From assembly GCA_905339235.1 (NCBI GenBank), contig CAJPFG010000031.1, positions 1 through 64,000 on the forward strand: a DNA stretch of 64,000 nucleotides, given 5' to 3'. The notes under the pieces are model-generated. The model worked only from the letters and a program-made list of their open reading frames with translations, did no database searches and was not told the DNA's origin. This DNA comes from Phycisphaerales bacterium (GTDB taxonomy: Bacteria > Planctomycetota > Phycisphaerae > Phycisphaerales > UBA1924). The translations under genes were made by a program, and so were the position numbers. Within the stretch, counting starts at the first letter, position 1. Every line of letters begins with the position of its first letter. Below are positions 1-64,000 of this stretch, piece after piece.

Positions 1-130
1 ATTTCAACCGTCGGCAGATTCCCCCGACGTACGCGTACAGGTCCGGCTCGACGCGCTCCGGAATCATCGACGCGCGGCCCTTGGTCGAGAACGTGACGTG
101 CAACAGAATCTTCGTGAGCGTGGATGCCAT
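1..130 (-). CDS. REP-associated (IS200-like) transposase, N-terminal part
   Basis: Only the first 43 codons lie in the window; the gene runs off the left edge. The ATG at 130 begins MASTLTKILLHVTFSTKGR, which matches the opening beta-strand of Y1 (HUH) transposases of the RAYT group, where the strand is typically ...HLVFSTKxRxP.... The catalytic HxH and Tyr lie beyond the edge and cannot be checked. It closely resembles the truncated copy at 537-656 (MASTFTKLLVHIVFSTRNR) and more distantly the intact transposase at 5368-5817. A three-hairpin repeat lies immediately upstream, its nearest stem ending 19 nt before the ATG. RAYT proteins are thought to mobilise or maintain REP palindromes; that role here is inferred. 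Confidence 0.7.
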   Translation of the reverse strand, partial: MASTLTKILLHVTFSTKGRASMIPERVEPDLYAYVGGICRRLK

Positions 131-149
131 GCGCGGCAGGATACCACGA

Positions 150-257
150 GCAGCCCTTCAGGCTGCGACCCTCGCGCTCCGTTCTCCGGGGGTGTCACTC
201 CGGCGAAGACGCCTGCGCTCCACGCCCCGGCTACTTCCGGCCAGCCATTCGGGCTGA
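150..257 (-). repeat. Three-hairpin REP-like element, copy A (leader of the transposase at 1-130)
   Basis: Read on the minus strand towards the transposase start, three stems follow each other. H1 is CAGCC/GGCTG (242-256). H2 pairs the CCGGGG-type arms at 186-194 and 221-230 imperfectly. H3 is GCAGCC/GGCTGC (150-166). The order and spacing are those of copies B, C and D, while stem sequences differ. H3 ends 19 nt before the ATG at 130. Confidence 0.65.
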
Positions 258-413
258 AGATCGCCGATCCTTCCTCCGCCAGGGCGCAGCACATCGTTCA
301 GATTCGCCGCACCCGCGGCGGCATCTTGCCTCGTGTCCCTCCCCTTCGCGTGCCGCGCCGATCGCGCCGCGTGCTCGCACGGCCCGCTGCGCGGTTCCGT
401 CGCGCCCCTCCTC
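258..413. other. Spacer between repeat copies A and B
   Basis: GC-rich sequence without a convincing gene. All reading frames here have non-coding character, with high Arg/Pro/Ala content and no family resemblance. No promoter or terminator stands out. Confidence 0.5.
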
Positions 414-516
414 AGCCCGAAGGGCTCGGCCGTTCATAGCCGGGGGTGAAGCGACGAGTCCGCGAGGAGCGCCACCCCCGGAAAGCGTCCCCATCCCTCG
501 CAGCCTGCAAGGCTGC
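414..516 (+). repeat. Three-hairpin REP-like element, copy B
   Basis: H1 is AGCCC-gaa-GGGCT (414-426). H2 is CCGGGGGTG (440-448) paired with CACCCCCGG (473-481). H3 is GCAGCC/GGCTGC (500-516). Positions 437-482 (46 nt) are identical to 2669-2714 in copy C. H3 ends 20 nt before the GTG of the truncated transposase at 537, the same geometry as copies A and D. Confidence 0.75.
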
Positions 517-536
517 TCGTAGATACGCCGCCGCCC

Positions 537-656
537 GTGGCTTCGACTTTCACCAAACTCCTCGTTCACATCGTCTTTTCCACCAGGAACCGCAAGCCCG
601 TCATCCCCGCGGCTCTCGGCCTTCTCAGTCGGACGATTTCAGCCGCCGGCGAATAG
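537..656 (+). pseudogene. Truncated REP-associated transposase
   Basis: A GTG at 537 opens a 39-codon frame whose first ~26 residues (VASTFTKLLVHIVFSTRNRK...) match the N-terminus of RAYT/IS200-like transposases and the copy at 1-130. Similarity stops around 620, after which the frame reads through the antisense 3' end of the PEP-CTERM-like gene and stops at 654-656. HUH motif and catalytic tyrosine are absent, so it cannot be active. The junction lies at about 620-625, next to the stop codon of the neighbouring minus-strand gene. This suggests a deletion or insertion event fused the remnant to that gene's tail. Confidence 0.7.
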
Positions 657-1287
657 ACCCGGCCAGGCTGCCTGCCGCCACAAGCGCGACCGCTCCACCG
701 GGGCCGGGGACTGGGGTGCCTTCAACCGCGAACGCGGCCGGGCTGCCTCCCATGGATCTCCATGTCGAGCCGGAATCGTCACTGCCAAGGGCCACCTGTT
801 GAATGTGCGCGGCGGGGTTGCTGCCCGCGTCCCGAGCCGGCGGGAACGAGAAGGCGAGGCTCCACCGAACGATGGTGAGAGGACCCGGCTCGACCCCAGC
901 CACGACCCAGTATGCCGTGTCCGGCTGTAGCACAACCGGGGACTCGGGGGCGAACGCGTAGGCGGCGAAATCACCAATCCGGACGGTGGACGGCGTGAAA
1001 CTGATGATCTCCGAACTCGGCACTCCTCCGCCATCCGTGAACAGCCACAGGCGAACCGAGGCCTCGTGCACGCGTGCTTGAAACCTCGCGCGAACGGCAT
1101 CAATCGTCATCGGGGCAAACGACGGGTCTAGCACGAAGGAACTGGCGTAGCGAACAGTGGATGGGCCCATGCCCATCCCAATCGCTCCAGCACCCGACAG
1201 GTTCCCGACGATCAGATCCGCCCGGGCTTCGAGTCCCGCGGAGAAGCCGATGAATGCCACGGCGGACGCTCGGAGCATCGTTCTCAT
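625..1287 (-). CDS. Secreted PEP-CTERM-like protein with choice-of-anchor-type domain
   Basis: A 220-aa exported protein. Residues 1-24 form a signal peptide ending near ARA. The central region (about 70-160) contains STVRIGDFAAYAF and VVLQPDTAYWVVAG, the pattern of choice-of-anchor R domains found in bacterial surface proteins. The C-terminus has a PGPG motif (VPGPGGAVALVAAG), a short hydrophobic segment and a basic RRRLK tail, i.e. a PEP-CTERM-like sorting signal with Pro-Gly in place of the canonical PEP. Such tails are cleaved by exosortase; that enzyme is not in this window. Function is probably extracellular or envelope-associated; substrate unknown. Its 3' end abuts the truncated transposase. 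Confidence 0.75.
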   Translation of the reverse strand: MRTMLRASAVAFIGFSAGLEARADLIVGNLSGAGAIGMGMGPSTVRYASSFVLDPSFAPMTIDAVRARFQARVHEASVRLWLFTDGGGVPSSEIISFTPSTVRIGDFAAYAFAPESPVVLQPDTAYWVVAGVEPGPLTIVRWSLAFSFPPARDAGSNPAAHIQQVALGSDDSGSTWRSMGGSPAAFAVEGTPVPGPGGAVALVAAGSLAGSIRRRLKSSD

Positions 1288-1492
1288 AGAACCCGCTTCG
1301 GTTCGTCAGGCCGCCTCTCTTTGGAGATTGGCCATCGACACCCTCCGCTGCTCTCCTACCGCGGACGCCTCTCTCACCATACCTCTTCTCTCCTATGCCC
1401 TCTTATGCCTCCTATCTCCTGCCAAACCATGAACCCAACCGCCTATCCCATCAACACTTACACGAAATCAGCCCATACCAATCAAAATCCTA

Positions 1493-1521
1493 TTGACAGC
1501 AGCGTCCATTTACCGTACCAT
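1493..1521 (+). promoter_or_regulatory. Sigma70-type promoter for an apparently leaderless mRNA
   Basis: TTGACA (1493-1498), 17-nt spacer, TACCAT (1516-1521), with the ATG at 1531 only 9 nt after the -10 box. Transcription would start within about 3 nt of the start codon, and no Shine-Dalgarno is present. The same arrangement precedes the paralogue at 63857. Confidence 0.65.
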
Positions 1522-1530
1522 CGGTTTGGA

Positions 1531-2532
1531 ATGCCGTTCACCCACTTCAACCCCACCCCCGAAACCGCGGCCAAGGTCCTCGCCGACCTCACCCATCCCG
1601 CCAACTCCCTCCTCCACGTCGCCGCCCTCCACAACACCACCCCCGAAGCACTCGCCCTTTGGATCAACTCCGATGAGATCCAGGCCCGCCTCACCGCCCA
1701 GGGCCACGCCGCGGCCAGCATCACCCGCCTCCTCGCCGCGAACCACACCCAGATCGCACTCGAAGCCATCGTCACCGCCACGCGCGAATCCCGCGCCCTC
1801 CTCGCCGCCGCGCCGAAGCTCGCCCTCCCCACCGACGCCGACGCCGGACCTGAGGCGTCCTCGCCGAAGGTCCGGGTGAGCGCCACCACCGCGAGCGCGA
1901 ACGAGAACCCCGCCCCGCCTCCAACTCTCCGCGAGTACTACTTCCAACTCGAGTTCCGCCGCCGACTCGTCGAGTCCCTCCGCAAAAACTCCAACCTCAT
2001 CTTCCGCCTCACACGCTTCGAGTTCTTCGACCCCGGCGACCTCCCGCGCCCCGAATCCAAACCCCGCACCACGCGCCCCGCCCAACCCCCGCGCCCCGAC
2101 ATCAACCACGACCAACTCCTCCAACTCCTCACCCACATCGCACCCGCCGCCACGACCGCTTCCCCCGCCGCGCGCACCTCCAACCCCGCGCCGGCTCCGC
2201 GCGCCCCTCAACCCATCGCACACACCACGCCGGACGCCGGACCTGAGGCGTCCTCGCCGAAGGTCCGGGTCGAGTCCTCACCGAAGGCCCCGGTCGAGTC
2301 CTCCCCGAAGGTCCGGGTAAGCACCACACCCGCACCCGCGCCGCGCCCAGCCTCCAACAGCGCCGCTTCAAACACGTCCACACTCAAAGTCCGCACCGCG
2401 ATCCCGATCCCAACATCCGCGCCAGACACCGAGGCGCTCTCCAGCCCGCTCCCGCGCGACTCCCCACACCCCGGCCTCCCCCGCCCCCGCGCCCCAGCCT
2501 CCCTCCTCGCCGCCGCCGGGCGCTCTTCCTGA
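1531..2532 (+). CDS. Hypothetical protein of a paralogous family, HTH-like N-terminus and repetitive Pro/Ala-rich tail
   Basis: 333 aa. The start is placed at ATG 1531 because the paralogue at 63857 begins with the matching sequence (MPFTHFNPTPETAAKVLADL versus MSYTTFNPSPDAAAKVLDDL) and both have a promoter 9 nt upstream. Residues 25-55 (ALHNTTPEALALWINSDEI) look like a helix-turn-helix. Residues 130-170 contain a second conserved-looking helical block (LREYYFQLEFRRRLVESLRK). The remainder is low-complexity Pro/Ala/Thr sequence containing PDAGPEASSPKVRV twice, encoded by identical 38-nt DNA. I do not recognise a characterised family. A small regulatory or DNA-binding protein is a guess from the HTH-like region only. 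Confidence 0.65.
   Translation: MPFTHFNPTPETAAKVLADLTHPANSLLHVAALHNTTPEALALWINSDEIQARLTAQGHAAASITRLLAANHTQIALEAIVTATRESRALLAAAPKLALPTDADAGPEASSPKVRVSATTASANENPAPPPTLREYYFQLEFRRRLVESLRKNSNLIFRLTRFEFFDPGDLPRPESKPRTTRPAQPPRPDINHDQLLQLLTHIAPAATTASPAARTSNPAPAPRAPQPIAHTTPDAGPEASSPKVRVESSPKAPVESSPKVRVSTTPAPAPRPASNSAASNTSTLKVRTAIPIPTSAPDTEALSSPLPRDSPHPGLPRPRAPASLLAAAGRSS
1840..1877. repeat. 38-nt in-frame direct repeat, copy 1
   Basis: Identical to 2233-2270. It contains the inverted arms CGGACCT and AGGTCCG, so it could fold into a hairpin. It encodes DAGPEASSPKVRV within the gene at 1531-2532. Confidence 0.8.
2233..2318. repeat. 38-nt in-frame direct repeat, copy 2, followed by 24-nt tandem repeats
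   Basis: 2233-2270 duplicates 1840-1877. It is followed by two 24-nt units (2271-2294 and 2295-2318) each encoding (V/A)ESSPK-type peptide, so the repeat has expanded locally while keeping the reading frame. Confidence 0.8.
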
Positions 2533-2601
2533 ACCCAGCCCGCTTCAGTCCGCCACGGCAGTCTCTCAGGCCACGCCTTCTAGCGGCGGTCTGCAAGCAG
2601 G

Positions 2602-2620
2602 CAGGCCGCGACGCGGCCTG
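2602..2620. repeat. Perfect palindrome
   Basis: CAGGCCGC-gac-GCGGCCTG, an 8-bp stem with a 3-nt loop, in the gene-free stretch 2533-2861. It lies 27 nt before repeat copy C and may belong to that element. Confidence 0.7.
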
Positions 2621-2646
2621 AAGATCGTCTTCCTCCGCCCCTCCTG

Positions 2647-2747
2647 AGCCCGAAGGGCTTCTCGTGAGTAGCCGGGGGTGAAGCGACGAGTCCGCGAGGA
2701 GCGCCACCCCCGGACGGCGCGTCATCCTCCGCACCCTGTAAGGGTGC
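2647..2747 (+). repeat. Three-hairpin REP-like element, copy C (orphan)
   Basis: H1 AGCCC-gaa-GGGCT (2647-2659), H2 CCGGGGGTG (2672-2680) with CACCCCCGG (2705-2713), H3 GCACCCT-gta-AGGGTGC (2731-2747). A 46-nt core is identical to copy B. No transposase start follows at the expected ~20-nt distance, so this copy has either lost its gene or moved alone. The rest of the 2533-2861 gap shows nothing else. Confidence 0.75.
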
Positions 2748-2861
2748 TCGTGCCTGATCGACGCCCAGCAATCAAGAGAACTCGGACGTCGGCCGGGCCC
2801 TTTTTCTCACTGGAGACCTTACACTTCATCTGATCCAACGGCAGAGGAACGAGACTCGGAC

Positions 2862-3368
2862 ATGCACGGAACAGGTCGATGCGCGCGTTGTCAGGGGCAG
2901 TTTTCGTTTTCGATTTTTCACTCGGGGTTTGGCGATGACAGATTCGCGTACTGCGAGGATTGTGGAGGTCTCCTAACCGTGTCGGTTTACGACTGGCGCG
3001 GAGCGGCTGTAGTGGAGTCAGCCCGATCAAACCTCGCGATTGCCGCTTCGGTCGAGTCGAGTCTTCCACGGTGTTCCTGCGGTGGTGTGTTCCGGCGAGC
3101 GGCTGCTCCACGATGCCCTAAGTGCGGTGAGCCGCTTGATGCTGAAGCGGCACGGTCGTGGATTGAAGCAGCCTCTGTTCCGCAGTGGCGCTGGCAAGGG
3201 TCTTGGGAAGGAATCTACTGCCTCCGCATCGATGGCCGGATGCAGAGCATTGAACCGGGCTCCGCCTGCTTCCAACCGGAGTCCTCATGTTCGAATTGTG
3301 GCTACTCCCTCACCGGCCTCGCGCCGGGTTCGCCGTGCCCCGAGTGCGGCAAACGCGGCCAAGCCTGA
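2862..3368 (+). CDS. Multi-zinc-ribbon hypothetical protein
   Basis: 168 aa with four Cys clusters: CARC (7-10), CEDCG (about 32-36), CSC...CPKCG (about 71-88) and CSNCGYSLTGL...CPECG near the C-terminus. The last is the CGYxLxGL...CPECG ribbon common in planctomycete small proteins and is also present in the protein at 61774-62412. No catalytic domain or membrane segment is seen. Likely a zinc-binding accessory protein; role unknown. It stands alone on this strand between repeat copy C and the minus-strand genes. Confidence 0.7.
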   Translation: MHGTGRCARCQGQFSFSIFHSGFGDDRFAYCEDCGGLLTVSVYDWRGAAVVESARSNLAIAASVESSLPRCSCGGVFRRAAAPRCPKCGEPLDAEAARSWIEAASVPQWRWQGSWEGIYCLRIDGRMQSIEPGSACFQPESSCSNCGYSLTGLAPGSPCPECGKRGQA

Positions 3369-3369
3369 T

Positions 3370-3699
3370 CTACCGCTTCGACTCAAGCCCCGCAAGCCAA
3401 GCATCGGACGTGCTCACGTGCCAGAAGTCCGCGAACACCTCAACAACCCTTCGACGGCCATGATCGTCCAGGCACTCCACCAGGTACGGCACGCGCCCGC
3501 GCGAGTTCTGCCTCCCAAATCGAGCGAGCGGCTGTTGACATTCGATGCTCAGCACAAGGAGGTCCTTCGCCTGCACGAACGCTCGCACACGCGCACGATC
3601 CCGAAGTGTGGCCCACACCGACACGCCGACGGCCAGAACGGTGAACACGACGAACGCGAGCAATACCAAGAGGGCTGTCGTGGCTGATTCTCCTCCCAC
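3370..3699 (-). CDS. Small single-pass membrane protein
   Basis: About 109 aa if the GTG at 3699 is used. The frame is open further upstream, but there it overlaps the aminotransferase antisense-free spacer and reads as low-complexity Gly, so the start is uncertain. Residues ~6-27 (TTALLVLLAFVVFTVLAVGV) form a transmembrane helix. It is followed by a basic turn (RDRARVRAF) and a compact soluble domain ending at LAGLESKR. It lies just downstream of, and in the same direction as, the aminotransferase. No family recognised. Confidence 0.55.
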   Translation of the reverse strand: MGGESATTALLVLLAFVVFTVLAVGVSVWATLRDRARVRAFVQAKDLLVLSIECQQPLARFGRQNSRGRVPYLVECLDDHGRRRVVEVFADFWHVSTSDAWLAGLESKR

Positions 3700-3767
3700 T
3701 CCGAATCCAAACCCTGATCCCCCTCCGTGCCCCTCCGTGGCCCCCGTGTTGAACTCTCCGGCTCGAA

Positions 3768-5171
3768 CTACCTCTGCTCCCCAATCGCGATATCCAGCAC
3801 CCGGCACAGAAACTCGCAATCCGCCCGCGTGATGCACATCGGCGGCTTGATCCGCAGCACGTTCCCGTTCGGCCCGCCCTTGCCCACCAGCACGCCCAGG
3901 TCCTTGCACCGCTCGAACACCGCCGCGCACTTCGCGGTCGCCGGCGCCTTGCTCGTCCGGTCCTCCACGATCTCCACGCCCAGCATCAGCCCGCGGCCTC
4001 TTACATCCCCCACAATCCCATGCCGCTTCTGCAAATCCCGCAGCCCCTCCTGCAAATACGCCCCGATCTCCCGCGCCCGCTCCTGAATCTTCTCTTCCAG
4101 AATCACATCCAGCGTCGCCATCCCCTGCGCCATGCTCACCGGGTTGCCCCCGTACGTGTTGAAGTGCAGCCGCTTAGCCATCGCCGCGGCCACCTCCGGC
4201 TTCGCCACGCAGCACCCCAGCGGCGCCCCGTTCCCGATCCCCTTCGCCATCGTGACGATGTCGGGAACTACGCCCGCGCCCCCGATGCTCTCGAACCCCC
4301 AGAACGCATCGCCCATCCGCCCGAACCCGGTCTGCACCTCATCGCTGATGCACAGCCCGCCCGCGGCCCGGATGATCCTGTACACCTCCGCCAGATACCC
4401 CGGCGGCAGTTCGATGGTCCCGCCGACTCCCTGGATCGGCTCCGCAATGAACGCGGCCACCTGCCCCGGCGTGGCCGAGCGCAGCAGATCGAGCACATCC
4501 TCCGCGTACTTCCGCCCCGCGTCGGCGTCGTCGTACCCCCACTGCCCGCGGTACCGGTCCGGCAGCCGCGCGTGGTGAATCCCGAACCCGTGCGGGATCG
4601 GCTGCTTCCACGACTGGATCGCCGAGAGCCCCATCGTGAAGGAGGACATGCCGTGATACGCGTTACGCAGCGCGATGACGTCGAACGCCCCCGTCTTGCA
4701 CCGCGCCATCATGATCGCCAGGTCGTTCGCCTCTCCCCCCGAGTTCGTGAAGTAGCACACGCCCTTGTCCAGCCCCGAACCCTTCGGGAACGTCGAGACC
4801 AGTTTCTTGCCGAACTGCGCGATGTTGGGGTGCAGGTAGATGGTCGTCGTGTGCTGCAAGAGTTCGTTCTGCCGCCGCACCGCCTCCAGCACCTTGGGGT
4901 GGCAATGCCCCACGCTCACCGTCACGATCCCCGCGAACATGTCGAGGTACCGCCGCCCCTTCTCGTCGAAGAGGTACTGCATCTTCCCCTCGACGATCAT
5001 CACCGGGTCCTTGTAGTACGTGATGAGCGCGGGAGTGAGGAACTCCCGCCGCATCGCAAGGACCTCTTCCTTGCTGGGCCCGGTGTACGGCGCGGGCTTG
5101 TGGTCGAAGGGGGGAAGTTGCGGCGCAGCGCCGACACCGGGCGCGGATGGCTTGGAGGGTGCGGTGGTCAT
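3768..5171 (-). CDS. Class III aminotransferase (beta-alanine / beta-aminoisobutyrate or AGXT2-like)
   Basis: 467 aa, PLP-dependent fold type I. The N-terminus (APYTGPSKEEVLAMRREFL) strongly resembles alanine-glyoxylate aminotransferase 2 and (R)-3-amino-2-methylpropionate:pyruvate transaminase. The PLP-site Asp is in ISDEVQTGFGR, and the Schiff-base Lys is in the TMAKGIGNGAPLG motif. Length is normal for the family. The same region encodes an NCS1 permease, beta-ureidopropionase and methylmalonate-semialdehyde dehydrogenase, all on this strand. The best reading is therefore transamination of beta-alanine or beta-aminoisobutyrate to malonate or methylmalonate semialdehyde in reductive pyrimidine breakdown. 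Substrate specificity is inferred from context. Confidence 0.85.
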   Translation of the reverse strand: MTTAPSKPSAPGVGAAPQLPPFDHKPAPYTGPSKEEVLAMRREFLTPALITYYKDPVMIVEGKMQYLFDEKGRRYLDMFAGIVTVSVGHCHPKVLEAVRRQNELLQHTTTIYLHPNIAQFGKKLVSTFPKGSGLDKGVCYFTNSGGEANDLAIMMARCKTGAFDVIALRNAYHGMSSFTMGLSAIQSWKQPIPHGFGIHHARLPDRYRGQWGYDDADAGRKYAEDVLDLLRSATPGQVAAFIAEPIQGVGGTIELPPGYLAEVYRIIRAAGGLCISDEVQTGFGRMGDAFWGFESIGGAGVVPDIVTMAKGIGNGAPLGCCVAKPEVAAAMAKRLHFNTYGGNPVSMAQGMATLDVILEEKIQERAREIGAYLQEGLRDLQKRHGIVGDVRGRGLMLGVEIVEDRTSKAPATAKCAAVFERCKDLGVLVGKGGPNGNVLRIKPPMCITRADCEFLCRVLDIAIGEQR

Positions 5172-5243
5172 GGCAGATAGTACGAAGAACAGGCGAACAG
5201 GAGTGGAGCGAAACCGACCTCACTACCACAGGGGCCAGAACTC

Positions 5244-5346
5244 CTCATCCCGAAGGGATGAGCGATGGTTGCCAGGGGTGGCATTCACCCCTGGAAAGCG
5301 AGCCCCAACTCTCTCTTCCTCTTCCTTCCCTACCCCAGCGGGGTAG
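5244..5346 (+). repeat. Three-hairpin REP-like element, copy D (5' flank of intact transposase)
   Basis: H1 CTCATCCC-gaa-GGGATGAG (5244-5262), H2 CCAGGGGTG (5272-5280) with CACCCCTGG (5286-5294), H3 CTACCCC-agc-GGGGTAG (5330-5346). H3 ends 21 nt before the transposase ATG. The architecture is that of copies A-C, with compensatory changes in the stems. Confidence 0.8.
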
Positions 5347-5367
5347 ACGATTCGGTATGCTGCCGAC

Positions 5368-5817
5368 ATGCCAGGCTCATGGACACAGAACCTGTACCAC
5401 GCGGTCTTCAGCACCAAGCACCGCCTGCCGACGATCACGCCGGCGATCGAGGAGCGCCTGCACCCATTCATCGGCGGCATCCTGAAAGACTTGGAGTGCA
5501 CGCCGATCGCGATCAATGGCTTGAGCGACCACCTGCACTTCCTCGCGCGCTACCCCTCGACCCTCGCGCACGCCGACATGCTCCGACATGTGAAGAAGCG
5601 CTCGTCCGAGTGGATCCACGCGACGTTCAAGGACATGCAAGCCTTCGCGTGGCAGGAGGGCTATGGCGGGTTCACCGTGAGCAAGTCCGCGCTCGACGAT
5701 GTCGCCCAGTACATCCGCGATCAGAAGTTGCGGCACCAGAAGTTCGACTCGCTCACCGAGTTCAAGGAGTTGCTCCGGCTGAACGAGATCGAGTACGACC
5801 CGAAGTACCTGGAGTGA
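5368..5817 (+). CDS. REP-associated tyrosine transposase (IS200/IS605 Y1 family)
   Basis: 149 aa, complete for a short Y1_Tnp protein. The opening LYHAVFSTKHRLP is the family's first strand. The HUH metal-binding motif is HLHFL in LSDHLHFLAR, and the candidate catalytic tyrosine is in DVAQYIRDQKLRH. Y1 transposases nick and join single-stranded DNA at hairpins. The gene is bracketed by copies D and E of the three-hairpin repeat in inverted orientation, as expected of a RAYT-REP unit. It sits between the aminotransferase and permease genes, on the opposite strand, and appears to have inserted into a catabolic cluster. No frameshift is seen, so it may be active. Confidence 0.88.
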   Translation: MPGSWTQNLYHAVFSTKHRLPTITPAIEERLHPFIGGILKDLECTPIAINGLSDHLHFLARYPSTLAHADMLRHVKKRSSEWIHATFKDMQAFAWQEGYGGFTVSKSALDDVAQYIRDQKLRHQKFDSLTEFKELLRLNEIEYDPKYLE

Positions 5818-5827
5818 GGCCGAATCA

Positions 5828-5929
5828 CCTACCCCTACGGGGTAGGAACAAGAACCCGGAAATAGGAGAGGGGCCGCGCACCAGGGGTGCAAAGCCACCC
5901 CTGGCAACCATCGCCCATCCCTCCGGGAT
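5828..5929 (-). repeat. Three-hairpin REP-like element, copy E (3' flank, inverted)
   Basis: CCTACCCC-tac-GGGGTAGG (5828-5846), CCAGGGGTG (5881-5889) with CACCCCTGG (5896-5904), and ATCCC-tcc-GGGAT (5917-5929). It is the inverted counterpart of copy D on the other side of the transposase. The conserved linker gcgatggttgcc is shared between them in reverse complement. Confidence 0.8.
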
Positions 5930-5950
5930 AAAGAGTCCTGTCAGAGTGGT

Positions 5951-7387
5951 TCACGAATGCGCCACGCGCCCGCGCATCAGCACGTAGTACAGCACGAACG
6001 CCAGCGCCAAACCCGTGAACCACGCGTACCCGTAGATCAGATCAAAGAACTCCGGGAAGATCGCCTTGTGCGTCGCCGCGTTCACAAACCCCGGCACGTT
6101 CGGCAGCACCGCCAGCGCCAGCACCACCACCGCCCGCCGGTTCACTCCGCCCGAGTACGAGTACGGCCCCGCCGCGGCGTACAGCCCCGCGACATCCAGC
6201 CGCGCCCGCCGCAGCACGAAGTAGTCGCAGAGCATGATCCCCGCGATCGGCCCCAGCAGCGCCCCGTACCCGATGAGCCACGTGAAGATGTACGCACCCA
6301 GGTTGTTGTAGAGGTACCACGGCATCATCAGCACGCCGACCACCGCCGTGATCATCCCGCCCATCCGGAACGAGATCCGCCCCGGCGCGAGGTTCGAGAT
6401 GTCGTTCGCGGGCGAGACCACGTTGGCCGCGATGTTCGTGGAGAGCGTCGCCAGCGTGAGCGCGAAGAGCGACACGCACACCACCAGCGGCGACCCGATC
6501 TTCGCGACCAGCGCCACCGGGTCGCCGATCGCCTGCCCGAAGATCAGCACCGTCGCCTGCGTCACCGCGATCCCGATGAACGCGAAGAGCGTCATGGTGG
6601 TCGGCAGCCCCAGCGCCTGCCCCCACGCCTGCGACTTCTGCGACTTCGCGTACCGCGTGAAGTCCGGGATATTCAGCGAGAGCGTCGCCCAGAACCCCAC
6701 CATCGCCGTCAACTGCGGGAAGAAGACGCGCCAGAACTCGCCGCTCGTCTTGAACCGCGACCCCTGCGAGAAGAGCGCCCGCGGCGACTCCACCTTGAAC
6801 ACCGCCCACGCCAGCAGCCCCAGCCCCGCGACGATCAGGAACGGCGCCGACCACGACTCCAGCCACTTGATCGAGTTCATCCCGTGCCACACGAAGTGCA
6901 GGTTGATCGCCCAGAACGCGAGGAAGCACGCCCCCTGCCACGGCGTCAGCCCGATCGCCAGCACGTTGGCCTGGTCGGCGACGAGATCGATCCGGCCGAG
7001 CGCGCCGAGAATCTGGTAGATGGCCGCGCCGCCGATCCAGGTCTGGATCCCGAACCACCCGCACGCGACCAGCGCCCGTGCCATCGCCGGGATGTTCGCC
7101 CCCGCCGTCCCGAAACTCGCCCGCATCAGTACCGGAAACGGAATCCCGTACTTCGCGCCCGCGTGCCCGTTGAGGACCATCGGCACCAGTACGATCACGT
7201 TCCCGAGCATCACCGTCAGCGTCGCCTGCCACCACGACATGCCCCGCTCGATCATGCCCGCTGCGAGCGTGTAGGTCGGGATGCACACGGCCATGCCGAT
7301 CCACAAGGCCGCGATGTGCCAGGTGGACCAAGTCCGCTGGGCGGACGTGGTCGGAGCCAGGTCCGGGTTGGAGAGGGAGTTGGGCAT
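5951..7387 (-). CDS. NCS1-family nucleobase/hydantoin permease
   Basis: 478 aa with about 12 predicted transmembrane helices. The N-terminal WSTWHIAALWIGMAVCIPTY and the stretch ALVACGWFGIQTWIGG are hallmark NCS1 segments; the latter carries the Trp and Gln that line the substrate site in Mhp1-type transporters. NCS1 proteins import uracil, cytosine, allantoin or hydantoins with Na+ or H+. Given its neighbours (aminotransferase, beta-ureidopropionase, semialdehyde dehydrogenase), uptake of uracil, thymine or a dihydropyrimidine is likely; this is inference. It lies between the transposase unit and a divergently transcribed lipoprotein gene. Confidence 0.88.
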   Translation of the reverse strand: MPNSLSNPDLAPTTSAQRTWSTWHIAALWIGMAVCIPTYTLAAGMIERGMSWWQATLTVMLGNVIVLVPMVLNGHAGAKYGIPFPVLMRASFGTAGANIPAMARALVACGWFGIQTWIGGAAIYQILGALGRIDLVADQANVLAIGLTPWQGACFLAFWAINLHFVWHGMNSIKWLESWSAPFLIVAGLGLLAWAVFKVESPRALFSQGSRFKTSGEFWRVFFPQLTAMVGFWATLSLNIPDFTRYAKSQKSQAWGQALGLPTTMTLFAFIGIAVTQATVLIFGQAIGDPVALVAKIGSPLVVCVSLFALTLATLSTNIAANVVSPANDISNLAPGRISFRMGGMITAVVGVLMMPWYLYNNLGAYIFTWLIGYGALLGPIAGIMLCDYFVLRRARLDVAGLYAAAGPYSYSGGVNRRAVVVLALAVLPNVPGFVNAATHKAIFPEFFDLIYGYAWFTGLALAFVLYYVLMRGRVAHS

Positions 7388-7488
7388 CCTACACGGATCG
7401 GCAATGGCCCTCGCGATTGATGAGCAATCAACGGACTTGCCGCAATCTCAAAGGCATAGGAGTCCCGCGGCCATGCGGTATACTGACG

Positions 7489-7494
7489 CCATCA
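7489..7494 (+). promoter_or_regulatory. Candidate -10 box of the lipoprotein gene
   Basis: TATACT with a preceding G/C-rich extension, 30 nt upstream of the ATG at 7525. A clear -35 is not visible, so this is tentative. Confidence 0.3.
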
Positions 7495-7524
7495 CCGGTG
7501 AGCCTCACCGAAAGGGGGACATCC

Positions 7525-8463
7525 ATGAACGCGAAACTGATTCTGGCGGCGGGATTGACCGTTGCGTTGCTCGGCTGCGCGAACCGCGGCCAGGGCCCGG
7601 AAGCGAAGGACAACAACAGCCCCGAACCCGGCGAAGTGAAAGTCCAACTCGCGGAAACGCCCGCGGCCGTGCGGACGACGATCGAGCGTGAACTTGCGGG
7701 TGGCGAACTCGAGGACATCGCCAAAGAGGAGCGCGACGGTCGCACCGTCTACGAGACCGACATCGTGCGCGATGGCCGCGAGTGGGAGGTCGTGGTGGCC
7801 GAGGACGGCAAGGTCATCTCGAAGAAGCAGGAAAGTGCCGCCGGCAAGGACGAAGCATCGCGCGACGGCTGGCAAGACCGGTTCGACGTGAACAAATCGA
7901 GCCTGACGCCCATCGGCAACAACCCCTGGCTCACGATGCAGCCCGGACGCGTGCTGAAACTAACGAATGGAAAGGACACGCTGACCATCTCCGTCCTCAA
8001 CGAGACCCGCGTGGTGGACGGCGTGACCGTCGGCATCCTCGAGGAGCGTGAAACCAAGAACGGAAAGCTGGCCGAGATCTCGTACAACTTCTTCGCGACC
8101 GACACCGCAACCGGCGATGTCTACTACTTCGGCGAGGATGTGGACAACTACAAGGACGGCAAGGTGATCAACCACGACAGCGCCTGGCGATCGGGTGTTG
8201 ACGGCGCCCGCTTCGGCCTGATGATCCCGGGGAACCCGCGCGCCGGGCAGAAGTACTACCAGGAAATCGCCCCGGGCGTGGCGCTCGACCGCGTCGAGAT
8301 CGTCTCGACCGACGCAACCCTCAAGACCCCCGCCGGCACCTTCGAGCACTGCCTGCACCTGAAGGAAACCACCCCGCTCGAGGCGGGCGTCAGCCACAAG
8401 TGGTACGCGCCGGGCGTGGGGATGATCAAGGACGACGAGTTCGAACTGGCCGAGAAGCCGTAG
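7525..8463 (+). CDS. Lipoprotein with PepSY-like N-terminal region
   Basis: 312 aa. ATG 7525 is chosen because AAAGGGGG lies 7 nt upstream and the protein then begins with a lipoprotein signal: MNAKLILAAGLTVALLGC, lipobox LLGC with Cys18. Residues ~40-95 (ETPAAVRTTIERELAGGELE...VYETDIVRDGREWEVVVAEDG) resemble a PepSY-like domain. The remaining ~200 residues are a beta-rich domain of unknown function. It is convergent with the beta-ureidopropionase gene; a small hairpin GAAGGC-gtcaa-GCCTTC (8463-8479) straddles the shared 3' ends. No direct link to pyrimidine catabolism can be seen; it is probably an envelope protein. Confidence 0.75.
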   Translation: MNAKLILAAGLTVALLGCANRGQGPEAKDNNSPEPGEVKVQLAETPAAVRTTIERELAGGELEDIAKEERDGRTVYETDIVRDGREWEVVVAEDGKVISKKQESAAGKDEASRDGWQDRFDVNKSSLTPIGNNPWLTMQPGRVLKLTNGKDTLTISVLNETRVVDGVTVGILEERETKNGKLAEISYNFFATDTATGDVYYFGEDVDNYKDGKVINHDSAWRSGVDGARFGLMIPGNPRAGQKYYQEIAPGVALDRVEIVSTDATLKTPAGTFEHCLHLKETTPLEAGVSHKWYAPGVGMIKDDEFELAEKP

Positions 8464-8469
8464 AAGGCG

Positions 8470-9339
8470 TCAAGCCTTCGCGATCTTCGTGTAACTCTCC
8501 GGCCGCCGGTCGCGGTAGAACTGCCAGACGTTCCGCACTTCCTGGATCATGTCGAGGTCGAGGTCGGCGACGACCACCTCGTCCGTGTCGCGACCGGCCT
8601 GGACCATGATCTGGCCACGCGGGTTGCAGAAGTACGACTGGCCGTAGAACTCGCCGATGTTCCAGGGCTGCTCGCGCCCGACGCGGTTGATGGCGCCGAT
8701 GTAGTACTGATTGGCCACGGCGTGGGCGGGCTGCTCGAGTTTCCAGAGGTACTCGGAAAGGCCGGCGACGGTGGCGCTGGGGTTGAAGACGATTTCGGCG
8801 CCGCTGAGGCCGAGTTCGCGGGCGCCCTCGGGGAAGTGGCGGTCGTAGCAGATGTAGACGCCGATCTTGCCGAAGGCGGTCTGGAAGACCGGGTACCCCT
8901 CGTTGCCCGGCGTGAAGTAGAACTTCTCCCAGAAGCCCGGGTGGCAGTGCGGGATGTGGTGCTTGCGGTAGCGGCCGAGGTACGCGCCCTTGTGGTCGAT
9001 GACCGCGGCCGTGTTGTAGTAGACCCCCATCATCTCCTGCTCGTAGATCGGGACGATCATGACCATCCCGTGCCGCTTCGCCACGTCCTGCATCAACTTC
9101 ACGGTCGGGCCGTCGGGGATCGCTTCCGCCGTCTCGTACCACCGCACCTGCTGCTCGGCGCAGAAGTACGGGCCGTAGAAGATCTCCTGGAGGCAGCAGA
9201 CCTGTGCACCCTTCTCCGCGGCCTGCTTGATCAGGCCGAGGTGCTTCTCGATCATCGCTTCCTTGATCTTCGCCAGCGGCTGATCGGCGGCGAGGGGGTT
9301 CGAGCACTGAATGAGCGCGGCGCGGGTGATGCGTGGCAT
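8470..9339 (-). CDS. Beta-ureidopropionase / N-carbamoyl-beta-alanine amidohydrolase (nitrilase superfamily)
   Basis: 289 aa carbon-nitrogen hydrolase. The catalytic triad is visible: Glu in CLQEIFYGPYF, Lys in YRKHHIPH, and Cys in VYICYDRHFPE. These motifs, including the CYDRHFPEG context, are characteristic of the beta-ureidopropionase branch, which hydrolyses N-carbamoyl-beta-alanine or N-carbamoyl-beta-aminoisobutyrate to the free beta-amino acid, CO2 and ammonia. This is the third step of the reductive pyrimidine route. The product feeds the aminotransferase at 3768-5171. Dihydropyrimidine dehydrogenase and dihydropyrimidinase are not in the window. Confidence 0.85.
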   Translation of the reverse strand: MPRITRAALIQCSNPLAADQPLAKIKEAMIEKHLGLIKQAAEKGAQVCCLQEIFYGPYFCAEQQVRWYETAEAIPDGPTVKLMQDVAKRHGMVMIVPIYEQEMMGVYYNTAAVIDHKGAYLGRYRKHHIPHCHPGFWEKFYFTPGNEGYPVFQTAFGKIGVYICYDRHFPEGARELGLSGAEIVFNPSATVAGLSEYLWKLEQPAHAVANQYYIGAINRVGREQPWNIGEFYGQSYFCNPRGQIMVQAGRDTDEVVVADLDLDMIQEVRNVWQFYRDRRPESYTKIAKA

Positions 9340-9348
9340 GGCGGAAGT

Positions 9349-9753
9349 CTAACGTGCCTTTGGTGGCCGCGGGGGCTGCTCCGACCATGGGATCCCGGTA
9401 TACCACGTCGGCTTGCACTCCGGAGGTCCGAAGTACCCCCAGTCGTCGAGTGTGTCCATGACAAGACGCTCACTCAACGGACTGCGGCTACTCAATGCGG
9501 ACCAGAAGTACCCGCGACTGGCCGCCAGTTTCTGAAACGCCTGTCGCTGGGCTCGCTCCTCTTCGGTTTCCTGGGCGCTTAGATCACCGAAGTATCCGAG
9601 GACTCCATTGTGCCCGCCAAAGTCAGGCAGGAAGCACAACCTCTCGAAACGCACATGATCATCTTCCAGAATGAAAGGCGCCACGGCGCGCACGCCTAAC
9701 GACTCTGCAATCGTTCGAAACTCCTCCGCGGTCGATGGTCTCAAAACACTCAT
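9349..9753 (-). CDS. Hypothetical protein
   Basis: 134 aa, soluble, acidic in the middle and ending in a proline-rich tail. It begins MSVLRPSTAEEFRTIAESLG and contains many aromatic residues (GYFGDL, GYFWSAL, WGYFGPP). No signal peptide or membrane helix. It lies 9 nt upstream of beta-ureidopropionase and 6 nt downstream of the dehydrogenase, so it appears co-transcribed with the pyrimidine catabolic genes, but I recognise no domain and assign no function. Confidence 0.6.
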   Translation of the reverse strand: MSVLRPSTAEEFRTIAESLGVRAVAPFILEDDHVRFERLCFLPDFGGHNGVLGYFGDLSAQETEEERAQRQAFQKLAASRGYFWSALSSRSPLSERLVMDTLDDWGYFGPPECKPTWYTGIPWSEQPPRPPKAR

Positions 9754-9759
9754 TATGAG

Positions 9760-11253
9760 TTACATCCACCGGCTCACCACCACCTTGCTCTCCGTATAGA
9801 ACTTCACCGCGTCTTCGCCGTTGGCGTGAAGATCGCCGAAGAACGACTGCTTCCACCCCGCGAACGGGAAGACCGCCATCGGCGCCGGCACGCCGACGTT
9901 GATGCCGACCATCCCCACCTGCGCGTGGGTGCGGAAGCGGCGGGCGCTGTAGCCGCTGCTGGTGAAGATGACCGCCATGTTCCCGTAGCGGGAGCGGTTG
10001 AGCGTGGCGAGGGCCGCGTCGAGCGTGTCTTCGCGCATGACGGAGAGGACCGGCCCAAAGATCTCCTCGTCGGCGATCTTCATCCCCGGGCGGACGTTGT
10101 CGAAGATCGTCGGGCCGACGAAGCAGCCCTGGCTTGGCATCGCGGCCTTGCGGCCGTCGAATGTCAGCGTGGCGCCGTCCTGCTCGCCCGAGGCGATGAA
10201 GCCGAGAATTCGCTCCTTGCTGGCGACGTCGATGACCGGGCCCATCCCGACGCCCGCGTCGCAGCCGGGGGCCACCTTGATCTTCTTCGCGGCCTCCACC
10301 AGCCGGGGCACCAGCCATGTGCCCGCATCCCCCACCGCGATCGCCACCGATCCCGCGAGGCACCGCTGGCCGGTGTTGCCGAAGGCCGAGCCAATGACAC
10401 CCTCGATCACGGCGTCCTGGTTGGCATCGGGCATGATCACCATGTAGTTCTTGGCGCCGCACATGCACTGGGCGCGCTTGCCGGCGGCGGTGGCGGTGGT
10501 GTAGATGTGCTTGCCGGCCCGCGTGGAACCGACGAAGGAGACCGCGCGGACATCGTCGTGCGTGATGAGGTAGTCAACCACCTTGGGCCCGCCGGTCACC
10601 AGGTTCAGCACGCCCTTGGGAAGCCCGGCCTCGTGCGCCAACTCGACTTCGCGCACGGCCGAGAGCGGCACCTTCTCGCTGGGCTTGAGCACAAACGTGT
10701 TGCCGCAGGCGATGGCCATGGGCCACATCCACAGCGGGACCATCACGGGGAAGTTGAACGGGGTGATCCCCACGCACACGCCCAGCGGCACGCGGTCCAC
10801 GGTGCTGTCGATGCCCACCCCGCTCTTGTCCTCGGTGCGGCAGAACGAACTGGACACGGCGATCTGCGGCAGGCTCTTGCCCATCATGAGCGTGGGCGCG
10901 GCACAGGCGAACTCGACGCAGTCGATGCCGCGCCGAACATCGCCGCGAGCCTCGGCCAGGGTCTTGCCGTGTTCTTTCACGATCATCCCCGCGAGTTCCT
11001 CGAAGTGCGTTTCGAGGACCTGCTTGTAGCGGAAGAGAAACTGGCAGCGGTCGCCAACGGGCATTGCGGCCCAGGCCGGGAAGGCCTCGCGGGCCGCGGC
11101 GACGGCGTCCTCGGCGGCACGAACGGCCACAAGATCGACCTCGGCGAGCGTCTCGTCGGTCGCGGGATTGACGACGGCGTGCGTGCCGCCGCCGAATGCC
11201 GGGGCGGCCCTCTGGCCGGCGATGAAGTGGTCAACTCGGGTTGGCGCGGTCAT
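9760..11253 (-). CDS. mmsA: CoA-acylating methylmalonate-semialdehyde dehydrogenase
   Basis: 497 aa, aldehyde dehydrogenase superfamily. The start is ATG 11253 (MTAPTRVDHFIAGQ), preceded by GGAGG. The catalytic Cys lies in NTGQRCLAGS, typical of the MMSDH clade, and GITPFNFPVMVPLWMWPMA matches the family's cofactor region. The enzyme converts malonate or methylmalonate semialdehyde plus CoA and NAD+ to acetyl-CoA or propionyl-CoA. That completes breakdown of beta-alanine/beta-aminoisobutyrate produced by the neighbouring aminotransferase; it also serves valine and inositol catabolism elsewhere. First gene of the minus-strand run (9760, 9349, 8470). Confidence 0.88.
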   Translation of the reverse strand: MTAPTRVDHFIAGQRAAPAFGGGTHAVVNPATDETLAEVDLVAVRAAEDAVAAAREAFPAWAAMPVGDRCQFLFRYKQVLETHFEELAGMIVKEHGKTLAEARGDVRRGIDCVEFACAAPTLMMGKSLPQIAVSSSFCRTEDKSGVGIDSTVDRVPLGVCVGITPFNFPVMVPLWMWPMAIACGNTFVLKPSEKVPLSAVREVELAHEAGLPKGVLNLVTGGPKVVDYLITHDDVRAVSFVGSTRAGKHIYTTATAAGKRAQCMCGAKNYMVIMPDANQDAVIEGVIGSAFGNTGQRCLAGSVAIAVGDAGTWLVPRLVEAAKKIKVAPGCDAGVGMGPVIDVASKERILGFIASGEQDGATLTFDGRKAAMPSQGCFVGPTIFDNVRPGMKIADEEIFGPVLSVMREDTLDAALATLNRSRYGNMAVIFTSSGYSARRFRTHAQVGMVGINVGVPAPMAVFPFAGWKQSFFGDLHANGEDAVKFYTESKVVVSRWM

Positions 11254-11480
11254 GGCGGACCTCCGGGTGCGGTGCGAACGCGCAAGTGTACGTCGGGGCC
11301 CGCGACCACCCGACGCGGGGCGAGCCCGGTCACCGAGGCGGCGCGCGTTATTCGGACCGATCGCGGCAGGAATCGCGCGGCGGGCGTGGGCGTACACTCT
11401 TGGCTGATTCTGGCCCCGGACGGAGCCGATTCGACTACCGGCACGGAAGCACGCACATCCGCTAACCGGAGACACTCGGC

Positions 11481-12371
11481 ATGGCACCACGCGCGTACTG
11501 GACCGGTAACCTCAAGATCTCGCTCGTCAGTTTCGGCGTGCGGCTTTACAACGCCGTGTCGGAGGCGGAGAAGGTGCGCCTGAACCAGGTTCACAAGGGC
11601 TGCAACGCGCGGATCAAGATGCCGACGACCTGCCCTATTCACGGGCAGGTGGACCGGTCCGAGATCGTGAAGGCGTACGAGTTCGAGAAGGACAAGTATG
11701 TCGTCATCGAGCAGGAGGAACTGGACAAGATCAAACTCCGCTCGGAGAAGACCATCGAACTGACCAAGTTCGTGCCGGCGGATTCCCTGCGCGACGTGTA
11801 TCTCGATTCGGCGTACTACATGGCGCCCGACGGGCCGGTGGCGGAAGAGCCGTTCCGGGTCGTGCGGGAGGCGCTCGAGAAGACGGGCACCGCGGGGATC
11901 GGAAAACTCACCATCGCCGGAAGGGAGCGGCCCGTGGTGCTGCGCCCGGGGGACAAGGGGTTCACGCTCAACACGCTGCACGCGGCCAACGAGGTTCGCG
12001 ATGCGACGCCGTACTTTGATGAGATCAAGGACGGAGAGGTGAACCAGGAGTACATGCAACTGGCGATGACGCTGATCAAGGGCAAGATGGGGAAGTTCGA
12101 TCCGACGGAGTTCCGGGATCGGTACCAGGACGCGCTGGTCGAACTCGTGAAATCCAAGATTGCGGGGCAGGCGCCGGTGATCATCCAGGAAGAGGAACTG
12201 CCGGCCACGTTCAACTTCGCCGAGGCGCTCAAGCAGAGCCTTGACGGTGTGGGGCGTCCGGCGGAGGAAGCGGTCGCGGCGCCGGCGGGGAAGGCGGCGG
12301 CGAGCGCGAAGAAGCCGCCGGCCAAGAGCGTTCCCGCGGTCGCCAGGAAGCAGAAGAGGAAGCAGGCCTGA
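11481..12371 (+). CDS. ku: Non-homologous end-joining protein Ku
   Basis: 296 aa. The core Ku fold spans residues 1-250 (ARAYWTGNLKISLVSFGVRL; YEFEKDKYVVIEQEELDK; GKLTIAGRERPVVLRPGDKG; NQEYMQLAMTLI). The C-terminal ~40 residues are a Lys/Ala-rich tail, as in other bacterial Ku proteins that bind LigD or DNA through basic extensions. Ku homodimers encircle broken DNA ends and recruit LigD. A GGAG lies 9 nt before the ATG. Its stop codon overlaps the next start by one base (TGATG), indicating translational coupling with the BRCT protein and then LigD. Divergent from mmsA across 227 bp. Confidence 0.93.
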   Translation: MAPRAYWTGNLKISLVSFGVRLYNAVSEAEKVRLNQVHKGCNARIKMPTTCPIHGQVDRSEIVKAYEFEKDKYVVIEQEELDKIKLRSEKTIELTKFVPADSLRDVYLDSAYYMAPDGPVAEEPFRVVREALEKTGTAGIGKLTIAGRERPVVLRPGDKGFTLNTLHAANEVRDATPYFDEIKDGEVNQEYMQLAMTLIKGKMGKFDPTEFRDRYQDALVELVKSKIAGQAPVIIQEEELPATFNFAEALKQSLDGVGRPAEEAVAAPAGKAAASAKKPPAKSVPAVARKQKRKQA

Positions 12372-13570
12372 TGACGCAACCCGCCGGGCAGCAGATCTCG
12401 GGCGAACCGGGCCATCCGGCCGGACTGCTGGGCCAGCGGGTGACCTTCACGGGACGATTCGCGACATTGACGCGTGCGGAAGCCGAGAGGCTCGTGGATC
12501 GCGCCGCCGGGCGGGTGGTTTCGGGCGTGGCGCCGCGCGCGACGATGCTGGTGGTGGGGATGCGCGGCTGGCCGCTCATCGACAGCGGGCGCGTGACCCG
12601 GAAGATCGAGGAGGCGGAGCGGGTGCGGGCGTCGGGCAAGCCGATCCGCATCGTCTCGGAAACGCAGTTCCGCGAGATGCTCGGGTTGGATCCGCCGGCG
12701 AAGAGCGAAACCAAGGCGCTGGATGCGGAGCAGGTGTGCGCGGCGCTCGGGATCGACCGCCGCACGCTGGAGCGGTGGGAACATTGCGGGCTGGTGCGGC
12801 CGCACGCGGGGAAGTACGACTTTCAGGATTTGGTTTCCCTTCGCACCGTGGCGGGGCTGGTGGCCAAGAGCGTGAGCCCGGTGGTGATCCGCAAGAGCCT
12901 GGAAGCGCTGGGCGGATTGCTGCCGGGGATCGATCGGCCGCTGGCGCAACTGAACATTCTTGTTTCCGACAAGGGCGAACTCGTGGCGGAGGTTGAAGAG
13001 GCTCTCTTGACGCAGACCGGGCAACTCGAGATGCGGTTTGATCCGCCCGCGGTGGGAGACGCGGCGGCGCCGTTCACGCTGGTGCCGGGCGAGACTCGCG
13101 ACAGCGCGGGGTGGATCGAAGCAGGGATCGAGCACGAAGCGGTGGGCGATCTGGTGGAGGCGGAGAGCGCGTATCGACGCGCGGCGGCGCTGGCGCCGGA
13201 TGATCCCATCCCGCCGTTCAATCTCGGAAACGTGCTGCTGGCGGCGGGGAAGTTGGAGGCCGCGGCGGAGCGGTTTGCGCAAGCGGCGGCGCTCGATCCA
13301 CGGCACGCGCAGGCGTGGTTCAACCTGGCGCACGTGCAGGACGAACTGAGAGACGGCCGGTCGGCGATGCGGTACTTGCGCCGGGCGATCGCCGTGAACC
13401 CCGCGTTCGCCGATGCGTATTTCAACCTCGCGGAACTCGCGGAACGGCTGGGGGACAAGGAGACGGCCGCGTCGGCGTGGGATGATTACCTGCGGCTCGA
13501 CCCCGCGAGCGAGTGGAGCGCGCTGGCCCGACGCAAACTGGGGGCACTGCGGGGGTTGGCGTGGGCCTGA
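12371..13570 (+). CDS. BRCT - MerR-type HTH - TPR fusion protein in the NHEJ operon
   Basis: 399 aa. Residues ~18-107 form a BRCT domain (LLGQRVTFTGRFATLTRAEA; TMLVVGM; VSETQFREMLGL). Residues ~112-185 are a MerR-like winged HTH (AEQVCAALGIDRRTLERWEH). Residues ~235-395 contain about four TPRs, each with NPA/DP-type junctions (AESAYRRAAALAPDDP, AAERFAQAAALDPRHA, AMRYLRRAIAVNPAFA, AWDDYLRLDPASEW). It overlaps ku by one base at the 5' end and ligD by 10 nt at the 3' end, so it should be made with them. BRCT domains bind phosphoproteins or DNA and TPRs scaffold proteins. An NHEJ scaffold or DNA-bound regulator is my inference. Confidence 0.85.
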   Translation: MTQPAGQQISGEPGHPAGLLGQRVTFTGRFATLTRAEAERLVDRAAGRVVSGVAPRATMLVVGMRGWPLIDSGRVTRKIEEAERVRASGKPIRIVSETQFREMLGLDPPAKSETKALDAEQVCAALGIDRRTLERWEHCGLVRPHAGKYDFQDLVSLRTVAGLVAKSVSPVVIRKSLEALGGLLPGIDRPLAQLNILVSDKGELVAEVEEALLTQTGQLEMRFDPPAVGDAAAPFTLVPGETRDSAGWIEAGIEHEAVGDLVEAESAYRRAAALAPDDPIPPFNLGNVLLAAGKLEAAAERFAQAAALDPRHAQAWFNLAHVQDELRDGRSAMRYLRRAIAVNPAFADAYFNLAELAERLGDKETAASAWDDYLRLDPASEWSALARRKLGALRGLAWA

Positions 13571-16089
13571 GCGAATACCGGCGGAAGCGGGACTTCGCGA
13601 AGACGCCGGAGCCTGAACCGTCGAAGGCGCCCGGCTCGGACGTTCGCCTGTTCACCGTGCAGAAGCACTCCGCCACGAGCCTGCACTACGACCTGCGTCT
13701 GCGGGTGGGCGATGTGCTGAAGAGTTGGGCGGTGCCCAAGGGGCCGAGTTTCGATCCGCGCGAGAAGCGGCTGGCGATCGAGGTGGAGGACCACCCGATC
13801 GATTACGCCGAGTTCGAAGGCGTGATTCCCGAGGACCAGTACGGCGGGGGCACGGTCATGCTGTGGGACCGCGGGCGCTGGTTGCCGGAGGGCGACGCGG
13901 CCAAGGGCCTGAAGGACGGGATGCTCAAGTTCCGGCTGGAGGGTGAGCGGCTGAAGGGGCGCTGGATGCTGGTGCGCACGAAGCGCGGCGACAAGCACCC
14001 GCAGTGGCTGCTGGTGAAAGAGCGGGACTCCGAAGCAAGCGCGGGCGTGCACGCGGAGACGTTCGCGACCAGCGTGGCCTCGGGGCGGACGATGGACGAG
14101 ATCGCGGCGGGGGCAAAGCCGCGGGCCGCGGCGCGGGATGCGAAGGAGGGCCCGAAGGCCTCCGCGCTGAAGGGCGCCCGGGCGGGGCCGATGCCGTCGA
14201 GGATCAAGCCGCAACTGGCCTCGCCCGCCGACGTGGCGCCGGAGGGAGATGACTGGTTTCACGAAGTGAAGTTCGACGGGTATCGGCTGCTGATCTTCCG
14301 GCGGGGAGACTCGGTCAAGATTCAGAGCCGCAACGGGCTGGATTGGACGGCGAAACTCCCGGACCTTGCGGCGGCGGTCGGGGAGCGATTGCGGGTTGAC
14401 GCGGTGATCGACGGTGAGGCCGTGGTGCTGGACACGCGCGGGATCAGCAACTTTCAGGCGCTCCAGAACGCGATCCACAGCCGGCGTGCAAAGTCGATCG
14501 TGTTTTTCGCGTTCGATCTGCCGTGGTGCGACGGGCAGGACCTGATGAAGTCACCGCTCGAGCAGCGGCGTGCGTTGCTGTCCGAGTTGATCGGCTCGCG
14601 GCAGGAGGGCCGCCTGCGGTTCAGCGAGCACATCGCGGGGAACGGGCCCGAGGCATTCGATCGCGTGTGCCAGGGCGGGCTGGAGGGGATCGTCTCAAAG
14701 CGCCGGGGATCGGTGTACTCGCAGACCCGCACGCCCGCGTGGGTCAAGGTGAAGTGCTTCAACCAGCAGGAGTTCGTGGTCGGCGGGTTCAGCGAGCCGG
14801 AGGGAGCGCGGGAGCAGTTCGGCGCGATGCTGCTGGGGTACTACGACGACGACGGATCGCTGCGGTTCGCCGGAAAGGTCGGGACGGGCTTCAGCGCGGA
14901 GACGCTCAAGAAACTCGGAACCAAACTCCGGGGACTCGCCACGGCCAGGCCGCCGTTTGTCAATCCCCCCACCGGCGCGGATGCGCGCGGCGTGACGTGG
15001 GTGCGGCCGGAACTGGTCGCGCAGGTTCAGTTTCGCGATTGGACCACCGAGGGCGTGGTCCGCCACACGTCGTTCCGAGGCCTGCGCGAGGACCTCGATC
15101 CAACTACCGTCGTTCGCCAGCCTTCACGAACCGCGGAGGCGGAGACGCCCGCTCCGAAGAAGCCGCGGGTTGTCAAGAAGACACCCGCACCCGCTCCACC
15201 GCCATCGGCGGCGTTGCCGCGGCTGACCAGCCCGGACCGGATCGCTTTTCCCGATCGCGGCGGGGGGTATTCGCTCACGAAACGGCAGGTGGCCGAGTAC
15301 TACGAGGCGGTCGCGCCGAGGATGCTCCCGCACGTCGCGGATCGCCCGCTCGCGATTCTGCGTTGTCCCGATGGTGAAGGGGGCAACTGCTTCTTCCAGA
15401 AGCACCCGGCCAAGGGCATGCCCACTGCGGTCGAGGGCGTGGAGGTACCGACCGACGATGGGAAGAGCGAACGGCACCTGGTCATCCGCGACGCGGCGGG
15501 GCTGCTGGGGCTGGTTCAGATGAACGCGCTGGAGTTCCATCCGTGGGGGGCGAAGGCGGGCACGGTCGAGACGCCGGACCGGCTGGTGTTCGACCTCGAT
15601 CCGGGGCCGGGCGTGATGTGGAGGCAGACGGTCGAGGGCGCGGTGATGGTGCGCGATGCGTTGGCCCAACTGAAACTGCGCGGCTTCGCGAGGCTGTCGG
15701 GAGGAAAGGGAATCCACATCGTCGTTCCGGTAAAGGGCGATCACACGTGGGAGCAGGCGAAGGCCTTCAGCCGGGCCGTGGCGGAAACGCTGGTCAAGAT
15801 GGCGCCGCGCCGGTTCGTCGCGACGGCGGGTGTTCACAGCCGCGAGGGGCGGATCTTCATCGACTACCTGCGCAACGCGCGCGGAGCGACGGCGATCGCC
15901 CCGTACAGCACGCGGGCGCGGCCGGGTGCGCCGGTGGCGCTGCCGGTGGCGTGGGATGAACTAGCGGGATTGGAGTCGGCGAGTGCGTTCAGCACGGCCG
16001 CGGTCGTGCGGAGGCTGGCTTCCGGATCACCGGACCCGTGGGAAGCGATGCCGAGCGCGGCGGGAACGCTGCCGCGGCGGGGGCGGTGA
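13561..16089 (+). CDS. ligD: Multifunctional DNA ligase D (phosphoesterase - ligase - polymerase)
   Basis: 842 aa with the PE-LIG-POL order known from Pseudomonas LigD. PE domain (~20-150): FTVQKHSATSLHYDLRL and EDHPIDYAEFEG supply the His/Asp/Arg/Glu set. Ligase domain (~215-520): adenylated Lys237 in EVKFDGYR, GIVSKRRGS and WVKVKC motifs, then an OB fold. POL domain (~545-830): YYEAVAPRMLPHVADRPLA, FDLDPGPG acidic motif, SGGKGIHIVVP. A Pro/Lys-rich linker joins LIG and POL. The GTG at 13561 is chosen because it starts inside the preceding gene, 10 nt before its stop; an in-frame upstream ATG would overlap more. It processes, fills and ligates breaks bound by Ku. Confidence 0.93.
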   Translation: MGLSEYRRKRDFAKTPEPEPSKAPGSDVRLFTVQKHSATSLHYDLRLRVGDVLKSWAVPKGPSFDPREKRLAIEVEDHPIDYAEFEGVIPEDQYGGGTVMLWDRGRWLPEGDAAKGLKDGMLKFRLEGERLKGRWMLVRTKRGDKHPQWLLVKERDSEASAGVHAETFATSVASGRTMDEIAAGAKPRAAARDAKEGPKASALKGARAGPMPSRIKPQLASPADVAPEGDDWFHEVKFDGYRLLIFRRGDSVKIQSRNGLDWTAKLPDLAAAVGERLRVDAVIDGEAVVLDTRGISNFQALQNAIHSRRAKSIVFFAFDLPWCDGQDLMKSPLEQRRALLSELIGSRQEGRLRFSEHIAGNGPEAFDRVCQGGLEGIVSKRRGSVYSQTRTPAWVKVKCFNQQEFVVGGFSEPEGAREQFGAMLLGYYDDDGSLRFAGKVGTGFSAETLKKLGTKLRGLATARPPFVNPPTGADARGVTWVRPELVAQVQFRDWTTEGVVRHTSFRGLREDLDPTTVVRQPSRTAEAETPAPKKPRVVKKTPAPAPPPSAALPRLTSPDRIAFPDRGGGYSLTKRQVAEYYEAVAPRMLPHVADRPLAILRCPDGEGGNCFFQKHPAKGMPTAVEGVEVPTDDGKSERHLVIRDAAGLLGLVQMNALEFHPWGAKAGTVETPDRLVFDLDPGPGVMWRQTVEGAVMVRDALAQLKLRGFARLSGGKGIHIVVPVKGDHTWEQAKAFSRAVAETLVKMAPRRFVATAGVHSREGRIFIDYLRNARGATAIAPYSTRARPGAPVALPVAWDELAGLESASAFSTAAVVRRLASGSPDPWEAMPSAAGTLPRRGR

Positions 16090-16093
16090 GGCG

Positions 16094-16226
16094 AATCAAT
16101 CAAGCCGCTGAGTAACTCCGGAAACCATCCGCTCGGAGTCGAGGTCGCTGCGCTCACGAAGCCATTCTCGCGTCGTTCGCCGCTCGGAACGGGTCGTAGA
16201 CCCGAGTTACTGGGCTGATTGAATCC
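16094..16226. repeat. Long imperfect inverted repeat downstream of ligD
   Basis: The left arm near 16094-16121 (AATCAATCAAG...AGTAACTCCGG) is complementary, with a small bulge, to the right arm near 16202-16225 (CCGAGTTACTGGGCTGATTG). They enclose about 80 nt that can fold further. A T7 run follows at 16232-16238. It could be a terminator-like structure for ligD or a small non-autonomous mobile element at the edge of the AbiE island. Confidence 0.5.
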
Positions 16227-16238
16227 GGGCATTTTTTT

Positions 16239-16318
16239 GGCCTATAGATACATTTTTGACGCAAAATCGAATCATCGGCTGGACTGTTGATTTAAATAGG
16301 CAGACTATTTAGCCTATG
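16239..16318. promoter_or_regulatory. Candidate AbiE control region with GCCTAT repeats
   Basis: A locally AT-rich stretch contains GGCCTATA (16239-16246), ATAGGC (16296-16301) and AGCCTATG (16311-16318). The last overlaps the antitoxin ATG at 16316. AbiEi proteins are known to autoregulate by binding inverted repeats upstream of their genes, so these are candidate operators. Confidence 0.4.
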
Positions 16319-17074
16319 GGGCGAAATCCGCGACATAGTCTAATCAAGCGACTCCAGGCCGAAATGCCCCGGGGTCGTCCGTTCGACGTGGCCAGCCTGA
16401 CCGCGCTCGGCGTCGCTCCGCAGCTCGCGGCCCGGTACGCCAAGCACGGCTGGCTCGTCCGGCTCGGCCAAGGCGTGTACAGCTTCCCTGGCGACGAGTT
16501 GACGCGGGATGGCTGCGTGCTGCTCCTCCAGCAACGGGTGGAAGGACTCCACGTCGGGGGCAAGAGCGCCCTCGCGCTGCACGCGGTGCGCCACAATCTC
16601 ACCGTGCGAGACACGCTCGTCTTGTGGGGCGACCGGAGATTCGTGCTGCCGGAGTGGTTCACGTCACGATTCCCCTCCCGCTACCTCTCCGCCAAGCTCT
16701 TCGAGTGGCCCGACGCAAAGCTCGCGACCGCTACGCTCTCGTCACCGGCCGGCGCCACAGACCGACTTCTCGCCTCAACTCCTGAGCGAGCGGCGCTGGA
16801 GATGCTCTACGAGGTGGGAACGAACCAGGGCATGGAGGAAGCCAGAAACCTCTTCGAGGGTCTCCGCAACCTCCGCAAGGATGTCGCCGGGCAATTGCTC
16901 GCGGCATGCACGAGCGTGAAGTCGGTCCGACTCTTCCTGACATGGTCGCGGCAAACGGGCGTGCTGGATGTCGATACCCTCCGTGAACACTACCGACTGC
17001 GGGTCGGGAGTGAGAACCGCTGGATGGCACGATTCAAGGACGGCACGCTCCTCAGCCTCAAGCAGTATGGATAA
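16316..17074 (+). CDS. AbiEi-family antitoxin (type IV toxin-antitoxin)
   Basis: 252 aa. The N-terminal winged helix (residues ~5-60: SLIKRLQAEMPRGRPFDVAS...YAKHGWLVRLGQGVYSF) is the usual AbiEi antitoxin domain. The following region (LHVGGKSALALHAVRHNL; WFTSRFPSRYLSAKLFEW) matches the AbiEi_3 C-terminal fold. AbiEi represses its own operon and counteracts an AbiEii nucleotidyltransferase without direct binding. Its stop overlaps the toxin ATG by 8 nt. Abortive phage infection is the known role of AbiE systems. Nothing looks damaged in this gene although its toxin partner is interrupted. Transferred origin is suggested by the AT-rich promoter and the tRNA-proximal location. Confidence 0.82.
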   Translation: MGRNPRHSLIKRLQAEMPRGRPFDVASLTALGVAPQLAARYAKHGWLVRLGQGVYSFPGDELTRDGCVLLLQQRVEGLHVGGKSALALHAVRHNLTVRDTLVLWGDRRFVLPEWFTSRFPSRYLSAKLFEWPDAKLATATLSSPAGATDRLLASTPERAALEMLYEVGTNQGMEEARNLFEGLRNLRKDVAGQLLAACTSVKSVRLFLTWSRQTGVLDVDTLREHYRLRVGSENRWMARFKDGTLLSLKQYG

Positions 17075-17987
17075 GGCGTACGCCGACACCGTCCGACTCC
17101 TCCTCACCGTCGCGCCGGACGTCTTCCGGAACCCGGCGTTCGCCATGAAGGGCGGCACGGCGATCAACATGTTCGTGCGGGACATGCCGTGACTCTCGGT
17201 CGACATCGATGTCGTCTACACCCCATGGAACGTGCGCCGAGACGAGGCCCTCGCCACGATCACGGCCGAGCTCACTGCCATCAGCGAACGGCTCACGCGC
17301 TCCGGCCTCTCGGTCAACACCGTCGGGAAAACCGACACCGGGGACCGCACGCTCCTGGTGAGCGGCGGCGTCAGCGTGGTGAAGGTGGAAGTCAACATCG
17401 TCTTCCGGGGCACGGTCCTCCCGGTGCAGAAGCGCTCCTTGGTGACGAGCGCCGCCGACACGTTCGCCGCTGAGTTGGAACTGCCCGTCCTGGACATCGA
17501 CGAGCTGTACGGGAGCAAGCTGGTCGCGGCGATGGACCGACAGCACCCGCGGGACCTCTTCGACGTGTGGGAGATGTACAAGGCCGGCGGGCTCACCGAC
17601 GAGATGGTCGGGTGCTTCGTGACGTACCTGGCCGGGCACAGTCGTCCGATGCACGAAGTGCTCTTCGGCCGTCAGAAGGACATCTCTCAGGAGTATCGCA
17701 CGACGTTCGTCGGCCTGACCACGCAGGACGTGGCACTCGAAACACTTGTGGAGACACGGGAACGACTGTTCAAAGAGCTCCCCGAACGATTGAACGCCAA
17801 CCACCGAACGTTCCTCATCGGTCTGGCCCGTGCCGAACCCGAATGGTCGCTGCTCAAGTGCCCGCACGCCGCGAGTCTGCCGGCCCTCCAGTGGAAGCTG
17901 ATCAACCTGCAGAAGCTGAGACAGTCCAAGCCGGAGAAGTTGCACGAACAGGCAAATGCTCTCGAACAACGTTTCCAAAAGGTTTGA
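17067..17987 (+). pseudogene. AbiEii-family nucleotidyltransferase toxin with in-frame TGA
   Basis: The reading frame of 306 codons from ATG 17067 is interrupted by a single TGA at codon 42 (17190-17192). Before it: AFAMKGGTAINMFVRDMP; after it: LSVDIDVVYTP. Intact homologues read ...DMPRLSxDIDx..., so a CGA Arg to TGA change in the catalytic GG...DID signature is the simplest cause. Everything downstream is intact: VKVEVNIVF, DELYGSKLVAAMDRQHPRDLFDV, C-terminal helical domain. AbiEii toxins modify tRNA or other targets with nucleotides. As it stands the protein would be a 41-aa fragment, or a version lacking the N-terminus from a downstream start that would lack GG. Sequencing error is an alternative. 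Confidence 0.82.
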
Positions 17988-18276
17988 TCCCGCCGCCGGC
18001 GTCCAGGAGACTCCGCGGACCACGGAGGTCATCCCCAACGCGGCGGAGGAGGAGTTCCGCCGGATCGGGCTTGCGGACTTCTACCTCGCGGGCGGTATGT
18101 CCGAAGGCGACATCCTCGCCCACCTCGCCGACCACTTGAACGAGTTGTGGGGCGGGCCTTGCCCCGTGTCCGCAACGCTTCGGGAGCGGGGCCTCCGTCT
18201 CTTCCGGGGGGCAACCGACAAGCGGCTCCGGGGGCACGAGGCGGAGTTGCGGAGGATCGAACACGAGGTGGATTGA
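17956..18276 (+). CDS. Small hypothetical protein after the AbiE pair
   Basis: 106 aa, overlapping the last 32 nt of the toxin frame. From about residue 24 it has normal high-GC3 codon use and an amphipathic helical pattern (NAAEEEFRRIGLADFYLAGG; EGDILAHLADHLNELW). The first 20 residues may be non-coding, and an internal start is possible. No signal peptide or known domain. It may be a third component of the island or an unrelated passenger. Confidence 0.5.
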   Translation: MLSNNVSKRFDPAAGVQETPRTTEVIPNAAEEEFRRIGLADFYLAGGMSEGDILAHLADHLNELWGGPCPVSATLRERGLRLFRGATDKRLRGHEAELRRIEHEVD

Positions 18277-18357
18277 CGCCGGAGAAGCGGCGGAAGGCGT
18301 TCGGACTCTGGGCCAAGCCCTACAACGCCTGGAGTCACCAAAGGAGCACGTCCGCCC

Positions 18358-18513
18358 ATGCCGACCAAGAAAATCATCGTGCTTGCCAACTCGTACAAGA
18401 AGAAGCCGGGAGGGTGCGTTGCTGGCCGTGAACTCGGCGACGGCAACACCATAGGGGATTGGCTACGCCCGATCAGCAATCAGCCGGAGGGCGAGTTGCT
18501 CCCCCGCCATATG
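18358..18513 (+). pseudogene. Truncated dual-OB-domain protein
   Basis: The ATG at 18358 follows AAAGGAG. It opens MPTKKIIVLANSYKKKPGGC, then VAGREL, WLRPIS and GEL, the order of motifs at the start of dual-OB-domain proteins (KxIVxLANSxKxxGxCxAGxE...WxRPxS...GEL). Family members run to about 200 residues or more. Here similarity ends near codon 52 (18513), after which the frame runs through the terminator and tRNA-Asp. So only the first ~50 residues survive, cut off 90 bp from the tRNA gene. Family function is poorly known; members occur in mobile islands. Confidence 0.65.
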
Positions 18514-18565
18514 ATATGTAGCCACCGTGTAGCCACCGCTCGGGGTCGCACCCAACGTCCCCAGA

Positions 18566-18598
18566 AAAACGCCCCCGGCATCGCGCCAGAGGCGTTTT
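18566..18598 (-). terminator. Rho-independent terminator of tRNA-Asp
   Basis: On the minus strand AAAACGCCTCTGGC-GCGAT-GCCGGGGGCGTTTT forms a 14-bp stem (with G-T pairs) ending in a T-tract, 5 nt after the tRNA 3' end. The symmetrical A/T ends mean it could also act on the plus strand. Confidence 0.85.
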
Positions 18599-18602
18599 CT
18601 AA

Positions 18603-18676
<74 letters not shown>

Positions 18677-18764
18677 ATGCTCAACCGCGGCCGAACTCTC
18701 CGCCGCGGGAGGGAAAGGTAGACGCGCCGGGGCGGGTGTCAAGATGGGCGTGGCGGCGTGGAAT

Positions 18765-18792
18765 GAAAACCGCCCGGCGAATGGGCCGGGCG
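18765..18792 (-). terminator. Terminator of the 19908-18823 gene pair
   Basis: CGCCCGGC-(6 nt)-GCCGGGCG at 18771-18792, followed on the minus strand by GTTTTC. It lies 30 nt past the stop codon of the 69-aa protein gene. Confidence 0.7.
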
Positions 18793-18822
18793 AGTTCGGT
18801 GGGCTTGGGGTGAGGCCGCGGC

Positions 18823-19032
18823 TTACTTGGCGGTGGGGAGCACGATCTTGCCGGGCTCCTGGAGGCCGAAGGGGCTGCCGTCCTTGCCGACCTTGCTGCC
18901 GGCGCTGAACATGACCGCGAGGGCCGCGACGAGGAAGACGCACGCTACGACCGCGAGGGCGGTGTAGACATCTGGAAACGCGGCGCGGCGGCCCGCCCTT
19001 CCACCGGCCATCTGCATTCCGAACTGGCTCAT
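18823..19032 (-). CDS. Small single-pass membrane protein
   Basis: 69 aa with one hydrophobic helix (VYTALAVVACVFLVAALAVMF, residues ~22-42). It has a basic N-terminal side (GRAGRRA) and a short polar tail ending KIVLPTAK. It lies 21 nt downstream of the coiled-coil membrane protein gene and is probably translated from the same mRNA; a terminator follows. No family name recognised. A structural or assembly partner of the coiled-coil protein is plausible but unproven. Confidence 0.7.
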   Translation of the reverse strand: MSQFGMQMAGGRAGRRAAFPDVYTALAVVACVFLVAALAVMFSAGSKVGKDGSPFGLQEPGKIVLPTAK

Positions 19033-19053
19033 GGGGATCTCCGTGTGGATGGG

Positions 19054-19908
19054 TTAGTCAACCTTGCTCAGAATGAGATCGCCGACCTGGACGGTGACAT
19101 CCTTGCCGAGCGTCTGGACGACGCCGACGGACATGCGCATGTCGGTCTTGGTGACCACGAGGTTGCAGAGGAAACTGCCGTCGCGGATCACGGCGAACTT
19201 CATGTTGTTCGCGACGCGGTCGTTGGTGCCGACGTTGATGCGGACGACCTGGCGGCCGGAGGCGTCCTTGATGACCTCTTCGACGCGGCCGTTGATGGGC
19301 GGGCCGGAGTAGGTGAAGGGCTGATCAGAGGAGGTGCCGGCGCTGACGCCCGAGGCGAGGGCCTCGTTCTGGCGCTTGAGTTCCGTGTACTGCTCCATGA
19401 TCGAGCGGTAGCGCTGGTCGAGTACCTCGCGCTGGGCTTCGAGGTCGGCCAGGCGGGCCTGCATGTCGAGGTCACGCTGCCGCGCCACAAGTTCGTTCTG
19501 GCGGAGCGTGGTGTTCTCGCTGCGGTAACTCTCGATGATCGCGGCCTGGGTCTTGGTGGTCTCGCCGAGTTCCTTGATCTGGTTCTCGGTGGCCTGGCGG
19601 GCGGCCTCGGCCCGCATCTTGTCGGTGCGGAGCGTGGCGAGGTCCTGCTCGAGGCGGCGGACGGTGTTGCTCTGCTCGTCGAGTTTGTTGGTGAGGCTCT
19701 GCTTGTCGGCCTCGAGGCGGGCACGGATCTGGTCGGCCTGCGCGTTGGCGTCGGCGGCGCGGGCCTGGGCCGCGTCGGCGAGCGCCTTGGTGGCCCGATG
19801 CTCGGAGGCGATTCGGTCGGTGTTGACCGCGTACGCGATGACCAGCGCGGACAGGGCGATGCTCAGGACGGCGGCAATAACGATGAAGGCTTTCGTCAGG
19901 ACGTGCAC
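19054..19908 (-). CDS. Membrane-anchored coiled-coil protein
   Basis: 284 aa. One N-terminal membrane helix (FIVIAAVLSIALSALVIAYA, residues 8-27) is followed by a long heptad-rich coiled coil (~35-180; SNTVRRLEQDLATLRTDK, QAAIIESYRSENTTLRQNE). The compact beta-rich C-terminal domain (~195-284) contains INGRVEEVIKDASGRQVVRI and GDLILSKVD, a layout like the MreC-type or flagellar-accessory pattern of anchor, coil and beta domain. Sequence similarity to MreC itself is not evident. Probably a cell-envelope scaffold facing the periplasm; co-transcribed with the 69-aa membrane protein. Confidence 0.75.
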   Translation of the reverse strand: MHVLTKAFIVIAAVLSIALSALVIAYAVNTDRIASEHRATKALADAAQARAADANAQADQIRARLEADKQSLTNKLDEQSNTVRRLEQDLATLRTDKMRAEAARQATENQIKELGETTKTQAAIIESYRSENTTLRQNELVARQRDLDMQARLADLEAQREVLDQRYRSIMEQYTELKRQNEALASGVSAGTSSDQPFTYSGPPINGRVEEVIKDASGRQVVRINVGTNDRVANNMKFAVIRDGSFLCNLVVTKTDMRMSVGVVQTLGKDVTVQVGDLILSKVD

Positions 19909-19959
19909 GTTCGGCTCCTCGGGGCCCGGGGTCGTCGATGTCGAAACCCATAGCGCTTC

Positions 19960-19978
19960 GGCCCCGCTCGGCGGGGCC
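19960..19978. terminator. GC hairpin between the HEAT lipoprotein and coiled-coil genes
   Basis: GGCCCCG-ctcgg-CGGGGCC, a 7-bp perfect stem in the 171-bp gap. There is no clear T-tract on either strand, so terminator function is uncertain. Confidence 0.35.
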
Positions 19979-20079
19979 GCTCGCGCTCATTTCGGGCACC
20001 AAGTGATACACGAACTACACCCGCGATGTCAAACGCGGAAGTTCCCAAAGTTACGGAAGGTATCCGTATGGGTGAAACT

Positions 20080-21147
20080 TCACGGCTTGACGGACGACCG
20101 CAGAATGCCTGCGGCGGCGGCGATCTGCACTTGGGAATGGGGATCGCTCATCATGCCGTCGAGTTTCTCCCAACTAGCCCGGCCGCCGATCTCGCCGTAC
20201 GCAAAGGCCGCTTGGGCCCGGAGTTCCGGCCGATCGCTGGCCAGAAACTCGTCGGCGACGAACCCCCCCTGCTTGAGCCCCATGGATGCAAGGGCGCTGG
20301 CGATACCGAGGCGGATCTCGGCGGGGTAGGGCCGGCCGGAGCGGTCACGGTACTCGGAAAGGTAGATCAACTGATCGATGGAATCGCGGTCCCGAAGTTG
20401 CCCGATGATCTGGACGGCGATGGCGGCGGTTTCGAGTTCTTCGGGGCGGGAAGGGTAAAGGGATGCCCGAAGGACCTGTCGGGCGTGGTCGTCGCCGAGT
20501 TTGATCATGGCCTCGGAGATCTGGAGTTGGAGAATCTTGACCTGCTCCGCGGATGCGGGGGGGAAGGAGTCGCGCACGGCAGTGCGCAGGAGCGGGAGAG
20601 CGCTGCGGTCGCCGATTTCGCCGAGCACGAACGCCGCGTGCCGCCGAACCCACGGCGAGGGGTCTTCGAGAAGGTAGTTTGCCAGCGGGGTGCGATCCAC
20701 GGGCTGGCCACAGTTGACGAGCGCGAGGATCACCGAGATTCGTACGTGAGGCGTGGGGTCGCTCTGGAGCGGAGAGAGTTGGTCGGCGAGGTCGGTTATC
20801 CGCGAGCGGCCCACGGCCAGGGCGGCGACCGACCTGACCGCGGGGTTGGGATCGTGCAGCCCGCGCTCGACGACTTCGCTCAGGCGGTTCGGGACGATCG
20901 ACGCGGCCTCGACGGCGTTGGCCCGAACCTGCGGGTCCGATGACTTCGAGAGTTCCTCGATCAACTGGATGGCACGCTCTCGGATCGAAGACGCGGCGAT
21001 GCGGTCGTCGGCGCCCGGCGCCTGCGTCGCGGCCGGCGGGAGCGCGGCGGGCGCGGGCGGACGCGAGGACTGGGAAGGCGCGAGTTGGGCGCATCCCCCG
21101 GCTGCGAGCAGGAGCGAGATCAGGAAGGGAGCCGAGGGGGTGGGCAT
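20080..21147 (-). CDS. HEAT-repeat lipoprotein
   Basis: 355 aa from ATG 21147 (MPTPSAPFLISLLLAAGGC); an upstream start is possible but would place extra charged residues before the signal. Lipobox AAGGC. A Pro/Ala linker (~20-45) precedes HEAT-like helical repeats through the rest of the protein, with recurring motifs such as PNPAVRSVAALAVG, PSPWVRRHAAFVLGEIGD and RPELRAQAAFAYGEIGG. HEAT arrays mediate protein-protein contacts; the partner is unknown. Likely anchored in the inner or outer membrane. The apolipoprotein N-acyltransferase gene lies just upstream on the same strand, which could be functionally relevant. Confidence 0.82.
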   Translation of the reverse strand: MPTPSAPFLISLLLAAGGCAQLAPSQSSRPPAPAALPPAATQAPGADDRIAASSIRERAIQLIEELSKSSDPQVRANAVEAASIVPNRLSEVVERGLHDPNPAVRSVAALAVGRSRITDLADQLSPLQSDPTPHVRISVILALVNCGQPVDRTPLANYLLEDPSPWVRRHAAFVLGEIGDRSALPLLRTAVRDSFPPASAEQVKILQLQISEAMIKLGDDHARQVLRASLYPSRPEELETAAIAVQIIGQLRDRDSIDQLIYLSEYRDRSGRPYPAEIRLGIASALASMGLKQGGFVADEFLASDRPELRAQAAFAYGEIGGRASWEKLDGMMSDPHSQVQIAAAAGILRSSVKP

Positions 21148-21221
21148 GGCGGTGGTCCTGTGGTCGGTCAATTATCGGTCGGCGGAGGGCTCGCTTCTGA
21201 ACGGGCCGCGACGCCACGATC

Positions 21222-22949
21222 CTACTTCGGTCGGGGGAGGCGGGTTCGGCGGTCGTTCCACGAGAGCCAGGCCGCGCGGGCGACCAATCCGATTCCGGAC
21301 GCGAGAGCGAGCCATCCGGCTGAGTCGCCGATGGTGGCGTAGACCGTGCGTCCCGCGCCCAGCGTCACCGATCCATGGAGTACGCCGTCGGCGCGAGAGG
21401 CCATTGGTGTGCCGTCGATCCCGCTGGCGGTGATCCGGCCGCGGGCATCGATGATCGCCGAAATCCCGGTGTTGGCGGCGCGGAGGACGGGTGTGCCGAG
21501 TTCGGCGGCTCGCCAGCGGGCCAACTGGAGGTGATGGGCGCGGCCGAGGTCGCTGTTGCCGAACCATCCGTCGTTGGTGAGGCTGACGATGAGGTCGGCG
21601 CGCCGTTTTTCGCCGTCGAAGACGAGTTGGCGGCAGACTTTGGCGCCGGTGATTTCGAAGCAGATCGGCGTGACGGCGCGGATGGGGCCGTCGGCGGCGG
21701 GAATCTCGAAGACGGTTCGGCGCGTTCCGGCGGCGAGGTCGAAGGCCATGCCCCGGGCCGCGACGTCGAGAAGAGCCTGCTGGAGCGCGGGCCAACGGTG
21801 GACGTAGGGCATGACCTCGCCGAAAGGGGTGAGGTGAATCTTGTCGTACCGAAGATCGGAGGTTTTGCCGTCGAGGACGAGATACACGCTGTTGAGACGG
21901 GCCTTGCGGTCGAAGCGAACGCCTTCGGGGGTGTCGGTGAGTTTGAGCCCTTCGATCCCTTCCTCGCCGATGAGCAAGGGGACCCTGACCTCGCGGGAGA
22001 GTTCCATCAGGCGGTCGGCGAAGTGGGTCGCGTCGAGGTTGCGTTCGCCGGAGGCTCCTCGAACGCGGAACTGGAGGCCCTGGTCGCGCATGAGAGTCAC
22101 GGCCGCGGGTTCGAGCGTCAGGCCGGGCATCATGGTCTCGGGCCAGACGATGAGGGCGGGAGATTTGGACGAGGCCTCTCGCGTGAGCGCGGCGAATCGC
22201 TCGAAGTCGCGGAGTTCGTCTTCGAGCGACCAGGCGATTTTGTTGCTCTGCGGGACGTTGGTCTGGATCGCGGCCACGGAGACCTGGCGCGGCGCGGGGT
22301 TGATGCCCGACTTCATGCCGAGGACCAGGAGGCCGGAGACCAGGAATACCGCGATGACGCCGTCGGCGATCGCGATGCCGCGGCGTTTGGCTGGGGTCGT
22401 TGCGAACCAGAGGTCGCCCGCGGCCCCGGCGAGGAACGCGACGAGCAGCGACACGAGGTACGCCCCGCCCACGGAGGCGATGGCGCTGATTCCGGGAGCG
22501 TCGATCAGGGGGTGCGCCGGGAAGGCCCAGGCATAGCCGTCCATGAACATCTCGCCGCGGAAGAACTCCTGGCCGGTCCAGATTGCCGGCACGGTGACGG
22601 CGAGCGGGACCGAGGGCGAGCGCGATCTCACCCACGCGAGCAACCCGACAAAGACGCCGGGAAACAGCGCCATGGCGAGTACGAGGGGGTAGTAGCCGAA
22701 CTCGGAGATCTCGCGCACCCACCATTGCGAAACGCCCCAGAAAGGCACGGCGCCAAGCGCGATGAGGGTGGCGTTGCGGTAGGGGCGGCATCCGGGCCTT
22801 GCGCCCGCCCACGCGAGAGGCCAGATCGCGACGATCGCGAACCCCCAGAGCGACAGCGGCGGCGCCGACAGGAACATGAACAGCGAATACGCAACACCCG
22901 CGAGGATGGGCGGGAGCCATGCGTTTTGATGGGTGGTGGGCGCGGCCAT
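21222..22949 (-). CDS. lnt: Apolipoprotein N-acyltransferase
   Basis: 575 aa from ATG 22949 (MAAPTTHQNAWLPPILAGVA). About 6-7 N-terminal membrane helices (to ~215) are followed by a periplasmic nitrilase-like domain and a final hydrophobic segment. The catalytic triad is recognisable: Glu in LIVWPETMMPG, Lys in RYDKIHLTPFGEVMPY and Cys in VTPICFEITG. Lnt adds the third acyl chain to the N-terminal Cys of lipoproteins in the inner membrane. It is slightly longer than the ~510-aa E. coli enzyme. Its start diverges from the aminotransferase gene at 23054 across ~100 bp. Confidence 0.9.
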   Translation of the reverse strand: MAAPTTHQNAWLPPILAGVAYSLFMFLSAPPLSLWGFAIVAIWPLAWAGARPGCRPYRNATLIALGAVPFWGVSQWWVREISEFGYYPLVLAMALFPGVFVGLLAWVRSRSPSVPLAVTVPAIWTGQEFFRGEMFMDGYAWAFPAHPLIDAPGISAIASVGGAYLVSLLVAFLAGAAGDLWFATTPAKRRGIAIADGVIAVFLVSGLLVLGMKSGINPAPRQVSVAAIQTNVPQSNKIAWSLEDELRDFERFAALTREASSKSPALIVWPETMMPGLTLEPAAVTLMRDQGLQFRVRGASGERNLDATHFADRLMELSREVRVPLLIGEEGIEGLKLTDTPEGVRFDRKARLNSVYLVLDGKTSDLRYDKIHLTPFGEVMPYVHRWPALQQALLDVAARGMAFDLAAGTRRTVFEIPAADGPIRAVTPICFEITGAKVCRQLVFDGEKRRADLIVSLTNDGWFGNSDLGRAHHLQLARWRAAELGTPVLRAANTGISAIIDARGRITASGIDGTPMASRADGVLHGSVTLGAGRTVYATIGDSAGWLALASGIGLVARAAWLSWNDRRTRLPRPK

Positions 22950-23053
22950 GCGGACCGCGGAGCGTAGCCGGAGAATCGGGTATGCGCGCCGGCATATGCG
23001 CTGTGGATTCCGCGCTTCACTTGCGGCCGTTTGCGTTCGTATCCTCCCGCGCC

Positions 23054-24307
23054 ATGTGCCCAACGATCGCCCGGCGTGTCCAAGGTCTGAAGCCTTCCGT
23101 CACCATCGCGTTCATGAACCGCGCCAAAGCGATGCAGCGGCAGGGGATGGATGTGCTTTCGTTCGCGGCGGGCGAGCCGGACTTTGATACGCCCGATCTC
23201 ATCAAGGAAGCGGCGATCGCGGCGCTGCGGGCGGGGCAGACCAAGTACATGCCGACGCTGGGAGATCCGGAGAGTCGGGCGGTGATCGCGGAGAAGTTCA
23301 CGCGGGAGAACGGGATTCCCAACTGCACGCCCGATCACATCGCCATCGGCGCGGGCGGGAAACATCAACTGTTCGTCTCCCTGCACTGCCTGCTGGATGA
23401 TCCGCGGCCGGGAGACCCCGCCCAGGAGGTCATCATCCCCGTGCCGGCGTGGGTGAGTTATGCCCCGATCGCCGAACTGGCGGGCGGGCGGGTTGTTGAA
23501 GTTCAGACTTCGGCCGAGACCGGGTTCCTGGCGAGCGCGGAGCAGATTCGCGAAGCCATCACGCCGCGGTCACGGGTGCTGATCCTGAACTCCCCGAGCA
23601 ACCCCTGCGGCACGATGTATTCGCCGGACCAGTTGCGGGCGATCGCGAAGGTGGTCGCGGACGGCGTGAAGACCGCGCCGGACCTGGTGGTGCTTTCGGA
23701 TGAGATCTACGAAAAGATCGCGTACGGGGGCATCCCCCACTTCTCGATCGGGAGCGTTCCCGAGATCGCGGAGCGGGTCGTCACGCTCAACGGGCTGTCG
23801 AAGGCGTACGCGATGACGGGATGGCGGATCGGGTACACCGGAACGTCGGGCGAGTTCGGGCGGAAGTTCATCCAGGCGATGGCGACGCTGCAGGGGCAGA
23901 TCTCGACGAACAACACGAGTTTCACGTATCCGTCCATCCCGGTCGCGTTGCGACGGTGCGGGGCGGATGTCGAGCGGATGCGCGGGGCATTCGCACGCCG
24001 GGCGGAGTTGATCAACCGGCGTCTGTCGCAGATTCCGCGCCTGCGGAACACCACGCCGACGGGGGCATTCTACGCGTTTCCCGATGTTTCCGCGTATTTC
24101 GGAACCACGTCGCCCAAGGGGAAGGCGATCAACTCGTCGCTGGAGATGGCCGAGGCGCTGCTTGAAGAGGCGCTGGTGGCGTTCGTGCCGGGTGAGGATT
24201 TCGGGGGCTGCGGGAAGAAGCACCTTCGGATTTCATTCGCGTGTTCGGAGGAACAGATCGAAAGGGGCTTGGATCGGTTCGGCGCTTTCCTGGCGACGCT
24301 GAAGTAG
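23054..24307 (+). CDS. Class I aminotransferase (aspartate/aromatic type)
   Basis: 417 aa. The ATG at 23054 gives MCPTIARRVQGLKPSVTIAF, where N-termini of family Ib aspartate aminotransferases begin; longer upstream frames read into the lnt spacer. PLP motifs: FAAGEPDFDTPD, NSPSNPCGTMYS, Asp/Tyr in LVVLSDEIYEKIAY, Schiff-base Lys in NGLSKAYAMTGWRIGY and the substrate-carboxylate Arg in HLRISFA. It transfers amino groups between aspartate or aromatic amino acids and 2-oxoglutarate in the cytoplasm. The window also encodes tryptophan dioxygenase and HPPD, so an aromatic role is possible, but general aspartate aminotransferase is equally likely. Confidence 0.88.
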   Translation: MCPTIARRVQGLKPSVTIAFMNRAKAMQRQGMDVLSFAAGEPDFDTPDLIKEAAIAALRAGQTKYMPTLGDPESRAVIAEKFTRENGIPNCTPDHIAIGAGGKHQLFVSLHCLLDDPRPGDPAQEVIIPVPAWVSYAPIAELAGGRVVEVQTSAETGFLASAEQIREAITPRSRVLILNSPSNPCGTMYSPDQLRAIAKVVADGVKTAPDLVVLSDEIYEKIAYGGIPHFSIGSVPEIAERVVTLNGLSKAYAMTGWRIGYTGTSGEFGRKFIQAMATLQGQISTNNTSFTYPSIPVALRRCGADVERMRGAFARRAELINRRLSQIPRLRNTTPTGAFYAFPDVSAYFGTTSPKGKAINSSLEMAEALLEEALVAFVPGEDFGGCGKKHLRISFACSEEQIERGLDRFGAFLATLK

Positions 24308-24331
24308 GCCGCGGCAGCAGAGGGACCCTGC

Positions 24332-25120
24332 ATGTCTTTCGCCTTCATCTGCGCGGTTGCGCTCCTCGCCTCGGCGCTCACATTCTTCAGCGGGTTCGGG
24401 CTGGGCACGCTGCTGCTGCCCGCGTTCGCGCTGCGATTCCCCATCGAGGTCGCGATCGCCGCCACGGCGGTGGTGCACCTGGCGAACAACCTGTTCAAAC
24501 TCGTGCTGGTCGGCAGGGCCACGGACAGGTCCGTGATGCTTCGCTTCGCGATTCCCGCGGCCGGCGCGGCGTGGGTGGGGGCATGGATTCTGAGCCTGCT
24601 GGGCGACATGCGGCCGATCGCCACTTGGAATCTGGGGGAGCGGGTGTGCGAGGTGACCTGGATCAAGTCGGTGATCGCGGTGATCATGGCGGGGTTCGCC
24701 GCGGTGGAGTTGACCCCGTCCTTTGACCGCTGGGCGTTTGATCCGAGGTACCTGCCGCTGGGGGGCGTGATTTCGGGCTTCTTCGGGGGGGTTTCGGGCC
24801 ATCAGGGGGCGCTGCGCTCGGCGTTCCTGGTAAGGTGCGGGCTCTCGAAGGAGGCCTTCATCGCCACGGGGGTCGCGAGCGCGTGCATCGTGGATGTGGC
24901 TCGGCTGGCGGTGTACGGACGCGAGTTCTATACGGAAAAGTTCGCCGCGGTGGGAGAGGGCGGGGGTTGGCACCTCGTCGGCGCGGCGTGCCTGGCCGCG
25001 TTCATCGGGGCGTTCGCGGGTGCGCGCCTGGTGAAGAAGGTCACCATGCGGTTCGTCCGCGTGGGCGTGGGGATCATGCTGCTGGGCGTGTCGGCGGCGC
25101 TGGGCGCCGGGGTCATCTGA
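24332..25120 (+). CDS. TauE/SafE-family membrane permease
   Basis: 262 aa with about 8 hydrophobic segments. The opening FICAVALLASALTFFSGFGL and GTLLLPAFALRFPIEVAIAA contain the conserved first half-repeat of TauE/SafE exporters, and ISGFFGGVSGHQGALRSAFL is the second half-repeat signature. Family members export sulfite, sulfoacetate or related organosulfonates, but many are uncharacterised. It starts 24 nt after the aminotransferase stop and is probably co-transcribed. It converges with tryptophan dioxygenase, whose stop is 9 nt away. Confidence 0.83.
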   Translation: MSFAFICAVALLASALTFFSGFGLGTLLLPAFALRFPIEVAIAATAVVHLANNLFKLVLVGRATDRSVMLRFAIPAAGAAWVGAWILSLLGDMRPIATWNLGERVCEVTWIKSVIAVIMAGFAAVELTPSFDRWAFDPRYLPLGGVISGFFGGVSGHQGALRSAFLVRCGLSKEAFIATGVASACIVDVARLAVYGREFYTEKFAAVGEGGGWHLVGAACLAAFIGAFAGARLVKKVTMRFVRVGVGIMLLGVSAALGAGVI

Positions 25121-25129
25121 CGGCGGCCC

Positions 25130-25984
25130 TCAGCCGGGACGACCAACGTCCTTGATCTCGGTGCGAACGTCCCAGAGTTCGGGGAAGAGGCGGTCATCGA
25201 CCATTTGCCGGAGGTAGGAGACGCCGGCGGTGCCTCCCGTGCCGCGCTTGTAGCCGATGACGCGTTCCACGACCTTCATGTGCCGGTAGCGCCACAACGC
25301 GTAGGCCTCATCCACATCCACGAGTTTCTCGCACATCTCGTAGGAGTCCCACGCCTTTTCGGGGTGCTCGTACACCTCGCGGAACGCGGCGACGACCGCG
25401 GGGTGCGGCGCGTGCGGCACCGTCACGTCGCGCTCGACAACCTCCCTGGGAATCGCGTAGCCCTTACGGGCCATGGAGCGCAGGTACTCGTCGTACAGGC
25501 TTGGTGCGAGGAACGCGGCCTCGACCTGATCGTGGATCGCGGGCTTGTGCTTGAACACGGCGAGCATCCTCGCGTCCTTGCGCCCCAGCATGAACTCGAT
25601 GATCCGATGCTGGTAGGACTGAATGCCGCTGGCCGGGCCCAGCACGTGGCGGAACTGGACGTATTCGCTGGGGGTGAGCGTCGCGAGCACGCTCCACTGC
25701 TGAAGGAGTTGCGCCTGGATGTGCTTGACGCGGGCGAGGATTTTGAACGTGGCCTCCAGTTGATCCTCGCGGATCAGCCGGAGCGCGGCCTTGAGTTCGT
25801 GGATCATCAGTTTGAACCACAACTCGGTGGTCTGGTGCTGGATGATGAAGAGAAGTTCGTCGTGGTGCTCGGGTTGGGAGAGCGGCTTCTGGGCGGAGAG
25901 CACGCGGTCGAGTTGGAGATACTGGGCGTAGTCCAGTTTTCCGTGCAGGTCTGTGAGCATTCCCGGGTCGTGTGGAGCGGTCAT
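25130..25984 (-). CDS. kynA: Tryptophan 2,3-dioxygenase
   Basis: 284 aa heme enzyme; start at ATG 25984 ([20 protein letters not shown]). Signature segments: [33 protein letters not shown] (the His contributes to substrate/heme contacts), [20 protein letters not shown], and the proximal heme-ligand His region [20 protein letters not shown]. The [11 protein letters not shown] motif near the C-terminus binds substrate carboxylate. It oxidises L-Trp to N-formylkynurenine. No other kynurenine-pathway gene is adjacent. Confidence 0.92.
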
Positions 25985-26023
25985 GCCCAAGCGTACCGCG
26001 TTCGCGAAGCGGGCGGCCGGAGG

Positions 26024-26284
26024 CTACCGGCCGATCGTGTCCACCGCCCGGTCGGACTCGCCGCGGACCAGGGTGGCGTGCCCATCGGTGTTCGAGGGCC
26101 ACATCGCGACGCGGGTGGACCCGTCACCGGGCTGGGGCATGACGACGGCGGCGCGGGCTTCGAAGAACCTCTCTCGATCGCCGTAGGCGCACCCCATAAG
26201 ACACAACGCCGCGCTGGTAAGCGTGGCGGCGGTCATTACCTTCCTACGGAGTTTGGGATCGACGATGGTGAGAAGGGGTCTCAT
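26024..26284 (-). CDS. Small lipoprotein
   Basis: 86 aa from ATG 26284, or 70 aa from the internal Met at 26236. The second choice gives a tidy lipoprotein signal MTAATLTSAALCLMGC with lipobox LMGC; the first adds a basic stretch (PKLRRK) before it, which is also acceptable. The mature part is about 55 residues, rich in small polar residues, with no recognised domain. It follows kynA on the same strand by ~40 bp upstream spacing. Function unknown. Confidence 0.55.
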   Translation of the reverse strand: MRPLLTIVDPKLRRKVMTAATLTSAALCLMGCAYGDRERFFEARAAVVMPQPGDGSTRVAMWPSNTDGHATLVRGESDRAVDTIGR

Positions 26285-26529
26285 GGTCGGGCTCCGCATC
26301 CACGCGAGCCCACGCCTTGGTATTCTTCGACAACCGTCCCTCGCCGCTTGGGCGGAGAGTTCCAATCGACCGGCCGGGCGATGGGAGGTGTCGAGTGTGC
26401 GGCACGTGCGGTCGGAACTGCGGGCACAGGCGGCACAGATCGGCTGGATTGAGCGGTCGCGAACGTCGCGGCCACCTCTCCATATGACGCACTTATCGCC
26501 CCACGGTTCCGGCCGAGAAATAACCCGAG

Positions 26530-26557
26530 TTGACCGCAAGTCTCGTGGCCGTAGGAT
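26530..26557 (+). promoter_or_regulatory. Candidate promoter of the sugar isomerase gene
   Basis: TTGACC (26530-26535), 16-nt spacer, TAGGAT (26552-26557), giving a leader of about 42 nt to the ATG at 26606. Confidence 0.4.
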
Positions 26558-26605
26558 GCTACGAGCATCGCCCCGAATCGAAACGAACCACTTCGAGAAC
26601 CACCG

Positions 26606-27463
26606 ATGAAACCCGCCTTCAGCACCGTCGCCCTCCCAGATTGGACCCTGCCGCGCCTCGCCGAGCGCGCCGAAACGTGGGGGTTTCTCGGTGTGGAGTT
26701 GCGGACCTTTGGATTCGGCTCGACACAGATCGCCTGCGATCCTGCGCTCACGGCGCCCGCAAAAACGCGGGCGATGTTCACAAAATCCGGCGTGTCGATG
26801 CTCTCGCTGGCAACCTCGATCCGCTACGACGAGCCCATCACGCCGCCCGTCATCGGCCGCTTGCTCGACACCGAAAAGCCTGTCCGCGAAACCGCGGGCG
26901 CGGTGGATCTGGCGGTGCAGTTGGAGTGCCCGCTGGTGCGAGTGTTCGGCTTCGAGATCGAGGGGTCCGAGTCGCGCAAGTCGGCCGTCGCGAGAATCGT
27001 GGAACGCCTGGTCCGCAGCGCGGATCATTGCGATAAGAGCGGCGTCCGCCTGATGATCGAGAATGGCGGATCGTTCCCTCGCGCCGCCGACCTGGCCGAA
27101 CTCATCGATCGCGTCGGGAGCCCGCTGGTGTGCGCGGCGTACAGCCTCGCGGTGGGCGCGGCCGCGGGCGAACGCGCGGAAGATGCGGCCAACGTGCTCG
27201 GGGAGCGGCTGGTGTGCGCGAAAGTCCGCGATTTCAAGAACTCGGCGCCGTGCGCGCTGGGCGAGGGCGATCTGCGTTGCCGCGAAACCGTCGAGCGGCT
27301 GGCGCGCTCGGGGTTCGGCGGATGGCTCGTCTACGAGTACGACCGCATCTGGTTCCACGATACCGAAGAGCCGGATGCGGTGCTCTCCCGGTCCGCGAAG
27401 CGGCTGTTCGAGTGGGTGGGATCGACGATTTCTCCGGCCAGCCGCGAGCGCACGGCCGTGTAG
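26606..27463 (+). CDS. Sugar phosphate isomerase/epimerase family protein (TIM barrel)
   Basis: 285 aa, xylose-isomerase-like/AP-endonuclease-2 fold. The pattern begins KPAFSTVALPDWTLPRLAER and ETWGFLGVELRTFGF. Metal-ligand candidates appear in VRVFGFEIEGSE, MIENGGSF (Glu) and CAKVRDFKN. Members act as epimerases or isomerases on sugars, keto-acids or inositol derivatives; substrate cannot be read from sequence. It is a monocistronic-looking gene convergent with the tetR gene (stops 5 nt apart). Confidence 0.78.
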   Translation: MKPAFSTVALPDWTLPRLAERAETWGFLGVELRTFGFGSTQIACDPALTAPAKTRAMFTKSGVSMLSLATSIRYDEPITPPVIGRLLDTEKPVRETAGAVDLAVQLECPLVRVFGFEIEGSESRKSAVARIVERLVRSADHCDKSGVRLMIENGGSFPRAADLAELIDRVGSPLVCAAYSLAVGAAAGERAEDAANVLGERLVCAKVRDFKNSAPCALGEGDLRCRETVERLARSGFGGWLVYEYDRIWFHDTEEPDAVLSRSAKRLFEWVGSTISPASRERTAV

Positions 27464-27467
27464 CGCC

Positions 27468-28091
27468 TTATTCCGCGTGCTTCCCGATGAGCAGCCGCTC
27501 GATGAGTTCCTGCACGTGCGCGCCGTGCGGGTCTTCGCCCTGGTGCTCAACGCCGAGCGCGCTCAGGACGCCGTAGCCCAGGCCGACGTGCAGGAGGGTC
27601 CAGGCGATCAGTTCGGGAGAGAAGGACTTGAGGCTCTTGCGCTCGTCCTGCGCCTTCTTGAGTTCTTTCGCGAGGAACGCATGAAGGTTGTAGAAGTGCG
27701 TGCCCACGGCCTTGCGGATGTCCGCGTCGTCGGTTTCGGTAATCGCCTGAAGCAGCACGCGATAGGGGGCGCGGCCTTCCGGAGTGACCATCGGGTTTTC
27801 CCCGATCAGCCGCCGGAGGCGCTCGGCCGAGTCGCTCGCGCCGGCGAGCCGGTCCTTCCAGTGCCGCAGGGTCTGGTCGGCCGTGCGCTCGATGAGCGCG
27901 ATGAACAACTCTCGCTTGCTCTTGAAATGGCGGTAGATGATGGGCTCGGTGACGCCCGCGGCCTTGGAAAGCTCGGCTGTCGTCGCGCGGGCGTAGCCGC
28001 GCTGGGCGAACAACTCCGCCGCTCGGTCGAGCAGTTGCTCCCTGCGTTTTTCGGCCGGTAGTCGTCCCAAGTCGGGCTCCTGTCCGCCCAT
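27468..28091 (-). CDS. TetR-family transcriptional regulator
   Basis: 207 aa. The N-terminal HTH (residues ~15-60: RREQLLDRAAELFAQRGYAR, TTAELSKAAGVTEPIIYRHF, KSKRELF) is canonical TetR. The C-terminal ligand/dimerisation domain (~70-200) is unassigned. It lies 18 nt downstream of yidD in the same direction, so may be the last gene of the 29366-27468 run. Targets are unknown; TetR proteins usually repress nearby genes, and the divergent or convergent neighbours give no clear efflux candidate. Confidence 0.88.
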   Translation of the reverse strand: MGGQEPDLGRLPAEKRREQLLDRAAELFAQRGYARATTAELSKAAGVTEPIIYRHFKSKRELFIALIERTADQTLRHWKDRLAGASDSAERLRRLIGENPMVTPEGRAPYRVLLQAITETDDADIRKAVGTHFYNLHAFLAKELKKAQDERKSLKSFSPELIAWTLLHVGLGYGVLSALGVEHQGEDPHGAHVQELIERLLIGKHAE

Positions 28092-28109
28092 CGGCGGAAT
28101 CGCATTAGG

Positions 28110-28418
28110 TTAGCACCCGGAAACATGGTCCGGCGCGGGCGGGACCGGGTCATATCCCTTGCCGCCGAAGGGATTGCACCGCCCGATACGGCGAACCGTG
28201 AGCCAGGTGGCGCGCAGAACCGAATGGGTCTGGTACGCCTCGATCGCGTAGTTGGAGCAAGTCGGGTAGAAACGGCACTGCCCGCCCATGAGCCACGAGA
28301 GGGTGACCTGATAGAAGCGGATCGCGAGGATGAAGGGAATCGCCCACGGCGACCGGCGTCTCGGGGAATGATGGGGGTGTTGCGCGTGCTCCCGGCACGG
28401 GGAAGGGTCGGCGGTCAT
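28110..28418 (-). CDS. yidD: Membrane protein insertion efficiency factor YidD
   Basis: 102 aa. Start ATG 28418 overlaps the rnpA stop (ATGA). The YidD core is clear: IRFYQVTLSWLMGGQCRFYP, TCSNYAIEAYQTHS and the C-terminal RRIGRCNPFGGKGYDPVP. Family proteins are membrane-associated and assist YidC-mediated insertion. The first ~25 residues are a His/Pro/Arg-rich extension. The usual yidC neighbour is missing here; a TetR gene follows instead. Confidence 0.93.
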   Translation of the reverse strand: MTADPSPCREHAQHPHHSPRRRSPWAIPFILAIRFYQVTLSWLMGGQCRFYPTCSNYAIEAYQTHSVLRATWLTVRRIGRCNPFGGKGYDPVPPAPDHVSGC

Positions 28419-28831
28419 GCCTGATCGCTCCGCTTGCGCCGCCACTCGTCGCGAAGCGACTTTGCGAGCGATTGCAGGATCGCGCGGTACTGATCCGATT
28501 CCAGCGGCTTGTGCTGGCGCGCCGCCAGCACGAGGTCGAAGCCTTCCGTGTCGAGTTCGGGCAGGTCGTGCTGCGAGAGCCGAAACGCCTCGCGCAGTTG
28601 GCGCTTAAGCGCGTGGCGCTGGACCGCGTTGCCTACCGCTCGCGGGATTGACAGGCCCAGCCGCCAATAAGCCCGCGCGTTAGGCATCGCAAAGCCGGTG
28701 ATCGGGCCGCTGACCCTGCGAACCCGTGCGCCGAAGACTCTTTGGAACTCGAGATCGTGGGCCAATCGCAGCCGTCGCGGAAAGGTGTACCGGCGCGGGG
28801 TGGCCGCGGTTGGTTGGCTGCCATCGATCAC
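28415..28831 (-). CDS. rnpA: Ribonuclease P protein component
   Basis: 138 aa from GTG 28831. Other in-frame starts upstream read through an unrelated antisense frame. The conserved RnpA blocks are RRYTFPRRLRLAHDLEFQRV, RLGLSIPRAVGNAVQRHALK and KRQLREAFR, the last being the RNxxKRxxRE-type basic helix that contacts RNase P RNA. The protein matures tRNA 5' ends with the RNA subunit. It overlaps yidD by 4 nt (ATGA), as is common. No rpmH (L34) gene could be found immediately upstream. Confidence 0.9.
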   Translation of the reverse strand: MIDGSQPTAATPRRYTFPRRLRLAHDLEFQRVFGARVRRVSGPITGFAMPNARAYWRLGLSIPRAVGNAVQRHALKRQLREAFRLSQHDLPELDTEGFDLVLAARQHKPLESDQYRAILQSLAKSLRDEWRRKRSDQA

Positions 28832-28859
28832 GGTACAGGATAGGGAAGGCGCGCAGAGG

Positions 28860-29366
28860 TCATGCCGGCGTGGGGGGCGGTTCGTGGTGCACATCAACGC
28901 GGCCGCGGCTGGCCGGGAGCAACCCGATGAGCACACTGATCGCGCCACCGATGAGGAGCCACAGGCGGGGCTGCCCGCCCCGGGTCCATCGCGACAGAAT
29001 CGAGTTGGACGGGCGAAACTCGGCGAGTTTGAGGGGAGGGGGCTCGAGGCTTGGAAAGACCGAAACACCCTTGCCGAGGAGGTTTGTGCCTCCGGGAATG
29101 GCCGCGCGGTCGGCGGGAATCTGGTTGAGTTGCTTCTCCGCCAGGGAAAGGACGAGGGAAGGCTCGCCGGACTCGACGGCCGCGAGGTATTCCTCGTAGC
29201 GGGTGAGCCGGTCGATGCGGTGGGCCTCAACCGCGAGTGCCCGATCCCGCTGCCAACGTGCCCTGGCGAGGTCTTCGGAGGCGGGAATGAGGATGGTGGC
29301 GGCGAGGATGGCGATCCCGGCGGCGAGGAAAAGCCACCCGGGATCGATCAAGGGTCGGGGTTGCAT
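28860..29366 (-). CDS. Two-helix membrane protein upstream of rnpA
   Basis: 168 aa from ATG 29366 (MQPRPLIDPGWLFLAAGIAI). The first membrane helix (~11-30) and the last (~135-152, LWLLIGGAISVLIGLLPAS) enclose a ~100-residue soluble segment. That segment starts with a charged helical stretch (DLARARWQRDRALAVEAHRI) resembling a septum-protein-like coiled coil, and has a Pro-rich end. It occupies the place where rpmH normally sits before rnpA. No family recognised; a cell-envelope role is likely. Confidence 0.7.
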   Translation of the reverse strand: MQPRPLIDPGWLFLAAGIAILAATILIPASEDLARARWQRDRALAVEAHRIDRLTRYEEYLAAVESGEPSLVLSLAEKQLNQIPADRAAIPGGTNLLGKGVSVFPSLEPPPLKLAEFRPSNSILSRWTRGGQPRLWLLIGGAISVLIGLLPASRGRVDVHHEPPPTPA

Positions 29367-29518
29367 GTGTTTCTGGGTCAAGGCGGATGGTGTATCGGCG
29401 AATCGGGTTCTCGGACAGTGACTTGTCGGCGCGACGATTTTGGCGCCCGAAACCGGCCCCGATCCCTTTGGGGGCGTTCGGATAGCGCCAAGTCTGCGCT
29501 GGTTGAGCGACTTCGCGA

Positions 29519-29546
29519 TTGACACAGCCCGGCGTAGCCCTATCCT
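29519..29546 (+). promoter_or_regulatory. Candidate promoter in the 29367-29731 gap
   Basis: TTGACA (29519-29524), 16-nt spacer, TATCCT (29541-29546). It would give a leader of about 180 nt for the secreted protein gene at 29732. I see no gene or other structure in this 365-nt gap. Confidence 0.45.
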
Positions 29547-29731
29547 GAATGCGAGAGATCTGGGGGAGTGCGCCCCGGAGAAGATTGTCAGGTCAAAACT
29601 CGGGGCTATGGCTGGCCCTTCGGCGTCACGTGCGATTCGCGCGTCGAGCGCGCTGAAGTGGGCTGTGTTTTTCCCTGCGAGCAAAATGAGAGAGTTGGGA
29701 GTTTGAAAACCACGTTTAGGGAGATGTACGG

Positions 29732-31459
29732 ATGAAGAAGACTCTGCTTGGTGTTCTGAGCGCTGCGGCTCTGACATGTGCCGCCTCGGGTCAGGTGGTC
29801 ATTTCGCAGATTTACGGCGGCGGCGGAAACTCCGGCGCGGTGTTCAACCGGGACTTCGTTGAACTGCACAACAATGGAGTTGTTCCGGTGAATATCGGGG
29901 ACTGGTCGATCCAGTCCGCGTCGCTGACCGGCGCGTTCGGATCTGCGAACACCAAGGTGGACATCCCGACAGGCACGATGATCGGCGCGGGGCAGTACTT
30001 CCTGATCGCGCTCTCGCAGGGCGCGAACGCGGGGCTGCCGTCACTTCCGACTCCCGACCTGGATACCCCGCTGAGCGGAGCGGGCACGATCGCGATGAGT
30101 TCGACCGGCGCGAAGGTCGCGCTGGTGAGTTCGACCGCACCGGTGGCCGCGGTCCCCTGCCCGCTGCCCGACGCCGCGATCGTCGATTTCGTTGCGTTCG
30201 GCGCCGCGAACTGCTCGGAGGGGACGCCCGCGCCGGCGACGTCGAATCCGGTCGGCGTGATCCGTCAGTCGCAGGGTTGCCAGGACACGAACAACAACAG
30301 CGCCGACTTTGCCGTGGGCACGCCCACGCCTCGGAACACGGAGGCCGCCAACGACCATATCTGCCCGGGCTTTGTGGACTGCAACAACAACGGCGTGCCG
30401 GACTCCATCGATATCTCGGGCGGCGCGAGCCAGGACTGCAACGCGAACTCAGTCCCCGACGAGTGCGAGATTCCCAGCAACGACTGCAACGGCAACGGCC
30501 AACTCGATTCCTGCGAGATCGCGGCCAATCCGCTGCTGGACTGCAACGGCAACTCCGTGATCGACAGTTGCGACATCGCCAGCGGGCTTCTGACCGACGC
30601 CGACGGAAACGGCACGGCGGATTCCTGTGAGGGCGCGGCGGTGACGGAATGCGACGTCAACGCGACGGTGCAGTCCGCGGGTATCCGGGCCTCCCCGAAT
30701 GGCTCGGGGTTCTTCAACATCGAGGGTGATGCGTACGGGGCGTTCGCGAGTTACGGCGCTCTTCGCTGGGACGTGGCGACGGCGATCGCGCGGTTCGACA
30801 CCGATTTCGGCGCCGGCCAGTGGCAGATCACTCGCGCATACCTGTACTTCCAGCAGAGCAACGCCGCGTTCACTGTGGACAGCCTGCCCGACGGCATGCA
30901 ACTCTACTACTCGAACCTCGACGCCCTGGATATCTCGGTGCAATCGACCGTGAACCCGGCGCGCATGTATCCGAACTTCGCGACCGACTGGACCGACGCG
31001 GACCTGGTCCGCAACTTCACCTTCACGCGCGGGCCCGGCGGCTCCGGCGGCAGCGCCGGGTCGGGCACAATCGAGTCCTACTCCCTGTACACGCTGGCCG
31101 GCCCGAACAACTCCGCCATGACCTCGGTTGGCGGCGATCTCAACGCGGCGTCCGGCGCCTTGACGCTGCTCGTGAACACCAACGACTCGTTCGCCACGGC
31201 GACGTACGCGGGCAACTCGAACAACCTGTGGCGCGGTCCGAGCCTGGTGCTGTTCGCCGAGTCCACCGGCGGCAACCCCTGCGACTTCGCCGACGCCAAC
31301 TGCGACGGCGCGCTCAACGGCTTCGACGTGGAAGCGATGGAGCAGGCGGTGAACGGCGACTTCAGCAACTACTGCCTGCCCACGGATGACCCGAATCAGG
31401 ACGGAGCGTCCAACGGCTTCGACATTGAGTTCATCGAAGGCCTGATCAACATCTGCTGA
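29732..31459 (+). CDS. Secreted lamin-tail-domain protein with GC-type dockerin
   Basis: 575 aa. AGGGAG precedes the ATG. Signal peptide MKKTLLGVLSAAALTCAASG. An LTD-like beta-sandwich spans ~21-150 (VVISQIYGGGGNSGAVFNRD; FVELHNNG). Residues ~215-305 hold four or five DCNxNGxxDxCxI calcium-binding repeats. The ~310-515 region is a beta-rich domain. The C-terminus has the paired module DANCDGALNGFDVEAMEQAV and DPNQDGASNGFDIEFIEGLI. The terminal module is shared with the proteins at 40080 and 60232. Probably exported and surface-bound or matrix-associated. A strong terminator follows. Confidence 0.83.
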   Translation: MKKTLLGVLSAAALTCAASGQVVISQIYGGGGNSGAVFNRDFVELHNNGVVPVNIGDWSIQSASLTGAFGSANTKVDIPTGTMIGAGQYFLIALSQGANAGLPSLPTPDLDTPLSGAGTIAMSSTGAKVALVSSTAPVAAVPCPLPDAAIVDFVAFGAANCSEGTPAPATSNPVGVIRQSQGCQDTNNNSADFAVGTPTPRNTEAANDHICPGFVDCNNNGVPDSIDISGGASQDCNANSVPDECEIPSNDCNGNGQLDSCEIAANPLLDCNGNSVIDSCDIASGLLTDADGNGTADSCEGAAVTECDVNATVQSAGIRASPNGSGFFNIEGDAYGAFASYGALRWDVATAIARFDTDFGAGQWQITRAYLYFQQSNAAFTVDSLPDGMQLYYSNLDALDISVQSTVNPARMYPNFATDWTDADLVRNFTFTRGPGGSGGSAGSGTIESYSLYTLAGPNNSAMTSVGGDLNAASGALTLLVNTNDSFATATYAGNSNNLWRGPSLVLFAESTGGNPCDFADANCDGALNGFDVEAMEQAVNGDFSNYCLPTDDPNQDGASNGFDIEFIEGLINIC

Positions 31460-31482
31460 TGCAGAAACGCTTCAAGGCTTCC

Positions 31483-31512
31483 ACCCCCGGGGCAGCACCC
31501 CGGGGGTTTTTC
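31483..31512 (+). terminator. Rho-independent terminator
   Basis: ACCCCCGGGG-cagca-CCCCGGGGGT followed by TTTTTC, 24 nt after the stop of the lamin-tail protein gene. Confidence 0.9.
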
Positions 31513-31552
31513 TTGCGCGCCGACCCCGACAACTGGCCCCCTCAAAAGCACA

Positions 31553-31584
31553 GACAGCAGCCCCTCTCTCCTTGGGCTGCTGTC
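31553..31584. terminator. Perfect 11-bp hairpin, possible minus-strand terminator
   Basis: GACAGCAGCCC-(10 nt)-GGGCTGCTGTC. On the minus strand it is followed by TGTGCTTTT, 160 nt past the glycosyltransferase stop. Placement fits a delayed terminator or a processed 3' UTR. The remainder of 31585-31743 shows nothing recognisable. Confidence 0.45.
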
Positions 31585-31743
31585 TTCGATCTCCCGGGCA
31601 CGTGAAGCGCCTCACGGGTGATTCGTGCGAGCGGAAACGTCTCATCAGAATAGCAAATCCTCTCCCTGCGCCTAGACAGAACGCGCAATTCTGCGTCAAG
31701 GCTCTGTCGATAACCCATTGAAATGCCCTGAATCTTGGTTTCG

Positions 31744-33294
31744 TTAGGGCGGCGAGCCCGGTACACGATTGGCGAACGAGCCCGGCTTGAAGACCGCAAA
31801 CTCAAAGACGTGAACGGTCCCGGTGTACCAGGGCGTGGGAGTTGCATTGCCGCGGCCCCGCTTAAGGACCGTCCATTCCGGCTCCGTGTTCTCACGAGGC
31901 GCCTCATCGGAGCGGAACGCCACGAACTCCGAGTCGGAGGCAAGACCGGGATCGAGGGCGAGCCCCGGTCTCCATCGCACCGCCAACCCGTCGCCACGCC
32001 GCATGGCTTCGCGACGCGCGTACCAGAGGACCTCGGGCCGGGTGTCGATCAACTCGTCGGCCACGATGGAGGCATTGGGAGGGAGGGCCGCACCGAGTTC
32101 GATCCCGGCGCGGCGGCCGGAGTGGCGCTGCTCGCGCCAGTTATCCTGCCACTGCGCGTATCCCACGCCGAGGGCAAGAAACCCGAGGATCGGGATGAGC
32201 GGCCTGTTCAGCAGCATGACTCGGCCCCAACGCCCGGCCGCGCCGATGGATGGCGCGTGCCGCGACAGCGCGTACGCGTAGGCCAGCGGCACGAACGTGA
32301 TCGCGGGCATGGCGTACCTGGAGTTGTCCACGCCGAGAATCGCGTACGAAATCAACCCCAGTACCACGGCCCACGAGACGCATCCGCCCAGAAGATCCTC
32401 GCGACCGCCCGCGTGGCTTCGGATAGCGAGGGCGAACGGGAGCGCGATCGCCCACGGCAGCGCCCCCGCGAGCGCCGAGGGCGTGAGAGCAAGCACGCGG
32501 AGTTCCTTGCCGGGACGCCACAAGAAGCGTGCGGTCTCGGTGACGGAGTCGAGGTGGAGCAAGTCCAGCCTCGTCCGCAGCACTGCGTACCACGCGACGA
32601 AGATCAGGACTCCGGCGATGGCCGCGAACCCAATCCATGGTCGAACCATCGCCCGGATGGACCGGCTGCTCACGCACGCGCCCGCGAGCACGGCCGCGAG
32701 AAACGGGGCGGCCGCGGGCCCCTTGGTCAACAGGGTCGCGCCGATGCAAACGCCCCCCACCGCCGCGAGCACGGCGCTCTTCCACGCGGGTCGAGCGGGC
32801 CTGCTCAACGCCAACTCCACGATCACGACGGCGGATGCCAGAGCGAGGAAGTTGTGGAGCGCTTCGATCTCCGCGCTGCGCGAGGGCATCCAGAAGCACG
32901 GCATCAGCGCGAACGCGCACGCGGCGCACAGGCCTCGGGGGCGACCGAACCAGCGATCGCCCACCACGAGCGTCAGGAGGCAGGCCAGTGTGGTGGCGAG
33001 CGCGGAAACGGCGCGAGCCGCGAACTCCGTCTGACCCAGCACCGACGAAGACGCGGCGATGGCCCACACGATCCCGGGGGGCTTGCGGAGGTAGGGAAGA
33101 TCGAACAACCGCGTGAGAAGCCAATCGCCGGACTGGAGCATCTCCCAAGCGGGGATCGCCCGGAAGCCCTCGCTGGAGGCCAGCCCCGAATGACCCAGCC
33201 GCACCCAGAACACCAGGATGCACACCGCGAGCACCAGCGCGACTTGCGCGGCGCGTGATCGCAGGACAAAGCCGTAGATTGGTTTCGGGCGCAC
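31744..33294 (-). CDS. GT39-type membrane glycosyltransferase (ArnT/PMT-like)
   Basis: 516 aa with 10-12 membrane helices in the first ~390 residues and a soluble C-terminal domain. Diagnostic N-terminal loop: SEGFRAIPAWEMLQSGDWLL then DLPYLRKPPG, the acidic/KPPG motifs of family 39 enzymes that transfer sugars from polyprenyl-phosphate carriers. Here the family's usual (D/E)E motif reads SE. The acceptor may be lipid A or protein; context gives no clue. It diverges from recR. Length is typical of the family. Confidence 0.82.
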   Translation of the reverse strand: MRPKPIYGFVLRSRAAQVALVLAVCILVFWVRLGHSGLASSEGFRAIPAWEMLQSGDWLLTRLFDLPYLRKPPGIVWAIAASSSVLGQTEFAARAVSALATTLACLLTLVVGDRWFGRPRGLCAACAFALMPCFWMPSRSAEIEALHNFLALASAVVIVELALSRPARPAWKSAVLAAVGGVCIGATLLTKGPAAAPFLAAVLAGACVSSRSIRAMVRPWIGFAAIAGVLIFVAWYAVLRTRLDLLHLDSVTETARFLWRPGKELRVLALTPSALAGALPWAIALPFALAIRSHAGGREDLLGGCVSWAVVLGLISYAILGVDNSRYAMPAITFVPLAYAYALSRHAPSIGAAGRWGRVMLLNRPLIPILGFLALGVGYAQWQDNWREQRHSGRRAGIELGAALPPNASIVADELIDTRPEVLWYARREAMRRGDGLAVRWRPGLALDPGLASDSEFVAFRSDEAPRENTEPEWTVLKRGRGNATPTPWYTGTVHVFEFAVFKPGSFANRVPGSPP

Positions 33295-33397
33295 GCGGCG
33301 ATAATACGGGACAAACCTGCCGGATTGGCAGGTCGCGAGCCCACGCGAGGCGGGGGACCGGGGGTTGGGCAGTTCCGCCGCGGCGTAGGATCAACTG

Positions 33398-34072
33398 ATG
33401 ACCGCGGCAAGGCGTGCAACTTCATCGGGCGGCGACCTCGCGAAGCGAGGCCCGGCGTACCCCAAGGCGGTGGACAACCTTATCGCCGAGTTCGCGGCGC
33501 TGCCGGGGATCGGGCGCCGCACGGCCGAGCGGCTCGCGTTCCACGTGCTCAAGACCGACGAGGCCCGGGCGATGGGGTTGGCGCGCGCGATCGAGGCGGT
33601 GAAGACATCGGTGAGGCACTGCGACCGCTGCTGGAACCTCTCCGACGGCCACCTGTGCGACATCTGCCGCGACGAGCGGCGCGATCGAACCACCGTGCTC
33701 ATCGTGGAGCAGCCCAAGGATCTGATCGCGCTCGAACAGACCGGCATGTACCGCGGGCTGTACCACGTGCTCATGGGCCGCCTGAGCCCGCTGGACGGCA
33801 TCGGGCCGGAAGAACTCACGATCCCCGCGCTGATCACCCGCCTGACCGGCGCGGCGTCGAACCCCGGCGGGGTGGCGATCAGCGAGGTGATCCTGGGCCT
33901 GAACCCGACGCTCGAAGGCGACGGCACGGCGCTCTACCTGGCTGAAGAACTCAAGTCTCGTTCGGTGAAGGTCACCCGCCTGGCGAGGGGGCTGCCGAGC
34001 GGGTCGCAGTTGGAGTACGCGAACAAGGCCGTGCTGGCCGATGCAATCACAGGCCGGCAGAACATCGATTGA
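33398..34072 (+). CDS. recR: Recombination protein RecR
   Basis: 224 aa. Helix-hairpin-helix (LPGIGRRTAERLAFHVL), zinc finger CDRCWNLSDGHLCDIC, Toprim domain starting VLIVEQPKDLIALEQTG and containing LNPTLEGDGTALYLA. RecR loads RecA at gaps with RecFO. The N-terminal ~18 residues form a short extension. rpoN starts 2 nt after its stop, so the two are very likely co-transcribed. Confidence 0.94.
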   Translation: MTAARRATSSGGDLAKRGPAYPKAVDNLIAEFAALPGIGRRTAERLAFHVLKTDEARAMGLARAIEAVKTSVRHCDRCWNLSDGHLCDICRDERRDRTTVLIVEQPKDLIALEQTGMYRGLYHVLMGRLSPLDGIGPEELTIPALITRLTGAASNPGGVAISEVILGLNPTLEGDGTALYLAEELKSRSVKVTRLARGLPSGSQLEYANKAVLADAITGRQNID

Positions 34073-34074
34073 CC

Positions 34075-35622
34075 ATGCGATTCGAGACCTCACAACACAT
34101 GCGGATGGGCCAGCAGATGCGGCTGGCACCGCGCATGATCCAGTCGATGGAGATCCTCCAGATGCCCCTCGCGGAACTGGAGGAGCGGATCCAGCAGGAA
34201 CTGGAGAGCAACCCGACGCTCGAGCAAGTGGACGGCGCCCCCGATTCCGAGACCCCCAGCCCGGAGGGCGAGGCGGTCCCCGACACGGCCCCGCTGACGC
34301 TTACGGGCGAACCCAACAGCGCCGAGTTCGAGAGGCTTGATTCGTACGAGCAATCCAACCCCGACGCGGTCGAGAATGAATACGCGCAGGACATGACGCG
34401 GTCGGAGACTCCGGACCCGGACTTCGATCGCATGGGGCCTCGCTCGTCGGGCGACGACCGCGACGCCAAGTCCGAGGCCATCGCGGCGGCTCCGGCTCGG
34501 GGGGTGTCGCTGAGCGAGCACCTCCGCGGCCAGTGGGCGCTGGTGGACGTTGAAGGGTCATTGCGGCCGCTGGGCGAAGTGATCATTAATCACCTCGAAG
34601 AAGACGGGTACCTGCGGACCTCGCTGGAAACCCTCGCGGAACGCGCCGGCGGCGAGGCGACGGGCCCCGAGCAGATGGAGCGGGCGCTGAAGGCTCTGCA
34701 ACTGCTGATCGAGCCGGCCGGCGTGGGCGCTCGCACCGCCTCCGAATGTCTGCTGCTCCAGTTGGATGCGTTGGAAGATCAGGAAGAGAGCGGTTGGCCG
34801 GGAACGACATTCGCCAACGCCCGCACGCTGGTGGAAGGGCACCTGGACGACATCACGCAGAATCGCCTGCCGCGGATCGCGGAGCGCACGGGACTTTCGC
34901 TCGACGAGATCAAGGAGGCGTTGACGCTGCTGAGGCGGCTGAGCCTCGCGCCGGCGCGCCGGCTGGTGGACGACGACGTGCGCCCGATCATCCCCGACGC
35001 GGTGGTCGAATACGACGAGGCGCAAGACCGGTACATCGCGTATCTGAACGATTCCCGGCTCCCGAATGTGCGGATCAACCAGGAATACGCGCGTCTCGCG
35101 AAGGACAAATCGGCGGAAAAAAAGGACCGCGAGTTCGTGAAGACGAATCTCGCGAACGCCCAGTGGCTTCTCGACGCGGTGGGGCAGCGCCGGCACACGC
35201 TGCTCCGCGTGGTCCGCGCGGTGGTGGATGCGCAGCGCGAGTTCTTCGACTTCGGCCCGCAGGCGCTCAAGCCCCTGCCGATGACGGGCGTCGCCGAGCA
35301 ACTGGGGATTCACGTCGCCACGGTGAGCCGTGCGGTGGCCGACAAGCACATCGCCACGCCCCGCGGAACGGTGGCGCTGCGGAAGTTCTTCTCCGGCGGA
35401 GTTTCGACGAAGGGCGACTCCGGCGATGGCGAGATGGCGTGGGACGCCATCAAGGCCGCGCTGAAGGAAGTTGTCGATCACGAAGACCGCTCACACCCGT
35501 GGAGCGACGAGCAACTCGTGGAAGAACTCAAAAAGCGCGGCATCGACATCGCGCGCCGGACGGTGGCGAAATACCGGGATCAGTTGAAGATCCCCTCGGC
35601 CCGGTTGCGCCGTGCTTTTTGA
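34075..35622 (+). CDS. rpoN: RNA polymerase sigma-54 factor
   Basis: 515 aa. Region I (residues ~1-50, QQMRLAPRMIQSMEILQMPL with the Gln/Leu-rich activator-interacting helix) is followed by an acidic region II (~50-130). Then come the core-binding domain and the HTH (TVSRAVADKHIATPRGTVAL). The RpoN box ARRTVAKYR lies near the C-terminus. ATG 34075 is favoured over an upstream TTG because it follows the recR stop directly. Sigma-54 requires AAA+ activators; none is encoded in the window. It recognises GG/GC -24/-12 promoters. Confidence 0.95.
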   Translation: MRFETSQHMRMGQQMRLAPRMIQSMEILQMPLAELEERIQQELESNPTLEQVDGAPDSETPSPEGEAVPDTAPLTLTGEPNSAEFERLDSYEQSNPDAVENEYAQDMTRSETPDPDFDRMGPRSSGDDRDAKSEAIAAAPARGVSLSEHLRGQWALVDVEGSLRPLGEVIINHLEEDGYLRTSLETLAERAGGEATGPEQMERALKALQLLIEPAGVGARTASECLLLQLDALEDQEESGWPGTTFANARTLVEGHLDDITQNRLPRIAERTGLSLDEIKEALTLLRRLSLAPARRLVDDDVRPIIPDAVVEYDEAQDRYIAYLNDSRLPNVRINQEYARLAKDKSAEKKDREFVKTNLANAQWLLDAVGQRRHTLLRVVRAVVDAQREFFDFGPQALKPLPMTGVAEQLGIHVATVSRAVADKHIATPRGTVALRKFFSGGVSTKGDSGDGEMAWDAIKAALKEVVDHEDRSHPWSDEQLVEELKKRGIDIARRTVAKYRDQLKIPSARLRRAF

Positions 35623-35829
35623 TCGGCCTCCGAAGACTCGCGGACCCCGGGAGAAACACGATCACCTCGTTTTCGTGCGCCCGGTTATGGGAATCGGCAA
35701 GGTCCCAAAAGTGCGGTGGTGCGGCGAATCTACGACCGGGCGATCCGAAACTGGTTGCCGAATCCTGATCGTGCCCTAGATTCTCAGCGGAGCCGCGTTC
35801 CGCGCGCGGAATCCGGGAGAGTCGAAAAC

Positions 35830-38800
35830 ATGTTGTACTCAAAGTTGTCGGCCGTGCGCCGGTTGATTCTGTCGGCCGGGCTTGCAGTGTCCGCCGCCAC
35901 TACGTTGCTCGTCACGCCCGACGCGCATGCGCAGGTCCTGGGCACGGAGTTCCTGTATCAGGGGAAACTGGATTTCAATGGAACGCCCTACGGCGGGGCC
36001 GCGGACTTCCGCTTCTCGCTCTGGGACGCCGCGTCGGGCGGGGCGCAGATCGGCCCGACGCTCGCGCTGGACAACGCCAACGTCGCGGCGGGGCTGATCA
36101 CCGCGGAACTGGACTTCGGCCAGGCCGCGTTCATGGGCGATGGGCGGTATCTCGAGATTGAAGTGCGATCGACGCCCGGAGTCGGCGCGTTTACCACGCT
36201 CACGCCGCGACAGGCGCTCAAGGCCGTGCCCTACGCGATGTTCGCGTTGAACGGGAATCCGGGGCCCCAGGGGCCCGCGGGTCCGCAAGGGCCCGAAGGT
36301 CCGCAGGGGCCCGCGGGCGCGGCCGGCGCGCAGGGTCCGATGGGTCCGGCCGGCGCGGACGGCGCGCAGGGACCGGTCGGTCCGGCCGGACCAACTGGTC
36401 CGCAGGGTCCCACCGGTCCGCAGGGGCCCGCGGGTGCATCTCCGTGGCAACTCTCGGGGAATGACACGTACTACACCGCCGGCCGCGTCACCATCGGGAG
36501 CGCCACGCCGGGCTTGGCGGAGTTGGTGACGATTCGCACGTCAGAGCCGGTGGCGATGAACGCGACGAGCACGGCGGTGAGCGGCATCGGCATCCAGGGC
36601 CGCTCGACCGCGGCGACGGGGTTTGCAACGGGCATCTTCGGAGAAACGCTCAGCCCCAACGGCGTGGGCGTGTATGCGGTGTCGCAGTCGCCGACAGGCA
36701 ACACGATCGGCATTCAGGGTCAGGTGAACAGCCCGACCGGCATCGCGGTGCTGTCGATCGGCGACATGAAGATCCAAGGCACGCCGGGCGTGAAGGGCCT
36801 GATCTTCCCGGACGGAACGAAGCAGTTCACGGCCACGCTGCAGGGCCCGACGGGACCCGCCGGGCCTCAGGGCGCGGCCGGGCCGCAAGGTCCGCAAGGC
36901 CCGGCAGGCGCGGATGGTGAAGACGGCGCGATGGGTCCGCAAGGGCCGGCTGGCGCTGATGGCGCGACAGGACCGCAGGGCCCCGCGGGTGTCGACGGCG
37001 CGACTGGCCCGATGGGACCGCAGGGTCCAGCGGGCGTTGATGGTGATGACGGCGCGACGGGTCCGATGGGACCGCAGGGGCCCGCCGGCGTTGACGGCGC
37101 GATGGGTCCGCAGGGGCCCGCGGGTGTTGATGGTGCTGACGGCGCGACCGGTCCGATGGGGCCGCAGGGTCCGGCCGGTGCCGACGGCGCGATGGGTCCG
37201 CAAGGCCCCGCAGGTGTTGACGGCGCCGACGGCGCGACGGGTCCGATGGGACCGCAGGGTCCGGCAGGTGTCGACGGCGCGACGGGACCTCAGGGGCCCA
37301 CTGGCGCCGACGGTGCAACCGGTCCGATGGGACCGCAAGGCCCAGCGGGTGTTGATGGTGATGACGGCGCGACTGGTCCGATGGGTCCGCAGGGTCCGGC
37401 CGGTGTCGACGGCGCGACGGGACCTCAGGGGCCCACTGGCGCCGACGGTGCAACGGGCCCGATGGGACCGCAGGGTCCGGCGGGCGTTGACGGTGACGAT
37501 GGCGCGACTGGTCCGATGGGTCCGCAGGGACCCGCCGGTGTTGACGGCGCGACGGGACCTCAGGGGCCCACTGGCGCCGACGGTGCGACGGGCCCGATGG
37601 GACCGCAGGGTCCGGCGGGTGTTGACGGTGACGATGGGGCAACCGGCCCGATGGGTCCGCAGGGTCTGCAAGGTCCGGCGGGCGCCGACGGCGCAACGGG
37701 TCCGATGGGACCACAGGGCCCCGCAGGTGTTGACGGTGACGACGGCGCAACCGGCCCGATAGGTCCCCAGGGGCCCGCGGGTGTCGATGGTGCAGACGGC
37801 GCGACTGGCCCGATGGGACCGCAGGGCCCCGCGGGTGTTGACGGCGCCACGGGTCCGATGGGTCCCCAGGGACCGGCCGGTGTTGATGGCGCGACGGGAC
37901 CTCAGGGGCCCGCCGGCGCTGACGGCGCAACCGGTCCGATGGGACCGCAGGGGCCCGCGGGTGTGGATGGTGCAGATGGCGCTACCGGCCCGATGGGACC
38001 TCAGGGCCCGGCTGGTGTTGATGGTGACGACGGCGCAACCGGCCCGATGGGGCCACAGGGTCCGCAGGGTCCCGCGGGCGTCGACGGCGCAACCGGACCG
38101 CAAGGCCCCGCAGGCGCCGATGGCGCAACGGGTCCGATGGGACCACAGGGCCCAGCGGGCGTTGATGGTGACGACGGCGCGACAGGCCCAATGGGTCCGC
38201 AGGGTCCCGCGGGAGTAGATGGCGCAGACGGCGCCACGGGTCCGATGGGGCCACAGGGCCCCGCTGGTCTTGACGGCGACGACGGCGCGACCGGGCCGAT
38301 GGGGCCGCAGGGCCTGCAAGGTCCGGCGGGCGCCGACGGCGCGACGGGACCGATGGGTCCCCAGGGACCCGCGGGTGTCGATGGTGCAGACGGCGCGACA
38401 GGCCCGATGGGACCGCAGGGCCCCGCAGGTGTTGATGGCGACGACGGCGCAACCGGCCCGATGGGGCCACAGGGTCCCGCAGGTCTTGACGGCGCCGACG
38501 GCGCCACGGGACCGACGGGACCGATGGGACCGCAGGGCCCGGCCGGTGTTGATGGCGATGACGGCGCAACTGGCCCAATGGGACCTCAAGGCCTGCAAGG
38601 CCCCGCCGGCGCTGACGGCGCAACGGGACCGATGGGACCGCAGGGCCCGGCCGGTGTTGATGGTGACGACGGCGCAACCGGCCCGATGGGACCACAGGGT
38701 CCCGCAGGTGTTGACGGCGCCGACGGCGCGACCGGCCCGATGGGTCCGCAGGGACCGGCTGGTGTTGATGGCGCGACGGGACCTCAGGGGCCCGCCGGCG

Positions 38801-39963
38801 CTGATGGCGCGACTGGCCCGATGGGACCGCAGGGCCCCGCAGGTCTAGATGGTGACGACGGCGCAACGGGACCGATGGGACCCCAGGGCCCCGCTGGTGT
38901 TGACGGAGATGACGGCGCCACCGGGCCGATGGGGCCGCAGGGTCTGCAGGGTCCGGCGGGCACCGACGGCGCAACCGGTCCGATGGGACCACAGGGTCCC
39001 GCAGGTGTTGACGGCGCCGACGGCGCGACCGGCCCGATGGGACCACAGGGCCCCGCAGGTGTTGATGGCAACGACGGCGCAACCGGCCCGATGGGTCCGC
39101 AGGGACCGGCGGGTGTTGATGGCGCGACGGGACCTCAGGGGCCCGCCGGCGCTGACGGCGCAACCGGTCCGATGGGTCCGCAGGGCCCCGCTGGTGTTGA
39201 CGGAGATGACGGCGCCACCGGGCCGATGGGGCCGCAGGGTCTGCAGGGTCCGGCGGGCACCGTCGGCGCAACCGGACCACAAGGCCCGGCCGGGGCGGAT
39301 GGCAACGATGGAGCCACCGGTCCGCAGGGGCCCGTGGGCGCTACCGGCGCGACAGGCGCACAGGGACCTCAGGGTGACACGGGCCCGCAAGGACCCACCG
39401 GTGCTACCGGTGCCACTGGAGCAACGGGTCCCCAAGGCACGCAGGGCGCCACAGGTGCCACCGGCGCACAGGGACCGCAGGGTGACATGGGCCCGCAAGG
39501 CCCCACCGGCCCCACCGGCGCAGGACACATCCTCAAGTACAAGGCCGCGGACGAGTCGCACGGCACCACGCTCGCCGATGATGCCGACCTTCAGATCACG
39601 ATGGATGCTGACGGCGTGTACGAGTTCGAGGCGTTCGTGCTCTTCACGACCGGAAGCAATAACAACTCGGACTTCGAAGTCACCATCGACGGTGGCACCG
39701 GCGGCGGCGCACCAGCCTATGTCTACTGGACCTCCAGCCACCAGGTCAACGGTTCGACGACCGTCACAAACGTCGCCCCAATCCTGACGGGAGGCACCAT
39801 CACGGACATCGACGTGAACTCTGGGATTTCGGGTGTCGTGCGTATGCGCGGCGTCATCAGGAACGCTTCGAGCACGCAGACACTCAAGGTCCGCTTCCGG
39901 TCGGGTCACTCGGCCGGCACGTCGGCATTGCGGGGCAGCTTCCTCAAGGCCGGCAAGTTCTAA
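35830..39963 (+). CDS. Giant secreted collagen-like (Gly-X-Y) protein
   Basis: 1377 aa. GGGAGAG precedes ATG 35830. The signal peptide ends DAHA (~35). An N-terminal domain (~36-142: [20 protein letters not shown]) recalls planctomycete tail-fibre-like N-domains. Gly-X-Y block 1 spans about residues 143-204. A ~130-residue non-collagenous segment (~205-336) contains [13 protein letters not shown]. An uninterrupted Gly-X-Y block 2 covers ~337-1231, nearly 300 triplets. A ~145-residue beta-rich C-domain (~1232-1377) then ends at LKAGKF. Block 2 is built from near-identical units such as [18 protein letters not shown] (54 bp). Charge comes mostly from Asp, with almost no Lys or Arg. Probably a trimeric extracellular fibre; the C-domain may nucleate trimerisation. 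Confidence 0.9.
36841..39522 (+). repeat. Tandem 27-54 bp collagen-encoding repeats
   Basis: Units encoding [13 protein letters not shown](V/A)DG recur throughout, differing mostly at third positions. The repetition creates long open antisense frames that are not genes. Length polymorphism between strains is expected. Confidence 0.85.
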
Positions 39964-39984
39964 CCCTTCCGATGTGCTGTTCCG

Positions 39985-40021
39985 CGCGGGCACGAGCAAA
40001 CGCTCGTGCCCGCGTTCGTTT
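39985..40021 (+). terminator. Rho-independent terminator of the collagen-like gene
   Basis: CGCGGGCACGAGC-aaac-GCTCGTGCCCGCG (13-bp perfect stem) followed by TTCGTTT, 21 nt after the stop. Confidence 0.85.
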
Positions 40022-40079
40022 CCAGCCTTGAAGGACTACTCGTTTTCACACGCCCGCACCGTCGGCAGACGGCGCGACT

Positions 40080-43000
40080 TCACTGCGGACACGGCGCCCC
40101 GTTCACCGCCTGCTCCACCGCCTCGATATCGAATCCGTTCACCGCGCCGTCGCGGTTAAAGTCGGGGTCGGCCAGGCAGAAGTTCGACATGTCTCCGTTC
40201 ACGGCCTGCTCCATCACCTCCACGTCAAAGCCGTTCTCCGCCCCGTCGCAGTTCACGTCCGGGTAGCAGGGGCGCGACAACACCAGCAGCCGCACGCGAT
40301 CCGAGAGATACTGCACCGTGATCCCCGGCGCGTTGGCCGTGGTGAACACCCCCGTGCGGCCGCTGCCGACCAGGATGTCGAACGTAGTGCCGACCTCGGG
40401 CGAGAACGGGGCCACGTACGCAACATCGAGCGTGCCCGCGAGCGTGAGTGCTCCCGTCACATTGAGCAGGTCGAACTCTCCGGGCAGCAATCCGCCCAAC
40501 TCGATCGAGAGCGTTCCTCCGGCCTGCTGCGTGTACGTCCCTTCGATGTTCAGCGTGCCGGTGGAGTTCCCCGGCGCGACCGTTCCGCCGGAGTTGGTGA
40601 CATTGCTGTCCACCAGGCCCGTGCCGGTCAGCGTGCCGCCCTGGAGCGAGTACACGTTTCCGTCCACCTCGACTTCGCCGTTGGCGGTCACGTTGCCGCC
40701 CGTCTGCACGAAGTCGCCCGCGGTCCGATCTATCTTGCGGGTCGCGTCCACCACCACCGAACCGGCCGTGGTGAACGGGCCGCTGTGGATGAGCAGGCCG
40801 CCGGCGCCCTGAACCTGCACGAAGCCGTCGGGCGCGTTGATGAACCCGGTCGTGCCGGGCGGGTCGATGGTGAGCGCCACGCTCTGGTCGGCGAGGATAG
40901 TTCCGTGGTTCTCGATGATGAGCGAGTTGTTGCAGAGTTCTCCCGAGCCGCGGATCGTCTGGTTCTGCACGACCAGCCGCTGCCCGACGGCGCTCGCATC
41001 GATGAAGTTCACCCCGCTGTTGGAGAGATTCACCGTGCCGCCGCCGGTCACGGTCACGACCGCGTCGGCGGTACGGATGTACGTTCCGTTGGCCGCGGCG
41101 TTCAGGTTGTAGTTTCCCTGGTTCGTAATCGTGCCCTGCCAGTAGTTGATGTGGGCGTTGGGGGTATTGATCGTTCCCGAGAACGTCGCGTTCACGAGGG
41201 TGCAACCGCTGGTGATCGTCCAGGCGCTGGACCCCAGGGAGCGCGTCGTTCCGCCCTGCAGCGTGACCCCCCCGAGCGCGCCGGACGCGCCGTCCTGCAC
41301 CTCCAGAAGCCCGCCCGCGTTGTCCACTGTGCCGTTCACGATCGTCAGTGACGAACCCGTGAGCGCCCGCGCGATCGTGTTGTTGTCGAAGCCGTTGGAC
41401 GGCGGATCGATCGTGATCCCCGCCGACCCGGAGGCCTCGATCAGCCCGTTGTTCACGACCCAGAGGTCGTTCTGGGAAACCCGCCCCGACCCCCGGATGG
41501 TGTGGTTCTGCAGCGTCAGTTTGTAGTTCACGCCCTGCGCGTCGATGATGTTGTTCGGCGAGTCGGAGAGCACAATCTCCCCCGTGCCCGAGACCGTGAC
41601 GTCCGCGGTATAAACGCGGATGTACGTCCCGTTCGCGGCGGCGTTGAGGCGGTACTGCGCGTCGTTGTGCACCATCCCCTGCCAGTAGTTGAGGTGCGCA
41701 TTGGGCGTGTTGATCAGGCCCTCAAAGGTCGGATCGACGAAGACGTTGTTGCTGGTCATGGACCACGCCCCGGACCCCAGCGACCGAATGGTCCCCCCGA
41801 TGACCGTGGACCCGCCGATCTGGCCGGAGGCCGCGTCCTGGACTTCGAGAAGGCCGCCCGTGTTATCGAACGTGCCGTTGACGAGCGTGAGGGTTGATCC
41901 CGTCAGCGCGCGGGTCACGGCGTTATTGTCGAAGCCGGTGCTCGGCGGATCGATCGTCAACCCCGCGGAGCCCGACGCCTCGATGAGCGCGTCGTTCACC
42001 ACTCCCAGCCCGTTCACGCCGAGTTGACCGGAGCCCCGGATCGTTGCGTTCTGAAGCAGCAGCCGGTAGTTCGCCACCTGCGCATCAATCACGTTGTTCG
42101 GGCTGTTCGTGAGGCTGATCGTCCCCCCGCCCGTCACCGTCAAGTCTCCGCCATACACGCGCAGGTACGTGCCATTGGCCGAGGCGTTGAGCCTGTACTG
42201 GCCCGGGTTGTTCAGCGTGCCCTGCACGTACGCCAGATGCCCGTTCGGAGTGTTGATGACCGTGCCTCCGGTCGTGGTCGGATTCACCAGCAACGGCGCG
42301 TTGATGAGCACAAACTCGCCGGCGGGCTGCGTTCCCCCGAGCGTTCCGCCGATCACCGTGCACGCGTTGACATAGCACGTCGCGTTGGGCTGCACATTGA
42401 TGAACTGGTTGGTGTTCGTGTACGTTCCCGGATTCAGGTACAGCGTGGACCCGGTGAGCGCGGTCACGCGCGAGTTATTGAGGAAGGTGGAGTTCGGATC
42501 GATGACCAGGGCGCTAGCCCCGGGCTTCGCGAAGATGTCCGCATTGTTCACGAAGTTCAGCGAGTTGTTGCCCAGCGCTCCGGCCATCGTGATCCCCGTC
42601 GGAAGCGAGTTGGTCAGCACGAGGCCGGCGGATTGGCCGTCCACCACGTTGTTGGGGCTGTCCGTGGTCTCGAGGGGCGCGGTTCCTGTCATCGCGATGT
42701 CGGTCAGGAGGCGGATATAGGTGCCGTTCGCCGCGGCGTTCATGACCACTCTGCCGCTCGTTGTCGCGAAACCGTCCTGGAGATACAACAGGTGCCCGTT
42801 GGGGATCACCAGTTGACCATCCAGCGTGACGGATCGCAGGACCGGCGCGTTGATGGCCGCGATGTACTCCGTGGGGTTCGTCATCGACTGCAGCCTGCCC
42901 CCGATGACCGTGCACCCGTTGAGATACACGATCGAGTTCGACCCGCTGTCCACCCCGATCTCGCCCGGGCTGGTCTGCGTGTACGTCGCGGGATTGAGGT

Positions 43001-43643
43001 ACAGCGTCCCGCCCGCCGCGGCCAGGCGGCCCGTGTTCGCCATCGTCGAGTTGGGATCGATGGTGAGTGAGGTGCCGGGATTGGTCGCCCGGATGTACCC
43101 GGAGTTGTTCAGGTTCAGGGCGTTGTTGCCGACATACCCGCTTCCCTGGATCGTGCCCTCGCTGAAGAACAGGATGCCGACGGCCGAGCCGTCGATGACC
43201 GCGTTCCCGGAACTCGACATCTGGATCAACGTCGGATTCCCCGACGCCCCGTGAATCGCGTACGACCCCGCGCCCCCGTACAGGCGCAGGTGGGTCGCGT
43301 TGGCCGCGGCGTCGAGGGAGATGGTGCCGCCGCCGAAGATCCCGGTGACGCCCAACCCATCGGTCTGCGTGTACACGCCGAGCAACTGGCCGTTGTTCAC
43401 GGCGATCGTGCCGCCCGCGCCGATGCCGATCTTGTCAACCACGGCGGTCTGGTTCAGGTTGACGACGGCCCCGCCGGGAATCACAGGCACCTCCCCCGAC
43501 GAGTCGGGCACGGTGAGGTTGTTCCAGTTCCCGGCAACGCTCCACGAGCCGCCGTTTGGCCCGGTGTACGTGCTGAAGGTCTGCTGCGCCGCCACCGGTG
43601 AAGTCGTTCCCGCCAGTACCGCCAGAAGCACGCCGCGTCTCAT
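40080..43643 (-). CDS. Large secreted repeat protein with GC-type dockerin
   Basis: 1187 aa; ATG 43643 is preceded by a perfect AAGGAGGT. Signal peptide MRRGVLLAVLAGTTSPVAA. The body is autotransporter-passenger-like. It has about five diverged repeats of ~180 residues, each with GTYIRVY-type beta strands, SPNNxIDAQ, TIRGSG and EASGSAGITIDPP motifs and NTPNAHLNYWQG. A parallel beta-helix is likely. The C-terminus has the paired calcium module DVNCDGAENGFDVEVMEQAV and DFNRDGAVNGFDIEAVEQAV. No membrane barrel is present, so it is exported by another route. The motif TFSTYTGPNGGSWSVAGNWN near the N-terminus is typical of autotransporter-associated beta-strand proteins. It lies 143 bp downstream of the sigma factor gene on the same strand. 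Confidence 0.83.
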   Translation of the reverse strand: MRRGVLLAVLAGTTSPVAAQQTFSTYTGPNGGSWSVAGNWNNLTVPDSSGEVPVIPGGAVVNLNQTAVVDKIGIGAGGTIAVNNGQLLGVYTQTDGLGVTGIFGGGTISLDAAANATHLRLYGGAGSYAIHGASGNPTLIQMSSSGNAVIDGSAVGILFFSEGTIQGSGYVGNNALNLNNSGYIRATNPGTSLTIDPNSTMANTGRLAAAGGTLYLNPATYTQTSPGEIGVDSGSNSIVYLNGCTVIGGRLQSMTNPTEYIAAINAPVLRSVTLDGQLVIPNGHLLYLQDGFATTSGRVVMNAAANGTYIRLLTDIAMTGTAPLETTDSPNNVVDGQSAGLVLTNSLPTGITMAGALGNNSLNFVNNADIFAKPGASALVIDPNSTFLNNSRVTALTGSTLYLNPGTYTNTNQFINVQPNATCYVNACTVIGGTLGGTQPAGEFVLINAPLLVNPTTTGGTVINTPNGHLAYVQGTLNNPGQYRLNASANGTYLRVYGGDLTVTGGGTISLTNSPNNVIDAQVANYRLLLQNATIRGSGQLGVNGLGVVNDALIEASGSAGLTIDPPSTGFDNNAVTRALTGSTLTLVNGTFDNTGGLLEVQDAASGQIGGSTVIGGTIRSLGSGAWSMTSNNVFVDPTFEGLINTPNAHLNYWQGMVHNDAQYRLNAAANGTYIRVYTADVTVSGTGEIVLSDSPNNIIDAQGVNYKLTLQNHTIRGSGRVSQNDLWVVNNGLIEASGSAGITIDPPSNGFDNNTIARALTGSSLTIVNGTVDNAGGLLEVQDGASGALGGVTLQGGTTRSLGSSAWTITSGCTLVNATFSGTINTPNAHINYWQGTITNQGNYNLNAAANGTYIRTADAVVTVTGGGTVNLSNSGVNFIDASAVGQRLVVQNQTIRGSGELCNNSLIIENHGTILADQSVALTIDPPGTTGFINAPDGFVQVQGAGGLLIHSGPFTTAGSVVVDATRKIDRTAGDFVQTGGNVTANGEVEVDGNVYSLQGGTLTGTGLVDSNVTNSGGTVAPGNSTGTLNIEGTYTQQAGGTLSIELGGLLPGEFDLLNVTGALTLAGTLDVAYVAPFSPEVGTTFDILVGSGRTGVFTTANAPGITVQYLSDRVRLLVLSRPCYPDVNCDGAENGFDVEVMEQAVNGDMSNFCLADPDFNRDGAVNGFDIEAVEQAVNGAPCPQ

Positions 43644-43786
43644 CGGAACCTCCTTGCCCGGGGGCGCGGCGGCAGACCGCGAGCGGGAGACCCCTCCGGC
43701 CCCCGTCGCGACACCACAACTCGCGCCCCCAAACTCATCCATGGGAACCGACGGCATGGGCGGACAGAGGAATCCGCGAATCTCGG

Positions 43787-44359
43787 TCAGGCGCGGGTGC
43801 CCGACTGACGCGTCAGCAGGATGAAGGCCTTGCGGAGCCGCTCCATCGCACGCGTGCGGCACTTCTCGGCCGCGTCTCTCGTGACGCCGAGCCAGGTTGC
43901 GATCTGGTCCAGATCCACGCCGGCGGAACTCCAGGCAACAACATCGCGGTCACGCGGGAGGAGCATGGCCATCGCCTTTGTAATCAGGACGATCTGCTCC
44001 CTTCGATTTGCGAACGTGGACGGCCCCGAGGCCTGATCGGCGATCCCGCCGCCGAAGGTGGTTCGTGTCAACCGGAGCACGGCCCCCGGGTTTCGTTTGC
44101 ACGCAAACCAGTAATCGCGCCGAGCGGAGAGGTGCCGGCGGGTGATCGTGGCAAGCCACCCAAGGAAGGCCTCCTGCCCCCGCCACTCGAACGCTGGTCC
44201 CGCGGCGATCGCTTCCTGCATCACACCCTGGTGCAGGTCGTCGAGCGAATCAAAGCGAAGCAGCAGCGTGCCCGACTCGGATTGAATGATCGACCGCACC
44301 AGTCCGGCATGAAGCCGGAGCAGTTCGGGAAGCGCGGGATGCGCGGCGGGTTCGCTCAC
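43787..44359 (-). CDS. ECF-type RNA polymerase sigma factor
   Basis: 190 aa. Region 2 (~25-100; RFDSLDDLHQGVMQEAIAAG, FLGWLATITRRHLSARRDYW) and region 4 (~125-180; LPRDRDVVAWSSAGVDLDQI, ATWLGVTRDAAEKCRTRAME) match the planctomycete ECF-like sigma-70 families. Its ATG overlaps the kinase stop by 4 nt (ATGA), so it is translated with the kinase. This hints that the kinase phosphorylates it or acts in the same signalling chain. No anti-sigma factor is seen. Confidence 0.85.
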   Translation of the reverse strand: MSEPAAHPALPELLRLHAGLVRSIIQSESGTLLLRFDSLDDLHQGVMQEAIAAGPAFEWRGQEAFLGWLATITRRHLSARRDYWFACKRNPGAVLRLTRTTFGGGIADQASGPSTFANRREQIVLITKAMAMLLPRDRDVVAWSSAGVDLDQIATWLGVTRDAAEKCRTRAMERLRKAFILLTRQSGTRA

Positions 44360-47300
44360 CGGGTCTCCTGAGGCCTCATCACCAGCCGGAAGCCCACGAT
44401 CCCGGCGACACGATCGGGGAGCATCCCGTTCCCGCCGTAAATCCCGAACTGATCCGGACCGCCCTCACCCCACGAACCTCCGCAGTGTCGGAAGTACCCG
44501 TTGTCCGGCATCCAGAGCGAGCACGACCACTCCGAAGCACTCCCGGATAGGTCGAACACGCCGTGCACCGATTCGTCAATGGGAAATCGCAGGACGGGTT
44601 CGGGTTCGGGCCGCGGCCTTGCGAAACACGACGACGCCCACTTCGGTCGGAAGCGGTTGCCGTAGAGAAACCGGTCGCCAAGAGCGCCGGCCGAGGCATA
44701 GGCCCATTCGTTGGTCGAGGGCAGGTCGCACGTCACTCGCATGCCCCGCTCCTGCATCCGGCGCGTCATCCACTCCGCGTAGGCCTTGGCGTCGTACCAA
44801 CTGACGAACAACACCGGCCAATCCCAGTGCCAGTCCGCGGGGAGAGTGAAGAGGCCCCGAGCGTCTTTGTCGCCGCGCGCGGTTTCCCAGTCCCGAGGAA
44901 AGAGGATGGGCTCCTGGGACGCGGCGACGGCCGCGCGGGTTTCAGGTTGATTGAGGAACTCGAAGTAGTCGCGGCACGTGACCTCGCGCTCCATGATCCA
45001 GTAACTCGCCACATCGGTGCCGAGCGGGGCGTGGATGTGGATCCAGCCGGGAAGCGCTTCGCCTTCAGGGCGGAGGGAGACTTTGATCGGCACGCCCGCG
45101 CCGAGCACCGCGTTGACGCCGACACGCTCCGCCTCGAACCCGGGCTTGCGGATGACCACCAGGTAGTCGCCCGAACTCAGAGAGACATCCGAGAGCGGCG
45201 TGCGGCCCAGGAGCGAGCCCGGTCCCAGGAACTGGGGCGCGGCGGTGGTCCGCACACTCAGGCCCGGCGGCAGAGTCGTTTCCTTCACAGCGCCGTCCGA
45301 CCAGACGGTCGCGCGCCACCCTCCCGCCTCGGCCGCGGCGCGGGCGTCGCCGATCGCGATCCCAGCGTCGGCGAGCGAGCGGGCGCGCACGGTGACTTCA
45401 CGCTCCGCAGCGCGAAACGTGAAAGTCCGCTCGCCGGCCTCAGGCCCGGACTTGAGCGACTCGGCGTCGTATATCTCGATCACCGCGCCGCCATCGATCT
45501 GCGCGAGCCTGCTGCCCGCCGGGACTTCGCCCGAGCCCTTGATCGCCACAACCAGCCCGCGGATCGGGAGCCCGTCCAACGCCGTGATGATGTCGCCTTC
45601 GCGCACTTCGCCCGCGCCTTTCACCACGCGCAGCGCCCACGAATCGACGCGGAGCGGGGTCGAGGGCTGGTTGAATGGCACGAGCACGCGGCGTGGCTCG
45701 CCGTCGGGATAGACCTCCGAGGCCAGAAGCCTGCGGAACAGGTGCACCTCGGCGCCGGGCGGATCGGACTCCACTCGCAACGACGTGGCGCCGACGAGCG
45801 CTCGCTCGACCTCGCCGTTCACGTCGTTCGATCTCGCGAGCCGCGCGTACATCTCGCGCGCGGACAGTTCGCCTGCCTGCTCGGCCTCGAAGTACCGCTC
45901 CAGGTACAACTCGCCGCGGACACGCCGGACGCGATGCGGGTCGGCGCCCAGGTCCTCGGCGCGGCCGGCGAGTTCCAGGGCGGTGTAGAACGACTGCTCG
46001 CGCTCCTTGCGGCTGCGCTCCAGGCGAGCCTCAGTTTCCTGCACGAACCGGTCCTCTTCGGGCGTGAAAAACTTGGCGGCCCGCTGGTACGCCAGGGACG
46101 AATGCCGGTGCTCGATCTCCCGGATTTCCGTACGGGCCTCGCGGAAGTGTCGCAGTTGTTCCTCCGCCTGGATGATGGTGGTTTCCATTACCTTGCGGCG
46201 CTGCGTCGCCGCGCTGGTCGTCGTCCACACCCCGGCCGCGCCGAACGCGAGGGCGGCGATACCGGCGGTCGCGATCGCGCCGGTCGCGCCGCGGTTTCGG
46301 CGCGCCCAGCGCACCGCGCGCTCCACGCCCCCCGGCGGGCGCGCGCTGATGGCGCGGAAGTCCAGGACGGCCTCCAGGTCCGCGGCGAGGCTCGCCGCGC
46401 TCGGATAGCGCCGCTGCGGATCCTTCTCCAGCGCCTTCATCACCACCACGGAAAGGTCGCGCGGGATCGATGGGTTCCGCCGGCGGGCCGGCTCGGGTTC
46501 CTCCGTCACGATCGCGTGGAGCACCTGCTCGAGCGTTCCCTCGTCGATCGGCGCCCTTCCCGTCAGCGCCTCGTACATCACGCCGCCCAGCCCGTACACG
46601 TCCGTGCGGCCGTCGATCTGGCCGGACCGTCCCACCTGCTCGGGCGCGGCGTACTGCGGCGACCCGACGAAGGCCTCGGTCAGCGTCGCCCCGCTCGAGC
46701 CGACCTCGCGCGCCAGCCCGAAGTCCAGCAGCATCGGCCGGTCGTCGGGAGTGATCAGGATGTTCGACGGCTTCACATCCCGATGCACCACGCCCTGCGC
46801 GTGGGCCGCGTGCAACGCCCAGGCCAGCGACATGCCCCATCTCGCCACCCGCGCGGGGGCGACCGACACCGCCCCCCCGCCGTCGCGCCGGAGGAGTTCA
46901 TCGAGCCCCCGCCCCTCGATGTACTCCATCGCGATGTACCGGACGCCCTTGGCCTCCCCGACCGCGTGCACGCCCACGATGTTGGGATTCCGCAGCCGGG
47001 CCACCGCACGAGCCTCTCGCTCGAATCTCGCCGCGGCGGTGAGCGACGCCCCCACCTCGCTGCGGATCACCTTGAGCGCGACGAGTCGCCCCAGCGAGAC
47101 CTGCTCGGCAAGGTACACCACGCCCATCCCGCCTTCGCCCAGCCGCCTCAGCAGGCGAAAGTCTCCGAGCCGGCGCGGCATGCCACCCAGCCCCTCGCCG
47201 TTCTCTTCACCCTTCCGTTCCCGCGAAGCGTGTCCGTACACCGCGTTCAGCGCCGACAGCAACGCCGCATCCTGCACGCCGCGCTCGCGCAGAAACTCCT

Positions 47301-47373
47301 CCGGCGGCGGCGGCTCACCGGCCATCGCGGCCTCGAGGTACTCGTCATACAGGTTCTCGGCAGTCCGGTCCAC
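44356..47373 (-). CDS. Membrane Ser/Thr protein kinase fused to PDZ-like/PEGA and formylglycine-enzyme-like domains
   Basis: 1005 aa from GTG 47373. Kinase domain ~72-335: GEGGMGVVYLAEQ loop, Lys101 in LVALKVI, HRDVKPSN (197-204), DFG (217-219). A single membrane helix lies at ~363-385, then a coiled-coil stretch (~395-470). A PDZ-like segment (~575-640: VVKGAGEVREGDIITALDGL) and a PEGA-like segment (~715-765, SSGDYLVVIRKPGFEA) follow. The FGE-sulfatase/SUMF1-like domain (~770-1003) contains WIMEREVTCRDYFEFLNQP, LPSTNEWAYASAG and GSASEWSCSLW. In FGE-like folds outside true sulfatase activators the domain is usually a binding module. The kinase is cytoplasmic and the rest extracytoplasmic, as in a receptor. 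It overlaps the sigma gene by 4 nt. Confidence 0.88.
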   Translation of the reverse strand: MDRTAENLYDEYLEAAMAGEPPPPEEFLRERGVQDAALLSALNAVYGHASRERKGEENGEGLGGMPRRLGDFRLLRRLGEGGMGVVYLAEQVSLGRLVALKVIRSEVGASLTAAARFEREARAVARLRNPNIVGVHAVGEAKGVRYIAMEYIEGRGLDELLRRDGGGAVSVAPARVARWGMSLAWALHAAHAQGVVHRDVKPSNILITPDDRPMLLDFGLAREVGSSGATLTEAFVGSPQYAAPEQVGRSGQIDGRTDVYGLGGVMYEALTGRAPIDEGTLEQVLHAIVTEEPEPARRRNPSIPRDLSVVVMKALEKDPQRRYPSAASLAADLEAVLDFRAISARPPGGVERAVRWARRNRGATGAIATAGIAALAFGAAGVWTTTSAATQRRKVMETTIIQAEEQLRHFREARTEIREIEHRHSSLAYQRAAKFFTPEEDRFVQETEARLERSRKEREQSFYTALELAGRAEDLGADPHRVRRVRGELYLERYFEAEQAGELSAREMYARLARSNDVNGEVERALVGATSLRVESDPPGAEVHLFRRLLASEVYPDGEPRRVLVPFNQPSTPLRVDSWALRVVKGAGEVREGDIITALDGLPIRGLVVAIKGSGEVPAGSRLAQIDGGAVIEIYDAESLKSGPEAGERTFTFRAAEREVTVRARSLADAGIAIGDARAAAEAGGWRATVWSDGAVKETTLPPGLSVRTTAAPQFLGPGSLLGRTPLSDVSLSSGDYLVVIRKPGFEAERVGVNAVLGAGVPIKVSLRPEGEALPGWIHIHAPLGTDVASYWIMEREVTCRDYFEFLNQPETRAAVAASQEPILFPRDWETARGDKDARGLFTLPADWHWDWPVLFVSWYDAKAYAEWMTRRMQERGMRVTCDLPSTNEWAYASAGALGDRFLYGNRFRPKWASSCFARPRPEPEPVLRFPIDESVHGVFDLSGSASEWSCSLWMPDNGYFRHCGGSWGEGGPDQFGIYGGNGMLPDRVAGIVGFRLVMRPQETR

Positions 47374-47475
47374 GGAGCAGCGCCCCCCGTGGTTTCATGG
47401 TACCGCAGAGCCCCGCTCGCTCCAAGACCAAGCGCGCCCGTTCGCGGCCCCGGATCGAGACTTGCGTCCGAAAAA

Positions 47476-48330
47476 TCACTTCCCGGCAAAGTCGATCAGC
47501 CGCGCGATCTCGTTCCGCAACTGCGCCCGCGGCACCACCCGGTCCACCAGCCCGCTCTTGAGCAGGAACTCGCTCCGCTGGAAGCCTTCCGGCAGTTCCT
47601 GGCGGATCGTCTGCTGGATCACCCGCGGCCCGGCGAAGCCGATCAGCGCGTTGGGCTCCGCGAGGATGATGTCCCCGAGCATCGCGAACGACGCCGTCAC
47701 GCCTCCGGTGGTCGGATCCGTAAGCACGCTGATGAACAGTCCGCCCGAGTCGTCGTAGCGGGCCAGGGCCGCGGAAGACTTGGCCATCTGCATCAGCGAG
47801 AGCCCCGACTCCTGCATTCGCGCGCCGCCGGAGCAACTCACGATTATGAGGGGGAGCGAATCTCGCGTCGCTTCCTCGATCGAGCGCGTGACCACTTCTC
47901 CAACCACCGACCCCATCGAGCCCATCATGAACGTCAGGTCCAGGCAGCACAACACCGCTTCGCGGCCCTTGATAAAGCACCGGCCGGCCTTCACCGCGTC
48001 CGTGTTGCCCGTCTTGATCTGCTCGCTGAGCAACCGATCCTTGTAGGCCTTGAGGTCCTTGAATCCCAGCGGGTCGGTGGGCGCCAGGTTCGAGAACTGT
48101 TCCACAAACGTGCCGGTATCCGCCAACTGCTTCACCCGCTCCACGGCCGAGATCCGGTTGTGGAACGAGCACTCCGGGCACACGTGGAGGTTCGCTTCGA
48201 GGTGCCGCTTGTAGACCATCTTCCCGCAGGACGAGCACCGGAGCCACAACCCTTCCGGGATGGCAGCGCGTCGCTGGGGGCGAACCTCACTCCACGTCCG
48301 TGCGTTTCCGTCGGCGGCGGCCTTTGCCAT
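47476..48330 (-). CDS. accD: Acetyl-CoA carboxylase carboxyltransferase subunit beta
   Basis: 284 aa from ATG 48330 (MAKAAADGNARTWSEVRPQR). The zinc ribbon CSSCGKMVYK...HVCPEC (~31-55) and the carboxyltransferase core (SCSGGARMQESGLSLMQMAK; LTDPTTGGVTASFAMLGDII; EPNALIGFAGPRVIQQTIRQ) are diagnostic. AccD pairs with AccA to make malonyl-CoA for fatty acid synthesis. accA is not in the window. A promoter with an extended -10 lies ~140 nt upstream. Confidence 0.95.
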   Translation of the reverse strand: MAKAAADGNARTWSEVRPQRRAAIPEGLWLRCSSCGKMVYKRHLEANLHVCPECSFHNRISAVERVKQLADTGTFVEQFSNLAPTDPLGFKDLKAYKDRLLSEQIKTGNTDAVKAGRCFIKGREAVLCCLDLTFMMGSMGSVVGEVVTRSIEEATRDSLPLIIVSCSGGARMQESGLSLMQMAKSSAALARYDDSGGLFISVLTDPTTGGVTASFAMLGDIILAEPNALIGFAGPRVIQQTIRQELPEGFQRSEFLLKSGLVDRVVPRAQLRNEIARLIDFAGK

Positions 48331-48463
48331 GTGGTTTCTCGCGTGTCGCCCAAGGTCCAAAGTTCAAACCCTGCGGCCGGTTCGGCATTCCCGTGGCTGT
48401 CCTTCGGAGCCTGCGGCATGCCGTTGCGTCTGACCTCATCGTTCAGATCGCGTGAACGGGCAC

Positions 48464-48491
48464 AGTGTATCACGAACGGCCTGTCGCGCAA
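48464..48491 (-). promoter_or_regulatory. Candidate accD promoter
   Basis: On the minus strand: TTGCGC (rc of 48486-48491), 16-nt spacer, extended -10 TGaTACACT (rc of 48464-48469 plus flanking bases). Confidence 0.4.
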
Positions 48492-48532
48492 CAGTCCGTA
48501 CAGATTCCGATAATCACGCTGTTGTGATGCCA

Positions 48533-49210
48533 CTAACCTCGAAGCGCCGCCACGACCCTCGCCCGTTCGCCCGCGGGGACGCCGAAGAGAGCGGATGCGG
48601 CGACCAGCACGTCACATCCGGCCGCGCGAACCTCCGACGCGTTCCCCAGATTCACACCCCCATCAATCTGGAGTCGCTGCTCCGGCCTGAGAAGCGGGCG
48701 GATCGTCCGTGCTTTATGGAGCATGTCGGGAATGAACGCCTGACCCGCAAACCCGGGATTCACTGACATCACGAGAATCAGGTCGGGCAACCGAACGTGC
48801 GGCAGGATCCGCTCCACGGGTGTTGGCGGGTTGATGACCAGCCCGGCATCCATGCCCAACCGGCGCACCCGTTCGACGAGCGGGCCGATGCGTTCGGGCG
48901 CCACGGCCTCGACATGGAACGACAGGAGATTCGCGCCCGCTTTCGCGAACGGCTCGACGTACATCTCCGGGTCCGTCACCATCAGGTGAACGTCCAGGTA
49001 CGCGCCCGGCAGGGCCTTCCGCAAGGAGCGGCACAGGTCCGGCCCCATCGTGAGGTTGGGCACGAAGTGTCCGTCCATCACGTCGAGGTGGAGCAGGTCC
49101 GCCCCGGCATCGAGAATGTGCCGGCACTCTTCGCCCATTCGCGCGAAATCGGCCGCGAGAATCGAGGGGGCGATCAACGGCAACCGCGCGGGCTTGGTCA
49201 GCAGGCTCAT
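48533..49210 (-). CDS. rpe: Ribulose-phosphate 3-epimerase
   Basis: 225 aa TIM barrel. Motifs: IAPSILAADFARMGEECRHI, catalytic Asp/His in LHLDVMDGHFVPNLTMGP (metal ligands His and Asp), DVHLMVTDPEMYVEPFAKAG, the second catalytic Asp in QIDGGVNLGN, and the phosphate-binding AGCDVLVAASALFG. It interconverts D-ribulose-5-P and D-xylulose-5-P in the pentose phosphate pathway. The gene lies 200 bp upstream of accD on the same strand. Confidence 0.95.
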   Translation of the reverse strand: MSLLTKPARLPLIAPSILAADFARMGEECRHILDAGADLLHLDVMDGHFVPNLTMGPDLCRSLRKALPGAYLDVHLMVTDPEMYVEPFAKAGANLLSFHVEAVAPERIGPLVERVRRLGMDAGLVINPPTPVERILPHVRLPDLILVMSVNPGFAGQAFIPDMLHKARTIRPLLRPEQRLQIDGGVNLGNASEVRAAGCDVLVAASALFGVPAGERARVVAALRG

Positions 49211-49299
49211 GCGCGCCCACTGTAGGAAGTGGATGAACCGCGCCGCCTCATCGCGCTGTCAGAAGCCCGTGCGACCCGGCCATTCGCTACCATCCGGGC

Positions 49300-50730
49300 A
49301 TGATCGATCTCCGGACCATCCGCGCCCGACTCGCCCAGGTGGGGCAGGATCACGTTCTGCGTTTCTACGATTCACTCACGCCCGCCGGGCAGCAGAATCT
49401 GCTCACGCAGATCGCCTCGCTCGATCTCGAGTCACTCCCCGGCCTCGTGGAGACGTACGTCCGCAACAAGCCTCGTGCGGAGGTCCCCACGGATCTCCGG
49501 CCGGCGACGTACTACCCCAACAACCCCGACGCCGCGTCGCGCCCATGGGACCGCTCGGCCGCCTATCGCCGCGGCGAGGATCTCATCCGGCGTGGCAAGG
49601 TCGGCGCGTTTGTCGTCGCCGGGGGCCAGGGCTCGCGACTGGGCTTCGATGGCCCCAAGGGGTGCTTTCCCGCGGGGGCGGTTACGGGCAAGCCGCTCTT
49701 CCAGGTGTTCGCGGAGAACCTGCTCGGCGCGAAGGACCGCTATTCGGTTCGGGTGCCCTGGTACATCATGACCAGCCCGCTCAACCACGACCCCACGGTC
49801 GCGTTCTTCCGTGATCACGACTACTTCGGCCTCTCCCGCGAAGACACCATGTTCTTCCCGCAGGGCGTGATGCCGTCCTTCGACATCGCCACAGGCAAGG
49901 TGCCCCTGGCTTCCAAGGGCGAGGTGGCCACCAACCCCGACGGCCACGGCGGGTGCATCCGCGCGCTGCACGTTTCGGGCTCGCTCGCCGACATGCAACG
50001 GCGCGGAATCGAGCATTTGTCGTACTTCCAGGTAGACAACCCCGTCGTACGGGTCCTCGACCCGGTCTTCCTGGGCTTGCATGCCGGCGCGCCCGACTCC
50101 TCCGCGGAAATGTCCAGCAAGATGGTGCCCAAGGCCGGACCCGACGAGAAGGTCGGCGTCTTCTGCCTGGCCGGCGGCAAACTCGAGGTACTCGAATACT
50201 CCGATCTCCCGCCCGACCTTGCGAAGGCCCGCAACCCCGACGGCTCGCTCACCTACAACGCCGGCTCCATCGCCATCCACATCATGGGAGTCGAGTTCCT
50301 CCAGCGCCTCGCCACCGACCCGCGTTTCGCACTCCCCTTCCATCGCGCCGAGAAAAAAGTCCCCTGCATCGATCCCGAGTCGGGCGAGCCCATCACCCCG
50401 GCTGGCAACAACGGCGTCAAACTCGAGAAGTTCGTCTTCGACGCCCTCGCGCTCGCACGCGCCAGCATCGTCTATGAAACCGACCGCGTCGAAGAGTTCG
50501 CGCCCATCAAGAACGCCACCGGCGTCGACAGCGTTCAGACCAGCAAACAACTCCAGACGCTCCGAGCCGCCCGCTGGCTCGAATCCCGCGGCGTGAGCGT
50601 TCCCCGAACCCCGGGCGGCGACCCCGATTGCACCCTCGAGGTATCGCCGCGCACCGCGACCAGCGCGGCCGAACTCCCCGTGGCCGGTCTCCCCAAGGCC
50701 GTCGAGCGTGGCGCTCGGCTGGCCCTTTAA
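49300..50730 (+). CDS. UDP-sugar pyrophosphorylase of the eukaryotic UAP1/UDPGP type
   Basis: 476 aa. The nucleotidyltransferase signature VVAGGQGSRLGFDGPKGCFP (~105-124) is followed by PWYIMTSPLNHDPTVAFFRD, FFPQGVMPSFD, PDGHGGCIRALHVSG and HLSYFQVDNPVV. These are the UDPGP-family order seen in UDP-N-acetylglucosamine or galactosamine pyrophosphorylase. Substrate candidates are GlcNAc-1-P, GalNAc-1-P or Glc-1-P with UTP. It starts divergently from rpe and ends 2 nt before the alpha/beta hydrolase ATG, implying an operon. Confidence 0.85.
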   Translation: MIDLRTIRARLAQVGQDHVLRFYDSLTPAGQQNLLTQIASLDLESLPGLVETYVRNKPRAEVPTDLRPATYYPNNPDAASRPWDRSAAYRRGEDLIRRGKVGAFVVAGGQGSRLGFDGPKGCFPAGAVTGKPLFQVFAENLLGAKDRYSVRVPWYIMTSPLNHDPTVAFFRDHDYFGLSREDTMFFPQGVMPSFDIATGKVPLASKGEVATNPDGHGGCIRALHVSGSLADMQRRGIEHLSYFQVDNPVVRVLDPVFLGLHAGAPDSSAEMSSKMVPKAGPDEKVGVFCLAGGKLEVLEYSDLPPDLAKARNPDGSLTYNAGSIAIHIMGVEFLQRLATDPRFALPFHRAEKKVPCIDPESGEPITPAGNNGVKLEKFVFDALALARASIVYETDRVEEFAPIKNATGVDSVQTSKQLQTLRAARWLESRGVSVPRTPGGDPDCTLEVSPRTATSAAELPVAGLPKAVERGARLAL

Positions 50731-50732
50731 CC

Positions 50733-51569
50733 ATGATCGAGCGCTTCGCCCAGTTCCCCAAGGCCCTCGCCGACCGCACCCGCCGCGCCACTCTCGCCGG
50801 CGTCCCGGCGCTCATCGCGCACCCGGACTGGAAGTCCCGGGCGCCCGTCATGCTCTGGATGCACGGCCGGACCGTCTCAAAGGAACTCGATCCCGGCCGG
50901 TATCTGCGATGGATCCGGGCCGGGATTGCGGCAGTGGCGCTCGACCTGCCCGGACACGGGGAGCGATTCGATGCCGAACTTCAGAAGCCCGAGCGCGTGC
51001 TGGACATCGTCGCCCGGATGCTGCCCGAGATCGACCTGGTCGTCGATGCCCTCGCCGATCCCGCGTGGCATGACATACTCGACTTCGACCGCATGGGCCT
51101 CGGCGGAATGTCGGCCGGCGGAATGGCCGCGCTGCGGAGGTTGTGCGAGGGACACGATTTCGCGTGCGCGGCGGTGGAGTGCACGACGGGCTGGCTCGAG
51201 GGGTTGTTCCTTCCGGGCGAAGCCGGCGGCGGGCGGCCGCCATGGAACCTTTCCGGCGACCTTCAACGGCTGAAGGATCTCGACCCAATGTCTCACCTGC
51301 CGGGTTGGAACCCGTTGCCCGTCCTGCTTTTGAGCACGCAGACGGACCGGCTGGTCCCTTTCGCCACGGTGACCCGGTTTGTGGATCGACTCCGCGAGCA
51401 TTACGCCGCGAAAGGCGCGGACCCTTCGCTCGCCGAACTCCAGTCCTGGCGAGACACCGGCGCGCCGGAAGAGCACGCCGGGTTCGGCAGGTTCGGCAAC
51501 GACGCTAAGAACGCGCAGGTGGAGTTTCTGCGTGCACACCTGGTACGCCGCCCGACAGACCCGGCGTGA
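50733..51569 (+). CDS. Alpha/beta hydrolase
   Basis: 278 aa. ATG 50733 is 2 nt after the pyrophosphorylase stop. The oxyanion region is APVMLWMHGRTVSKEL, the DLPGHGER motif follows, and the nucleophile elbow GLGGMSAGGMAALR contains the catalytic Ser in GMSAG. Candidate Asp is in LLLSTQTDRLVPF and His in APEEHAGFG. No signal peptide. Family members include esterases, peptidases and lipases; the substrate cannot be read. It may be linked to cell-envelope sugar metabolism through its neighbour. Confidence 0.82.
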   Translation: MIERFAQFPKALADRTRRATLAGVPALIAHPDWKSRAPVMLWMHGRTVSKELDPGRYLRWIRAGIAAVALDLPGHGERFDAELQKPERVLDIVARMLPEIDLVVDALADPAWHDILDFDRMGLGGMSAGGMAALRRLCEGHDFACAAVECTTGWLEGLFLPGEAGGGRPPWNLSGDLQRLKDLDPMSHLPGWNPLPVLLLSTQTDRLVPFATVTRFVDRLREHYAAKGADPSLAELQSWRDTGAPEEHAGFGRFGNDAKNAQVEFLRAHLVRRPTDPA

Positions 51570-51642
51570 AACTCCGAGTCGCACTTCGACCGATAGAATG
51601 AACTCGGACCTCCCGTAGGGACCCAACCGGAGTTTCGAGTCC

Positions 51643-53142
51643 ATGACGCTTCGTTTTCTGATCATCGCGCTGGTTCTCACGTTGTCCCGGCTGGCGCTGG
51701 GCGTTCCGCCGTCGGACGCCGAGATAGACGCCGCCATCGAGAAGTCCAACTTCAAGGCTCCCGAAGGCAAGCCCCAGCGGGCCCGATACGAGCAGGCCCG
51801 GGAGGCCTTCGAAGGGATCAGCCTTCTCGAGGCGAGTCGCGCGCAGATCGAGCGAATCAGCCGCGCCCGGGTTCTGATCCTTCTGCCGACTCAATGGGAC
51901 GAGTCCAAGGTGCGGCTCGCGCAGTTGGCAGAGGACGATTCCGTCGAGGGCGCCCGGGCCGCCGAGTTGCTCATCGGAGTCTCCAACCGCCCACGCACGG
52001 CCGATCCCGCAGTCCTGGAGGCTCATCCCAAGATGCTCTCCGGATTGATCGCCGACGCGCTCAAGCACCCGAAGATAAGCGCGGCCCTGGAGCAGGGATA
52101 CTGCACGGGCATCGTGCTGTCGCTTCCGTCCCTGCGGCCCGAAGATCTGAAAAAAGAGGGCATGATCGAGGCGATCGAGTCGATCACCGAAGTCGATCTG
52201 CCCGCGCGTCCGGCGTTGGCGCTGGCCGGCGTCTTCGACCGGCTCGCGGACCCGGAGTTTGGCGCCAACCCGAAAGTGCTCGAGCGATTCAGGGGCAAGG
52301 CCCTCGCGATGCTCAACCGCTGCATCAAGGCCGGCGAGGCGGAAATCGCCGGTATGGACGCCGAACTCGCCAAGTCGAATCCCGGGGCTCAACCCCCGCA
52401 TGACGGCGCAAAGCCGTCCGCGCCGGAAGTGATCAACCCGGGCCAGGCCGGCCCCGACCCGGGCGATCAGGCCGCGCTCCGGACCGTTCACGACCAGACG
52501 GTCAACATGATGAAGTACGTGAAACTCAACGCCGAGTTTCTGAACGGCGCGTTCGCCCGCGGCAATCTGATGGGGAAGCCCGCCCCCGAAATCAAGTTCC
52601 TGTGGAGTTCGAAAGACGGCGTCAAGAGCCTGGCGGACTACAAGGGCAACGTCCTCGTCTTGCAGTTCTGGGCGACCCGGTATGGCAACTGCGTCGCCAC
52701 GTTTCCGGATGTCCGAGCGCTCTGGAATCACTACAAAGCCTCGCCGGTAGCGATCCTCGGCATCACGAGCGTGCAGGGTGTTCACCAGAGTTTTTCGAAA
52801 GAAGACTCCTCCGCGACCATGATCGACACCGCCGGCAATCCCGCCCAAGAGTTCGAACTCATGGCCGAGTTCATTCGGAAGATGGATGTGTCGTGGGACG
52901 TGGCATTCGGCGACGCTCCGGTCTTCAACCCCGAGTTTGGCGTGCGCGGCGTGCCGCACGTGGTGGTGATCGATCCGGACGGGATCGTTCGCCACCGCGC
53001 GCTAGACCTGCGGGCCGATCCCGACGGAGTCCGGCAGGCCATCGACGGCCTCCTCCGCGAGTTCAAACTCCCGCTCCCGCCCGCGCCGTCGGAGCCCCCC
53101 ACAAGGAAGGACGAACCAACTCCGTCCGGCCCGGGTGGTTGA
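51643..53142 (+). CDS. Secreted thioredoxin-fold (TlpA/AhpC-like) protein with degenerate active site
   Basis: 499 aa with signal peptide [20 protein letters not shown]. The N-terminal ~280 residues are helical and unrecognised; a Pro-rich linker (~245-280) follows. A thioredoxin/redoxin domain lies at ~305-475 ([60 protein letters not shown], cis-Pro in GVPH). The normal WCxxC becomes RYGNC, so the first, nucleophilic Cys is lost and one Cys remains. It cannot be a standard dithiol oxidoreductase. The C-terminal tail is Pro-rich. The protein is probably periplasmic. Confidence 0.78.
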
Positions 53143-53181
53143 GGAACCCACTTCACCGCTCCGCATGGACTCGCACACCGC

Positions 53182-54534
53182 ATGAACCCCGACCGCATCG
53201 AAACCCCGGGGCTCGGCGTCCGCGGCCTGGTCCGGAGCGCCCGCGCCTCCCTCGCGCTCCTGCTCGCGATCAACCTGTTCAACTACATCGACCGCTACGT
53301 GCTCGCCGCGGCTATGCCCGCCATCCGCGCCGAGTTCTTCCCCGATGGGGGCCCCACCGCCGACACCAAACTCGGCCTGCTCACGACCGCCTTCATGGTC
53401 ACCTACATGCTGGCCGCGCCGATCTTCGGGTGGCTGGGCGACCGCACGTCCCGCTGGAAGATCATCGCGATCGGCGTGCTAGTCTGGAGCCTGGCGTCCG
53501 GTGCTTCGGGGCTGGCGATCACGTTCGGGATGCTCCTGCTGACCCGCGTATTCGTCGGCGTGGGAGAGGCCGCGTACGGCCCCACGGCCCCCACCATCAT
53601 CGCCGACCTGTATCCCGTGGAGCGCCGGGGTTCGGTGATGGCGTGGTTCTATATGGCGATCCCGGTCGGCAGCGCGCTGGGGTTCGCGATCGGCGGCGTC
53701 CTGACCGCCGCGTTCTCCTGGCATATGGCGTTCTACGCGGTGGTGGCGCCGGGCATCGCCCTCGCGGCGGTGGCCGCGATCATGCGAGACCCGCCCCGCG
53801 GCCAGAGCGATCCGAACGCGACCGGGCGGGAGCGGGCCCGTTGGGCCGACTACCTGCTTCTCCTGCGCACGCCTTCGTACGTGTACAACACGCTGGGAAT
53901 GACCGCGATGACGTTCGCCATCGGCGGCCTTTCCACGTGGATGCCCACCTACATCACCGACTTCCGGAACGTGCCCAACTCGGGCACGACATCGGTTGTG
54001 TTCGGCGCGCTGACCGCGGCGACAGGATTGACCGCCACGCTCGCCGGGGGTTGGTTCGCCGACCGGCTGCGGACGCGAAACCCCGGCTCCTATTTCCTGG
54101 TATCGGGCGTCAGCATGCTCATCGGCTTTCCTCTGTTCCTGGCGGTCCTGTTCACTCCCTTCCCCTGGGCCTGGGTTGCCATGGGCGCCGCGATGTTCTG
54201 CCTGTTCTTCAACACGGGCCCGTCAAACACCATCATCGCCAACGTCACGCACTCGTCCATGCGGGCCACCGCGTACGCCCTGAACATCCTCGTGATCCAT
54301 CTCTTCGGCGACGCCCTCAGCCCCACCCTCATCGGCGCGGTGCTCGACGCCACGAAGTCCGACAAACTCCCCCGCGGCAATGCGACGCTCGCCTTCTCGC
54401 TGGTCGGCATCGCGTTCCTCGTCGGTGGCGTGCTCTGGCTGCTGGGAACGCGCCATCTCGAGAAAGACACGCGGCTGGCGCCGACTCGTCTCCGCCCGGC
54501 CTCCCCCGACCCAACGCCTATCCTCGACCGATGA
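53182..54534 (+). CDS. MFS transporter (spinster-like)
   Basis: 450 aa with 12 predicted helices. The first helix and loop ([28 protein letters not shown]) and loop [11 protein letters not shown] are typical of the spinster-like MFS branch, and the RTSRW basic motif sits between helices 2 and 3. The substrate is unknown; relatives carry sugars, organic acids or sphingolipid-like compounds. Its stop overlaps the trpB ATG (ATGA), which is unusual and may link transport to tryptophan metabolism. Confidence 0.85.
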
Positions 54535-55823
54535 CCCGTTCTTCACCGACTTCCAACTTCCCAGCGGATCGGGGCCGCGCCCCGATCCCGAAGGTCTCTG
54601 ATGTCCCCACTCCCCACGGCCGCTTCGGCGCGTTCGGCGGCCGCTACGTCCCCGAGACGCTGTGCGAGGCCCTCAACCAACTCGGTGAGGTGTACCAGCG
54701 CGTATCGCGCGACGCCCAGTTCTGGGACGAACTGCACGATCTGCTCCGCACCTTCGTCGGCCGGCCCACGCCGCTGTACGAGGCCAGGCGCCTCTCCGAG
54801 TTCGTGCGCGCCCGCGCGGGTCGCGAGACCGCCCGCATCTGGCTCAAGCGCGAAGACCTGGCTCACACCGGCGCCCACAAGATCAACAACACCATGGGCC
54901 AGGCGCTCCTGACCCTGCGAATGGGCAAAAAGCGGGTCATCGCCGAAACCGGCGCGGGTCAGCACGGGGTCGCCACGGCCACCGCCGCGGCCCACTTCGG
55001 CCTGGCCTGCGAAGTCTACATGGGCGCCGAAGATGTGCGCCGCCAGCGCCTCAACGTGGTCCGCATGAAGATGCTGGGCGCCCGCGTCATCGAGGTCGAA
55101 TCCGGATCCCGCACCCTCAAGGACGCCACGAACCAGGCCATGCGCGATTGGATGGGCTCCAGTGAAACCACGCACTACATTCTCGGCTCGGTCGTGGGGC
55201 CGCACCCCTTTCCGATGATCGTCCGCGATTTCCAGAGCATCATCGGGCGCGAACTCAAGGCCCAGAGCCTCCGCCTGCTCTCCAAACTGCCCGATACCGT
55301 CATCGCCTGCGTCGGCGGAGGCTCCAACGCCGCGGGCGCGTTCTATGCGTTCATCGACGACCCGCAGGTCCGGCTTATCGGCGTGGAAGCCGGCGGACGA
55401 TCCAAGTCTCCGGGCGACCATGCCGCCCCCCTGTCCTACGGCACCCCGGGGATCCTGCATGGTTCGCTGAGTTACGTGCTCCAGGACGAGCAGGGCCAGA
55501 CCGCCGACGTGCATTCCTGCTCCGCGGGGCTGGACTATCCGGGCGTCGGGCCGGAACACTCGTACTGGAAGGACGCGGGGCGCGTGACCTACACCACCGC
55601 CACCGACGCCGAGGCCCTCGAGGCCTTCACCCTCCTGGCCCGGACCGAGGGAATCGTCCCGGCCCTCGAATCGGCACACGCAGTTTCCCATGCAATCAGG
55701 GTTGCCGCCGACATGAAACCGGACCAGAATGTGGTGGTCAATCTCTCCGGTCGGGGTGACAAGGATGTGGACGAGGCGGCCCGACTTCTCGCGGATGCGC
55801 CGACTCCCGTTGCATCGCTCTGA
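54531..55823 (+). CDS. trpB: Tryptophan synthase beta subunit
   Basis: 430 aa; ATG 54531 overlaps the MFS stop. Canonical trpB1 motifs: [32 protein letters not shown] with the PLP Lys in [36 protein letters not shown] (phosphate cup) and [13 protein letters not shown]. It condenses indole with L-serine to L-Trp and normally complexes with TrpA, which is not adjacent here. The first ~30 residues are an extension before the conserved core. Confidence 0.95.
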
Positions 55824-55916
55824 AGACCGGTCAATCTTCCGTCCGATGCTCGTGTGACGCGAACACGTGCACCGGGTCATGCGTTTCAACTTCGGTACTC
55901 AGGTCGGGAGCCCAAC

Positions 55917-57887
55917 GTGCGGGTTGCAGGTCGAATCGGTGTTGTCGTACTCGTACTTCTCGCCGCCGCGGGCGCGCCCGCGGCACTGGCATCGTGGTGG
56001 CCCGTCCCGTCCTTCCGCGCCCCCGCCCGCTCTCCGCTCGACGACGCGATTCGGACCCTTCGCGACGCCGCCGCGCCCGACGGGGTCCGCCAGGCCGCGG
56101 CCGGATACCTCATCACACAATCAGACGCCTCCGCGTCCCGGGCGGCTCTTGCCGACGAACTCGCCAAGCCGCTCACCGCCGGAGCGGGCGGCTTCGTGCT
56201 CCGGGCAATCGCGGCGGCCTCGGATGTCTCACCGCGGCTGTACCCGATGCTCGCGCAACGCGTGTCCAGGTCCAACGCTGCCGAACTGCCCCGAGTCCTC
56301 GAAGCCCTCGGTTCGTTCCGATCCCGCGATGCCGCCAGGCTCCTGGTGCTCCACCTCGACGAAAGCCAGCCGGAGGCCGTGCGGACAGCCGCGGCCGGGG
56401 CGCTGGCGCGACTTTCCGGGCACGATGACTTCGCCGACGACCCGACCCAGTGGGGTCGCTGGCTGAGCGAGGTGGACGGGCTTTCCGAGTTGCAATGGCG
56501 TGCCTCGCTGGTAGCGTCATTCGCCCGGCGCGTGGACCGGCTCGACGCCGAGCGCCGCGCCGCGGGAGCCAAAGTGGTCGAGGTGCTGCGCCGGTTGCAC
56601 CTCGCCACCCCTCCGGAGCAACGCTCCGCGTTTCTGGCGGGCCTGCTCACCGACTCCAGCCGCGAGGTGCGCGACCTGGGCCTCGAACTCGTCTCGCGTG
56701 AACTCTCGGCGTCGGGAACCCTGGGGCCGGAGGTCGGCGACGCGGCCATCCCCCTCCTCGCCTCGGAAGACTCCCGGGTACGCGCCGCCGCCGCGGGAAT
56801 CGTCCGTCAACTCGCCCCGGCCCAGGCGTCGCCCGCGATCTCGCGCGCCCTGCGAATCGAATCCGACCCCAGCGCCGCCGGCGCACTCCTGATCGCGGCC
56901 ACCCGGTGGCCCTCCGAGGCCGTGGTGCAGGTGCTGCTCCGGTGGCTCGACATCAACAGCCCGGCACGCGACAAGGCCACGGACGCGGCGTGGCAGTTGT
57001 ACCGCGCGGGCGAACTCAACTCCACCGCCCAACAGGAAGTGCTGGATGCCGTCCGTCGGTCCATGTCCGAGCACGCGACTCCCGCCGCGTGCGGCCTGCT
57101 CGCGGCCCTTGGAAACTCCGAAGACCTCGCGACCATCGTGCCCCTCCTGGATTCCCCGGACGCCGCCATGCGAATCGCGGCCGCCGACGCGCTCGTCTGG
57201 TCGCCGGAACACCAAAGCGCCATTCTCGCCGCCGCCGCCAAGGACGCCGACCTTTTCGACGCCGCCGCGCGGGCCGTGCTGGTCCACGATCCCACCGCGA
57301 CGGGACTTCGTGCCCTCCTCTCCCTCCCACGACCCTCGCAGGAGATCGCCGACGCGGCCATCGCGCGCGTCGCCATCGCGTTGCCCGCGAACGACCTCTG
57401 GGACGTTGCATCCCACACCACCGACTCTGTGCTGCAGACCGCCCTGCTCCGCCGTCTTGCCACTCCCGAGCGATTCATGTCCGAATGGACCGATCCCGGG
57501 CAGCGCGACGCGCTCACCAGCGGCCTCCTGGCATACGCCGGCTCCCTCATCGACAACAACGCCCCGGCCGAGGCCCTTTCCCTGTTCGAATACGCGGCGA
57601 GTGTCGGCCTGGCTTCCCCCAAGCCGCTCACCGATCTCAAGTGCGCCGCCCTCGTCGCCCTGGGAAGGTTGGACGAGGCCGACGCCCTCAACACCGGGCC
57701 TGCCCCCTGGTTCCGCGGCCTCTCCCTCGCCCTCACCAAGCCCCACGCCCCCGCCGTGCTCAAGCGCATCGACGATCGCTTCACCCAGGACCTCAACGAC
57801 GAACAGAAGCAGGTGCTGCAGACCGTCCGCGCCGCCCTCGCCAAGCCCGCCAACGGCAACGGCTCGAACGGCGCCCCGCCGCGCTGA
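55917..57887 (+). CDS. Secreted HEAT-repeat protein
   Basis: 656 aa from GTG 55917, placed by GGGAG 7 nt upstream and the signal peptide that follows (VRVAGRIGVVVLVLLAAAGA). Nearly the entire protein is HEAT-like armadillo helices, with repeated patterns such as RDAARLLVLHLDESQPEAVR, SEDSRVRAAAAGIVRQLAP and PDAAMRIAAADALVW. A more irregular C-terminal region (~560-640) looks TPR-like. Comparable in style to the HEAT lipoprotein at 20080 but longer and without a lipobox. It is probably a periplasmic scaffold. It lies 93 nt after trpB and could share its transcript. Confidence 0.78.
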   Translation: MRVAGRIGVVVLVLLAAAGAPAALASWWPVPSFRAPARSPLDDAIRTLRDAAAPDGVRQAAAGYLITQSDASASRAALADELAKPLTAGAGGFVLRAIAAASDVSPRLYPMLAQRVSRSNAAELPRVLEALGSFRSRDAARLLVLHLDESQPEAVRTAAAGALARLSGHDDFADDPTQWGRWLSEVDGLSELQWRASLVASFARRVDRLDAERRAAGAKVVEVLRRLHLATPPEQRSAFLAGLLTDSSREVRDLGLELVSRELSASGTLGPEVGDAAIPLLASEDSRVRAAAAGIVRQLAPAQASPAISRALRIESDPSAAGALLIAATRWPSEAVVQVLLRWLDINSPARDKATDAAWQLYRAGELNSTAQQEVLDAVRRSMSEHATPAACGLLAALGNSEDLATIVPLLDSPDAAMRIAAADALVWSPEHQSAILAAAAKDADLFDAAARAVLVHDPTATGLRALLSLPRPSQEIADAAIARVAIALPANDLWDVASHTTDSVLQTALLRRLATPERFMSEWTDPGQRDALTSGLLAYAGSLIDNNAPAEALSLFEYAASVGLASPKPLTDLKCAALVALGRLDEADALNTGPAPWFRGLSLALTKPHAPAVLKRIDDRFTQDLNDEQKQVLQTVRAALAKPANGNGSNGAPPR

Positions 57888-57981
57888 CCGCTCCCCGCGT
57901 TCCCCCCGGACCCGCGCTCCAACCCGCATGCGCGGCCTGTTTCCCCGCCCGCCTCATATACTCCGTCCGAAGGAGTTCGCC

Positions 57982-59265
57982 ATGACCACCATCACCCGCC
58001 AACCCACACCCACTCCCGCGCCCGCGGCCTCTACCACCACCGACCCCCTCCAACTCATCGACGTCGATCACGTCCAGTTCTACGTCGGCAACGCCAAGCA
58101 GGCCGCGTTCTTCTACGCCCACTGCTTCGGCTTCCAGATCGAGCAGGTCGGCGACCTCACCACCGGCTTCCGCGAATGCTCCCACTACCTGCTCACGCAG
58201 GGCAACATCCGCTTCATCCTCTCCTCCGGCCTCTCGCCCACCCACTCCTCCAACATGGAAGTCGCGATGTACGGCGACGGCGTGAAGGACATCGCCTTCA
58301 CCGTCTTCGACGCCGAGAAGGCCTGGGAGCGGGCGGTCAAGAACGGCGCCGAATCCGCCTACGACCCCAAGGTCTACCGCGATGAGCACGGCACCGTCAC
58401 CATGGCGGGCATCCGGACCTTCGGCCGCGTCGTCCACACCTTCGTCAGCCGCACCGGCGCGTACGAACTCACCAAGGTCAAGCAGGGCGGCCTCTTCATG
58501 CCCAGGTTCCGCAAGGTCGAGGGCGGCCCCGCCTGCCCCCCCACCGCCCCCGCCGCAGGCTGCGCCCCGCAGGCCGGCCCCGGCTCCTCCATCCTCGCCA
58601 TCAACGAGCAGAACCGCAAGAACCCCTGCGGCCTCAAGTACGTCGATCACCTCGTCGGCAACGTCGAGATGGGGAAGATGAACTACTGGGTCAAGTTCTA
58701 CGAGGATGTCCTCGAGTTCAAGATGTTCAAGCACTTCGACGACAAGGACATCGCCACCGACTTCTCGGCCCTCATGTCCAAGGTCATGGCCAGCGGCAAC
58801 AACCTCATCAAGATCCCCATCAACGAGCCCGCCCCCGGCAAGCGCAAGAGCCAGGTCCAGGAATACCTCGACTGGCACGCCAACACCCCCGGCGTCCAGC
58901 ACCTCGCCCTCCGCACCGATGATGAACTCCACTCCATCGCCGCCCTCCGCGCCCGCGGCGTGGACTTTCTCACGCTCCCCGACGCCTACTACGACAAAGT
59001 CTGGGACCGCGTCAACGGCACCCTCCAGTCCCACGGCAAGCCCGAAGTGAAGGAAGACCACAAGCGCATCCACGACCTGGGCATCCTTGTTGACGCCGAC
59101 GACGAGGGCTACCTCCTCCAACTCTTCACCAAACCCCTCCAGGACCGGCCAACTCTCTTCTTCGAAATCATCTGCCGCCGCGGCAGCCAGTCGTTCGGGA
59201 AGGGGAACTTCAAGGCGCTGTTCGAAGCCCTCGAACTGGAACAGGCGCGGCGGGGGAACCTGTAG
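57982..59265 (+). CDS. hppD: 4-Hydroxyphenylpyruvate dioxygenase
   Basis: 427 aa; AAGGAG precedes ATG 57982. Two VOC-type barrels: N-terminal VDHVQFYVGNAKQAAFFYAH and C-terminal KYVDHLVGNVEMGKM. The iron ligands are visible: His in YVDHLVGN, His in VQHLALRTDD and Glu in FFEIICRRG. GFGKGNFKALF-type C-terminus (SFGKGNFKALFEALE) is present. It converts 4-hydroxyphenylpyruvate to homogentisate in tyrosine catabolism. A ~25-residue segment (~190-215, PACPPTAPAAGCAPQAGPG) is a Pro/Ala/Cys-rich insert between the halves, not seen in most HPPDs. Homogentisate dioxygenase is not nearby. Confidence 0.92.
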   Translation: MTTITRQPTPTPAPAASTTTDPLQLIDVDHVQFYVGNAKQAAFFYAHCFGFQIEQVGDLTTGFRECSHYLLTQGNIRFILSSGLSPTHSSNMEVAMYGDGVKDIAFTVFDAEKAWERAVKNGAESAYDPKVYRDEHGTVTMAGIRTFGRVVHTFVSRTGAYELTKVKQGGLFMPRFRKVEGGPACPPTAPAAGCAPQAGPGSSILAINEQNRKNPCGLKYVDHLVGNVEMGKMNYWVKFYEDVLEFKMFKHFDDKDIATDFSALMSKVMASGNNLIKIPINEPAPGKRKSQVQEYLDWHANTPGVQHLALRTDDELHSIAALRARGVDFLTLPDAYYDKVWDRVNGTLQSHGKPEVKEDHKRIHDLGILVDADDEGYLLQLFTKPLQDRPTLFFEIICRRGSQSFGKGNFKALFEALELEQARRGNL

Positions 59266-59271
59266 GCCGAT

Positions 59272-59313
59272 CTCCCATTCCTCGCATTCCTCGCATTCCT
59301 CCCATTCCTCCCA
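59272..59313. repeat. CATTCCTCC/CATTCCTCG microsatellite, upstream copy
   Basis: About four to five tandem 9-nt units between hppD and the four-helix-bundle gene. The same motif recurs within that gene (59696-59787) and just after it (60005-60020). Confidence 0.8.
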
Positions 59314-59329
59314 AGCGGGCCGAACGCCA

Positions 59330-60001
59330 ATGCCGCCCCCCACCGAGCGCTTCCTCGCTCCTCGCGACTATCGCAAGTTGCTGTCCTATCGCAAGGCCGA
59401 GATCGTCTTCGACATTACCAACCACTTCTGCGATCGGTTCTTCACCCGCGGCGACCGCACCATCGATCAGATGATCCAGGCCGCCCGCTCGGGCAAGCAA
59501 AACATCGCCGAAGGCAGCAAGGCCGGTCTCACCTCACGCGAATCGGAAATCCGGCTCACGAATGTCGCACGCGCCAGCCTCGAGGAACTCCTGATCGACT
59601 TCGGCGACTTCCTCCGCCTGCGCGACCTGGCCCTCTGGGACAAAGACTCCAAGCAAGCACGGTTTGTTCGAGATCTTTCGCGGCAGTTGCAGGCCGATGG
59701 GAGAGATGCGAGAAATGGGAGCAATGCGAGAAAGAATCCCCATTCCTCGCATTCCTCTCATTCCTCCCATCCCTCGCATCGCTCTCCAGAACAGGCCCGA
59801 GCCCTCTTCATCGAGTTTGCCAAGGCCAAGCCCCCCGAAGCCGTCGCCAATATCGCCATCTGCCTGATCCACCAGGCCAACTACCTCCTCGACCAGCAAC
59901 TCCGCCGCCTCGAAGCAGACTTCCTCAAAAAGGGCGGCCTCCGCGAAGCCATGACCCAAGCCCGCCTGAAAAGCCGCGCCGGCCGCGGCGGCCCTCCCTG
60001 A
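59330..60001 (+). CDS. Four-helix-bundle protein (23S rRNA IVS-type) carrying an in-frame microsatellite
   Basis: 223 aa. The N-terminal ~120 residues (YRKLLSYRKAEIVFDITNHF; DQMIQAARSGKQNIAEGSKA; SESEIRLTNVARASLEELL) match the four-helix-bundle family often encoded in 23S rRNA intervening sequences. Residues ~123-150 are an in-frame low-complexity insert (DARNGSNARKNP then repeated SSH), encoded by the CATTCCTC repeat in both orientations. The C-terminal ~70 residues resume helical character (AVANIAICLIHQANYLLDQQ). The protein's role is unknown in the family. No rRNA gene is nearby. Confidence 0.78.
   Translation: MPPPTERFLAPRDYRKLLSYRKAEIVFDITNHFCDRFFTRGDRTIDQMIQAARSGKQNIAEGSKAGLTSRESEIRLTNVARASLEELLIDFGDFLRLRDLALWDKDSKQARFVRDLSRQLQADGRDARNGSNARKNPHSSHSSHSSHPSHRSPEQARALFIEFAKAKPPEAVANIAICLIHQANYLLDQQLRRLEADFLKKGGLREAMTQARLKSRAGRGGPP
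59696..59787. repeat. Microsatellite inverted repeat within the four-helix-bundle gene
   Basis: 59696-59735 carries GGGAGAGATGCGAGAAATGG-type units and 59738-59787 carries their approximate reverse complement, CATTCCTCGCATTCCTC. The two halves could pair into a long hairpin. Both are translated. Confidence 0.7.
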
Positions 60002-60231
60002 CCGCTCCCATTCCTCCCATGCCGTCGCCGGGGTTTTGGCAGGTCACCCCCGTTATTCGCGAACGGGCGTGGGTCGCGGCGATATCCGGACGTTGGGATC
60101 GCGGCCCCGGGCGAACCGGGGGCGGGGGGCGACCGGGGCGGTCCCGTCGCGGCGGGGAACCTGTAGAGTTTCAACGCAAAGACCGTGAAGACGCTGGCCG
60201 TTGCCGCAAGGCCATTCAGATTCGCCGCCCG
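60002..60231. other. Gene-free spacer with residual repeat motifs
   Basis: It contains one more CATTCCTCCCAT tract (60005-60020). At 60148-60166 it has CGCGGCGGGGAACCTGTAG, which differs by one G from the last codons of hppD (59246-59265). No gene, tRNA or terminator is convincing here. Confidence 0.5.
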
Positions 60232-61563
60232 TCAGCAAGGCCCTCCGTTCACCCGCTGCTCTTCCGTCTCGATATCAAACCCGTTCTCCGCCCCATCGCC
60301 ATTCAGATCGGCCGTGGCCTGGCAGAAGTTCGAGTAATCACCGTTCACCGCCTGCTCGGTGGCCTCGATGTCAAACCCGTTGGCGGCGCCGTCGCAGTTC
60401 ACATCCGGGTCGCACCCCGGCGCACACGTGGTCGTGTTGAGCAGCACCCACACGTCATTGCTGTTGACCCCGCTGTTGGCCAGGGTCACGTCCCGCCGGC
60501 CATCCGCATTGAGATCCGCAACGCCGATACCCGACGCCGAATGCCCCGCACCGAACACCACCGGCGGCAGCAGTGTCCCGTCGGCCTTGCCCGCCAGGAT
60601 CGACAGCGTCCCGCCGGTGACGGCGCACACGTCGAGGTCACCATCTCCATCGATGTCCTCCATCGCCAATGCCGCCGTGCCCACGGCGTAGTTGCTCCCC
60701 GTCGCGAAGGTCCCGTCCCCGTTGTTCGTCAACACCAGCAGGCTGGCGCCCCCATCCGTCCCGACGCACAGATCAGGGCGGCCGTCGTTGTTCAGGTCGC
60801 CGCTCTCCACGCACATCGGGTACGCGCCCGCGCCGAACGCCGTTTCGCCGCCGAATGTCCCGTTACCGTTCCCCAGGAACACCGAGACGGAGTTGTTCAT
60901 CATGTTGACAACCGTCACATCCTGCCGCCCGTCCCCGTTGAGGTCACTCAACTCCAGCGCGCGGGGCTGCCCCCAGTATCCCACCGCGAAACTCGCGGCC
61001 GGCAGGAACGTGCCGTCGCCGGCTCCAAGCAGGATCGACACGGTCGGCGGATTAAGGTTCACCGTCGCCAGATCCGGAAACTGATCGCCATTGAAATCCG
61101 CCACTTCCACGTCCATGGGCATCGGGCTCGTCCCGTAGTCAACCGCCGGAGCAAACGTGCCATCCCCACGCCCGATCAGCACCGACACGTGATACGCCCC
61201 GCTGTTGGACACCACCAGGTCGGGCCGCCCGTCCCCGTTGAAATCCCGCGCCGCCACCGCCTGCGGCGTGCTTCCAACCGCGTACGACGCCGCGTTCTGC
61301 AACGAGCCGTCGCCATTACCCAGCAGAATCGATACGTTGTTGCTGCCGTAGTTCACGACGGCGACATCCCACCGGCCGTCGCGATTGAAATCGTCGATCG
61401 CCACCGCATACGGATTGCCGCCCGCGCCATGGCTCGCGGGCGAGTTGAATCCGAGTGTGCACTGCGCCTGCGCGCCCGCCCCCACCGCCGTCACGATCAC
61501 CGTCGCCAGCACGGTTTGCCTGGTATTCCCAATCACACCGATCGACCGAGTGGTCAAGCGCAT
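60232..61563 (-). CDS. Secreted FG-GAP/VCBS beta-propeller protein with GC-type dockerin
   Basis: 443 aa with a signal peptide ending AGAQA (~35). Seven or so FG-GAP/VCBS repeats follow, each with DFNxDGxxDxxVxN and VSVLLGxGDGTF motifs: AIDDFNRDGRWDVAVVNYGS, AARDFNGDGRPDLVVSNSGA, ADFNGDQFPDLATVN, DLNGDGRQDVTVVN, DLNNDGRPDLCVGTDGG, DIDGDGDLDVCAV, DLNADGRRDVTLANSG. This is a seven-bladed calcium-binding propeller. The C-terminus has the paired module DVNCDGAANGFDIEATEQAV and DLNGDGAENGFDIETEEQRV. Exported; probably extracellular, ligand unknown. Confidence 0.88.
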   Translation of the reverse strand: MRLTTRSIGVIGNTRQTVLATVIVTAVGAGAQAQCTLGFNSPASHGAGGNPYAVAIDDFNRDGRWDVAVVNYGSNNVSILLGNGDGSLQNAASYAVGSTPQAVAARDFNGDGRPDLVVSNSGAYHVSVLIGRGDGTFAPAVDYGTSPMPMDVEVADFNGDQFPDLATVNLNPPTVSILLGAGDGTFLPAASFAVGYWGQPRALELSDLNGDGRQDVTVVNMMNNSVSVFLGNGNGTFGGETAFGAGAYPMCVESGDLNNDGRPDLCVGTDGGASLLVLTNNGDGTFATGSNYAVGTAALAMEDIDGDGDLDVCAVTGGTLSILAGKADGTLLPPVVFGAGHSASGIGVADLNADGRRDVTLANSGVNSNDVWVLLNTTTCAPGCDPDVNCDGAANGFDIEATEQAVNGDYSNFCQATADLNGDGAENGFDIETEEQRVNGGPC

Positions 61564-61773
61564 GGCCGGCCTCCGCAGTTTGCGTCAGCGGCAGGCCGCG
61601 GCCCGATACGCGAGGAGGGCACACCGTAGACGGGTAATGAGGATCAGTATATCCATATTTGAGAAACCGCAAGCCCTTTCCGCGATCTCCAACGGGCCTG
61701 CCGACCGATTCTGCCAACTGCTTCCCTCATCACCGGCGCGCGTCCGCGGCGGACATCGCCCCCCTCCGCCACA

Positions 61774-62412
61774 TCACTTCCTCCGCCACCTCCCCACCCA
61801 CCTCCCCAACCGCCCCATCGCGCCCACAAACCACTCGCCCCGCAGCACCGAATCCCGATACGCCGCGGCCGCTTCATCCTCCGTCGTGCCCGGCCGCGGC
61901 AATCGCCACGCCGCGCCGCACTCGGGGCAGGTCAGGGCCCCATCCGCTCCCGCACTCAACTGCCGCACGTCATACCCGCACGACGCGCAGCATCCAACCC
62001 CGACCAGAGCGCTCGCGAGATGCGCGGCACGAATGACCCGAACTGATCGAAAGACGAGTTCCACCGTAAACAGGCTGTTCAGCCCAATGCCCACGGTGGT
62101 CAACCAGCCCGATGTCGGGGTTGCGCCCCGCAACGTGAAGTACACCGAGACGAGCAGAGCGCCCCACGCGAACAGCGTCAAGCCGACGACGAGGGCCAAG
62201 TGGACCCACTGCCGCTTCCCGACGCCGCGCACCAACGCGCCGCGAATCTCGGCCAGTCTCTCTCTCCCCTCGTCACGAGCGCCGGGCTCCGTCCCCATGC
62301 CCGCGAGAAGTTTCGCCACATCCACAAGCAGCACCCGCCGCCCACGGGCATCACGCACCCACGCGCGCGAGCCGCCAAGAAACCGTCGCAGCCACGAGTC
62401 CGACTCGGACAT
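61774..62412 (-). CDS. Zinc-ribbon membrane protein
   Basis: 212 aa from ATG 62412 (MSESDSWLRRFLGGSRAWVR). Two membrane helices (~75-95, WVHLALVVGLTLFAWGALLV; ~105-125, GWLTTVGIGLNSLFTVELVF) are followed by a CCASCGYDVRQL...LTCPECG zinc ribbon (~142-165) and a basic tail. The CGYDxRxL...CPECG ribbon resembles that in the protein at 2862-3368. Typical planctomycete membrane-associated small protein; function unknown. Confidence 0.72.
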   Translation of the reverse strand: MSESDSWLRRFLGGSRAWVRDARGRRVLLVDVAKLLAGMGTEPGARDEGRERLAEIRGALVRGVGKRQWVHLALVVGLTLFAWGALLVSVYFTLRGATPTSGWLTTVGIGLNSLFTVELVFRSVRVIRAAHLASALVGVGCCASCGYDVRQLSAGADGALTCPECGAAWRLPRPGTTEDEAAAAYRDSVLRGEWFVGAMGRLGRWVGRWRRK

Positions 62413-62637
62413 CGCACCAGTGTAATGGGAAGACTCCCACTCCGCGGCTACTCGCGTGGATCCCAGCCTTCTCCGGGATTCCGGCCCCGACTCTGGACAC
62501 ACGGCAGACCTCGGCGGAACGGCATCGGTCTGCACCTCTGTCCCACTCCCCAGCCCGCTTCAGCGCGCTTCAGCGGCCTGGGGAACATCGCCGGGTGCGT
62601 TCGTCAATTCGGTGACCCCGGCCCCAACAACACGCCC

Positions 62638-63675
62638 TCACAATCCCATCACGGCCTCGAGCGTAAATCTCCGTACCCCATCAAACGTCGCCACCTCCCG
62701 CGTGAAGCCCCCAGCCTTGACCTCCGCCCGCGTCAACGGCACAAACGCCCGCAACAGGCCCTCCATCAGCGTCAGGTTCGCAGCACTCGGGCGCTTGATG
62801 CTCCCCGAGTGCGTCACGCCCATCGGCATCGGATACGCGTCCGCCGCGCCCAGCGGCATCGCATGCTCCACCCATAACGATGCATCGCCCGGCGGAATCT
62901 CCCCGACCTTGTTGAACATCACGCACCAGTGCGCCCCATCGGCGTTCTGCAAATACTCGGAGGCGTCATCGGCCGCGGCCATCTCCACCATCTGCATCGG
63001 ATCCGCCAAAAACGCCAGGCCGAACTCCTCCCCGCCGCCCCCCATCACCGTGCAGTGCCGCAGCGCCCGCATCTGCGGCACCGGGTCGATCCGCCAGACC
63101 AACTCACGCTCGAAACGCCGCCACGGCGCGGCCTTCCAGAACAACCGCGCCGCCTCCGCGAACGCCGTGATCCGCTCCACGCTCATCCCCTTGGCCCGCA
63201 TGAGCGGCGCAGCGCCGACCAGGAGAGACTCACCCGCGCCGCCCGCCCCCGAAAACTGCTCCGCCAGCCCGGCGAAGAACTCAACCGTCAGTTCCGCGTC
63301 CGCCTTCACTTCGACCGCCACCCCGAGTTCCGTCAGCGCCGAAACGATCGCCCGCTCGGCCTCCTCCGGCATCGGCCCCACGATGACCCGCGCCGGCAGA
63401 TAGTTCAGCGGCTTTGCGCCCGGCACCAGCGGAGCCAACGCAAACTGTGCCAGCGCGTCAAGCGGCGCAGAGGGCGCGAACCCGCCGGCCGTCTGCGGAT
63501 CGGCCATGGCCGCGCCCCCCTCGCTGCTCACGCACGCGCACACCACAATCTGCTCCGGCCGCCCGCCCTTCTGCACCGGAACCATCGCCGGAAGAGGCGC
63601 GGCCGCGATCTCCCACACCTCGCCGGTGCGACGGATCGGAAGGGCCTTCAGTCGCTCAATCTGGATGTTCGGCAT
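62638..63675 (-). CDS. Unrecognised two-part cytoplasmic protein
   Basis: 345 aa from ATG 63675 (MPNIQIERLKALPIRRTGEV). No signal peptide or membrane helix. The N-terminal half (~1-135) and the C-terminal half (~170-345; RFERELVWRIDPVPQMRALR, GGGGEEFGLAFLADP, YLQNADGAHWCVMFNKVGEI) look like two alpha/beta domains. Short Gly/Ala stretches join them. I recognise a resemblance to uncharacterised bacterial proteins only in general style and assign no function. It is transcribed away from the paralogous gene at 63857. Confidence 0.65.
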   Translation of the reverse strand: MPNIQIERLKALPIRRTGEVWEIAAAPLPAMVPVQKGGRPEQIVVCACVSSEGGAAMADPQTAGGFAPSAPLDALAQFALAPLVPGAKPLNYLPARVIVGPMPEEAERAIVSALTELGVAVEVKADAELTVEFFAGLAEQFSGAGGAGESLLVGAAPLMRAKGMSVERITAFAEAARLFWKAAPWRRFERELVWRIDPVPQMRALRHCTVMGGGGEEFGLAFLADPMQMVEMAAADDASEYLQNADGAHWCVMFNKVGEIPPGDASLWVEHAMPLGAADAYPMPMGVTHSGSIKRPSAANLTLMEGLLRAFVPLTRAEVKAGGFTREVATFDGVRRFTLEAVMGL

Positions 63676-63819
63676 GGTGACATCGTACCGGCCGGTGCGC
63701 GGAAGGCAGGTGCGCGGCGGACGGGGGCGTGCTATGTGCTGCTCACTCGGAACTACCGACGAAACTATCGCGCAACCCATCATCCCACAAACCCTTATAC
63801 CCAATCCGCGCACCCGCCC

Positions 63820-63847
63820 TTGACAGACCATTCATACTCCGTACACT
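63820..63847 (+). promoter_or_regulatory. Promoter of the right-edge paralogue, leaderless type
   Basis: TTGACA (63820-63825), 16-nt spacer, TACACT (63842-63847), ATG 9 nt later at 63857. Geometry matches the promoter at 1493-1521. Confidence 0.65.
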
Positions 63848-63856
63848 CGGTTCGTA

Positions 63857-64000
63857 ATGTCGTACACCACCTTCAACCCCTCCCCCGACGCCGCGGCCAA
63901 GGTCCTCGACGACCTCACCAACCCCGCCAACTCCCTCCGCGACACCGCCGCCCTCCACAACACCTCCCTCAACGCGCTCTCTCTCTGGATCACTTCGCCC
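63857..64000 (+). CDS. Paralogue of the 1531-2532 protein, N-terminal part
   Basis: 48 codons to the window edge (MSYTTFNPSPDAAAKVLDDL...). Alignment with the protein at 1531: both have FNPxPxxAAKVLxDLTxPANSL, AALHNTxxxALxLWI. The next residues continue beyond the window. No Shine-Dalgarno is visible. Function unknown; the conserved block looks like a small HTH-type or helical domain. Confidence 0.7.
   Translation, partial: MSYTTFNPSPDAAAKVLDDLTNPANSLRDTAALHNTSLNALSLWITSP

Follow-up and report, generated by a model that had tools for sequence, protein, structure and literature searches.

The window, the whole 64,000-nt stretch of Phycisphaerales DNA that we analysed, contains an operon of three overlapping genes in which a gene for a BRCT-MerR-TPR protein lies between ku and ligD (Table 1). 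The prediction of 1-nt and 10-nt overlaps for this middle gene was confirmed from the coordinates, with all three genes on the + strand. The ku stop codon (12369-12371) and the middle-gene ATG (12371-12373) have one base in common (TGATG), and the ligD GTG at 13561 falls within the middle gene. The 10-nt overlap depends on the choice of this start over GTG 13513, where the longest ligD ORF begins; we preferred 13561 because a homologous LigD has the N-terminus MAKPLDEYQRKRDF, and the window has GLSEYRRKRDF directly after this position. In a genome-wide search, ku was the sole Ku match in the source genome, and the middle protein is present as one full-length copy. Bacterial NHEJ is usually described as a system of two proteins, Ku and LigD. 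With Ku (TIGR02772) and a LigD that has PE, ligase, and polymerase domains in that order and an intact KFDG motif, all encoded by overlapping genes, the window has what defines a canonical Ku-LigD NHEJ operon, but differs from it in the additional BRCT-MerR-TPR protein.

Table 1. Genes of the ku-ligD operon and domains of the middle protein
Feature	Coordinates	Strand	Basis
ku (bacterial Ku, 296 aa)	11481..12371	+	TIGR02772, 1.1e-74, 251 bits
BRCT-MerR-TPR gene (399 aa)	12371..13570	+	Domain matches and predicted model
BRCT domain, RFC1/LigA class (~residues 14-108)	12410..12694	+	Profile and predicted fold; T27, G28, R35, K78
MerR-type HTH (~residues 118-183)	12722..12919	+	MerR_1, 25.8 bits (cut-off 21.6)
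Conserved linker, invariant GQ (residues 217-218)	12920..13045	+	Alignment; low-confidence fold prediction
Four TPRs (~residues 245-393)	13103..13549	+	Several TPR models above cut-off, predicted model
ligD, PE - ligase (intact KFDG) - primase/polymerase (842 aa)	13561..16089	+	NF004628, 993 bits

Profiles and the predicted fold bore out the architecture originally claimed for the 399-aa protein, a BRCT domain followed by a MerR-type HTH and then by four TPRs (mean pLDDT of the predicted model, 79.7). Because Foldseek with the full model returned TPR proteins throughout, a separate model of the N-terminal half was built for fold comparison. A full-text literature search, within the portions of text available to it, found no paper describing a Ku-linked BRCT-MerR-TPR protein.

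A Pfam search of the middle protein gave no BRCT match, and the NF004844 match to the BRCT region (2e-12, 47 bits) was under that model's cut-off of 373. The family BRCT profile matched RFC1 at 3.7e-9 and LigA BRCTs at 3.8e-6 to 3.2e-4. The predicted fold aligned to RFC1 across 79 residues with a moderate Z of 8.2, and RFC1 BRCTs were top-ranked in the Foldseek search of the N-terminal half, none with E <1e-3. By sequence profile and predicted fold, the domain belongs to the RFC1/LigA class of single BRCTs, and the likening to the BRCTs of ligase IV and Pol mu in the original prediction was not upheld. T27, G28, and R35 align with Rfc1 Thr166, Gly167, and Arg174, which are reported to hold the 5'-phosphate (PMC9359705). 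K78, from its position at the start of the predicted helix 77-87, is probably the equivalent of the fourth (Lys) phosphate-site residue. Among 20 Ku-clade BRCT rows, the pocket Thr was kept in 18 and the Gly in all 20, with Lys at the K78 position in just six and all four residues (Thr, Gly, Arg, and Lys) together in three. The BRCT resembles the RFC1/LigA BRCT in profile, fold, and T-G-R residues, but is attached to neither a clamp loader nor an NAD ligase, and most Ku-clade rows lack the Lys.

The predicted HTH fold matched the DNA-binding domains of GlnR and TnrA (Z 7.2-7.3) and superposes on the DNA-bound forms of both. Although this superposition and the MerR_1 match over cut-off liken the protein to MerR-family regulators such as GlnR, TnrA, and SoxR, it differs from them in that no MerR-family effector domain was recognised, in its BRCT and TPRs, and in a wing region about 5 residues shorter in the window than in relatives (alignment A2). 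The stretch after the HTH (residues 184-241), where a MerR-family regulator would have its dimerisation helix and effector domain, was predicted with low confidence.

To place the locus in context, we surveyed Ku loci across 392 planctomycete genomes, 47 of which have Ku. In 20 of these 47 genomes, which span 15 families, Ku is followed downstream by a relative of the middle protein, either directly (nine) or after a stand-alone ligase (11). The Ku linkage of the family thus exceeds chance, and the expected link to Ku proved recurrent. The BRCT, however, is present in 13 of the 20 linked relatives and absent in seven, and therefore cannot be an obligatory part of a scaffold. Linkage was seen with intact LigD (the window, G016, and G058), with a stand-alone ligase plus a dead LigD, and with the LigD type of family f20. 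In 25 loci chosen as linked, the gene was always codirectional with and downstream of Ku or the ligase, and a possible start lay 4 nt inside the previous gene in eight and 1 nt inside it in one. This downstream, codirectional placement is compatible with an adaptor and a regulator alike. A scan of named genome records found 12 of 13 relatives adjoining Ku (11) or ligase (1), six of the 13 being contigs already in the genome sample; phyla beyond Planctomycetota were covered by this exact-pattern scan, which distant forms would escape. Four Planotetraspora matches were dropped, as they covered the MerR part only; neither Ku nor a ligase was matched at their loci.

The other 27 Ku-positive genomes showed no relative next to Ku, but in some of them the contig ends near Ku. 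In G002, from the window's own family, Ku directly adjoins an intact LigD with no BRCT-MerR-TPR gene between. In two f16 genomes (G252 and G174), the ligase, polymerase, and PE near Ku are separate and no BRCT-MerR-TPR relative accompanies them, indicating that a split NHEJ set can manage without such a protein. G216, a genome rated 100% complete, has a relative beside Ku and gave no match to NHEJ ligase or LigD polymerase models. A single clade of linked Kus (19 of 50 rows) was rejected by a tree test (p-AU 0.00026) on a tree that includes two long branches and omits the G264 ku fragment as too short.

Relatives also occur away from Ku. In a 52-row tree, 35 rows (copies of f31, f72, and f98) grouped together with no Ku nearby, and 14 of the 17 rows on the other side of the split were Ku linked, the unlinked ones being L056, L070, and L084; L130 is likewise without Ku linkage. 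This tree excluded L086, L091, and L092 (BRCT-only matches), L090 (match not re-found), and 12 of 67 other matching genomes with short or weak matches. Genomes of the unlinked group mostly gave no Ku match (32 of 35), and three have Ku; the family is therefore not dedicated to NHEJ. A tblastn search with the window Ku and LigD parts found no hidden NHEJ link in the stretches around the f31, f72, and f98 copies, which reached at most about 10 kb a side and less at contig ends. Homologues away from NHEJ genes, named in the original prediction as evidence against an end-joining role, were found on one side of the tree and count partly against the proposal, while most rows on the other side are Ku linked. 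Among 26 f31 copies, 19 (nine of them from one genus, g79) are divergent from a serine hydroxymethyltransferase gene, identified in one representative, and one relative sits between radC and efp.

The ligase arrangement differs between lineages. All 13 LigDs from genomes or loci that encode this stand-alone ligase lack the motif I lysine, whereas all 12 fused LigDs that occur without such a ligase retain it, the window LigD being of this intact form. These counts cover LigDs other than those of G264 (ligase part unread), G035 (ligase fragment on a short contig), and L147 (fragment), and other than the split NHEJ sets of f16 and f39. Because the ten degenerate LigDs with a polymerase domain in the tree form one group (support 93/94), the contrast largely reflects one old event; a Fisher p for these counts disregards that shared descent and was set aside. 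To judge from sequence, in one lineage the LigD ligase domain looks dead, with a separate ligase beside the adaptor-like protein.

The operon position, the overlaps, the domains, the recurrent linkage, and the company of rearranged ligases are observed and together suggest, at somewhat short of an even chance, an accessory NHEJ adaptor that is coproduced with Ku and the ligase that does the joining and contacts DNA ends and partners. We infer that the BRCT, of the class that holds a 5'-phosphate in Rfc1, and the MerR-type HTH would engage DNA at the break or close by and that the TPR arm would hold Ku, LigD, or the stand-alone ligase, thereby keeping the sealing enzyme at the Ku-bound end. Where a separate ligase accompanies a dead LigD ligase domain, the adaptor may help to compensate for the missing covalent connection of end processing to sealing; since the window LigD is intact, the adaptor there would assist without being essential. 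The stronger proposal of an end-joining scaffold, in which the BRCT would grip the 5'-phosphate and the TPRs would hold ligase and Ku, replacing the covalent link broken in one lineage when LigD's own ligase became inactive and a separate ligase in the operon took over sealing, is in our view unlikely.

The main rival to an accessory adaptor, itself somewhat unlikely, is that the protein is the operon's own transcription regulator, its HTH binding ahead of ku and its BRCT and TPRs sensing breaks or a partner to induce the NHEJ genes. MerR-type HTHs usually regulate transcription, and the HTH score and superpositions described above agree with such a role, as does the retention of operon position by MerR-TPR forms without a BRCT. 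A search of the 200 nt preceding ku for an operator dyad showed just two weak arm pairs, one of 9 nt (26 nt apart, 89%) and one of 7 nt. The shortened wing of the window HTH argues against a regulator. No sigma-70-like promoter was found ahead of ku in a scan that says little because shuffles expect only 0.2.

Recruitment of a general planctomycete adaptor or regulator beside Ku for coexpression, with work not specific to NHEJ, would account for the 35 Ku-unlinked rows, the relatives beside serine hydroxymethyltransferase or between radC and efp, and the G216 relative beside Ku without a LigD match. We regard this as improbable: Ku-linked forms cluster in the tree, accounting for 14 of the 17 rows in one part and 0 of the 35 in the other, and the starts of several linked forms from different families overlap the previous stop. 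The MerR-like domain of CbpM binds the CbpA J-domain, and a corresponding protein-binding module would leave the middle protein bridging other proteins only, with no contact to DNA. CbpM chain 3ucs_B matched the HTH with Z 6.3, tied with many other structures, and K78 is variable in relatives; yet the GlnR and TnrA values lie within 1 Z of CbpM and are thus tied with it, and the BRCT pocket Thr and Gly are kept. We regard such a bridge as very improbable.

XRCC4 is a non-enzymatic eukaryotic scaffold that works with a repair ligase. XRCC1 is likewise non-enzymatic, bears a BRCT, and works with a repair ligase (PMC6334254). The window protein differs from both in domain order and BRCT class, and we claim no sequence kinship. 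If the scaffold proposal is true, this would be a bacterial NHEJ of three or four proteins, one of them a non-enzymatic scaffold, that mirrors the eukaryotic design but arose independently. In archaea and Streptomyces, a stand-alone ligase occurs in Ku-based split NHEJ sets (PMC4245934, PMC1378119). The planctomycete lineage with a lysine-less LigD, which departs from canonical NHEJ in its added stand-alone ligase, resembles these sets in pairing such a ligase with Ku, but its PE and polymerase remain fused through the lysine-less ligase domain and an adaptor-like protein is added. Whether NHEJ enzymes that stand alone bind one another in trans was not decided in a 2006 review (PMC1378119), and Ku operons with a stand-alone ligase are a concrete case for this question. 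A recurrent third protein with domains of DNA-end-binding and adaptor type, together with apparent replacement of the fused ligase by a separate one beside it, would show how bacteria rebuild a multiprotein end-joining complex. Outside cellular genomes, one scan of viral contigs found no relative, and three plasmid records gave partial matches (32-61% of the query), of which two carry a BRCT-protein annotation.

The observation of a BRCT-MerR-TPR gene, encoding 399 amino acids, between ku and ligD is solid, and the three-gene arrangement described in the original prediction was borne out. The ku stop codon and the ATG of the BRCT-MerR-TPR gene have one base in common, and the overlap with ligD is 10 nt if ligD starts at its GTG, a start we prefer because the N-terminus of a homologue supports it; the longest possible ligD frame begins at 13513. 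The encoded LigD has the domain order PE-ligase-polymerase with an intact KFDG motif, the ligase motif I containing the catalytic lysine. The window genome (94% complete) contains one Ku and a single full-length copy of the BRCT-MerR-TPR protein, and ten further matches to this protein all lie in the TPR half, from residue 210 onward. A toxin-antitoxin-like pair lies immediately 3' of ligD, and an aldehyde dehydrogenase family gene is divergent from ku, with a short region between.

Features of the window and of the loci compared with it
Feature	Position or loci	Strand	Remark
ku	11481-12371	+	Ku model TIGR02772, 251 bits
BRCT-MerR-TPR gene	12371-13570	+	399 aa; between ku and ligD
ligD	13561-16089	+	NF004628, 993 bits; preferred GTG start
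AbiEi/AbiEii type IV toxin-antitoxin-like pair	16316-17987	+
Aldehyde dehydrogenase family gene	9760-11253	-
Ku and BRCT-MerR-TPR protein side by side, genome G216	L176:7216-9322
BRCT-MerR-TPR relative between radC and efp	L070:8268-10916		One strand for all
LigDs without catalytic lysine	L058, L067, L068, L071, L083, L085, L093, L125, L127, L128, L172, L181, L182
Ku-Lig-type stand-alone ligase and BRCT-MerR-TPR protein together	L058, L060, L062, L067, L068, L069, L071, L083, L085, L093, L172, L125, L127, L128, L129, L134, L136		17 loci
Ku-unlinked members of family f31	L039-L052, L054, L055, L059, L061, L063-L066, L073, L087-L089		26 members

A search of 392 planctomycete genomes with residues 1-245 of the window protein gave matches in 68, many of the matches being short. 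Neighbourhoods were read for 55 of the 67 matching genomes besides the window's; in 13 of them, as in the window, Ku was encoded at most about 4 kb upstream of the relative. When the 392 genomes were searched for Ku, 47 were positive (45 above the cut-off), and reading the remaining Ku loci added six relatives adjoining Ku, which were MerR-TPR proteins lacking BRCT in G013, G042, G063, G132, and G125 and a second, BRCT-containing copy in G216. A relative was thus linked to Ku, either directly downstream or after a stand-alone ligase, in 20 of the 47 Ku-positive genomes, which span 15 of the family codes used by the tool. Nine of these relatives are directly behind Ku and 11 have the ligase between; 13 contain BRCT and seven do not (G025 and G100 among the latter). 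The Ku of G264 is a fragment only, and the relative in G045 lies ~2 kb behind the ligase. No linked relative was seen in the other 27 Ku-positive genomes, several of whose contigs stop near Ku, and Ku and LigD directly adjoin in G002, from the window's own family, with no BRCT-MerR-TPR protein between them.

Scanning the genome_contigs collection by pattern yielded 13 relatives that cover most of the query, from records titled Planctomycetota or "bacterium." Eleven were behind Ku, and another followed a ligase where the contig ends; neither Ku nor ligase occurred within 7 kb of the remaining one (L130). Six of the 13 came from genomes already sampled, so that the scan contributed six new linked relatives and one unlinked. 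All 25 linked loci checked for spacing were co-directional, by selection as well as by result, and a possible start overlapped the previous stop by 4 nt in eight and by 1 nt in one. The linkage to Ku is real and extends beyond the window.

Many linked loci encode a stand-alone ATP ligase (KWDG) between Ku and the BRCT-MerR-TPR protein, composed of adenylation and C-terminal domains in the one scanned, with LigD encoded nearby or on a different contig; a PE domain was matched in 11 loci with this ligase. The motif I lysine was replaced by E, R, D, S, G, or T in all 13 readable LigDs from genomes or loci with this stand-alone ligase and was kept in 12 of 12 fused LigDs from loci without it, window included. 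Across ten genomes searched, the ligase-model match of the degenerate LigDs ends at 180-185 of 302, indicating that the C-terminal part of the ligase domain is gone, and the polymerase match remains full length; two of the ten (G045 and G203) have an additional, more distant ATP-ligase match elsewhere. Because the polymerase domains of degenerate LigDs included in the tree, ten in number, form one branch (93/94), the lysine was probably lost in a single old event and the loss maintained since. Since 16 of the 17 loci combining ligase and BRCT-MerR-TPR protein were found via the protein itself (L172 via Ku), they say little on how strictly the two co-occur. Counter-examples are two f16 genomes (G252 and G174), in which a KWDG ligase, a polymerase, and a PE are encoded separately in the vicinity of Ku, and four f39 loci with a different ligase (KMDG/KVDG) adjoining Ku, all without the BRCT-MerR-TPR protein (6-10 kb read for f39). 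G216, rated 100% complete, had no match to NHEJ ligase or LigD polymerase models, so the partner there would be Ku alone.

Pfam detected clear TPRs and MerR_1 (25.8 bits versus a cut-off of 21.6) in the window protein and gave no match for its BRCT. NF004844 matched the BRCT at 2e-12, far under that model's whole-protein cut-off, and a profile from 12 family BRCTs matched the human RFC1 BRCT (3.7e-9) and LigA BRCTs (3.8e-6 to 3.2e-4). As a lone query, the window BRCT gave six weak matches, five to RFC1 (0.0075 to 0.093). A predicted model of residues 1-225 (pLDDT 81) superposed on the RFC1 BRCT (Z 8.2; 2.2 A over 79 residues) and on the BRCT end of 9a6z, a DnlJ ligase model (Z 8.9), and its residues 108-187 superposed on the DNA-binding domains of GlnR and TnrA (Z 7.2-7.3), values that are moderate and, by the tool's own caution, may mean only a common arrangement below 8. 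Foldseek put RFC1 BRCTs first, yet all matches were at E >1e-3.

According to PMC9359705, Thr166, Gly167, Arg174, and Lys209 of Rfc1 hold the 5'-phosphate of DNA. T27, G28, and R35 of the window protein align with the first three, and K78, at a helix start, would stand where the lysine is expected, making binding of phosphate ends plausible for this protein. Of these residues, G is conserved in all 20 Ku-clade BRCT rows, T in 18, R in 17 (replaced by H in three), and K in six; because K is so seldom kept and all four residues occur together in only three rows, such binding is not, as judged from the alignment, constant across the family. TPRs serve generically as arms for protein binding. We infer a mechanism in which the BRCT-MerR-TPR protein would act as an adaptor at the DNA break, favoured because of the putative phosphate-end binding, the TPR arms, and the gene overlaps with Ku and ligase. 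The protein may instead be a regulator, as its HTH is of genuine MerR type, but there was no promoter match and no convincing dyad ahead of ku, a weak negative.

As an adaptor, the BRCT-MerR-TPR protein would be a so far undescribed accessory factor in bacterial NHEJ. In searches of the open literature on bacterial NHEJ, LigD, dead or stand-alone ligases, BRCT, MerR, TPR, and planctomycetes (subscription papers and preprints being outside this scope), no title or abstract start described such a protein, and the main text of PMC7719229, which compares NHEJ across bacteria, contains neither "planctomyc" nor "brct." Stand-alone NHEJ enzymes are described in other organisms in PMC1378119 and PMC4245934, the former leaving open their interaction in trans.

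One starred split (100/98) in a 52-row family tree parts 17 rows from 35. The original prediction had named homologues scattered away from NHEJ genes as evidence against its scaffold; the 35 rows (f31, f72, and f98) are of this kind, with no Ku in any stretch read around them, whereas 14 of the 17, all but L056, L070, and L084, are linked to Ku. Because only three genomes of the 35-row group (G087, G216, and G369) have any Ku, the family includes members that work in the absence of Ku, and the forms linked to Ku are related to one another. The Ku tree rejected a single clade of linked Kus, and the association therefore covers more than one Ku background. A serine hydroxymethyltransferase gene is divergent from the BRCT-MerR-TPR gene in 19 of the 26 f31 members. 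Finally, G178 and G149 (L177 and L178) have tandem pairs of Ku genes, with long branches in the Ku tree.
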